Shown: piece by piece, positions 1 through 32,761 of the stretch
Numbering within the stretch: position 1 is the first letter of the stretch
How the letters are laid out: the number at the start of each line of letters is the position of its first letter
Assembly: GCA_036395115.1 (NCBI GenBank)
Contig: DASWDU010000048.1
Location: 1-32,761 of the forward strand
Length of the DNA: 32,761 nucleotides
Source: Thermoplasmata archaeon
GTDB lineage: Archaea; Thermoplasmatota; Thermoplasmata; RBG-16-68-12
Direction of reading: 5' to 3'
Made by a program: the position numbers and the translations under genes
Notes under the pieces: generated by a model
Told to the model about the DNA's origin: nothing
Databases searched by the model: none
The model's input: only the letters and a program-made list of their open reading frames with translations

Positions 1-2
1 GA

Positions 3-980
3 CTCGAGCTCTCGTTCGCCCGCACGGACGCGAACTCGAACGGCTTCGCGGAGGAAGTCGACGGCCGCATCTACGTGTACGGCCGCGCGGACCTCAACTC
101 CGACGGCGTGATCGAGGTGCGGAAGGCGCTCGAGATCACGGTCGTCGCGACGGACTCGAACGACGACGGCAACCCCGAGCTGGCGCGGATCGCGCTGAGC
201 GGGGCGGTCGTCCGGGACATGGACCAGGACGGCACCGCGGAGTACCGCGCGAGCGTCGAAGGCGTGTTCGAGACCACGGACGAGAACTCGAACGGCATCT
301 TCGAACGGGCCACGCTGACGATCCGTGCCGAGGCGATCGTCGACCGCAACGACGACGGCGTGCCGGAGGACCACTCTTACGCGACCGTGGATGGCGTCGT
401 CGTGAACGCGATCGAGGATGAGTATGCGGACCGAATCGAGCTGCACTTCGTCGCGACGCGGGAACTCGACTTCGACTCCGACGGCATCGTCGACGAGCGG
501 CGCGGTGCGACGATCGACCTCCTCGCGGTCGATGAGAACTCGAACGGTGCCTTCGAGAGCGCGAACGTGACGATCCACACGAGCGCGGTCCGCGACGCGA
601 ACCACAACGGCGTGCCGGAGTACGAGGCCGCCTTCGTCGCGTACGGCCAAGCGACCGACGCGAACGATGATGGCAACGCGGAGCTCGTCACGGTAACCGC
701 GCGCGGATCCGCCGTGCAGGACGAGGACGAGAACGGCGTGCCCGAGATGACCGCGTATCTGCGCCTCGACGCGCAGTGGGTCGACGCAGACTCCAATGGC
801 GTCGTCGAGAAGGTCGACCTGACGTTCCGCGCGGAGCGCACGACCGATCCGGACCAGGACGGGACGCCGGACACGCATGAGTGGATCTTCGTCGAGTACC
901 ACGCGGAGGACATCGACCAGGATGGCACGATGGACAACGTGTATCTCCTCATCGAGAAGCACGTCGAACCTCATGCGTAG
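3..980 (+). CDS. Partial secreted-type protein of tandem 21-residue Ca-loop repeats
   Basis: The frame is open from the left edge, so the N-terminus lies outside the window; a GTG at 75 is only an internal codon. The visible part is almost entirely fifteen consecutive units of exactly 21 residues. Each unit starts with a loop of form D-x-[DN]-x-[DN]-G-x-x-[ED] (for example DANSNGFAE, DSNDDGNPE, DIDQDGTMD), followed by about 12 residues of alternating hydrophobic character that look like a beta strand. The seventh unit has lost the loop consensus. Odd and even units differ, giving a 42-residue super-period. Such loops resemble dockerin, EF-hand and thrombospondin-3 calcium loops, so a calcium-stabilised extracellular repeat fold is likely (inference). 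There is no C-terminal membrane anchor. A stem-loop terminator follows the stop. Function is not recognised. Confidence 0.85.
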   Translation, partial: LELSFARTDANSNGFAEEVDGRIYVYGRADLNSDGVIEVRKALEITVVATDSNDDGNPELARIALSGAVVRDMDQDGTAEYRASVEGVFETTDENSNGIFERATLTIRAEAIVDRNDDGVPEDHSYATVDGVVVNAIEDEYADRIELHFVATRELDFDSDGIVDERRGATIDLLAVDENSNGAFESANVTIHTSAVRDANHNGVPEYEAAFVAYGQATDANDDGNAELVTVTARGSAVQDEDENGVPEMTAYLRLDAQWVDADSNGVVEKVDLTFRAERTTDPDQDGTPDTHEWIFVEYHAEDIDQDGTMDNVYLLIEKHVEPHA

Positions 981-1002
981 GCCGTAGAACCTCCTCAACG
1001 GG

Positions 1003-1050
1003 CCGGCGCCGATGGGGCGCCGGACTCCCCATTTTCTTTCGCTTTTTCCA
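1003..1050 (+). terminator. Stem-loop plus T-rich terminator
   Basis: A perfect 8-bp stem (CCGGCGCC at 1003-1010, GGCGCCGG at 1016-1023) with a 5-nt loop lies 23 nt after the stop of the repeat protein. It is followed by a T-rich stretch at 1031-1050, the only T-rich tract nearby. The position and form fit transcription termination for the repeat protein. Confidence 0.7.
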
Positions 1051-1073
1051 GATGGGCGGACGCTCGACCTATC

Positions 1074-1210
1074 GCGTCTTCTCGAAGATTTCGAGCGCCG
1101 TGGCCTCGAGCAATCTTGCTCTCGCCGCTCTGGAGAACCGCGCGCTCGTAACGGCGGACGACGGTCTCGTGAGAATGCTAACGCGAGGAATCAGACTCAT
1201 TCCATCTGCG
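1074..1210 (+). pseudogene. Possible remnant of a PIN-domain C-terminus
   Basis: The 981-1277 interval has no intact gene. In frame 2 of the plus strand, 1074-1210 reads a stretch containing LALAALENRALVTADDGLVR followed by a Gly-Ile-Arg-Leu-Ile end. This resembles the last part of PIN-domain nucleases, where a helix of type LA.AA is followed by LVT.D..L and a hydrophobic strand. No start codon, no N-terminal catalytic Asp and no antitoxin are present. It could be a decayed toxin gene or a chance resemblance in GC-rich DNA. Confidence 0.22.
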
Positions 1211-1277
1211 CGACTACGGAAACGGAGGTCGATAGGGGCCCGCTCGGATACAGCGTCGAGCCGGCCCGCGATGAACC

Positions 1278-2015
1278 TCAGAGGTCGTCTGGCGGGAGTT
1301 CCTCGGGCGTGAGCTCCTCCGGGGCGGGCTCTGGCGGCGGAGGGACCGGTTCCACGGGCGGCGGCGCAGGTGCTTGCACTTCCGCGGCCTCGGCCGGAGC
1401 CTCCGTCGGCGGCGGGAGCTCGCCCATCGCCCACACCTCGGACTTCCGCACCTCGACGCGCGAGACGGGATGGATCGGCTTGCAGCCCAGGGCAATCGTC
1501 TTCGCGAGGTCGCCGCTGATGATGCCCTTGACGAACTCGCCGATCGACTGCTTCGCCGCGATGTCGGAGACGACCTTCGCCATGATCGCCCGCAGGACGC
1601 GTTGCTTGGACGACTGGATCCGTCGGTCGGTGATCGCCATCGGCTTCACCCGGACGTTCCATGCGTCTTTCGTGACGATGTCGACCGTGAGGTCCGTCCG
1701 CGTCCGCTTGCGCCGCGTGAGCCGTCGAATGTAGTCCGACGTCATGTCGTGCCCGACGAACTGCGTGAGGGCGTCCTGCCCCTGCACCTGGTTCACGCGG
1801 AACGCGAGCTTGATGTGCATCTTGCTGAAGTCGCCCGTCAAGTCCTGGACCGTGACTTCCGTCACCCGGCCGACGAGCTTGTCCGGCGTATCGGTCGGCG
1901 TCTCGCCGAGCAGCTGCTTGTTGAACATCTCCGGCGCGAGGAGGTTGTACCACACCTTCGCCTTCCACTTGTCCTTGATCTTGCGGGCGGCGGCGCGGGA
2001 CTTCTTCTCGGCCAT
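1278..2015 (-). CDS. rps3ae: Ribosomal protein eS1 (S3Ae) with acidic Pro-rich tail
   Basis: A small-subunit ribosomal protein of the archaeal/eukaryal eS1 family, which binds 16S rRNA near the mRNA exit. Residues 1-198 follow the family throughout: a basic N-terminus with KDKWKAKVWYNLLAPEMF, then the region around GHDMTSDYIRRLTRRKRTR, and an end at HPVSRVEVRKSEV. The protein is 245 residues, longer than the roughly 200 usual in archaea. The extra residues, about 199-245, are almost only Pro, Glu, Ala and Asp, with no Lys or Arg. The start is ATG 2015, with a TATA-like TTAAATA box 29 nt upstream, so the mRNA is probably leaderless. The gene stands alone, with no other ribosomal gene beside it. 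Confidence 0.95.
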   Translation of the reverse strand: MAEKKSRAAARKIKDKWKAKVWYNLLAPEMFNKQLLGETPTDTPDKLVGRVTEVTVQDLTGDFSKMHIKLAFRVNQVQGQDALTQFVGHDMTSDYIRRLTRRKRTRTDLTVDIVTKDAWNVRVKPMAITDRRIQSSKQRVLRAIMAKVVSDIAAKQSIGEFVKGIISGDLAKTIALGCKPIHPVSRVEVRKSEVWAMGELPPPTEAPAEAAEVQAPAPPPVEPVPPPPEPAPEELTPEELPPDDL

Positions 2016-2040
2016 GCGGGCGGTTCGAAGCGGCGTGCCG

Positions 2041-2047
2041 TATTTAA
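2041..2047 (-). promoter_or_regulatory. TATA box of the eS1 gene
   Basis: On the minus strand this reads TTAAATA, preceded by a C/T-rich stretch, and is centred 29 nt upstream of ATG 2015. That spacing places the transcription start at or next to the start codon. Confidence 0.65.
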
Positions 2048-2102
2048 GGGTTCTCGAGAGGCGATCTCACCCGCTACGTCCTATTCGAGAGTGGCACGGC
2101 CG

Positions 2103-2816
2103 CTAGGCTTGTTGTGGTGGGGTACGAACCGCCTCTGTCGGCGGCTTTCGTCGCTTGCGGAGAATGATGAAAACCGCGACGGTCACGACCCCCACCACCG
2201 CGATCCCGAGCGCGAGGATCAGGGGGTTCGACGGGCCAAAGAAGCTCTCCTCGATCGTGATCTTCGGGACGAGCGGGTCCGGGAAGGCGCCGACGAACGG
2301 AAACCGGTCGGCGCCGCCGTAACCTCCAACTCCTCCGTATACCGAGTCTCCGAGGCCGTCCGGGAAAGTGCAGACGGACTGATTGCCGCCGCTGCATCGG
2401 TCCGTTCCAGCGAAGTGCGACCAATAGTTGCCGCCCGACGGATACCCATCATCCCACACGAGACCCGTGTTCCCGCCGGAGTTCCATCCCTCGCTGTAGC
2501 TAATCTGGTAAAAGTTGTTGTGGTAGATGTGAGCCGAATTCGTGTAGGTGAAGAGGACACCCCCGCCGCCGCTCGGGCCGAAATGATTTGACGCGATCGT
2601 CACATTTGCCGCCGTTTCGATGGACACGGCCGAAGATCCGAGGGGAATGTCCGTGATCCGGTTGCGCGCAATCGTGACATCCGCCGTTCGGTAGAGCTCG
2701 ACGCCCATCTGGTGAATCCCCGCGATGTCGTTGTATTGGATCGTCATGTTCCCGGCTGCAATTCCGTAGATGCCGGTGAGGACATCATCCAGGGACGTGT
2801 TCTCGACGCCCTCCAA
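2103..2816 (-). CDS. NosD-like parallel beta-helix surface protein, N-terminally shortened
   Basis: The protein has right-handed beta-helix coils of the NosD/copper-binding type (units such as NMTIQYNDIAG, DVTIARNRITD, NVTIASNHFG). The usual closing segment follows, with YPSGGNYWSHFAGTDRC, a Gly-rich stretch and DRFPF. A C-terminal transmembrane helix (NPLILALGIAVVGVVTVAVFIIL) and a basic tail anchor it in the membrane. The first residues already sit inside the helix; no signal peptide and few coils precede them, whereas the family normally has many. I set the start at TTG 2816 because a TATA-like GAAATATG lies 29 nt upstream, but the frame is open to about 3062. Either it is a 5'-truncated relic or a short variant whose export is unexplained. 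Confidence 0.6.
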   Translation of the reverse strand: MEGVENTSLDDVLTGIYGIAAGNMTIQYNDIAGIHQMGVELYRTADVTIARNRITDIPLGSSAVSIETAANVTIASNHFGPSGGGGVLFTYTNSAHIYHNNFYQISYSEGWNSGGNTGLVWDDGYPSGGNYWSHFAGTDRCSGGNQSVCTFPDGLGDSVYGGVGGYGGADRFPFVGAFPDPLVPKITIEESFFGPSNPLILALGIAVVGVVTVAVFIILRKRRKPPTEAVRTPPQQA

Positions 2817-3292
2817 GCACGAAGGAGAAACGGAGCTCGACATATTTCGCGGTTGTGTTTCAGGCGAGCGGGAGGCGGACAACGTGGATGGGGCGATTGG
2901 CCGAAACGGAGCCTCGCTTGTGGTGCGAGACGCGCCCTGGGACTTCCGAGCAGGTTCATCGCCGGCATGGTGCTCCGACATGCGATCCCTCGGAAGCGTC
3001 ACGGAACGGCGTCTGGGCCGCTGAAGCCGCCTGCCCCCGCTCGACGGCCGAGGCGTATTCAAGGACCTGTAGGTCGACCCCAGAATACAGGGCCGGGACG
3101 GCGAAGTGGTCGAGGGGGTCGGCCGAGATGCAGGTGCGACGCCGTCCCGGATGATTGGGAAGTTCGATTCGCGCGATGGACCACGACACTATAGAACGGC
3201 GGCTTCGGCCCGCAAGGGGATGCACCTGGTGTAGTGCAATGTGTTCTGCCTCAAGGCCGCGCGACGATGCGCCGCGGAATCCGGCCCGCGCA
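2817..3292. other. Stretch without a convincing gene
   Basis: This interval lies between the shortened beta-helix gene and the GT-C-like gene. It holds a TATA-like GAAATATG on the minus strand at 2841-2848, suited to a start at 2816, and another TATA-like CTATAG at 3190-3195. The reading frames that cover it are Arg/Pro-rich and resemble no protein I know. No tRNA-like cloverleaf or repeat was seen. It may contain the decayed 5' part of the beta-helix gene. Confidence 0.4.
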
Positions 3293-4891
3293 CTAGCCCA
3301 GGATTTGTACCACGAAAATTCGATCGCCGCGCGGGCCCGCGACGTATGCGACTCGATTCGACGACAGGAACGTGTCGACGACGCTCGGGTCGAGGATGAT
3401 GTTCGGCGCCGGGTGCACCTGCGCGCCCACGGTGCTCCACCGCTCGAGGACGATGGCGTAGTCGAGCCCCGCGGTGCTCTCGTTGTCTCGCAGCTTGAGC
3501 GGCAACGAGCGGTCGGTCGTGTAGCCGAACCACATCGCGCCGATGTCCGCGAGGCGTTGGTCCGTCGTCACGTTCTTCGCGCCGAGGGACCCCAGGAGCG
3601 CGAGCGCCTGGAACTCGTCCGTGGTCGTCGTGTTCTCGACGCCGAAGACCGCGGGGGTGTTCCACGCCATCGGCGTCGTCGCGAGCAGCGCCGCGAGGAA
3701 GCCGCCCACCAGGGCGACCCGCGCGGCGCGATGCGGACGCAAGCCCTTCCACGCCGCCACAAAGGCGACGGCGGCCAGGAGGGCGAGCGCGTAGTCGAGG
3801 AAGTCGATGGACCGATACACAATCACGAGGCTCTCGGCGTCGAGGCCCCGCAAGAATCCGAAGAGCACCATGGCGACCGGCGCGACGAGCATCGACGTCA
3901 CCAGGTCGTTCGCGCGGTTCGACGTGCGGCGCACGAGCTGGTAGCCCGCCAGGACGAATGCCGTCAGGACCGCGATTGCGGGCTGGAGGGCGAGAAACGC
4001 GGCCTGCGTCGGGAGCGCCCCCGCGAACAGGCTCGTCTGCGCGTTCGCGAGGATGACCACGACTCCGACCGCAGGCGGCAGGATCACATGCGTGGCGGGC
4101 GACACGAGCCGCCGGCCGATTCGGATGCGCGCGGGTCGGGACATCGGCGCGATCGCGGCGGTCAACAGGACGACGAGGGCGAGGAACAACGCGAGCGCCT
4201 CCGGCGCGACGAGGTCCGCGAGGAACGGCAAGTCCACCGCGGCGTAGTACGCCCAGGCGGGGACGGCAAGGGCGGGTCCCGTCGCGATGTCGAGCACCAG
4301 CGCCCGGACCGAGAATCGTCCCTGCGACGACGCGCGGCGCTGCGTCAGCACGACGAGCGAGGCGACCATCCCGAGCGTCAGGAGGGTCGTGAGATGATGG
4401 AGGAACGGCAGGAACGCCAAAAGGACGAAGGCGAGCGCCCGCTTCCGCCGATCCGCTCGCTCGTGGAAGAGGAGCACCGCCACGGGGAACACGAGGAGCC
4501 CGATCGACTCCTTCGACACCCCGCTCGTGAGCATGAGGAAGCTCCCGAACAGCGCGACGAACAGGCCTGCGGCAAAGCCGACGAGCCGCCGACCGGACGC
4601 CTTCACGCCGATCAGATACGCAGGCAGGACGACGAGCGATGTGATCAGGACGACGACGAGCTCGACGGGCGCGAGGGGCTGGAGTCCACCCAGCATCGAG
4701 GCGGCGGCCCAGAGGAGGGAGAAGGCGGGCATCTTCTCGTTGTAGTTGTTGACGTCCGCCGGGTCGATTCGCCACGTCCCCGTCGTGGCGATCCCCTCCG
4801 AGATCCGCGCGAGCGGGAACCCGTCGATGTTGTAGGGCAACGGGCTGAAGGTGAGCGGCACGAGCCGGGCGGCCAGGGCGATGGCGTACAA
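3293..4891 (-). CDS. Multi-pass membrane protein, GT-C glycosyltransferase-like
   Basis: A 532-residue protein with about eleven hydrophobic helices and a soluble C-terminal part of roughly 120 residues. An acidic motif in the first extracytoplasmic loop (NIDGFPLARISEGI) and a FLHHLTT motif at a helix boundary are typical of archaeal GT-C-type enzymes, which use a dolichol-linked sugar and place the catalytic Asp in the first loop. That assignment is by pattern only; donor and acceptor are unknown. The TTG start at 4891 lies 26 nt after the upstream permease stop, so it should be the last gene of that operon. No ATG, GTG or TTG lies further upstream in frame over the nearest codons, although hydrophobic coding character extends a few codons before it. 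Confidence 0.7.
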   Translation of the reverse strand: MYAIALAARLVPLTFSPLPYNIDGFPLARISEGIATTGTWRIDPADVNNYNEKMPAFSLLWAAASMLGGLQPLAPVELVVVLITSLVVLPAYLIGVKASGRRLVGFAAGLFVALFGSFLMLTSGVSKESIGLLVFPVAVLLFHERADRRKRALAFVLLAFLPFLHHLTTLLTLGMVASLVVLTQRRASSQGRFSVRALVLDIATGPALAVPAWAYYAAVDLPFLADLVAPEALALFLALVVLLTAAIAPMSRPARIRIGRRLVSPATHVILPPAVGVVVILANAQTSLFAGALPTQAAFLALQPAIAVLTAFVLAGYQLVRRTSNRANDLVTSMLVAPVAMVLFGFLRGLDAESLVIVYRSIDFLDYALALLAAVAFVAAWKGLRPHRAARVALVGGFLAALLATTPMAWNTPAVFGVENTTTTDEFQALALLGSLGAKNVTTDQRLADIGAMWFGYTTDRSLPLKLRDNESTAGLDYAIVLERWSTVGAQVHPAPNIILDPSVVDTFLSSNRVAYVAGPRGDRIFVVQILG

Positions 4892-4917
4892 CGCGACGAG
4901 GAGCGCGCCGTCGGCCT

Positions 4918-6105
4918 TCAGCCTCGCAGCACCACCTCCAGCGATCGCGGCGGCTCGACCGCGGGCTGTTCGCGAATCGATTCAGTCGGACGGACCTTCA
5001 TCGCGCGCCCCAGGAGGACGAGCGAGGACGCGAGCGAGGCGACGACGACCGCCACGACGATGGCCGCGAACACCGAGACGTCCGTCGACACGGGAATCGA
5101 ATGGCCGAAGACGAGCAAGACCCCGCGGGGCCGGACGAGCAGAGAGGCGCCCACGCCGAGCGCCGTGCCGAGCGTGCTCGCCAGCAGCGCCGCCGGCACG
5201 GTCTCCCGGAGGATCCGCCGCCGCATCCAGCCGTTGCCGGCGCCGAGGGCACGGAGGACGCCGACCGCGGGGCGACGGTCGGCGAAGGCGCGCGCCTGGA
5301 CCGCGTGGATCCCGAACGCCACGAGGAGCCCGAGGAGCGCCGCAATCCCGTAGGCGACGACGCGCACGGACGTCGCCGCCTCGCCGATCGCGCTCGAGAG
5401 GTAGTCCCGCGGCGCGCCCCCGCGGCCGGTCCTCAGGATGATGTTCGTGATCCGTTCGTCCGTCGTCGGCTCGCTGTGGACGTCGGCGCCAGCGAACCCC
5501 GGACCGCTCACGTGGACGCTCGCCCCGGTCCGGTCGAGGAACGCCACGAGCGAGGCCACGTCCGTCGTCCGCACGCGGATCGAATGAAAGTTCCGCGGAC
5601 CGAGGCCTGTCAGGATCCGCGCCGTCGGAAAGTCGACGACGAGCTCGTCGTTCGCGGTTGTGTCCGTGCGATACGTCCCCGTGATTTGCGCGAACGCGAT
5701 GCGCGGAAGCGCGGACCCGACGATCGTGACGGAATCGCCAACGCGGAGGCCCAGGCGCGACGCGAGCCCCTCGCCCGCGAACGCCCACCGATCCCCGACG
5801 ACCGGGGCTTGGCCCGGCAGTCCCTCGAGCGCCAAGAAGGTCGCCGGGTCGGCGCCGCGCGCGAGGACCGGCTCGCCCTCGATCGTCGTGGGGGCGAGAA
5901 TCTCCGGGCTCACGAGCCACCCCTGCGAGGTCAGGTTCTCGACGAGGCTCGCGTTGACGGACAAGGCGCCACTCCCTTGGGTGATCGCGTACACGTCCCC
6001 CGCGAGAATCCGACCCGGGAGTGCCGGCAACGCCGCCAACGTCGGCCACGTCGCGCCGAGGAGGGCCGCGCACAGGAAGAGCCCTGCCAAGCCGCGGCGA
6101 GGCAT
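4918..6105 (-). CDS. ABC transporter permease, FtsX/MacB type (second of pair)
   Basis: A 395-residue membrane protein. It has an N-terminal signal-anchor helix (GLAGLFLCAALLGATWPTL), an extracytoplasmic domain of about 230 residues, then three C-terminal helices. Between the first two of these lies the FtsX-type cytoplasmic coupling sequence RPAVGVLRALGAGNGWMRRR. Family members move lipids, lipoproteins or peptides, or act as mechanotransmitters, driven by a separate ATPase. Its ATG overlaps the stop of the preceding permease by one base in a TGATG, so the two are translationally coupled and probably form a heterodimer. No ATPase gene is in this operon. A long extension of this reading frame upstream of 6105 is out-of-frame read-through of the neighbouring gene. 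Confidence 0.85.
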   Translation of the reverse strand: MPRRGLAGLFLCAALLGATWPTLAALPALPGRILAGDVYAITQGSGALSVNASLVENLTSQGWLVSPEILAPTTIEGEPVLARGADPATFLALEGLPGQAPVVGDRWAFAGEGLASRLGLRVGDSVTIVGSALPRIAFAQITGTYRTDTTANDELVVDFPTARILTGLGPRNFHSIRVRTTDVASLVAFLDRTGASVHVSGPGFAGADVHSEPTTDERITNIILRTGRGGAPRDYLSSAIGEAATSVRVVAYGIAALLGLLVAFGIHAVQARAFADRRPAVGVLRALGAGNGWMRRRILRETVPAALLASTLGTALGVGASLLVRPRGVLLVFGHSIPVSTDVSVFAAIVVAVVVASLASSLVLLGRAMKVRPTESIREQPAVEPPRSLEVVLRG

Positions 6106-7205
6106 CAGGATGGGCCCGCCCCCTTTCGATGCGCGACCTGGACGGCCGCGCGACGCGACGGCACGAGGCCCGCGACGGCCGCGGCGGGGATCGAAATCCC
6201 GAACGCGAGGAGGACCGCGTTGATCGGAGCGTCGAGGAGCACCAGATTCGGGAGGCCGAGGAGCGGCGCGAACGAGACGACCGCGTGGGCCGCGACGACC
6301 CCGAGCGCCGAGCCGAGGACGGCCCCCGCCACCGCGAGGAGGATCGCCTGGGCCTCGTAGACGGAGGCCACCGTCGCGGGCGAGGCGCCCAGGCTCCGAA
6401 GCGTCGCGATCTCCGCCGCCCGCTGATGCACCTCGAGGCTCATCGCCGCGTAGACGAGCAGGCCGATCACGACCGCGATGACAAGGGCGAGGACCGCCAG
6501 CGAGCGCTGGACCTCGGAGATGCTCCCGCGGACGAACCCGATCGCTCCGAACGTCTCGAGCCGCGTGAGGCCGTGCGACGCGATCGATGACGGGTCGAGT
6601 GGCACCTCGGAGAGGATCGCCTGGATCGGGCCGCCCCGCACCGGATCCGTCGCAGCCAGGAGCGCCGGCCGAACGTACGCCCAGTCGTCCGCGAAGATCA
6701 CGGGGACCGACGGCGGCGGCGCGACGATCGGGAGATCCGCGAGCCGGCGGCCGAAGACGGTCAGGCTCCCCGTGGGCCCGGGCGGCGCGCTGCTCAGTTC
6801 CGTGATCCGCGTGCGGAGCCCGGCGTCCAGCGAGACGTCGTTCGCGCCGGTCGGGTACGCGGTCGTTGCGGTGCCGTTGCGGTACGACTCCAGCGCGACG
6901 ACGGTCATGGACAGCGTGGTGCCGTTGATCTCGAGTTCCGCGGGATGCACGCGGAGCGCGAGGAAGTCCCCCGGGATCGTCGCGACCTCGTCGGCGTCGA
7001 TCGCGCTCGCGAGGAGTTCGCTCCCGCGGATGTACACGGCCGGGCCGGACCCGATCCGGTCCGCGACGGACCCGATCCCGCTCGCGAGGCCGTCGACGAG
7101 GCTCAGCGCGCCGACGAGGACCATGCACGCGAAGCCGATCGCCCACGCGGTCGCGCGCGTGCGTCGCGTGAAGCGGGTCGCGAGGCGCAAGATCGGGCGC
7201 GCCAT
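6105..7205 (-). CDS. ABC transporter permease, FtsX/MacB type (first of pair)
   Basis: A 366-residue protein with one N-terminal helix (residues about 19-38), an extracytoplasmic domain of about 200 residues and three C-terminal helices. The FtsX coupling motif EIATLRSLGASPATVASVYE follows the second helix. It should pair with the next permease, with which its stop codon overlaps. ATG 7205 is preceded by a TATA-like GTTTATCC 30 nt upstream, so this is the first gene of a three-gene minus-strand operon (two permeases, then the GT-C-like protein). An ATPase that could energise it lies at 19.8 kb, far away and on the other strand; linking them is inference. Confidence 0.85.
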   Translation of the reverse strand: MARPILRLATRFTRRTRATAWAIGFACMVLVGALSLVDGLASGIGSVADRIGSGPAVYIRGSELLASAIDADEVATIPGDFLALRVHPAELEINGTTLSMTVVALESYRNGTATTAYPTGANDVSLDAGLRTRITELSSAPPGPTGSLTVFGRRLADLPIVAPPPSVPVIFADDWAYVRPALLAATDPVRGGPIQAILSEVPLDPSSIASHGLTRLETFGAIGFVRGSISEVQRSLAVLALVIAVVIGLLVYAAMSLEVHQRAAEIATLRSLGASPATVASVYEAQAILLAVAGAVLGSALGVVAAHAVVSFAPLLGLPNLVLLDAPINAVLLAFGISIPAAAVAGLVPSRRAAVQVAHRKGAGPS

Positions 7206-7230
7206 CCGGGGCGCGGAACGGGCCTGACAG

Positions 7231-7238
7231 GGATAAAC
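7231..7238 (-). promoter_or_regulatory. TATA box of the permease operon
   Basis: The minus strand reads GTTTATCC, centred 30 nt upstream of ATG 7205; it implies a leaderless operon transcript. It is divergent from the vapBC promoter about 65 bp away. Confidence 0.55.
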
Positions 7239-7290
7239 GTTCGGCGACGGGGGAATCAGGAGATGGCCGCCACCGTTGGAACCGGACCAA

Positions 7291-7315
7291 GTAATCCTTA
7301 AGTATTACAAGTAAT
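7291..7315 (+). promoter_or_regulatory. vapBC promoter with GTAAT/ATTAC operator half-sites
   Basis: Three half-sites occur in 25 bp: GTAAT (7291-7295), ATTAC (7304-7308) and GTAAT (7311-7315), forming two inverted pairs. The TATA-like TTAAGTAT (7298-7305) sits between and overlaps them, 26 nt upstream of ATG 7327. This layout fits autorepression by the VapB ribbon-helix-helix protein. Confidence 0.6.
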
Positions 7316-7326
7316 ATCCGAGTTCC

Positions 7327-7587
7327 ATGGAGGTTGTGAGCGTTAAGGTCGACCCCGCCACCAAGAAGCGGATGGCCAAGTTTCGGGACATCAACTGGTC
7401 GGAAGTCCTCCGCGAGGCAATCCGCCGGCGGCTCGAACTCGAAGAGCGCCTGAGGAGCCCGATCGACCGGCGACGGGCGAGCGAGGCCGCGCGGCGAATG
7501 GACGAGTTCCGGAGTCTCATCGGGCCGAGTGACTACAACAGCACGAAGGAGATTCGCCGATGGCGCGACCTGCGACGGCGGTCGTAG
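7327..7587 (+). CDS. vapB: VapB-type antitoxin (ribbon-helix-helix)
   Basis: An 86-residue protein. Residues 1-40 form a short strand (VVSVKVDPATK) followed by a helix (WSEVLREAIRRRLELEE), as in archaeal MetJ/Arc-like antitoxins. The rest is a basic, charged helix that would wrap the toxin. It should neutralise the PIN toxin encoded next and bind the half-sites in its own promoter. The toxin ATG lies inside the last codons (28-bp overlap), which indicates coupled translation. Confidence 0.85.
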   Translation: MEVVSVKVDPATKKRMAKFRDINWSEVLREAIRRRLELEERLRSPIDRRRASEAARRMDEFRSLIGPSDYNSTKEIRRWRDLRRRS

Positions 7588-7988
7588 ACGCCTCCGTCGT
7601 CGCCAAGTGGTTCCTGCCAGAGGCGGATACCGAATCGGCGGTACTCCTCCGAGCGCGTCATGTGAGCGGCGATCTACGGCTGGTCGCTCCGGATCTCCTG
7701 GTCTACGAAGTTGCGAATGCCCTCCGATACCATCCGCAGGTGGGCTCGGACCGGCTCGCGGAACACATGGACGATCTGTTCGCCTTCGAGTTGGGGCTCG
7801 AACCGACCTCGGAGACATCGATGACGGCGGCCGTCCGAGCGGCGTTCCGGCTCGGACTTTCCGTCTACGATGCAATGTACATCTCGCTCGCCGAGCGTCT
7901 CGACGCGGCATTGTACACCGCGGACGAATCGATGCTGCGTGCTTCGGGCCCCCGGGGGCATCACGTGCGTTCCGTCCGCGAGAGGTGA
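7560..7988 (+). CDS. vapC: VapC-type toxin, PIN-domain ribonuclease
   Basis: A 142-residue PIN domain. The acidic metal-binding residues are all present: D10 (AVVDAS), E50 (YEVANAL), D104 (YDAMYISLAER) and D122 (TADESML). VapC proteins are Mg-dependent endoribonucleases that usually cut tRNA or rRNA; the target here cannot be told. The gene overlaps vapB upstream and the membrane hydrolase gene downstream by 4 bp (GTGA), so three genes appear to share one transcript. Confidence 0.9.
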   Translation: MARPATAVVDASVVAKWFLPEADTESAVLLRARHVSGDLRLVAPDLLVYEVANALRYHPQVGSDRLAEHMDDLFAFELGLEPTSETSMTAAVRAAFRLGLSVYDAMYISLAERLDAALYTADESMLRASGPRGHHVRSVRER

Positions 7989-8536
7989 CCGCAACGTTCC
8001 TCCTCGGCCACCTGGGGATCGGCCTCGGCCTCGCGTGGCTCCTCGCGTGGCGGTCCCCCGCGCGCGTCGACTACCGCCTCATCCTCTTCGGCGCCATCCT
8101 CCCGGACCTGATCGACAAGCCTCTCGGATATGCGCTCGGCCTGCAGACGCGGCTTTGGGGGCACACGCTCCTCTTCCTGTTCACGGTCCTCGCCTTGGGC
8201 CTCGTGCCCGCGTGGCGGGGGTCGCGGTTCGCCGGATTCGGCGTGGCGACGCACCTCCTCCTCGATCAAATGTGGGAGCTCCCACACGTCGTATGGTACC
8301 CGGCGTACGGCTGGGGGTTCCCCGCCACGCCGTTCAGCGCCGACGTCTGGTTCGAGGCGCTCCTCCACGACCCGTACGTCCAGGCCGGCGAAATCGTGGG
8401 GTTCGCGATCCTCGTCGCCTTCGCGTGGGTCCACGGAATCCGATCGTGGTCGGCAGTCCGCGCGTTCGTCGGCCATGGGACCCTCCCGCCGCGCGCTTCC
8501 GGCCGCGATGAAACGAACGGGGACTCGCACCGGTAA
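7985..8536 (+). CDS. DUF457/YdjM-like membrane metal-dependent hydrolase
   Basis: A 183-residue membrane protein with about five hydrophobic segments. It carries the conserved polar residues of the membrane-bound putative hydrolase family: an N-terminal GHLGIG, LPDLIDKP, a GHTLLF and HLLLDQMWE (His and Asp metal-ligand candidates). I chose GTG 7985, which overlaps the vapC stop as GTGA; coding character starts there with TATFLLGHLG. Frame sequence upstream of this belongs to vapC. Substrate is unknown. Coupling of such a gene to a toxin-antitoxin pair is unusual. Confidence 0.75.
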   Translation: MTATFLLGHLGIGLGLAWLLAWRSPARVDYRLILFGAILPDLIDKPLGYALGLQTRLWGHTLLFLFTVLALGLVPAWRGSRFAGFGVATHLLLDQMWELPHVVWYPAYGWGFPATPFSADVWFEALLHDPYVQAGEIVGFAILVAFAWVHGIRSWSAVRAFVGHGTLPPRASGRDETNGDSHR

Positions 8537-8638
8537 GCGGCTTGCTTCGACTGGAACGGCCATCCGTGGCCACCACGCGCCGTGACGAGCGTGCGCAAGC
8601 CTTGAGTAGTCCCCGAAAGATGCCGCGCGGGGAGGTCC

Positions 8639-9331
8639 ATGCCAAGGCCATCGAAGGGCGGTAATCCGACCGAGCTCGAGCCAAGGCTGGCCAGCCTTTG
8701 CGGAATCGTCTTCGGGATTCTTCTCGTCGCAACGTTTGCGGTTACGTTTGACTTTCCCGGGGTCCCGGCACAGGCCGACGCGACCCTCGCCGGGTACAGC
8801 TCCCTCCGGACCGCGTTCTTGGCCGGAGACATCTTCCTCGGGCTCGCCGCGGTCCTCGCGATTCCGTATTTCGTGCAGCTACGAAACGCCTACGACGGAA
8901 CGGACCGTCTCCTCGTCGCGACGGCGACTCTCTTCTCGATCGTCGGGATCGTCGTCACGGCGGCGGTGTTCATCGGTGAGACGATCGCCCTGGACGCGCT
9001 GTCGGGCGCCTATGCCACGGGAGGGATTGCGAGGACGGCCGCCGTCGTCGCCGCCCAGGCGGCCATCGGTTCCGGAGCCGTAGCAATATTCGGCTTCCTC
9101 GTCCTCATGGCCGGCGTTGGACTGTACGGCTTCCTCACGAGCAAGGGGCAGCCCTTTCCCCGTTGGCTTGGATACCTAGGGATCGTCGCGGCGATCCTGT
9201 CCCTCGTTGGCGGGTTGCCGGTGGGTGGTGCGTACGTCGCGTTCGTCGCCGGGGTCGTCCTCTTCCTCGGTTGGCTGTTCATCACCTCGGGGCTCCTGTG
9301 GAGGGCTTCGGGCCGGAAGGCATCCACGTAG
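8639..9331 (+). CDS. Six-helix membrane protein, DUF4386-like
   Basis: A 230-residue integral membrane protein with about six helices and a short basic C-terminus (WRASGRKAST). The helix pattern and the loop between helices 2 and 3 with LRNAYDGTDR look like the DUF4386 family, whose role is unknown. ATG 8639 has a GGAGGT directly upstream (8631-8636), at very short spacing. A TATA-like CTTGAGTA lies at 8601-8608. The protein has no catalytic motif that I recognise. Confidence 0.7.
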   Translation: MPRPSKGGNPTELEPRLASLCGIVFGILLVATFAVTFDFPGVPAQADATLAGYSSLRTAFLAGDIFLGLAAVLAIPYFVQLRNAYDGTDRLLVATATLFSIVGIVVTAAVFIGETIALDALSGAYATGGIARTAAVVAAQAAIGSGAVAIFGFLVLMAGVGLYGFLTSKGQPFPRWLGYLGIVAAILSLVGGLPVGGAYVAFVAGVVLFLGWLFITSGLLWRASGRKAST

Positions 9332-9450
9332 ACGTCGAGAGGCCGCGCGTATCGCCCCCCGCGGTTCGAGAGGGCGTGGGTCGCGAAGACGCGGAGTCGC
9401 TTCGACGCTCAACGGGGTTCGTCTCTCGGCGGAAACTTTGTTCCCGCGGC

Positions 9451-9458
9451 CTTTATCA
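9451..9458 (+). promoter_or_regulatory. TATA box for the gene at 9482
   Basis: CTTTATCA is centred 27 nt upstream of ATG 9482, placing the transcript start at the start codon. Confidence 0.6.
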
Positions 9459-9481
9459 GGAGCCCCGCGAACGCCGTTCCC

Positions 9482-10480
9482 ATGGCCGACGACGGCGCCC
9501 ACCCGAACCGACGGCCCCTTTGGGCCCTCGTCCTCCTCTCCCCGATCATCGCGGAGATGCTGTCCGGTTCCTCCCCGCCGATCGAGTGGCTGAACCCGAT
9601 CGGGGCCCTCTTGCTCATCTGGCTCTACGGATCCGGCGTCCTCGTGATGCGCGAGACCGCGGTCCGCTGGAAGGTCGGGTGGCCGGGCATCCTGCTCCTC
9701 GGCGCGGCGTACGGAATCATCGAGGAGGGCCTCGCCGTCAAGTCGTTCTTCGACCCGGGCTGGATGGACCTCGGGACGCTCGGATGGTACGGCCGCTGGC
9801 TCGACGTGAACTGGATCTGGGCCGTCTGGCTGACGATCTACCACGCCGTCGTGAGCATCGCGGTGCCGATCTTCCTGGTCGACTGGATCTGGCCGCGCAC
9901 GCGCGGGGTGCGATTCACCTCCCGCCGGGGATACGTCGCCGCGATCGGGTTCCTCGCCTCCGCGACGGTCTTCATCGATCTTGCGCTGACGCCGTACCGG
10001 CCCTCGGTCTGGCATCTCCTCGGCGCGCTCGCGGCGGTCGCGTTCCTCGCCTGGGCCGCGAGAAACTATGCGACGAGGCTGTGGGACCGCCTCCCGGTCG
10101 GGACGCCGCGTTCCCCGCGCGTCTACGCGATCGCCGGATTCGCGTTCATCGGCGGCTCCTTCCTGATCTACGGCGGCGGTCCCGCCCTCGGCGTCTATCC
10201 AATCGTCACGGTTTGGGAAGGGGCCATCGTCCTCCTTGTAACGATGTTGCTCCTCCGTCGGACATCCGGAGATGCGAGGTGGGCGAGGCAGCGCTTCGCG
10301 TTCGTCGCGGGCGTCGTGGCCTTCCTGATTGCCCTCGCGGCGTTCCTCGAGCTGGCGGGCTGGCGCGGCATGGGAATCGTCGGCGCGGTGTTCGCGTACC
10401 TCCTCGTGCGCTGGTACCGCCGGCCTCTCGTAGATGCCGTCGAACCCGCATCCCGCTCGAATCTCTTGGCAAACCGTTAG
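9482..10480 (+). CDS. Multi-pass membrane protein with EE...H motifs, unknown function
   Basis: A 332-residue protein with eight to nine hydrophobic helices and a short cytoplasmic tail. Helix 3 contains AAYGIIEEGLAVKSFF and a following helix contains TIYHAVVSIAVPI. A paired Glu and a His inside the membrane recall CPBP-type intramembrane proteases. The CPBP EExxxR arrangement and second His are not present, so I do not assign it to that family. ATG 9482 fits the TATA box at 9451 and a leaderless start. Its 3' end converges with the zinc-ribbon antitoxin gene, 17 bp away. Confidence 0.75.
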   Translation: MADDGAHPNRRPLWALVLLSPIIAEMLSGSSPPIEWLNPIGALLLIWLYGSGVLVMRETAVRWKVGWPGILLLGAAYGIIEEGLAVKSFFDPGWMDLGTLGWYGRWLDVNWIWAVWLTIYHAVVSIAVPIFLVDWIWPRTRGVRFTSRRGYVAAIGFLASATVFIDLALTPYRPSVWHLLGALAAVAFLAWAARNYATRLWDRLPVGTPRSPRVYAIAGFAFIGGSFLIYGGGPALGVYPIVTVWEGAIVLLVTMLLLRRTSGDARWARQRFAFVAGVVAFLIALAAFLELAGWRGMGIVGAVFAYLLVRWYRRPLVDAVEPASRSNLLANR

Positions 10481-10497
10481 CGGAGAGCCCAAGACGT

Positions 10498-10890
10498 CTA
10501 GCGGCTCAACTCGATGACGATCTTCCTCCCTGCCCTCGACACGAGGACCTCTTCGTCCCCCGTCAACCCCAGGCTGTGCTCGATGTCCGCCGGAATCCGG
10601 AGGATCGTTCCTCGGCCGCTCCGGGACAACTTCCGCCGCAGTTTGAGCGGCTCTCCCCAAATCCCGAGGCGCCGTGCAACCCGAATCATCCGCTGGCTCT
10701 CTTCCTCCGGGAGGAACTCCTCTCCGCAGGCGGAGCAGCGAAGTCCGCGCTCTACAAAGGTGTAGCCTTCGATTTCCGACGTGATATCGTCGACGGGGAG
10801 GAGAACGCCCTTCCCACAGACCGGGCACCGGGCCGGTCGGCTAGCCTTTCGCTCCCGTGATGACAAAGACCTCACCACGCGCTGCGTCAT
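10498..10890 (-). CDS. Zinc-ribbon plus AbrB antitoxin (YgiT/MqsA-like)
   Basis: A 130-residue two-domain protein. Residues about 22-60 form a YgiT-type zinc ribbon with two CxxC pairs (CPVCG and CSACG). Residues about 80-130 form a swapped-hairpin AbrB/SpoVT-type DNA-binding domain (LSRSGRGTILRIPADIEHSL, then a strand-rich end). This pairing is seen in antitoxins of the MqsA class. It follows the small toxin-like gene; with ATG 10890 they overlap by 50 bp, while a GTG at 10875 would reduce the overlap. It probably neutralises the upstream protein and represses the operon. Confidence 0.8.
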   Translation of the reverse strand: MTQRVVRSLSSRERKASRPARCPVCGKGVLLPVDDITSEIEGYTFVERGLRCSACGEEFLPEEESQRMIRVARRLGIWGEPLKLRRKLSRSGRGTILRIPADIEHSLGLTGDEEVLVSRAGRKIVIELSR

Positions 10891-11086
10891 ATACTAACAC
10901 CAGCTTCTTCGGGCCCTTTTTTCGTATGAAGATGTCCCACTTGGCTCTCCCGACCCGCGAGACATTGTGCGCCTCCCGAATTGCTTCCCGCAGGTCGAGG
11001 TGATCCCAGTCCCATCGCTTCATCCAGGTATTCCGGAAGTGTTTGCTCACGATGATGCGGACCCGGTCGACATCGAACGGGAGCAA
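10841..11086 (-). CDS. Small toxin, DUF4258/RelE-superfamily-like
   Basis: An 81-residue basic protein starting at TTG 11086. It has a His near the start (VSKHFRNTW), a helix DLREAIREAHN, a strand block with KWDIFIRKK and KKLVLVYD, and the end EVFVITGAKG. This strand-helix order and the closing TGA match DUF4258-type proteins that act as mRNA-interferase-like toxins beside zinc-ribbon antitoxins. The gene comes first in the operon, before the antitoxin, as in mqsRA. A TATA-like TACATAAT lies about 20 nt upstream, closer than usual, so the start is uncertain. A small dyad ATGA-AAA-TCAT at 11109-11119 may be part of an operator. Confidence 0.65.
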   Translation of the reverse strand: MLPFDVDRVRIIVSKHFRNTWMKRWDWDHLDLREAIREAHNVSRVGRAKWDIFIRKKGPKKLVLVYDAARGEVFVITGAKG

Positions 11087-11196
11087 GCGCTCTTCACTAT
11101 ATTATGTAATGAAAATCATCTATTTCAAGTTTCTCCCGGGGTCAGTGGGTTGACGCATGCCCACGGCCGCCATCGCCCATTCTGCTGCCCAAGAAT

Positions 11197-11205
11197 CCTT
11201 TATCC
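11197..11205 (+). promoter_or_regulatory. TATA box of the DinB gene
   Basis: CCTTTATCC is centred 29 nt upstream of ATG 11230 and only 8 nt upstream of ATG 11209. It therefore argues for the later start codon. Confidence 0.65.
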
Positions 11206-11229
11206 AAGATGACCGCGTTCTCGCCGATC

Positions 11230-12636
11230 ATGGCGACTGCCGATGACTTCCGCGAAATGTATGAGTACAACTGGCGGGTCCTCCGCGACTATTGCGACGC
11301 GCTCTCGAAGCTGCCTGACGAAGCGGTCCTGAAGAATCGCGAAGCGACCTACGAATCGATGAAGAACATCTTCTTCCACATCGTAAAGGTCCACGACGGC
11401 TGGCTGAACGTCTCCGCCCAGGATGACTCCCCCGACCCGAAAGTCTACGACGGGGATCTCGACACGCTCCCGACGATGGCGAGCGTCCGTGCGTACATGG
11501 AGAAGGTGATCGCGAAGGAGCAGGCCCTCCTCGCGTCGTTGCAGGACAGCGATCTCGACCGGCCCGTCCAGGCGTGGTGGAAGAAGCGGCCGCACGCGCT
11601 CCGGGACGCGCTGATGCAGGTGACGCTCGAGCAGGCCCACCACACGGGCGAGCTGATCGCCCTATTCTGGCAGCAAGACATCGAGCCGCCGGAGATGACG
11701 TGGGTCGACGTCCGCATGGCGATCCCCGGGATCCCCGGCCCCTCCGTGACCGACGACTCACGAATGCAGGATCTTCGAGAAGTATTCGTCGATGCCCGGG
11801 AACGCGGCCAGGTCTCCGGACCACGACACCAACTGGCGCGTGAAGTGCGACTCGAAGGCCAGGAGCGCGTCCATGATCGGGTACTTCATGTCGTCGGTCC
11901 CGGCGCCCCGGACCACCGCGGCCGCGACCGTCTCCGTCCCGCGGACGAACAGGATCGTGTACGCCCCGTATCGGAGCTCGTCGAGGCCTCCTTGCTTCAC
12001 GGCGAGGGTGTCCTTGACGAATTGCTGGACGGCCACGAGCATCCCGCCGAGGATGTCCCGGTCGATATCGTTGCGCAACGTCGCGGAGTAGTGCCGGAGG
12101 AGCACGCCGCCTCGAGTCATCACGAACAACTCCTCGATGCCCACGGAAGGCGGTGGGCCGAGATCGAGCATGTCCGCCAGGTGCTGCCCGATGCGGCGCA
12201 TCTCGATCTTGACCAGCCCGACGTTCGCGGACTTGCTGAAGAAGCACAGGACGTTCATCTCGCTCGCCCCGAGGCGCATCACCGCCACGCCGGACATGGG
12301 ACCCTCGAGGAGCACGATGGGCGGGCCGGGGAGAGACAGCGCCGCGAAGACGTCGTCCGCGGATCGCGCGATCAAGGTTGCCATGGCCGCGAGGACGTCA
12401 ATCTGCTCGCGATTCCCCGCGTTCCCCGCCACCGTGAGGCCGTTCTCGTCCGCGATGACGGCTCCGAGGACCCCGGGCGCGCGATGGCTCAGATCCCGCA
12501 GGACGCCCTCGAGGTCGCCTCGCAGGTCCGGCTCGGCCTGGCGGGTCAGCGTGTCGTCCATGCGACGGAGGCTACTTTGGGGCATCGCCACTCGCCTCGT
12601 CCGGGACCTCGCGGGCGCTCATTGGGTTGGGCATGA
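11230..12636 (+). CDS. DinB-family protein whose frame lacks a nearby stop
   Basis: Residues about 1-170 are a DinB/YfiT-type four-helix bundle. Candidate metal His residues are in KNIFFHIVKVHDGWL and LEQAHHTGELIALFWQQD, and the domain closes at PPEMTWVDV (about 11710). DinB proteins are thiol-dependent enzymes or of unknown role. ATG 11230 is chosen from the TATA box. After the domain the frame stays open to 12636, running about 290 codons antisense through the whole roadblock gene. That extension is Arg/Asp/His-rich and looks like a shadow, not a domain. Either the native stop was lost by a frameshift near 11720-11750 (a TGA lies at 11746 in another frame) or a very long convergent overlap is real. 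Confidence 0.65.
   Translation: MATADDFREMYEYNWRVLRDYCDALSKLPDEAVLKNREATYESMKNIFFHIVKVHDGWLNVSAQDDSPDPKVYDGDLDTLPTMASVRAYMEKVIAKEQALLASLQDSDLDRPVQAWWKKRPHALRDALMQVTLEQAHHTGELIALFWQQDIEPPEMTWVDVRMAIPGIPGPSVTDDSRMQDLREVFVDARERGQVSGPRHQLAREVRLEGQERVHDRVLHVVGPGAPDHRGRDRLRPADEQDRVRPVSELVEASLLHGEGVLDELLDGHEHPAEDVPVDIVAQRRGVVPEEHAASSHHEQLLDAHGRRWAEIEHVRQVLPDAAHLDLDQPDVRGLAEEAQDVHLARPEAHHRHAGHGTLEEHDGRAGERQRREDVVRGSRDQGCHGREDVNLLAIPRVPRHREAVLVRDDGSEDPGRAMAQIPQDALEVASQVRLGLAGQRVVHATEATLGHRHSPRPGPRGRSLGWA
11758..12591 (-). CDS. Roadblock/LC7-domain protein with archaeal C-terminal domain
   Basis: A 277-residue soluble protein of two halves. Residues about 25-140 match roadblock/LC7 proteins (VLGAVIADENGLTVAGNAG, then a helix and further strands), which act as regulators or scaffolds of small Ras-like GTPases. 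Residues about 150-275 form a second alpha/beta domain (GIEELFVMTRGGVLLRHYS, then DRDILGGMLVAVQQFVKD and a closing strand with YTILFVRGTETV). I recall similar domains in archaeal regulatory proteins but cannot name the family. ATG 12591 overlaps the upstream membrane-protein gene by 20 bp; ATG 12561 is an alternative. No GTPase gene is in the window. Confidence 0.8.
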   Translation of the reverse strand: MAMPQSSLRRMDDTLTRQAEPDLRGDLEGVLRDLSHRAPGVLGAVIADENGLTVAGNAGNREQIDVLAAMATLIARSADDVFAALSLPGPPIVLLEGPMSGVAVMRLGASEMNVLCFFSKSANVGLVKIEMRRIGQHLADMLDLGPPPSVGIEELFVMTRGGVLLRHYSATLRNDIDRDILGGMLVAVQQFVKDTLAVKQGGLDELRYGAYTILFVRGTETVAAAVVRGAGTDDMKYPIMDALLAFESHFTRQLVSWSGDLAAFPGIDEYFSKILHS

Positions 12637-12988
12637 GCCGCCGCAGAGCTCGGTGATTCTTCCGCGGTCGGGGCCGGATGACGAAGAAGATCTCGAAGGT
12701 GGCGTACATGATTCCGCCGAGGAACACGAACACCATGACGGCGGACGCAGCCGCCGGCGGGGGAAGGCCCACGGCCGAACTAATCAAGGTGACGCTGAGG
12801 GCCAAGAATGCGATCGTGATCGCGCCCAGGAACCGTTCGAACCGGTCGGCGAGGATGAACATCCGCGCGCGGCGCACTTCCTTGTTCATCCTACGGAACG
12901 TCACGAACGCGATCGCGAGGATCGCGAACGTGGCGACGATCAAGCCCTGGAACGCGATTGCCAGGAGCTGAACTGCCAGGTCCGCCAA
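12572..12988 (-). CDS. Small three-helix membrane protein linked to roadblock gene
   Basis: A 138-residue protein. It has an N-terminal helix (VQLLAIAFQGLIVATFAILAIAF), a basic loop (RRMNKEVRRARMF), two further helices and a basic cytoplasmic tail. Starting at TTG 12988, it has a TATA-like CGCTTAAGG about 34 nt upstream. It overlaps the roadblock gene by 20 bp and so is cotranscribed with it, which suggests that it is the membrane partner of the roadblock protein. No family is recognised. Confidence 0.7.
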   Translation of the reverse strand: MADLAVQLLAIAFQGLIVATFAILAIAFVTFRRMNKEVRRARMFILADRFERFLGAITIAFLALSVTLISSAVGLPPPAAASAVMVFVFLGGIMYATFEIFFVIRPRPRKNHRALRRLMPNPMSAREVPDEASGDAPK

Positions 12989-13018
12989 AGTCCTCGAGAA
13001 GGGATGGTGGCGATAGCG

Positions 13019-13066
13019 GCCTTAAGCGTTCCGAGACAAATGTTTCGTTTTGGAACGTTCCGAGAC
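13019..13066. promoter_or_regulatory. Divergent control region with repeated CGTTCCGAGAC
   Basis: The 11-bp sequence CGTTCCGAGAC occurs twice in direct orientation (13027-13037 and 13056-13066), 29 bp apart start to start. The second copy is part of a perfect 10-bp palindrome GGAACGTTCC (13052-13061). The minus-strand TATA-like box of the membrane-protein gene at 12988 is directly beside the first copy. This looks like a multi-site operator. Confidence 0.45.
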
Positions 13067-13174
13067 GTCGGCGGTTCCGGCCCTGCATTCTGCCCGAAGG
13101 GTGCGGATGGCTCGGCCAAGAGAACGCGAGGCGAATCGATATACCACACGGCCGGATGGCAGGCCGTGGACGGC

Positions 13175-14071
13175 ATGAGAGGCACCCCTCCTCCCGCCTT
13201 CGCGGACCGCGTGTGGATCGTCACCGGGGCGAATTCGGGGATCGGCAAGACGACAGCCCTCGGCCTCGCTCACCTCGGCGGGACGGTCGTCCTGGCGTGT
13301 CGGGACTCGACGCGGGGCGACCTCGCCCGGCTCGACATCGTCCGCCAGACGGGAAATCCCCACGTCGCGCTCATGCTCCTGGACCTGTCGAGCCAAACCT
13401 CCACGCGAGGGTTCGCGGACGAGTTCCAGCATACGTACCCGCGCCTCGACGCGCTCGTGAACAACGCGGGCGTGTTCCGCCGTGAACGCCGAACCACGGT
13501 GGACGGCTTAGAAGAGACGTTCTCGGTCAACTACCTCGGCGGCTTCCTCCTCACGCACCTCCTGCTCGAACACCTCAAGGCGTCCGCGCCGTCGCGGATC
13601 GTGAACGTGAGCTCGTCGGCCCACAATGGAGGACGGATCGATTTCGACGACCTCCAAGGCGAGCGGAAGTACGGCGGCTGGCGCGCGTACAACCAGTCGA
13701 AGCTCGCCCAGGTCCTGTTCACGTACGAGCTCGCGCGCCGGCTCGATGGGACCGGCGTCACGGTGAACGCCTGTCACCCCGGCGTCATCCGCACGAACCT
13801 CGGCCGCGACGACTGGCCGTGGATCGTCAACCTCTTCCGCCCGTTCTTCAACAGCGCCGAGCGGGGTGCGGAGACGCCGATCTACCTCGCGACGTCCCCG
13901 GAGGTGGCCGACGTGACGGGCAACTACTTTGTGAAACAGAAGCCACGTGCGTCGTCGCGGCTGTCGCGGGACCCCGGGCTCGCACGTCGTCTTTACGAGG
14001 TCAGTCTCGACCTCGCCCGGTTCCGCGCTAGCCCCATAGGGGTGCGGAAGGAAGGCTTATCCTTCCTGTGA
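13175..14071 (+). CDS. Short-chain dehydrogenase/reductase (retinol-dehydrogenase-like)
   Basis: A 298-residue classical SDR. It has the cofactor motif TGANSGIG (residues about 16-23), LVNNAGVF, the serine-bearing NVSSSAH, and catalytic YNQSK (Y172, K176). CHPGVIRTNL follows in the substrate region. Arg in ACRDS after strand 2 favours NADP(H). It should oxidise or reduce an alcohol/carbonyl of unknown nature. ATG 13175 is the start; a TATA-like GATATACC lies at 13138-13145, and the frame upstream is antisense to other genes. A 7-bp stem-loop (14049-14067) overlaps the stop codon but lacks a T-run. Confidence 0.88.
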   Translation: MRGTPPPAFADRVWIVTGANSGIGKTTALGLAHLGGTVVLACRDSTRGDLARLDIVRQTGNPHVALMLLDLSSQTSTRGFADEFQHTYPRLDALVNNAGVFRRERRTTVDGLEETFSVNYLGGFLLTHLLLEHLKASAPSRIVNVSSSAHNGGRIDFDDLQGERKYGGWRAYNQSKLAQVLFTYELARRLDGTGVTVNACHPGVIRTNLGRDDWPWIVNLFRPFFNSAERGAETPIYLATSPEVADVTGNYFVKQKPRASSRLSRDPGLARRLYEVSLDLARFRASPIGVRKEGLSFL

Positions 14072-14170
14072 CATGCGCCATCTCGTGGCCATCGCCCCTC
14101 CAGGGGAATTTACTTTCAACGATTTGGCCCCGAGCGCCGGCTCGCGACTGCGTGGTTCGCGGTCGGGACG

Positions 14171-14680
14171 ATGCTGACGGCCGTTTCGGCGGCTTTCCTT
14201 TTTTCGAACGGACGCGTTCCGGCCATCGTGGTTACCGCGTTGTCGCTCGCCAGCTCGGCCCTCGGGCTCCTGTGGGGGGAGCGATCCGGCCGGAATGTTC
14301 TCGTGAAGTCGCAGCGCTTCGGGTTCGTCCCCGCTTGGTGGAGGCGGACTGGCCCGCATGGATGGCTGTTGGAACTGGTGCTGGCGGTTGTTGTCCTCGT
14401 CGCGTTATTCATTGTGTTTCTTACGCTGTTTCATGCGTCGCTGGACGACGTGCGGGCGACCACTTCCGGCATTATGGCTCTGGACCTCTGCCTCGGAGCG
14501 GACATCCTGGGATCCGCGTTCGGCCTGGTCGTCCTCGAGCGAAGGTCCGGCGTTACCGTCTGGTTCCGGAACGGATATGAGACTCGCGCGTCGCGAGCGG
14601 TTGGTCCATTCCCGTTTCCCGTCTACTACCTTCGTCCAAGGGGCTACCAGGGGCCTCGGACGCTCAACCCGCCGGCCTAG
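14171..14680 (+). CDS. Small membrane protein, unknown
   Basis: A 169-residue protein with two N-terminal hydrophobic stretches, a basic loop (RSGRNVLVKSQRF), a strong helix (LLELVLAVVVLVALFIVFLTL), another weaker helix, and a Pro/Tyr-rich tail (PFPFPVYYLRPRGYQGPR). I do not recognise the family. ATG 14171 is the first standard start. The same frame is open and protein-like back to the dehydrogenase stop at 14071, with a TATA-like ATTTAC at 14108, so the N-terminus is uncertain. Confidence 0.5.
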   Translation: MLTAVSAAFLFSNGRVPAIVVTALSLASSALGLLWGERSGRNVLVKSQRFGFVPAWWRRTGPHGWLLELVLAVVVLVALFIVFLTLFHASLDDVRATTSGIMALDLCLGADILGSAFGLVVLERRSGVTVWFRNGYETRASRAVGPFPFPVYYLRPRGYQGPRTLNPPA

Positions 14681-14708
14681 TTCGCCCGACGTGGACGGCA
14701 ACCGGAAC

Positions 14709-14717
14709 GCTTATTCC
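14709..14717 (+). promoter_or_regulatory. TATA box of the epimerase gene
   Basis: GCTTATTCC is centred 30 nt upstream of ATG 14743, giving a leaderless transcript. Confidence 0.6.
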
Positions 14718-14742
14718 ACGTCCTCGCGGTCCGCCGCGTTGG

Positions 14743-15687
14743 ATGGAAGGGCGGCGAATCGTCGTGACCGGCGGCGCCGGTTTCATCGGATCCCATCTCA
14801 TCGAACGGCTGAGCGGCCGGAACCTCGTCACGGTCCTCGACGACCTCTCGACCGGCTCGCTGCAGAACCTTGCGGCCGCTCCGGGCGAGGTCCATGTGAA
14901 GAAGGGCTCGATCCTCCAACCGAAGGTCCTCGCGGCGGCGATGAAAGGCCATGACGTCGTCTACCACCTCGCCGCGAAGACGTCCGTCCCGGAGAGCGTG
15001 AAGAGCCCGCACGACTACTGGCGGACCAACGTCGAGGGCACGATGCACGTCCTCAAGGCCGCCGTCGATGCGGGCGCACGCCGCGTCGTGTTCGCCTCGA
15101 GCGCCGCCGTCTACGGGAACGCCGAAGCCGATCCGAAGGTCGAGACGATGAGGCCGTCCCCCGCTTCGCCGTACGCCGCGACGAAGATGGTCGGGGAATT
15201 CGGGTGCGAGGAGATCGCCTCGCTCAACGGAATCGAGACGGTCGTCTTCCGGATCTTCAACGCATACGGACCGCGCCAACCCACGACGTCGGCGTATGCG
15301 GGCGTCATCCCGACGTTCTGTGCCGCCGTCGCGGCGAACCGGCCGATCGAGATCCACGGCGACGGAGAGCAGACGCGGGACTTCCTGTACGTCGGCGATC
15401 TCGCGGAAGCCCTCGAACTCGCGGCCGACAAATCCGTTGCGGGGGAGACGTTCAACATCGGCTCCGGGACCGCCACGTCGGTCGCGGAGGTGGCGAACGT
15501 CCTCTCGGGGATCGCGGGCGCCCCGGTCCGCGCGACGCGGAGGGAGCCGAGGCCGGGCGACGTGCGGCACTCTCGGGCGGACATCGGGAAGGCCGCCACG
15601 CGGCTCGGGTTCGCGCCGCAGACGCCGTTGCGGGAGGGCCTGGAGAAGACGCTCGCCTACTACCGGACCGCGGCGGCCGCGCCCTGA
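14743..15687 (+). CDS. NDP-sugar epimerase/dehydratase (extended SDR, GalE-like)
   Basis: A 314-residue extended SDR. It has the NAD motif GGAGFIGSH (residues about 10-18), DDLSTG after strand 2, YHLAAKTSVPESV, SSAAVYG, catalytic YAATK (Y144, K148) and RIFNAYGPRQ. The C-terminal part carries the nucleotide-sugar-binding sequence RDFLYVGDLAEAL. These are the marks of UDP-glucose 4-epimerase and close relatives that make UDP-galactose or uronic acids for surface glycans. The exact substrate cannot be told. The stop is only 5 bp from the convergent peptidase stop. Confidence 0.92.
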   Translation: MEGRRIVVTGGAGFIGSHLIERLSGRNLVTVLDDLSTGSLQNLAAAPGEVHVKKGSILQPKVLAAAMKGHDVVYHLAAKTSVPESVKSPHDYWRTNVEGTMHVLKAAVDAGARRVVFASSAAVYGNAEADPKVETMRPSPASPYAATKMVGEFGCEEIASLNGIETVVFRIFNAYGPRQPTTSAYAGVIPTFCAAVAANRPIEIHGDGEQTRDFLYVGDLAEALELAADKSVAGETFNIGSGTATSVAEVANVLSGIAGAPVRATRREPRPGDVRHSRADIGKAATRLGFAPQTPLREGLEKTLAYYRTAAAAP

Positions 15688-15692
15688 CGTCC

Positions 15693-17693
15693 TCAGGCCG
15701 ACTCCTGGAGCCACGCCTCGAACGCGTCGAAGGATAGCGGCCGCCCGAGGAAGTCTTCGACGAGCCGGGCCGCGGGCTTCGCGCTCCCGCGTGCGAGGAT
15801 CGTCTCCCGGTACCGTCGCGCAATCGCCGGGTCGAGGATCGAGCCGCCCTCCCGGAATTTCGAGAACAGGTCTTTCGCGATGACGAGGGACCACATGTAC
15901 GTGTAATAGATGGCGGAGTAGTCGTTGAGATGGCCGAAGCTGCACTGGAAGTGCGTCTCGGGGAAGAACGGAACGAGCGGGAACCGTCGGAACACTTCTT
16001 CCAAGGTGCGCGTCGTGTCATGTGGCGTCGGATCGCTTCGATAGTACTCGAGGGAGAGCGTCGCGTACACGAGCTGCCGCTGCGCGTCGAGCGCCCGCGA
16101 GACGGCGTCGGCACGCTTCAGCTTCGCGACGAACTCCGCAGGCACCGGCTCGCCCGTCTCATGGTGGAGGGCGAACCGCCGCAGCGCCTCGGGATCCCGG
16201 ACCCACTCCTCGAGCATCTGCGACGGCGCCTCGATGAAGTCCCCCTCGAGCCCCTCGGCGGTGTTCTTCACCCACCGGCCGTACCCCTGGAAGATCGAAT
16301 GGAGCAGGTGTCCGAACTCGTGGAAGAACGTCTCGACTTCGCGATAGTCCATCAGGGCGGGTCCTTCTGACGGGTCCGGGAAATTGCACATCAGCGCCGC
16401 CTGCGGGAGCTGCGTCCCTCGGATCCCGGTCACGAGGCCCGAGGCCGCGGCGTGCGTGTACTTGTCCTTGCGGGGATGTAGGTCGAGGTAGAACCGGCCG
16501 AGCTGCCTCGCACCATCGTAGACGTCGTACACCTCGACGGACGCATGCCACACCGGCACGCCCGGCACACGCTCGTATCGGACGCCGAACAGCTCGCCCG
16601 TCAGGGCGAACAGCCCGTCCCGCACCCGCGGGAAGGCGAAGTACGGACGCAGGAGCTTCGCGTCGAAGGCGAACGACTCGGCGCGGACGACCTCGGAGTA
16701 GTAGTTCGGATCCCACGCGTCCAAGGCGGCGGCCGCCGGCACGTCGTGCCGCTTCCGCTCGAGCAACCGCGCGTAGTCCTCCTGCGCCCGCTCCGCGGAC
16801 GCGGTCGTGACCTTGCCGAGGAACTGGGCGACGGCCTTCGCCGAGCGGACCATCTTGTCCTGGACGATGTACTCCGCCCAGCTGTCGTACCCGAGGACCG
16901 AGGCGAGTTCGTGCCGCTTCGCGAGGAGCCTCGCCAGGACGTCGAGGTTCGCGGGGTGGCCCCGGTTGAGGTATTCGAACAGGAGGCGCCGGCGCACCTC
17001 CGCGTTCCGCGCGTACCGGAAGACAGGGATCGAGTCCGGGTAGTTCGTCGTGACCGTGATCTTCCCGTCCGGGCCGGGCGCGTGGCCCTCGATGAAGTCG
17101 TCCGGCAGACCTTCGAGGTCGCGCCGCGAGTCGACGGTGATCGAGCGGACGTCTTCCCGGATGATCCGGTCGAACTCTTGGCCGATCGCCGTGGTCTCGT
17201 CCCGCAGCGCTTGGATGCGGCCACGGGTCGCCTCGTCGCGGTCCACGCCGGCGAGCCGGAAGTCCCGCACGATCTTCTCGATCGCGTACCGCGTCTCGTC
17301 GTCCTCGCTCGAGACGTTCAGGGCGGCGAACGCCTCGTACAGAGGCCGGTTCAGGCTCAGCTCCGTCGCGAAGCGCTGGGCCTCCTGGTACCATCGGTCC
17401 GCGGCGTTGCGGACATCGGGATCGGGGTGGACGTCGAACAGGAAGCGCGTCTGGTACAGGACCTCCCCCAGCGCGAGCAGGAGTCGGTCGTACGGGACGA
17501 GGAGGTTCGATATCGTCCGCGGTCCCGCCGTCGACACGAGTTCGTCCAAGCGGGTGCGGCATTCCGCGAGCCCCGCCTCCGCGAGCCGGGCGAGCGACTC
17601 GCCGTCCCTCGGGAAGAGGTATCGGGGTTCCGTGAGCCGACCGCCGTCCAACGGGGGCGTCCGTTTCCGGCGGGTCCCGGCCTTCGAAGCCAT
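15693..17693 (-). CDS. M3-family oligopeptidase (thimet/oligopeptidase A-like)
   Basis: A 666-residue metallopeptidase. The zinc motif FHEFGHLLHSIFQGYG (HEFGH at about residues 456-460) and the third ligand in FIEAPSQMLEEW (about 484) identify family M3. The full-length helical fold and the sequences MCNFPDP and DLHPRKDKYTHAA before the active site match the thimet/oligopeptidase A branch. It should degrade short cytoplasmic peptides. I chose ATG 17693 (MASKAGTRRKR) because a TATA-like GGTACTTA lies 30 nt upstream. The longer frame to 17771 would begin above that promoter. Confidence 0.93.
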   Translation of the reverse strand: MASKAGTRRKRTPPLDGGRLTEPRYLFPRDGESLARLAEAGLAECRTRLDELVSTAGPRTISNLLVPYDRLLLALGEVLYQTRFLFDVHPDPDVRNAADRWYQEAQRFATELSLNRPLYEAFAALNVSSEDDETRYAIEKIVRDFRLAGVDRDEATRGRIQALRDETTAIGQEFDRIIREDVRSITVDSRRDLEGLPDDFIEGHAPGPDGKITVTTNYPDSIPVFRYARNAEVRRRLLFEYLNRGHPANLDVLARLLAKRHELASVLGYDSWAEYIVQDKMVRSAKAVAQFLGKVTTASAERAQEDYARLLERKRHDVPAAAALDAWDPNYYSEVVRAESFAFDAKLLRPYFAFPRVRDGLFALTGELFGVRYERVPGVPVWHASVEVYDVYDGARQLGRFYLDLHPRKDKYTHAAASGLVTGIRGTQLPQAALMCNFPDPSEGPALMDYREVETFFHEFGHLLHSIFQGYGRWVKNTAEGLEGDFIEAPSQMLEEWVRDPEALRRFALHHETGEPVPAEFVAKLKRADAVSRALDAQRQLVYATLSLEYYRSDPTPHDTTRTLEEVFRRFPLVPFFPETHFQCSFGHLNDYSAIYYTYMWSLVIAKDLFSKFREGGSILDPAIARRYRETILARGSAKPAARLVEDFLGRPLSFDAFEAWLQESA

Positions 17694-17719
17694 GGGGCAC
17701 TCCGGAGCCGGCCCCCCGC

Positions 17720-17727
17720 TAAGTACC
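17720..17727 (-). promoter_or_regulatory. TATA box of the M3 peptidase gene
   Basis: The minus strand reads GGTACTTA, centred 30 nt upstream of ATG 17693. Confidence 0.5.
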
Positions 17728-17801
17728 TTCCCCCAGGAAGGTCGGGCCCGTCCTCCGCTGCTCCGGGGCAACGCATGAACACATCGGCCGAGGAGCGCTA
17801 C

Positions 17802-19550
17802 CTACTTGCGGGTCTTCTCCGGTTCGTGAGAGCCGGGCTCGGCACGCCGGTTCCGAGAGCGAAGTGGAAGGGCCCAGGCGACCAGACCCAATCCTCCGAT
17901 CAGCGGGGTGAACAAGAGCCCGCACGGCAACGATGGAGGGATCGGGGACTCGGCCGGCTTCGGAATTCTCATTCGCGCCACGAAGGCATCGGAGCTACCA
18001 TCGAGCGTCGTGTCAAAGGCCCCGACGGTGACCGGGAAGTCGGAGGAACCGGTCGACCCCGTCACGTAGACGTGGCTTTCGTTGTCAACGGCAAGGAGAG
18101 CGCCGTGATCCCAACCGCTTCCGCCGAAGTACGAGGAATAGGAAATCGCAGTTCCCGGGCTATCGAGTGTGAGGATGTAGCTATCTGTGAATCCGCGGTT
18201 GACCTTGCTCATCGCATCCGAGGTGGTGGGGAAGTCGGTGGAGGAGGTGACCCCAAGGAGGTACGTCGTCCCCGCGCCGTCTACCGCGACGGCTTGTCCA
18301 TTGTCATCTCCGCTTCCTCCCACGAATGTGGAGTAGAGAAGTGCCCCCTGCGGGTTCATCCGAAACAAGAAGCTGTCCGAGTTGCCCCCGTGATAGACTC
18401 GGCTGAGCGCGCCTTCCGTCGTTGGGAGATCCGTCGACGCCGTATATCCGGTCGCGGAGACGAGCCCGTTCTCGTCGAGCGCGAGCGACGTGATCCCGTC
18501 CGACCCGCTGCCCCCGAAGAAGGAACCGTAGGGCAAGTCCGTCCCGTCCGCATTGAGCCTGACGACGAAACCATCCGTGCCATTCAACGTCGCGTCGAAG
18601 GCACCGGAGCTGGTCGGGAAATCGTACGAATCGGTGGTCCCGACGACAATCGGGCTCCCAGACCCGTCGACGGCGATGTCCCTCGAGAAATCGCTACTCG
18701 TCCCTCCCAAGTAGGTTGAGAAGAGCAGACGATCTCCTTGTACGTCCAGCCGAGCCGCGTACGCGTCGCTCGTGCCATCCAGAGTCGTGTCGTAGGCGCC
18801 CGGCGTGATCGGGAAATCCGGCGAGTCAATGGTACCCGTGAAGTAGACCGTGCTGTCGGGTCCCAGCGCGAGGTGGGCGACCTCATCTTGGCCACTTCCG
18901 CCGATGTAGCTGGCGTAGAGCAGGTTCGCACCGTCCGGGCTCAGCTTCGCGAGAAAGCCGTCGCGTCCGCCGCTGTTGTTCCGGTTGAAGGCATCAGCGG
19001 TCGTGGGGAAATCGGTCGAGTCGGTCCATCCGGAGACATACACACTCCCCGAATTGTCGACAGCAACATCCAGGGCGTTGTCCGCTCCCGTGCCTCCGAG
19101 AAACGTGATGAACTCCGGGATCCCAGTTGCATTGAACTTTGCGACGAATCCATCGGACTCGCCTCGAAGAATCGAGTCGAAGGCCCCCGGGGTCACGGGG
19201 AAGCCCGGGGTATCGGGGAGGCTCGGGGCCGCGGTCTGGCCAACGACGTACACGTTTCCGTTAGCATCGACCGCCACGGTTTCGCCTTGATCGACCCCGT
19301 CACCTCCCAAGTACGTCGAGAAGGTGAGCTGGTCCGAAACTGACGCCTGCGTAGGCGGAGGATAGACGCTCAAGCGGGCTCCCGTGAACGCAGTCGGGGT
19401 CTCGGCCCACCCCTGGAAAAGTATCACGACCTGGAATGCGGCGGGAATCAACAAGATGAACACGGCGACGACGAACACCCTCGAGGACGCACCGCTCGGA
19501 CCACGAGCTGTTAAAATGTGCGGATTGCTCCCTCCCCAACCGTCATGCAT
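17802..19550 (-). CDS. SBBP-repeat seven-bladed beta-propeller surface protein
   Basis: A 582-residue protein. An N-terminal signal or anchor helix (SSRVFVVAVFILLIPAAFQ) is followed by seven repeats of about 62-65 residues. Each has the order STYLGGSG.D, AVD..G.VYV.G.T.S.DFPTT, GAFD, and D.F.ARL. These are SBBP repeats, which form a beta-propeller. A C-terminal helix (CGLLFTPLIGGLGLVAWAL) and basic tail anchor it, so the propeller is exposed outside. ATG 19550 is chosen because a TATA-like CCTTTATGT lies 22 nt upstream; the earlier in-frame ATG falls inside that box. Role is unknown, probably adhesion or binding at the cell surface. Confidence 0.9.
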   Translation of the reverse strand: MHDGWGGSNPHILTARGPSGASSRVFVVAVFILLIPAAFQVVILFQGWAETPTAFTGARLSVYPPPTQASVSDQLTFSTYLGGDGVDQGETVAVDANGNVYVVGQTAAPSLPDTPGFPVTPGAFDSILRGESDGFVAKFNATGIPEFITFLGGTGADNALDVAVDNSGSVYVSGWTDSTDFPTTADAFNRNNSGGRDGFLAKLSPDGANLLYASYIGGSGQDEVAHLALGPDSTVYFTGTIDSPDFPITPGAYDTTLDGTSDAYAARLDVQGDRLLFSTYLGGTSSDFSRDIAVDGSGSPIVVGTTDSYDFPTSSGAFDATLNGTDGFVVRLNADGTDLPYGSFFGGSGSDGITSLALDENGLVSATGYTASTDLPTTEGALSRVYHGGNSDSFLFRMNPQGALLYSTFVGGSGDDNGQAVAVDGAGTTYLLGVTSSTDFPTTSDAMSKVNRGFTDSYILTLDSPGTAISYSSYFGGSGWDHGALLAVDNESHVYVTGSTGSSDFPVTVGAFDTTLDGSSDAFVARMRIPKPAESPIPPSLPCGLLFTPLIGGLGLVAWALPLRSRNRRAEPGSHEPEKTRK

Positions 19551-19567
19551 GAATGTGTCATCGGAAT

Positions 19568-19576
19568 ACATAAAGG
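19568..19576 (-). promoter_or_regulatory. TATA box of the SBBP gene
   Basis: The minus strand reads CCTTTATGT, centred 22 nt upstream of ATG 19550, slightly closer than for other genes here. Confidence 0.5.
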
Positions 19577-19789
19577 ATTGTGCATCACCGAGTTCCAAGA
19601 GCTCCCATTGCAGCCCCGCCGTCTAGACATGGTCTTTCTAACCGCCCCGCGTGAGGCGACGGCGGATTAGTCTGCTCACAGTCGGGAACGTGTAGCGAAG
19701 CCTCCCGGGATCCGCCGCCATGCCCGCGGCGCCTTTTGCGGGCCTGGACACGAAATCCTCTTCCGACGACGTGCCGATGGCGAGCGCCC

Positions 19790-20455
19790 ATGCCCGAACC
19801 GGTCTTGTCGGCCCGCGAGTTGTGGAAGTCGTACGACGGTCGGTCCGACGTGCTTCGGGGCGTGTCCCTCGACGTCGGCCGGGACGAGGCGGTTCTCCTC
19901 TGGGGCCCGAACGGGAGCGGGAAGACGACGCTCCTCTCGATCCTCGGCGGGCTTGACGTGCCGACGCGCGGCTCCGTGTCGATCGCGGGCCGCGAGATCT
20001 CTCGCCTCCGGGAACGGGAACTGTCGAAGGTCCGCCTTCACGAGATCGGTTTCGTGTTCCAGACGCACAACCTGATCGACGACCTGACCGTCGAAGAGAA
20101 CGTGGCGCTCCCGCTGCGCCTCGCGAGACGACCCGCGGACCGACGCGTCGCGGACCTGCTCGAGACGTTCGACCTCGCGCGCCTCGCGACCCGACGCCCG
20201 AACGAGATCTCGGTCGGCGAATCGCAGCGCGTGGCCGTTGCCCGGGCGCTCGCGAACGGACCGAAGGCCCTCCTGGCGGATGAGCCGACCGCGTCGCTCG
20301 ATGCGAAAGGCACCGAGGCGGTCCTGGAGGCGTTCTCCCTCGCGCGGACGTCGTACCGGGCCGCCATCGTGCTCGCCAGCCACGACGCGGACGTGCGCGC
20401 AATCCCGTCGTCGCGGTATCGGCTCGAGGCGGGCGTCCTCGCGCCGGAGTCTTGA
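19790..20455 (+). CDS. ABC transporter ATP-binding protein (LolD/MacB type)
   Basis: A 221-residue ATPase. Walker A is GPNGSGKTT (residues about 40-48), the Q-loop is FVFQTHNLIDDLT, Walker B is ALLADEPTASLD, and the H-loop is ASHD. The signature reads ISVGESQRVAVARAL, departing from the common LSGGQ. The length and the QTHNLIDDLTVEENV stretch match the LolD/FtsE/MacB group, which works with FtsX-type permeases. No permease is adjacent: the next gene is a flippase with its own promoter. I chose ATG 19790 (MPEPVLSARELWKSY); an earlier in-frame GTG/ATG would add only non-conserved residues. Confidence 0.9.
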   Translation: MPEPVLSARELWKSYDGRSDVLRGVSLDVGRDEAVLLWGPNGSGKTTLLSILGGLDVPTRGSVSIAGREISRLRERELSKVRLHEIGFVFQTHNLIDDLTVEENVALPLRLARRPADRRVADLLETFDLARLATRRPNEISVGESQRVAVARALANGPKALLADEPTASLDAKGTEAVLEAFSLARTSYRAAIVLASHDADVRAIPSSRYRLEAGVLAPES

Positions 20456-20463
20456 GGACAAAG

Positions 20464-20471
20464 CCTTTATC
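20464..20471 (+). promoter_or_regulatory. TATA box of the flippase gene
   Basis: CCTTTATC is centred 32 nt upstream of ATG 20500. It lies downstream of the possible TTG start at 20452, so it argues for ATG 20500 and for a promoter separate from the ATPase gene. Confidence 0.6.
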
Positions 20472-20499
20472 GTGGTCGGAGTTTGCGACGCGAGTCGGG

Positions 20500-21837
20500 A
20501 TGCGGCCCCTCGAGGACGCGCGAGATCGGATGCAGCGCCTCGTGGGCCGCGCCTGGGACGAGGCGAAGACCCCGCTCTACCGCAACGCGTTTTTCATCAT
20601 GTCCTCGAGCGTGATCGGCTCCGCGCTCGGCTTCTTCTTCTGGCTCGTCGTATACCGCTCCTTCAGGCCGGACGACGTCGCGGTCGCGGTCGCCTTGTTC
20701 CAGACGACGACGTTTGTCAGCACCCTCGGACTCTTCGGCCTCGGCGTGGGCCTGATTCGATTCCTCCCGGCAGAAGAGAACAAGGTGCATCTCGTGAACG
20801 CCTGCCTCACGATCGGGGGCATCGCGAGCCTCATCGCCGCGGCGGTCTTCATCGTGGGCATCGATGTCTGGGCGAACAAACTCGATTTCATCTTGTCCAC
20901 GCCGATCTATTGGATCGCGATCCTCGCGACCACGACGGCCCTCGCTTTCGCGCCGATCATCGACCAGACGGGCTTCGCGATGCGCCGGGCGGACCTCATC
21001 ACGTGGCGGACCCTGATCTTCGCGCTCCTCAAGATTCCCTTCGCCCTCGTCTTCGCCACAATCGTAGCCACGAACGGCCGGCTCGGGGTCTTCATGGCCC
21101 TGGCGATCCCCATGACGATCGCCGTCGGCGTGGAGGGTCTGTACTTCCTCCCTCGGGTGCTCCCCGGCTTCCGGCCTCGCCCGACGACGAACTTCGAAGG
21201 GATCCGGCCGATGGTCCATTTCAGCCTCGGCAACTACGCGGCGAGTGCGATCGGCGCCTCGGCGGGGATGCTCCTCCCGCTCATGGTCTTGCAAGTCCTC
21301 ACGAAGGACGATGTGAACTTCTTCTACATCGCCAGCGTCGTTGCGGCGATCCTGAGCATCATCCCCGGCGCCGCGTTCACGTCGTTCTACGCGGAGGCGT
21401 CCCAGAAGAACGCCAACCGCCATCTGGATGAGCGGCGCGCGATCCTCTTGTCCCTCGTCCTCCTGATCCCCGGCATCCTTGTGATGTGGGTCTTCGCGCG
21501 GTTCATGCTCGAGCTGTTCGGCGATCCGAAGTTCGCGGACGGCGCGATCGGCCCGCTCCGGATCCTCGTCTTCGCCGCGATCCCGTCGTTCTTGAACGCC
21601 ATTTACGGAACGCGGGTCCGCGTGCGGAAGCGGACGGGTCCGCTCATCGTGGGGACCGTCATCAGCTCGGCTGTGACGTTCGGCCTCGGCTACCCGCTCC
21701 TCTTGTCGGACGGGATCAACGGACTCGCGATCGCGGTGACGTTGGCACAGGTCGCCTCCGTGCCGTACTACTACGTCGTCGCGCGGCGGTCGTTCAAAGG
21801 AGAGGAAGCCCCTCCCGCGGCCCCCGTCGAGATCTAG
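20500..21837 (+). CDS. Polysaccharide flippase (Wzx/MOP family)
   Basis: A 445-residue protein with about 14 helices, in the order of the MOP-superfamily polysaccharide transporters. The N-terminal half has NAFFIMSSSVIGSALGFFFW and DDVAVAVALFQTT, typical of archaeal Wzx/RfbX-like flippases. The second half has PMVHFSLGNYAASAIG. It should move lipid-linked oligosaccharides across the membrane for surface glycan or exopolysaccharide. The ATG is 44 bp after the ATPase stop and has its own TATA box. The CPBP gene follows after 7 bp, so the two form one transcription unit. Confidence 0.88.
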   Translation: MRPLEDARDRMQRLVGRAWDEAKTPLYRNAFFIMSSSVIGSALGFFFWLVVYRSFRPDDVAVAVALFQTTTFVSTLGLFGLGVGLIRFLPAEENKVHLVNACLTIGGIASLIAAAVFIVGIDVWANKLDFILSTPIYWIAILATTTALAFAPIIDQTGFAMRRADLITWRTLIFALLKIPFALVFATIVATNGRLGVFMALAIPMTIAVGVEGLYFLPRVLPGFRPRPTTNFEGIRPMVHFSLGNYAASAIGASAGMLLPLMVLQVLTKDDVNFFYIASVVAAILSIIPGAAFTSFYAEASQKNANRHLDERRAILLSLVLLIPGILVMWVFARFMLELFGDPKFADGAIGPLRILVFAAIPSFLNAIYGTRVRVRKRTGPLIVGTVISSAVTFGLGYPLLLSDGINGLAIAVTLAQVASVPYYYVVARRSFKGEEAPPAAPVEI

Positions 21838-21844
21838 AGGGACC

Positions 21845-22711
21845 ATGGCGACGGCGACCGCCTCGGAGACCGCGGCCCTGCCGGTGCCCTCGCGCTGGGC
21901 CGTGCTCCTTGGCTACCTCGGGGCCGTGGTCGTCGCAGAGGTCCTCATCGCAATTCCTGCCGGGGCGGAGCGGCCGTACCAATCCGTGGGCTTGGGCATC
22001 CACATCCTCCTCGTTTTCGGGTTGATGTTCGGGTCCGTCGTGATGGAGGCGCGCGATCGGACGATGGCCGTGTTGCTCGTGGCCACGAGCCTCGCCTCCC
22101 TCGTCCGAGTATTCTCGCTCGCCGTGCCTCGATACAACTTCCTGGACCTGCAGAGCCCGAACCCGGAGGCGGACCCGCTGAACACGATCCCGTGGCTCGC
22201 CCTCGTGAGCATCCCGCTCCTCGTGTCGATCGCCGCGGTCGCGTACGTCCAGCGGCTCCGTCCGCGGGACCTCGGGCTGCGCTTCCGGACGTGGCGGGAC
22301 ATCCCGATTCAGACGGCAATTGCGTTGACCGGCATCCCGCTCGGGCTAGTCGAGTTCGAGATCCTCCGGCCCGGCGCGTGGGTTGCGGAGCTGGCGTTGG
22401 GGCCGCTCGTGCTTGGAGGGCTCGCGATTTTCTTCGCCACGGGCGTCTCGGAGGAACTCATCTTCCGCGGCATCCTGTTGAAGCGCGCGATCGAAGGGCT
22501 CGGCGACGCCGGCGGCCTTCTGTTCGTGACCGCCCTCTTCGCGTCGCTCCACATCTTCTTCCTGAGCCCGATCGACATGGTGTTCGTCTTTTCCGTCGGC
22601 CTCTTCTACGGATACGTCGTCCTGAAGACGAAGAACCTCTGGGGCGCGATCTTCAGCCACAGCCTCGGGAACGTCGTCTTGTATCTGGTGGCGCCGTTCG
22701 TCTTCGGGTAG
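21845..22711 (+). CDS. CPBP-family intramembrane metalloprotease
   Basis: A 288-residue protein with about eight helices. The C-terminal half carries the three CPBP/Abi motifs: EELIFRG (EExxxR, near residue 203), a His in ASLHIFFL (near 234), and SHSLGN (near 271). The family includes Rce1-type CAAX proteases and bacteriocin-immunity proteins; the substrate here is unknown. ATG 21845 lies 7 bp after the flippase stop, with GAGGG as a possible ribosome-binding site, as expected for an internal operon gene in an archaeon with mostly leaderless first genes. Confidence 0.88.
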   Translation: MATATASETAALPVPSRWAVLLGYLGAVVVAEVLIAIPAGAERPYQSVGLGIHILLVFGLMFGSVVMEARDRTMAVLLVATSLASLVRVFSLAVPRYNFLDLQSPNPEADPLNTIPWLALVSIPLLVSIAAVAYVQRLRPRDLGLRFRTWRDIPIQTAIALTGIPLGLVEFEILRPGAWVAELALGPLVLGGLAIFFATGVSEELIFRGILLKRAIEGLGDAGGLLFVTALFASLHIFFLSPIDMVFVFSVGLFYGYVVLKTKNLWGAIFSHSLGNVVLYLVAPFVFG

Positions 22712-22750
22712 GCTCGGCCTGCGCCGCGAGAGGTTCTCTCCTCTGAGTAG

Positions 22751-22758
22751 TCTTATTT
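22751..22758 (+). promoter_or_regulatory. TATA box for the gene at 22786
   Basis: TCTTATTT is centred 31 nt upstream of GTG 22786, which supports the GTG start. Confidence 0.55.
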
Positions 22759-22785
22759 CCGTCTCCACATTCCCGCAGCACGGCC

Positions 22786-23364
22786 GTGGAGTCGAAACCG
22801 CCTCGATTCAAGCACGCACTCTCGTTCGTGGCGACGCTCGCGTTCGTGGGAGGATTCTTCGGCGCGAGGATCTTCCACCTCCTCCTCCCGACCGTCATGA
22901 TCATCACCCAGGGCGGAATCCACTTCCATCACTTCTGGTACGGATTGGCGATGATGGGCGTCGCCGGCTGGCTGGGGATCGTGGACACCGACGTGAAGTT
23001 CGCTCGCATCTACGCGGTCGTATTCGGCGTCGGCGCGGGATTCGTCGGCGACGAGGTCGGGCTCCTCTTGACCTTCGACGACTACTATTCGGAGCTCACG
23101 CTCGATTTCTTCGTCGCGGCAATCGCCTTCGTCATCCTCGCGATCCTCCTGGTCCGGTATCGCGACCTGATCTTGCGGGAGGTCCTCCGCCTGAGCCGGC
23201 ACGAGCGGATCGCATACGCCGGGGTGTTCCTGGTCGGGTTCTTCGCGATCTTCCTGGCCGTCGATCGGTTTGAGCTCGCGGCTCCTCTCGTCGCGATCGG
23301 GGTCGTGCTCTTCGTGTGGGGGTTCCGACGCAAACTCGCCAGGGTCGTGACGGCAGCGCCTTGA
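22786..23364 (+). CDS. Membrane protein with HFHHF and DE motifs
   Basis: A 192-residue protein with about six helices. Helix 2 is preceded by GIHFHHFWYG, and a later segment reads GAGFVGDEVGLLLTFDDYY. His-rich and Asp/Glu-rich clusters of this form occur in a widespread family of small membrane proteins of unknown role in archaea and actinobacteria; metal binding is a reasonable inference. GTG 22786 is supported by the TATA box 31 nt upstream. The 218 bp after it (23365-23582) hold no convincing gene. Confidence 0.75.
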   Translation: MESKPPRFKHALSFVATLAFVGGFFGARIFHLLLPTVMIITQGGIHFHHFWYGLAMMGVAGWLGIVDTDVKFARIYAVVFGVGAGFVGDEVGLLLTFDDYYSELTLDFFVAAIAFVILAILLVRYRDLILREVLRLSRHERIAYAGVFLVGFFAIFLAVDRFELAAPLVAIGVVLFVWGFRRKLARVVTAAP

Positions 23365-23582
23365 CGCCGGACCCCTATCGGCGGCGCCGCTTCACCCGAT
23401 GGGACGGTCCCGCTCCCTTCCGGCGTCGTGCACGGCGTCGTGCGGCCCGCGTCATTCGAACTTCCTTCTGCGCCATCGGCGCGGTGACGATCCACGACTA
23501 TTTGAATCGCGGCTTCGCGTAAGGGTTCCGCTCGGGGCTCCGCGGCGCGAACGCGGACCGGAAAAATCCGTCGAATCCGGGC

Positions 23583-23816
23583 CTACAAGACTTCGAGGAC
23601 CTTCACCGCAACGATGAAGACGAACACCACGAGCAGAGGGGCGATCGGCACGAGGAGCGTGTGCGAGAGCATCTTCGACTTAGGGCTGCCCGTCTCCTCG
23701 GCGTGGGCGGACGTCAGCTCGCGCATGATCAGGAAGAGGATCAGGGAAGCGACCGCGGCGGCGCCGAAGCTCCCCGCAAGGAACGTCGACGTGACGGTCA
23801 CGACGGTAGTGATCAT
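23583..23816 (-). CDS. Small two-helix membrane protein
   Basis: A 77-residue protein. The first helix (FLAGSFGAAAVASLILFLIM) is followed by a polar loop (RELTSAHAEETGSPKSKML) and a second helix (LLVPIAPLLVVFVFIVAVKV). ATG 23816 is chosen because the hydrophobic coding character starts there and GGGG lies just upstream. A strong TATA-like CTTAAATA lies 48 nt upstream, so a short leader of about 20 nt is expected. No family is recognised. It reads in the same direction as the gene before it. Confidence 0.65.
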   Translation of the reverse strand: MITTVVTVTSTFLAGSFGAAAVASLILFLIMRELTSAHAEETGSPKSKMLSHTLLVPIAPLLVVFVFIVAVKVLEVL

Positions 23817-23859
23817 CCCTGCCCCCGCGTCTTGTAATCCAAGCGAACGGTCCTCGACG

Positions 23860-23867
23860 TATTTAAG
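23860..23867 (-). promoter_or_regulatory. TATA box of the two-helix protein gene
   Basis: The minus strand reads CTTAAATA. It is 48 nt from ATG 23816, so this transcript should have a short 5' leader, unlike most genes here. Confidence 0.55.
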
Positions 23868-23935
23868 GTCATCCACAACGCGTCTTGATTTTGGCAGCCG
23901 GACCGATAAATCCGCGGCGGCGGCCTGCCCTCGCC

Positions 23936-24634
23936 TCACCGCTTCCTTCTCTCGCCGCCTCTCGAGAGCGCGTACACCGTCGCGGCGACGTACCCGCCGA
24001 CCCCGAGCCAGCTATACCCGATTCCGAGGATGAGTGCGGTGTTGAGATGGAAAGACGTTTGCGCGAACTCGTCGGAGCCGGGGAGCATGAAGCCGGAGAT
24101 TCCGAGGATGATGGCGGCGACCACGCACGGTCCGATCACGAACCGGCCGAGCTGCCGGGACCGCTGCACGAGCCGCTCCCGCCGCGCGGTCGTGGCGGCG
24201 TCCGGGGGAGCCGCCATCGGCGTCTCGCTGATCCCCATGTCCATCGCCGCCGCTTCCTGTGCGGTCGACTGCTCGATTTCGCTCAGGCTCTCGAGCAGCT
24301 GGTCGATGTCGCGGTCCACGTTGTCCCGCCCCGTCGGCGTCTCGGGGAGCGGCGGGGGCAATGCCTCCGGCCCCGCCCCGCGCGACGACCCGGACCGGCG
24401 GTCGACCTCGCCGATCTGTCGGCTGACGGACCGGCGGACGGAGACCCCGAGGCCGCCCATGCCCACGAGGAAAATCGCCGCGACGAGCATATACGTCGTG
24501 TAAACCCAGCGCGTGATGTCCGGCGGGAACCAGAGTCCCTGGCCCTGGGCGTAGCCCCATGCGGCGAAGGCGATGACGAGGTAGTACACCCCGAATCCCA
24601 CCGCCAAGGTGCGCGGTCGGAGGCCTTTCGCCAT
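23936..24634 (-). CDS. Four-helix membrane protein with long cytoplasmic loop
   Basis: A 232-residue protein with two N-terminal helices (LAVGFGVYYLVIAFAAWGY and TTYMLVAAIFLVGMGGLGV). A charged loop of about 100 residues follows, with a Pro-rich part and a predicted amphipathic helix RDIDQLLESLSEIEQS, then two C-terminal helices and a basic end (GGERRKR). ATG 24634 is supported by a TATA-like GTATATCA 31 nt upstream; an earlier in-frame ATG overlaps that box. Function is not recognised. It is transcribed divergently from the zinc-finger membrane paralogues. Confidence 0.7.
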   Translation of the reverse strand: MAKGLRPRTLAVGFGVYYLVIAFAAWGYAQGQGLWFPPDITRWVYTTYMLVAAIFLVGMGGLGVSVRRSVSRQIGEVDRRSGSSRGAGPEALPPPLPETPTGRDNVDRDIDQLLESLSEIEQSTAQEAAAMDMGISETPMAAPPDAATTARRERLVQRSRQLGRFVIGPCVVAAIILGISGFMLPGSDEFAQTSFHLNTALILGIGYSWLGVGGYVAATVYALSRGGERRKR

Positions 24635-24660
24635 CGCTTTCCCCTCGTGCCTGCGGGCAC

Positions 24661-24668
24661 TGATATAC
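24661..24668 (-). promoter_or_regulatory. TATA box for the gene starting at 24634
   Basis: The minus strand reads GTATATCA, centred 31 nt upstream of ATG 24634. Confidence 0.6.
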
Positions 24669-24719
24669 TTCATCCCCTCCTTTTCGTTTTTGATACCCAG
24701 TCCCGCCGAGGTGCCAAAG

Positions 24720-24727
24720 GTATTTCC
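24720..24727 (+). promoter_or_regulatory. TATA box of the first CxxC-H membrane paralogue
   Basis: GTATTTCC lies 26 nt before CACGGGGGACGCCG. The same distance and the same downstream sequence (CACGGGGACGCCG) occur at the paralogue promoter at 25389, so promoter and leader were duplicated with the gene. Confidence 0.5.
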
Positions 24728-24861
24728 CCTGTCGGACCGCTTCTATTCACGGGGGACGCCGGCTCGAGGCGGACCTTTCGGAGGGCCATATCATCCACGC
24801 GTTCCAGACAGAGGAGCGTCGGTTCGCGCTGCGCGAAGCCCTGTTCCTCGGGATCGCGGCG

Positions 24862-25341
24862 GTGGGCGCTTGGCTCTTCTTGAATCACGAGTTGCTCGAG
24901 GGCGGGCGGCCGCCCGCGTGGAACCTCTCCGAGTTCATCGTCTCGACGATCGTCGTGTACCTCTTCCTCCGGATCATCGTGATCGTCGCCGAGATGCGCA
25001 CGCCGCGCGTGGACGCGGACCTCGTCCGGTGTCCGGAGTGCGGGCAACGGCTCGACGAATTCACCGCTCCGAGCCACGCGGAACACCGCGAATTCGAGAT
25101 GGCCGCGAGGCCATCGGATCGGGAGATCGTCTCCGCGGTGGCGCTGCGCAAGGCGCTCGATGCGGCGCGCCGCGCGGCGATGAATGACGAGGCGACCGCC
25201 GCCGATCCCCCCGCGATCCCGTCGAACGAGCTCGAGGACGCGCCAAGCCGAGATGTTCCGCCGGCCGCCGAGGACCCGGACCTCCTCGAGCCGCTCCGGC
25301 GCAGCCCGGATCCGCCGCGGGACGGACGGTTCAAACGCTGA
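24862..25341 (+). CDS. Membrane-anchored CxxC-H protein, paralogue 1 of shared-tail family
   Basis: From GTG 24862 this is 159 residues, but homology with the gene at 25439 begins earlier in frame, near 24802 (FQTEERRFALREALFLG against FQTREMRFALREVAMLA). No ATG, GTG or TTG exists there, so the true start is either non-standard or lost. Two helices (ending GAWLFLNHELL, and FIVSTIVVYLFLRIIVIVAE) are followed by a cytoplasmic CPECG with a His 15 residues after the second Cys. Next comes the conserved helix SDREIVSAVALRKALDAARR, a flexible linker, and a C-terminal tail (DPDLLEPLRRSPDPPRDGRF) shared with two nearby proteins. Family and function are unrecognised. Confidence 0.7.
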   Translation: MGAWLFLNHELLEGGRPPAWNLSEFIVSTIVVYLFLRIIVIVAEMRTPRVDADLVRCPECGQRLDEFTAPSHAEHREFEMAARPSDREIVSAVALRKALDAARRAAMNDEATAADPPAIPSNELEDAPSRDVPPAAEDPDLLEPLRRSPDPPRDGRFKR

Positions 25342-25388
25342 GCAATCCCCTCCCCCTCGTCTTTGACATCGGTCGTAGCGTTCCAAAA

Positions 25389-25396
25389 GATATATC
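25389..25396 (+). promoter_or_regulatory. TATA box of the second CxxC-H membrane paralogue
   Basis: AGATATAT lies 26 nt before the CACGGGGACGCCG leader sequence also seen at the first paralogue. The start ATG is at 25439, leaving about 20 nt of leader. Confidence 0.6.
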
Positions 25397-25438
25397 CGCC
25401 GAGCGGGCGCTGCTCATCACGGGGACGCCGAACGGCTC

Positions 25439-26029
25439 ATGGGTGGCCGTCCTCTTGGGGAGGGATTGGTGCTCGGATTTCAGACGCGGGAGATGCGGTT
25501 CGCGCTTCGGGAGGTCGCGATGCTCGCCCTCGCCGCAGTCGCTTCGTTCGTGTTGATCAACCACGAGGTGCTCTACCTCACGGGGCCGTTCCGGTTGAGC
25601 GCGATGCCGATCGAGTCGTACCTGCTCGCGACGATGATCCTCTACCTGTTCCTGCGCCTCGTGATCGTCGCGGCGGAGATGCGGCCCGCTCGCGTCCGCG
25701 AGGAGTTCGTGCGCTGCCCGACGTGCGGCGAGTGGCTCGACGACCCGACAGACTCGGGCCTCGAGGCGCACCTCCGGACCGAGCGGAGGTCGACGCCGTC
25801 CGAGAGGGAGATCGTCCCCGCGGTCGCTCTGCGCAAGGCGTTCGATGCGGCCCGACTCGCAGCGGTCGCGGCGCGGGAGGCCGAGCGATCCGAGGGGCCA
25901 CCGACACCTTCCATGCCCCTGGACGACGCCTCGAGCGAGGACCTCGTCGCAGCAATTGTGGATCCGGCTCGGCGCGAGCGACTCCGGCACGGACCGCATT
26001 TACGGCAGGATCCTCGCGAAGAACGTTGA
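25439..26029 (+). CDS. Membrane-anchored CxxC-H protein, paralogue 2 of shared-tail family
   Basis: A 196-residue protein aligned over its full length with the preceding gene product. It has a basic/acidic N-terminal helix (FQTREMRFALRE), two membrane helices, CPTCGEWLDD with a His 15 residues after the second Cys, and then SEREIVPAVALRKAFDAARL, the best conserved part. A low-complexity linker leads to the C-terminal tail (SSEDLVAAIVDPARRERLRH). CxxC plus one His suggests a zinc site completed by another residue or a partner subunit. Start ATG 25439 has no equivalent in paralogue 1, where the aligned codon is GAG. Role is unknown; a membrane-bound regulator is one possibility (inference). Confidence 0.8.
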   Translation: MGGRPLGEGLVLGFQTREMRFALREVAMLALAAVASFVLINHEVLYLTGPFRLSAMPIESYLLATMILYLFLRLVIVAAEMRPARVREEFVRCPTCGEWLDDPTDSGLEAHLRTERRSTPSEREIVPAVALRKAFDAARLAAVAAREAERSEGPPTPSMPLDDASSEDLVAAIVDPARRERLRHGPHLRQDPREER

Positions 26030-26077
26030 GCCCGGTCACGTCCGATTCGGGAACGACGCACCCTCCCAGCGCTTCCA

Positions 26078-26095
26078 AAGACGCCGCGGCATGCC
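26078..26095 (+). repeat. 18-bp direct repeat, left copy
   Basis: AAGACGCCGCGGCATGCC; the copy at 27240-27257 differs at one base. The two lie on either side of the MNT/HEPN pair. Both are preceded at the same distance (8 bp) by CCCAG. Confidence 0.4.
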
Positions 26096-26136
26096 CCCCG
26101 TTACATGTCTCTTGACGGCCGCCGTCCGCACGTTCA

Positions 26137-26175
26137 TATGGACGGGAATCCATACACATGGTCGGAAATCCGACC
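26137..26175 (+). promoter_or_regulatory. Two dyad operators in the MNT/HEPN promoter
   Basis: The first inverted repeat is TATGGA-6-TCCATA (26137-26154). The second is GGTCGGA-AA-TCCGACC (26160-26175), a perfect 7-bp dyad ending 2 bp before ATG 26178. A TATA-like CCATACACA (26150-26158) overlaps the first dyad, about 24 nt from the ATG. The winged-helix domain of the encoded nucleotidyltransferase is the obvious candidate to bind them. Confidence 0.6.
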
Positions 26176-26177
26176 AA

Positions 26178-26804
26178 ATGGCCGAATCTCCGGACATCCT
26201 CCCCACGTCGGGCCTTGAGTCGATCTTGGGCTCGACCGCCCGCCTCCGCGTCGCGAAGCTCCTAGTGGAACTTCCGGACAAGGAGTTCACGGGTCGCGAG
26301 ATCGGCCGCCTCCTGGCTATGAGCCATTCCTCGGTCCTCGATGCGCTCCGAGTCCTCACGGACTACGGCTTGGCAACCGAGCGGGTGCTTGGACGGGCGC
26401 ACGTGTTCCGGGTCAACCGGGACTACTTCCTGTACACCCTCTTGGCCAATTTATTCCGCTCCGAGCGGGATCAACGGAGGCGGATTGCGGAGGTCATCAG
26501 GGGTTCCCTAGCGAGCAGCTCGATTTCCGTCGTGCTGTTCGGGAGCCGAGCCATGGAGGGGGCTCGCAAGCACAGCGATCTCGATCTCCTCGTGGTCGCG
26601 AAGGACGTCAACCAGGCCGAGTCAGCGCTCTCTCACCTGCGGGCCCGGCTTCGGCGAACCTATGGGCTGGATCTGGACGCAAAGGTCTTGACGCTCGGCC
26701 AGCTGAAGTCGAAGCTCGGAGCCCCCTTCGTCAGGGCCGGCCTTGCCGAAGGGATCCTGATCGGCGGCGTCCCGCTCGAGAAGGTGTTGGAGTCTGCCGC
26801 CTAG
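26178..26804 (+). CDS. MNT-type nucleotidyltransferase antitoxin with N-terminal winged helix
   Basis: A 208-residue protein. Residues about 10-85 form a winged helix-turn-helix (TARLRVAKLLVELPDKEFTG, REIGRLLAMSHSSVLDALRV, then a wing). Residues about 105-208 are a minimal nucleotidyltransferase with GSRAMEGARKHSDLDLLVV (G122, S123; D134 and D136 as metal ligands). In MNT/HEPN pairs this enzyme adds AMP to the HEPN toxin and blocks it. The fused winged helix probably autoregulates through the dyads just upstream. The HEPN gene follows after 37 bp. ATG 26178 is the only start that leaves the operator free. Confidence 0.85.
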   Translation: MAESPDILPTSGLESILGSTARLRVAKLLVELPDKEFTGREIGRLLAMSHSSVLDALRVLTDYGLATERVLGRAHVFRVNRDYFLYTLLANLFRSERDQRRRIAEVIRGSLASSSISVVLFGSRAMEGARKHSDLDLLVVAKDVNQAESALSHLRARLRRTYGLDLDAKVLTLGQLKSKLGAPFVRAGLAEGILIGGVPLEKVLESAA

Positions 26805-26841
26805 GTCGCGCTTCGTCGACCAGGGGAAGTACCGCAACTAC

Positions 26842-27210
26842 GTGCGCAAAGCCGACGAGTTCGAACGCGCCGCCACGCACGCCGCGAGCGTGGGGGACTG
26901 GGACGCAGCCGTCGCCAACGCCACCCACTCCGGCATCGCGATGGCCGATGCCGTGGCCGTCTTCTACCTGGGCAAGCGATCGGCCGCCCAAGAGCACGAG
27001 GAATCGGTCGAGCTCCTGCACCAGATCGACATCGAGCGACGGGAGGCCGACCGGGCCGCGTCGCACCTCACCGCGCTCCTCCGGGTGAAGAACCGGGCCG
27101 AGTACGAGGAGCGGCTGTTGGGACGAGGCGACTCGGATCAAGCCATGAAACACCTTGGCCGGTTCACGGCATGGGCGCGGGAGAAGCTGCCCCGACACCG
27201 GCCGGAGTGA
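26842..27210 (+). CDS. HEPN-domain toxin, partner of MNT
   Basis: A 122-residue, mainly helical protein: RKADEFERAATHAASVGDWD, then NATHSGIAMADAVAVFYLGK and RSAAQEHEESVELLHQI. This is the pattern of archaeal HEPN proteins encoded beside MNT genes; RSAAQEH fits the Rx4-6H active-site form. It would act as an RNase restrained by AMPylation. GTG 26842 is the first standard start, but in-frame residues before it (RFVDQGKYRNYV) look coding, so the N-terminus may be about 13 residues longer with an unusual start codon. Confidence 0.75.
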   Translation: MRKADEFERAATHAASVGDWDAAVANATHSGIAMADAVAVFYLGKRSAAQEHEESVELLHQIDIERREADRAASHLTALLRVKNRAEYEERLLGRGDSDQAMKHLGRFTAWAREKLPRHRPE

Positions 27211-27239
27211 TCGGACGCCAACGCGCCCCAGACCACTCG

Positions 27240-27257
27240 AAGACGCCGCCGCATGCC
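27240..27257 (+). repeat. 18-bp direct repeat, right copy
   Basis: AAGACGCCGCCGCATGCC, 17 of 18 bases identical to 26078-26095 and in the same orientation. It lies just before the third shared-tail gene. Confidence 0.4.
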
Positions 27258-27265
27258 TCCGCCGG

Positions 27266-27664
27266 ATGGAATTCCCGGATGAGGAGTCGACGGAATCTGT
27301 CGAAGCGATCCGCAGGCGCGCGCCGGAGGGGCTCCTCGCCCTGGCGTCCGTCCTGCTCCTCGCGGCAAACGTGCTGCGGATCCTCGCCGCGTTCCTGAAC
27401 TTCCTCGGCGTCCGGGTCGGGTGGGACGCGGGCAAGACGGTCTGGGTCGCGCCGACGACGGACCTCGTCGGGGCGGCGATCCTGGGTTCCGTCTTCTTCC
27501 TGGCGGCGACCCGGGCGGAAGGGATGCAGGGGCATCCGACGCCCCCGGTTCCCCCGGAGAACCTCTCGAGCAAGGACCTCGTCGCCACGATCGACGGTCC
27601 GGATCTCCTCGAGAGACTCCGGTACGGGCCGAAGCCGCCGGGAGATGCGCGGCTCAAGCGCTGA
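27266..27664 (+). CDS. Two-helix membrane protein, third carrier of the shared C-terminal tail
   Basis: A 132-residue protein. An acidic N-terminus (MEFPDEESTESVEA) is followed by a helix (GLLALASVLLLAANVLRILA), a loop, a second helix (LVGAAILGSVFFLAA), and a cytoplasmic linker. The tail (SSKDLVATIDGPDLLERLRY, then GPKPPGDARLKR) closely matches the ends of the two CxxC-H proteins at 24862 and 25439. The rest is unrelated to them and has no CxxC. ATG 27266 is the likely start; no TATA box is clear, so it may be cotranscribed with the HEPN gene 55 bp upstream. The stop overlaps the convergent NUDIX gene by 11 bp. Confidence 0.7.
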   Translation: MEFPDEESTESVEAIRRRAPEGLLALASVLLLAANVLRILAAFLNFLGVRVGWDAGKTVWVAPTTDLVGAAILGSVFFLAATRAEGMQGHPTPPVPPENLSSKDLVATIDGPDLLERLRYGPKPPGDARLKR

Positions 27665-28229
27665 GCCCGACGAACACGAGCAGCTCCTCGAGGATGCGGT
27701 ACGTGAATCCCCAGATCAGCCTCCCTTCGTACGTGTACGAGGGCACGTTCAGCTCGCCGAGGATCGTCTGGACGACCGACTTCCCCTGTGTCGCCGGGAG
27801 GTCGCCGAGCGAGCACCAGCACGTCGACGTCATCTCGGGGCCCGGGTTCGCTTCAATCGGCCCCGACGCCAAGGCGACGTAGGGGACGACGAGCATCTCC
27901 GGCTTGTTGCCCGGGGCCCGGGGGGCCATGTGGCCGAGGACCTCGGCGCGACCCTCGATCTCGATCCCGACCTCTTCGCGCGTCTCGCGCAGCGCGGTCG
28001 CGAGCATCGTGCCGTCCTCCGTGTGGTGCCGCCCGCCCGGGAGCCCGATCTGCCCGGACCACGGATCGCCCTCCCGCTTCCGGCGTTCGCCGAGGAGGAC
28101 CTCGAGACCGCGCGGACCGTCACGGAGGATGATCATCACGGCCGCTGCGGGCTTCGCCTTGAGCTCCGCCTCCGCGAGCTCGAGGGGCAGGAGGAATTTT
28201 CGCAGCCGCTCGAGGGACGCTTCGGACAA
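27654..28229 (-). CDS. NUDIX hydrolase, CoA-pyrophosphatase-like
   Basis: A 191-residue protein with the NUDIX box GGRHHTEDG...ALRETREEVGI, preceded by WSGQIGLPGGR, as in the NudL/CoA-pyrophosphatase branch (hydrophobic strand, ERRKR, then S-G-x-I-x-L-PGG). It would hydrolyse a nucleoside-diphosphate-linked compound such as CoA using Mg. I chose TTG 28229 (SEASLERLRKFLLP) because a TATA-like CAAATATC lies 27 nt upstream; the longer frame to 28313 would start above the promoter. It converges on and overlaps the shared-tail gene by 11 bp. Confidence 0.85.
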   Translation of the reverse strand: MSEASLERLRKFLLPLELAEAELKAKPAAAVMIILRDGPRGLEVLLGERRKREGDPWSGQIGLPGGRHHTEDGTMLATALRETREEVGIEIEGRAEVLGHMAPRAPGNKPEMLVVPYVALASGPIEANPGPEMTSTCWCSLGDLPATQGKSVVQTILGELNVPSYTYEGRLIWGFTYRILEELLVFVGLSA

Positions 28230-28252
28230 CCGGGCTCGGGCATGGCGCTCCC

Positions 28253-28260
28253 GATATTTG
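28253..28260 (-). promoter_or_regulatory. TATA box of the NUDIX gene
   Basis: The minus strand reads CAAATATC, centred 27 nt upstream of TTG 28229. Confidence 0.55.
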
Positions 28261-28295
28261 TGATTCGACCACCCGCGTGAAACGCTGACATAGGC

Positions 28296-28311
28296 GTGTC
28301 TACATCGACAC
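28296..28311 (+). promoter_or_regulatory. Dyad operator before the vapB at 28316
   Basis: GTGTC-6-GACAC lies 4 bp upstream of ATG 28316. A TATA-like ACATAGG lies just before it (28288-28294). Position suggests autoregulation by the encoded antitoxin. Confidence 0.45.
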
Positions 28312-28315
28312 ATCC

Positions 28316-28633
28316 ATGGCGGTCAAGACCGTTACGTTGTCCGAGGACGCCTACACCGCGCTCGCCTCTCTGAAAAGGGAAGGGGAGAGCTTCAGCGACG
28401 TCGTCCGCCGGTTGACCCGCGGGAGTCGCTCCCTCCTCGAATTTGCCGGAGACTGGAAAGATTACCCCGCGGAGAAGATGGCCGCATACGCCTCGTTCCT
28501 CGAAGCCGGGGATCGCCTGTCGAAGACCGAACTCCGGAAGCAACTCGGCCGCCGAAAGCGATCCGAGCGGCGAGCCTCGAGACGACGTTCCTCATCGATC
28601 TGCTCCGGGAGGCCCCGCGAGAGGAACGGCTAA
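28316..28633 (+). CDS. vapB: VapB-type antitoxin (DUF217-like)
   Basis: The first 70 residues match the archaeal antitoxin family that begins AVKTVTLSEDAYTALASLKR and continues with EGESFSDVVRRL. That is a ribbon-helix-helix DNA-binding part followed by a toxin-binding helix (EFAGDWKDYPAEKMAAYASF). The last 25 residues are Arg/Ser-rich (RRASRRRSS...) and are out of frame with a vapC start inside the same DNA; they are probably not the ancestral end. Its cognate toxin appears broken, so it may be an orphan antitoxin. Confidence 0.8.
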   Translation: MAVKTVTLSEDAYTALASLKREGESFSDVVRRLTRGSRSLLEFAGDWKDYPAEKMAAYASFLEAGDRLSKTELRKQLGRRKRSERRASRRRSSSICSGRPRERNG

Positions 28634-28800
28634 GTACGCCCGATCCAATCTCTGGTCAGGGGTTGGAGGGGATATACGACAATCGGGCGGGCGCCGTGCT
28701 CGCGCTCTGCGACGCCTTGCGGCTGGCAGAGCCACGAATGACGTTCCCGCGTGGGGCGGCACCTCGGCCCGCCGTCGTTGCTGAGCGGTGGTCCGGATGA
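28564..28800 (+). pseudogene. vapC: vapC remnant (PIN N-terminus only)
   Basis: In the frame +2 relative to vapB the DNA reads RAASLETTFLIDLLREAPRE, the exact type of opening strand and helix of PIN toxins paired with this antitoxin family (first catalytic Asp in LID). No start codon precedes it, and after about 20 residues similarity stops. The remaining PIN acidic residues are missing, and the frame ends at 28800 inside the next gene's start. It looks like a toxin gene truncated by deletion. Confidence 0.6.
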
Positions 28801-29438
28801 GGGCCGCGGCAATCGTCCTCGTCGTCCTGGGAGCGATCTTTCTGCTCGGGGGCATCGGCGGCCTCGCGTATTCCGCGGTGCCGACGACCGATTCGAGCAC
28901 GGTCACGATTCCCTCCGGCGCGGACTGGTACTACGTGTACGACTTCCCCTTGGTGACGGGCGGCCACCTCACCGGAAGCTTCGAGGAAGTCGCGGGCGGG
29001 ACCGTAGACGTCTTCGTGTTCACGGACACCCAGTACAAGGCGTACGACGGCGGTGGGGCGGCGCAGCCCCTCTCCGCCACGTCCGGGAGCTCCGGCCAGC
29101 TGGACGTCGCCTTGCCGGGTTGGGACACGTTCCACCTCATCTTCGATCACGGGGCTGGGTACGACGCGACGCAACAGGACGTCCGGGTCGAGATCACGGT
29201 GAGCGGGATCGGGCCCCCCATCTTCGTCTTCGGAGGGATCGTCGCCCTCGTCCTCGGCGTGGTGTTCCTCGCGGTCGCCGCCGCGATGAAACGCCGGGAG
29301 CGGCGCGCGCCGCAGGTCTGGCTGCCACCACAGCAGCCGAACGTGCCGTACTATCCGCCGCCCGCCTGGGCCCCGCCGACGCAACCGTCCACCCCGCCTG
29401 ACCAGCCGCCGAAACCACCGGAAGGCGGCCCTGGGTAG
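28797..29438 (+). CDS. Surface protein with two membrane helices and Pro-rich tail
   Basis: A 213-residue protein. An N-terminal helix (IVLVVLGAIFLLGGIGGLAY) is followed by an extracytoplasmic beta-rich domain of about 110 residues (LTGSFEEVAGGTVDVFVFTD, then a lipocalin- or emp24-like strand pattern). A second helix (IFVFGGIVALVLGVVFLAV), KRRERR and a cytoplasmic tail rich in Pro, Gln and Tyr follow. The topology, with the domain outside and tail inside, is clear; the function is not. ATG 28797 overlaps the end of the vapC remnant; GTG 28788 is an alternative. The 144 bp after it hold only a stem-loop. Confidence 0.7.
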   Translation: MRAAAIVLVVLGAIFLLGGIGGLAYSAVPTTDSSTVTIPSGADWYYVYDFPLVTGGHLTGSFEEVAGGTVDVFVFTDTQYKAYDGGGAAQPLSATSGSSGQLDVALPGWDTFHLIFDHGAGYDATQQDVRVEITVSGIGPPIFVFGGIVALVLGVVFLAVAAAMKRRERRAPQVWLPPQQPNVPYYPPPAWAPPTQPSTPPDQPPKPPEGGPG

Positions 29439-29547
29439 ACCGACCCAGCTCGGCCTGTAGCACCATCGGCTTCTCGGGCAATCGAGGCACGTTGCGGGTG
29501 CGGGCCGCATTGACGGTGCAAGACAACCAGAGACGCAAGGAGCGCTG

Positions 29548-29567
29548 GACCACAGGATGTTGTGGTC
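29548..29567 (-). terminator. Stem-loop after the PIN toxin gene
   Basis: A perfect 7-bp stem (GACCACA at 29548-29554, TGTGGTC at 29561-29567) with a 6-nt loop, 16 nt beyond the toxin stop at 29583 and between two convergent genes. There is no T-run on either side, so termination is only possible, not shown. Confidence 0.3.
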
Positions 29568-29582
29568 GGCCGGGGCTCGGTC

Positions 29583-29987
29583 TCACGGTAGTCGCGTGAA
29601 GCCCGCCTGATCGAAATTCCGGTCGAACGTGAACGCCTTCCCGATCCCGAGGTCCCGCATCACGACGAAGCTCGTGCAATCCGTGAAGCTCCACCGCTTG
29701 TCCTCGTGGCGCTCAAAGTCCTCGATGGCATCCGCGAAATGCCCCGCGTCGATCCAGACGACCGTAATGTTCGGGGCACTCGTCACCCGCCGGAGCAAGA
29801 TGGCGGCGGTCGCGACGTCCGTGGCCATCCGGACGAAGGTCGCCGCTTCGTCCAAGACGAAATCGGTCGTCACGATGCGGCCGTGAGCTCCTCGGGCTGT
29901 ATCTCCATACACCCCCTGCGCGACCTTTGCGTTCCGATCGTTTGGCACGGACAAGGCGATCCATCCGCCGGAATCGAAGAAGATCAT
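29583..29987 (-). CDS. vapC: VapC-type toxin, PIN-domain ribonuclease
   Basis: A 134-residue PIN domain with D5 (FFDSGGW), E48 (LDEAATF), D103 (WSFTDCTSFVVM) and D122/D126 (TFDRNFDQAGF). The SFTDCTSF and FDRNFDQAGF motifs mark the PIN subgroup seen in many archaeal and cyanobacterial VapC proteins. All catalytic acids are present, so it should be active. The ATG overlaps the antitoxin stop by 4 bp (ATGA), showing coupled translation. Confidence 0.9.
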   Translation of the reverse strand: MIFFDSGGWIALSVPNDRNAKVAQGVYGDTARGAHGRIVTTDFVLDEAATFVRMATDVATAAILLRRVTSAPNITVVWIDAGHFADAIEDFERHEDKRWSFTDCTSFVVMRDLGIGKAFTFDRNFDQAGFTRLP

Positions 29988-30223
29988 CGGTCCGGTCCGT
30001 AGAGGTAGTAGTCCACCCGCTCCGACCCGTCCGTGATCCGCCCCTTCTTCCGGGTGAGCGGGAAGGCGCGGAAGATCGGATCGTTCGGGTCCACCTCATC
30101 CCGCAGGATCGTCTGCCGGATCGCCTCCCGGGCCACCTCTTTAATCGTCTTCTTCCGAGCGGCTGCATACGCGGCGAGAAGTCCGTACTCCGTCTCGGAG
30201 AGCTGGGTCTGGACGACTTTCAC
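29984..30223 (-). CDS. vapB: VapB-type antitoxin
   Basis: A 79-residue protein. VVQTQLSETEYGLLAAYAAA is followed by RKKTIKEVAREAIRQTIL, a ribbon-helix-helix-like N-terminal half; the acidic/basic C-terminus (DPNDPIFRAF...DYYLYGPDR) should bind the toxin. I chose GTG 30223 (KVVQTQLS) because the TATA-like box (30247-30254) lies 27 nt upstream, and the palindrome at 30227-30247 then sits between promoter and start. A GTG at 30232 would fall inside that palindrome. Confidence 0.8.
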   Translation of the reverse strand: MKVVQTQLSETEYGLLAAYAAARKKTIKEVAREAIRQTILRDEVDPNDPIFRAFPLTRKKGRITDGSERVDYYLYGPDR

Positions 30224-30226
30224 GCA

Positions 30227-30254
30227 TGTCACATGTAAGATGTGACATTTAAGA
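30227..30254 (-). promoter_or_regulatory. Promoter and palindromic operator of vapBC
   Basis: TGTCACAT-5-ATGTGACA (30227-30247) is a perfect 8-bp inverted repeat. Directly beside it on the minus strand is a TATA-like CTTAAATG (30247-30254, read in that direction). The repeat covers the region from the TATA box to the start codon, so a bound repressor would block both initiation and the start site. Confidence 0.7.
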
Positions 30255-30770
30255 TTTACGATGCCTTCGGCCGCCCAGGCGACTCGGCTCGCTCGGGGCG
30301 GCGCCCTCGCGAGACTTGGAAGGAGACCAGTTAAGCCCGCCGGACTCCCACAACTTGAGACCGTCCCCCCGGAGCGCGGCCACCAACTCTCTCGTGGTCC
30401 AGCAGGGCACGAGCCGCTGGGCCTTCAAGTGAGGGTCGTCAGACCAGATGCCGTCGCACGGCACGCTGAGGGCCGTCGCGACGTAGGCGACATCCTCCGG
30501 GTCGACCCCTCCGAGCGCGATCGCGGCGGTCTCCCATTGCGCAAGGATCGCCTCCGCGGGCAAGAAGTCGATGTACTTCTCCAGCCGATCGAGGAGTTCG
30601 GACGTCGCATCCTCCGACAGCCCCGCACGAATTCGCAGCACGGGGAGGTGCTCGCGCATCTCTGCGCGGAGGAATTCGGGGGCCATGAGCTCGAGTACGG
30701 AGAGGGTCAGCAACCGGCGGACGGTCGAGTCGCGAAGGAACGCGGCGACGACGATGTTCGCATCGACCAC
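30249..30770 (-). CDS. vapC: PIN-domain toxin
   Basis: A 173-residue protein. The PIN core spans residues 1-135: D3 (VDANIVVAAF), E37 (FLRAEMREHL), D93 (DPEDVAYVATAL) and D111/D112 (IWSDDPHLK). This form (long helical insertion after E37 and W-S-D-D at the end) is a PIN subgroup distinct from the toxin at 29583. GTG 30770 is the start, 25 bp after the antitoxin stop. The last 35 residues (SPSKSREGAAPSEPSRLGGR...) are low-complexity and run into the next antitoxin's TATA box, so the original stop may have been lost. Confidence 0.82.
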   Translation of the reverse strand: MVDANIVVAAFLRDSTVRRLLTLSVLELMAPEFLRAEMREHLPVLRIRAGLSEDATSELLDRLEKYIDFLPAEAILAQWETAAIALGGVDPEDVAYVATALSVPCDGIWSDDPHLKAQRLVPCWTTRELVAALRGDGLKLWESGGLNWSPSKSREGAAPSEPSRLGGRRHRKS

Positions 30771-30795
30771 GAGCCGCCGCGGGGCGGCCAGCCAC

Positions 30796-31038
30796 TCACT
30801 CTCCTGCGGAGCGTCGCGCGGCTTCGAACCGGCGGCGAAGGCCCTCCTTAATCAGATGGTCTAGCGCCTCGATATCCTCCAGGGTCAGGGTGCTCCGGCG
30901 GGTCAGGGCGTCCATGCGCTCAAGGTCCCGGATGCGCTCGGCGAGCAGCCGTCGGACGACCTCGCTCCACCTGATTTCAGGATGAGCCTTCATCTTCCGA
31001 TGGAGGTCGGACGGCACGGTCAGGGTGATGTTCGGCAC
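30796..31038 (-). CDS. vapB: VapB-type antitoxin (ribbon-helix-helix)
   Basis: An 80-residue protein. PNITLTVPSDLHRKMKAHPE is followed by IRWSEVVRRLLAERIRDLER, the classical archaeal antitoxin ribbon-helix-helix, and a charged C-terminal helix for toxin binding. GTG 31038 is chosen: a TATA-like CATTATGT is centred 25 nt upstream, giving a leaderless start, whereas TTG 31047 would lie inside the operator palindrome. It should neutralise the PIN protein encoded 25 bp downstream. Confidence 0.85.
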   Translation of the reverse strand: MPNITLTVPSDLHRKMKAHPEIRWSEVVRRLLAERIRDLERMDALTRRSTLTLEDIEALDHLIKEGLRRRFEAARRSAGE

Positions 31039-31046
31039 GAGTAGCA

Positions 31047-31067
31047 ATTATGTGCGCGCACATAATG
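31047..31067 (-). promoter_or_regulatory. Promoter with perfect 20-bp palindrome operator
   Basis: ATTATGTGCG and its exact reverse complement stand side by side (31047-31066). The left end also provides the TATA-like CATTATGT of the vapB gene on the minus strand. A 20-bp perfect palindrome on a core promoter is a strong sign of autoregulation by the RHH antitoxin. Confidence 0.75.
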
Positions 31068-31102
31068 AACCTTTCGGGAGGGAGTGCGGATCCATCCGCG
31101 GC

Positions 31103-32659
31103 TCAGCCCCATCGGTTCCGCGGGCGGTCCACGCTCGTCGCGAGCCTGGCGTCGGCCAGGAGGTCCTTCGTCCCGCCGTTCGCGAGGGCCCTCGGAGCGG
31201 TGTGCGGGCCGCAGTAGTGGTGCAAGACGATCGGCGAGGCGATGAACGGGACGAGCCACAGGACGTTGTAGTACAGCCCGACCGGGTTGACGGCCGCCAA
31301 GCCGAACCCGATCAGGGCCATCATCGCGACCGTGCCGCGCCCCATGTGCAGGATCTCCCGCATCGTCATCGGGGGCTCGTCCTTCGGCGTCACGGGGAAC
31401 CGCCGCTTGCGGTCGAGCACGTACATGATCATCGAGCGCACCTCGTGCGGCAGCATGATCGAGCCGACGGCCCGGCTCAGGCTCCGCGCGCGGTAGAAGT
31501 CGAAGAACCGTAGGCGGACCTGGACGATCTTCGCGACCGTGAACACGGACGTCACGGCGGTCAGGAGGATGATGAACCGGAAGAGCGGGATCGACCAGAT
31601 GTACTCGAGGGGCGCGGAGGCGAGGTTCTGCCCGAAGGCGAGGAACGCGTTGAAGGACGAGTAGCGGCCGAAGACGGCCAGCAGGATCGCCACGAAGATC
31701 GCGATGTAGGCGAGGTGGCCCAACGGGATCATCAGGAGGACTACCTTCTTGTGGAGCGGGATCTTCGCGCCCGGGACGAAGGAGAAGAATTCCATCGAGC
31801 CGCGCGTCCACTTGTTCTGCCTCTTGATGAACCCGCGGACGTTCTCCGGCATCGCCTCCCATGAATGGAGAGGCACGAACGCGCTGCCGTACCCGGCGTT
31901 CGCGAGCCGGATCGCCGTCGCGAAGTCCTCGGACACGTAGCGTTCGTCGAAGCCGCCGACGTCCATCACGGGCGCGGTCCGCAGGAGGACGTTGTGGCCG
32001 TAGCACACGACGGTCCCGAGGTATCCGGCGAGTTTCCGCTCCCATTCGTCCTGCGACAGGACGTGCGCCGGCGCGAGCGCCCCCGGGAACGGCCGGTCCG
32101 TGTTCCAGATGTTCACCATGCCCTGGAAGATCGCGAGGTCCGCATTGTCGGGGTGCTCGGCGTACCGCAAGGCACGCTCGACCCAGTCCGGTGGCAGGGC
32201 CGAATCCGCGTCGAGGAGGACGAAGTAGTCGTACGCCTTGCCGTGCTCCCGCAGCCATGCGTTGATCGCCCCCGCTTTGAAGGCCTTCCGGTTGGGCCGA
32301 TAGAGGACCCGGAAGTCCATCTCCGCCGCGAGCCGCTCGACGAGCGACCGCCTCTCCGGATCCGAGGAGTCGTCGAGCACGTAGACGTCGCACGGGTACG
32401 TCGGCCGGATCGCGCGGACGCACTCCGGCACCACGTCGTTCATCGTCGCATAGAGGATCGCGACCTTCGGCTGCCTCGGGAGCCGATCGAGCGACGGGAT
32501 GACGTACGGCGGGAGGAACAGGGACAGGAGCCGCTTCGAGAAGACGAAGGCGAAGCTGAACAGGAAGAGGACCATCAGCCCGAACTGCGCCAGGCTGACG
32601 TGCTGGTACCAGTTCACCGCAATCGCGCCGAACGCGGCGACCGTGCCGAGCCAGACCAC
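31103..32659 (-). CDS. Processive family-2 glycosyltransferase (cellulose-synthase-like)
   Basis: A 518-residue membrane enzyme. Two N-terminal helices are followed by a GT2 domain with VLDDSSD (D96, D97), LLDADS (D150, D152), SEDF (E244, D245) and KRQNKWTRGS (Q281 to W284, the QxxRW motif with Lys for Arg), then four to five C-terminal helices and a cytoplasmic end. This is the D,D,D,QxxRW layout of cellulose, hyaluronan and poly-N-acetylglucosamine synthases, which polymerise and export a glycan. The polymer cannot be told. GTG 32659 is the start taken; the frame is protein-like further up (ERRWGRRFFGVVLVVW), and a TATA-like CGATATCTA lies at 32716-32724. Confidence 0.9.
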   Translation of the reverse strand: MVWLGTVAAFGAIAVNWYQHVSLAQFGLMVLFLFSFAFVFSKRLLSLFLPPYVIPSLDRLPRQPKVAILYATMNDVVPECVRAIRPTYPCDVYVLDDSSDPERRSLVERLAAEMDFRVLYRPNRKAFKAGAINAWLREHGKAYDYFVLLDADSALPPDWVERALRYAEHPDNADLAIFQGMVNIWNTDRPFPGALAPAHVLSQDEWERKLAGYLGTVVCYGHNVLLRTAPVMDVGGFDERYVSEDFATAIRLANAGYGSAFVPLHSWEAMPENVRGFIKRQNKWTRGSMEFFSFVPGAKIPLHKKVVLLMIPLGHLAYIAIFVAILLAVFGRYSSFNAFLAFGQNLASAPLEYIWSIPLFRFIILLTAVTSVFTVAKIVQVRLRFFDFYRARSLSRAVGSIMLPHEVRSMIMYVLDRKRRFPVTPKDEPPMTMREILHMGRGTVAMMALIGFGLAAVNPVGLYYNVLWLVPFIASPIVLHHYCGPHTAPRALANGGTKDLLADARLATSVDRPRNRWG

Positions 32660-32761
32660 CAGTACGACGCCGAAGAACCTCCGCCCCCAACGGCGTTCGG
32701 ACTCAATGCGGGCGTTAGATATCGGCTCTCCCCCGGGTCGCGATGCCGAGGCTAACCCCGC

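Follow-up and report, generated by a model that had tools for sequence, protein, structure and literature searches.

We propose, with a probability of about 0.6, that the gene at the start of the window (the whole 32,761-nt stretch of DNA analysed here) encodes a secreted surface protein of an uncultured archaeon in which an N-terminal helix and a linker precede a 25-unit β-meander with calcium loops, the whole serving as a scaffold made rigid by Ca2+. The repeat family is apparently undescribed and carries no name in the databases searched, and its calcium motif, known from elsewhere, is apparently used in a new arrangement, almost all turns of a long antiparallel sheet carrying such a loop.

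On the forward strand the frame is open from the window edge at position 3 to a stop codon ending at position 980 (325 aa), the gene being truncated by the contig end. It holds 15 units of exactly 21 residues (nt 27-971; residues 9-323 of this frame), just as in the earlier note, which counted fifteen units with no insertion over 315 residues, and the full gene extends the series to 25. With the search pattern D.[DN].[DNS]G in a single register, the loop D-x-[DN]-x-[DN]-G-x-x-[ED] was found in 14 of the 15 units; when the composition was shuffled 20,000 times, the motif total averaged 0.12 and never more than two fell in one register. The remaining unit, the seventh (nt 405-467), is degenerate and reads NAIEDEYAD, and as already described it has lost the loop consensus at an unchanged length of 21. 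The consensus first given for the loop, which ended in E, holds in the other 14 except at this ninth position, where E stands in 11 and D in three.

A 332-aa antisense frame (3-998) covers the same region and was rejected as incidental. Relative to orthologs, most substitutions in the window gene affect third codon positions, and the forward frame gives the highest amino-acid identity; for these reasons we take the forward frame, not the antisense one, to be the real gene. The forward frame is under purifying selection.

The window begins at the start of contig C48, and contig C7 of the same genome overlaps that start exactly with its terminal 141 bases. C7 carries the 5′ part of the gene, and the joined protein is 715 aa long. 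Its 25 units of 21 residues (residues 189-713) contain zero insertions, with the register unbroken across the join. A hydrophobic segment (approximately residues 17-40, after KRPPR) lies at the N-terminus, an Ala/Pro/Ser/Thr-rich linker extends to about residue 130, and a conserved stretch (FGFGVVPHDADAVRGAPD...CSW) separates linker and array. There is no C-terminal anchor, the protein ending in HA after unit 25. The anatomy suggests a protein held in the membrane by one N-terminal helix and exposed on the cell surface, so that its location would be extracellular. By search of its own genome the gene is single copy, other matches being parts of the same gene on C7.

Table 1. Coordinates of the repeat gene, its parts and its conserved neighbours (window positions unless a contig is named)
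Feature	Position	Strand	Basis or remark
C-terminal 325 codons and stop of the repeat-protein gene	3..980	+	open frame; 5′ part (~390 codons) on C7
5′ part of the repeat-protein gene	contig C7, L014:2-1309	minus	exact 141-bp overlap with window start
Array units 11-16 (window units 1-6), with canonical D-x-[DN]-x-[DN]-G-x-x-E loops	27..404	+	unit parsing
Unit 17 (window unit 7), loop consensus gone (NAIEDEYADRIELHFVATREL), length still 21	405..467	+	parsing and ortholog alignment
Units 18-25 (window units 8-15), canonical loops throughout; ninth-position D for E in three	468..971	+	
Last two residues (HA) and stop	972..980	+	sequence
Winged-helix-like 137-aa protein	contig C7, L014:6214-6624	+	no Pfam match
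345-aa multi-membrane-segment protein	contig C7, L014:7423-8457	-	no Pfam match

Several features of the array argue that its strands run up and down with the calcium loops as turns. Cross-strand hydrophobicity matches best at p+q=31 and 29, that is, in hairpins with the loop at their centre; even sums next to these give negative values, as antiparallel strands would, and parallel pairing of neighbouring strands scores near zero. One face of the strands (face A) is composed of 24% A, 19% V, 19% L, 9% I, 8% G and 6% F with few charged residues, and face B is rich in T, E, R, S, D and H. Architecture, conservation, register and this amphipathicity are direct observations, and because of the hydrophobicity pattern of the pairings we read the strands as antiparallel hairpins with an apolar and a polar face. 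In divergent families the one-sided register is mixed, and in some it is weak or absent. Most indels among members of the order fall in or beside loops. The loops of units 3, 5, 7, 8 and 17 are non-canonical in most orthologs; that of unit 17 is so in 17 of 17 aligned orthologs, two of which have an 11-aa insertion there.

The topology of the 25-unit body is predicted by structure models built on two-sequence alignments (the window and one relative). For residues 147-736 of the relative L015, from Euryarchaeota archaeon RBG_19FT_COMBO_69_17, aligned with the window, AlphaFold predicted 26 strands, each about 16 residues long and linked through 5-residue loops (mean pLDDT 70.5, pTM 0.55), and the window fragment alone gave the same topology (pLDDT 77.7, pTM 0.73). 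Strands flank all loops in the models, and no helix-loop-helix arrangement was found. Since the alignments had two rows and the five full-length models range in pLDDT from 70 down to 34, they predict a topology without settling the tertiary shape.

Four loops of the ortholog L026 resemble ordinary β-turns (VVANGTVAHAY, QKAQNGTLEM, VYAPDGSIVSHEW and NV-SDGRPH). Together with the hydrophobicity registers, the AlphaFold predictions and the placement of indels, these turns lead us to favour a β-meander whose hairpin turns are the calcium loops. This same-genus protein (genome G003, 1459-3678, minus strand) keeps its strands and has lost the calcium ligands in about 10 of 25 loops, several of which are NG/DG-type turns. 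It appears to be a natural calcium-poor version, and as such a natural experiment in which several loops have turned into ordinary turns.

These results displace the suggestion of the earlier note that the array is a regular solenoid with one Ca per turn. Strict unit length, calcium-type loops and the many repeats would suit such an RTX-like β-solenoid, but the strand faces of odd and even units alternate and their pairing register is antiparallel, adjacent units have low strand similarity, and AlphaFold predicts meander hairpins, not coils; with the placement of indels, this points to an antiparallel meander with calcium loops on both edges. RTX repeats are calcium-dependent β-repeats. Unlike the array, they consist of 9-residue GGxGxDxUx units forming a parallel β-roll; such nonapeptides are absent from the sequence, and there was no RTX match in Pfam. 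We regard a solenoid as highly improbable.

Foldseek returned no global match to a PDB structure. The best 50 neighbours listed were mainly outer-membrane meander barrels (SprA, LptD, TonB receptors, porins, BtuB, CymA), with vitellogenin also present and propellers and solenoids absent, at TM-scores of 0.35 or less and r.m.s.d. of roughly 15-45 Å. These neighbours, together with a face A that is nearly free of charge and strand numbers of 26 or 22 (deduced from unit counts) that are even, as a closed antiparallel barrel requires, bring up a large rolled or closed β-barrel with its apolar face directed at a lumen or at lipid, which would carry or span lipid and not act as a scaffold. Such a barrel is unlikely: scores of this size mean local meander resemblance only, the relative L072 has 27 units, and archaea of this group are not known to have an outer membrane. 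Outer-membrane barrels such as SprA, LptD, BtuB and CymA share with the array model a long up-down antiparallel meander; unlike them, the array has calcium loops on both sides, and no sequence homology was seen.

The array also has a longer period. When unit-versus-unit similarity was compared with unit-order shuffles, the odd/even alternation of strands proved real (lags 2, 4, 6 and 8), and to this extent the 42-residue super-period of the earlier note stands; a four-unit period of 84 residues, carried by loops and strands together, is nevertheless the stronger (p ~0.001 in the window's own protein), and the larger recurring unit is 84 residues rather than 42. At position 4 the loops of units 3, 7, 11, 15, 19 and 23 all have S; three of these (11, 15 and 19) read DxNSNG and the other three (3, 7 and 23) are close to it. 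A Dx[ND]xDGN[PA]E-like loop recurs in units 1, 13 and 21, and units 5 and 9 have variants of it. Six other members of the order show the 84-residue period, strongest at lag 4 or 8, and so do the more remote families L065, L071, L063 and L062 (the last at lags 4 and 8). Within the order, the protein of family f2 has 21 units, exactly 84 residues fewer than its relatives, the difference taking the form of two 42-residue alignment gaps.

The family is present in 26 of the 37 genomes of the order. The window query found no match in any sampled genome outside it; a profile search recovered diverged relatives from further families of the class and from other parts of the phylum, mostly of about 750-1400 aa, some with N-terminal PKD domains (L071, L074). 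Nothing matched in the plasmids, phages and viral contigs searched, so by these tests the gene is neither mobile nor viral. Twenty-five units were counted in the order, in families f19 and f57, in L074 and L071 and in the first array of L075, some of these counts being made by reading unit lists. Elsewhere L072 has 27 units, and f43 has fewer recognisable ones, with 14 or fewer in some proteins; these two cases led us to reject a rule of 4n+1 units everywhere. Members of the order keep the sequence and number of units in the whole array, and each unit tends to have a single counterpart (24 of 25 for L015, 19 for L027, 13 for L029); therefore the array is old and its turnover has not been quick. 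Unit-by-unit correspondence between this order and other families is not resolvable and so does not demonstrate a common 25-unit ancestor. L075, from another family of the phylum (1223+ aa), apparently has two successive 21-residue-repeat arrays. In L072 (88-2478, plus strand) the 27 units are nearly uniform and end abruptly at the C-terminus, within a loop; this array may have been recently amplified.

The period and the counts bear on another reading, a calcium-blade β-propeller in which the 25 units form six four-stranded 84-residue blades and a closing strand, the strands being connected by calcium loops as they are in integrin, PilY1 and VCBS propellers. A four-unit period in this order and in other families, the natural shortening of f2 by exactly 84 residues, and unit numbers fixed at 25 (6x4+1) across several divergent families, with 21 (5x4+1) for f2, would all follow, and the DxDxDGxx[ED] form of the loop is the same as in calcium blades (PMC3123361). 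Nonetheless, FG-GAP and VCBS profiles in Pfam gave nothing above cut-off (FG-GAP_3 reached E 0.32, in L072 only), the Foldseek neighbours and the models are not propeller-like, and each of the 25 links is as short as a hairpin turn, none being a longer connection between blades. In a propeller both faces of a blade are buried, whereas one face of the array sheet is polar. With the 27 uniform units of L072 also against it, we consider a propeller unlikely.

Searches of Pfam, NCBIfam, PHROGs and PDB sequences returned no family above cut-off, and we found no description of a 21-residue calcium repeat or calcium-loop meander in the literature. The setting apart of the array from dockerin, TSP3 and RTX repeats is thus borne out, Pfam giving no family match to the array: the dockerin profile had no match up to E 10, a TSP3 profile none over the array for the window or L015, and TSP3_bac matches are confined to a short segment at the N-terminus of L062. 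Thrombospondin type 3, bacterial TSP3 and dockerin repeats resemble the array in being tandem DxDxDG loops of secreted proteins. TSP3 and dockerin repeats have lengths other than 21, and their units are loop-only or helical; dockerin has two loop-helix repeats of about 22 residues, and the array has strands, not helices. The best sequence matches, all sub-threshold, were lanmodulins, whose loops are similarly acidic, and they raise the idea of EF-hand, lanmodulin or dockerin-like loop-helix repeats. The best of them scores 20 of the 135 bits required in NCBIfam, far below cut-off, and EF loops join helices, whereas by pattern and prediction the segments between the array loops are β-strands; this reading is extremely improbable.

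Loops of the type Dx[DN]xDG are known in 16 structural contexts (PMC3123361), among them the calcium blades of β-propellers in integrin alpha, PilY1, rhamnogalacturonan lyase and PVL lectin (Rigden et al. 2011, PMC3123361). Calcium blades, which are usually extracellular, have this loop between strands with an extra acidic ligand two residues on (PMC3123361), and the array presents the same loop, acidic residue and β context. They differ from it in that only some propeller blades carry the loop, which in the array stands at nearly every turn of 25 units with a strict 21-residue period.

From the anatomy of the protein and the known behaviour of such loops (PMC3123361) we infer export by the N-terminal helix, folding triggered by Ca2+ and a role as a rigid surface scaffold. 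The helix would export and hold the protein, with the disordered linker joining it to the body. Each unit would supply one calcium loop, Dx[DN]x[DN]GxxE, as a β-hairpin turn, and one strand; successive strands would run antiparallel, placing the loops on both edges of one long sheet with apolar and polar faces, a fold that would recur every four strands (84 residues). The chain may stay unfolded until it meets millimolar external Ca2+, whereupon some 15-24 ions would lock the hairpins into a rigid scaffold or stalk, the apolar face being buried by rolling up, by packing sheet on sheet or by a partner. Calcium binding, overall shape and scaffold role are deductions of this kind. A bolder version, to which we give little credence, is a new calcium-dependent fold, a rolled meander of 22 or 26 strands with Ca2+ stapling almost all turns along both edges, its charge-free face turned to lipid or membrane, and used in many lineages of the phylum with a fixed strand number. 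Within this archaeal phylum the repeat family is widespread, and its divergent lineages often share one unit number, a constancy unusual among repeat proteins; a calcium-stapled meander, if real, would offer a modular, designable rigid β-scaffold.

In seven of the neighbourhoods examined within the order (families f1, f3 and f5) the repeat gene adjoins genes for a winged-helix-like protein of 122-137 aa and a multi-membrane-segment protein of about 340 aa, for which searches gave no family or functional name. On C7 a 1550-aa AMP-binding/carrier/hexapeptide-repeat protein (L014:1565-6217, plus strand) lies between the repeat gene and these neighbours; in none of the other neighbourhoods compared was it found next to the repeat gene. 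A short way from the repeat gene in the window is a β-helix/NosD-type protein with a C-terminal membrane segment (2103-3062, minus strand). Further along, positions 17802-19598 (minus strand) encode a 598-aa protein of repeated (F/Y)GGSG.D...VAVD..G..Y..G.T.S.DFP units, presumably similar to SBBP-type repeat proteins, which also ends in a C-terminal membrane segment.
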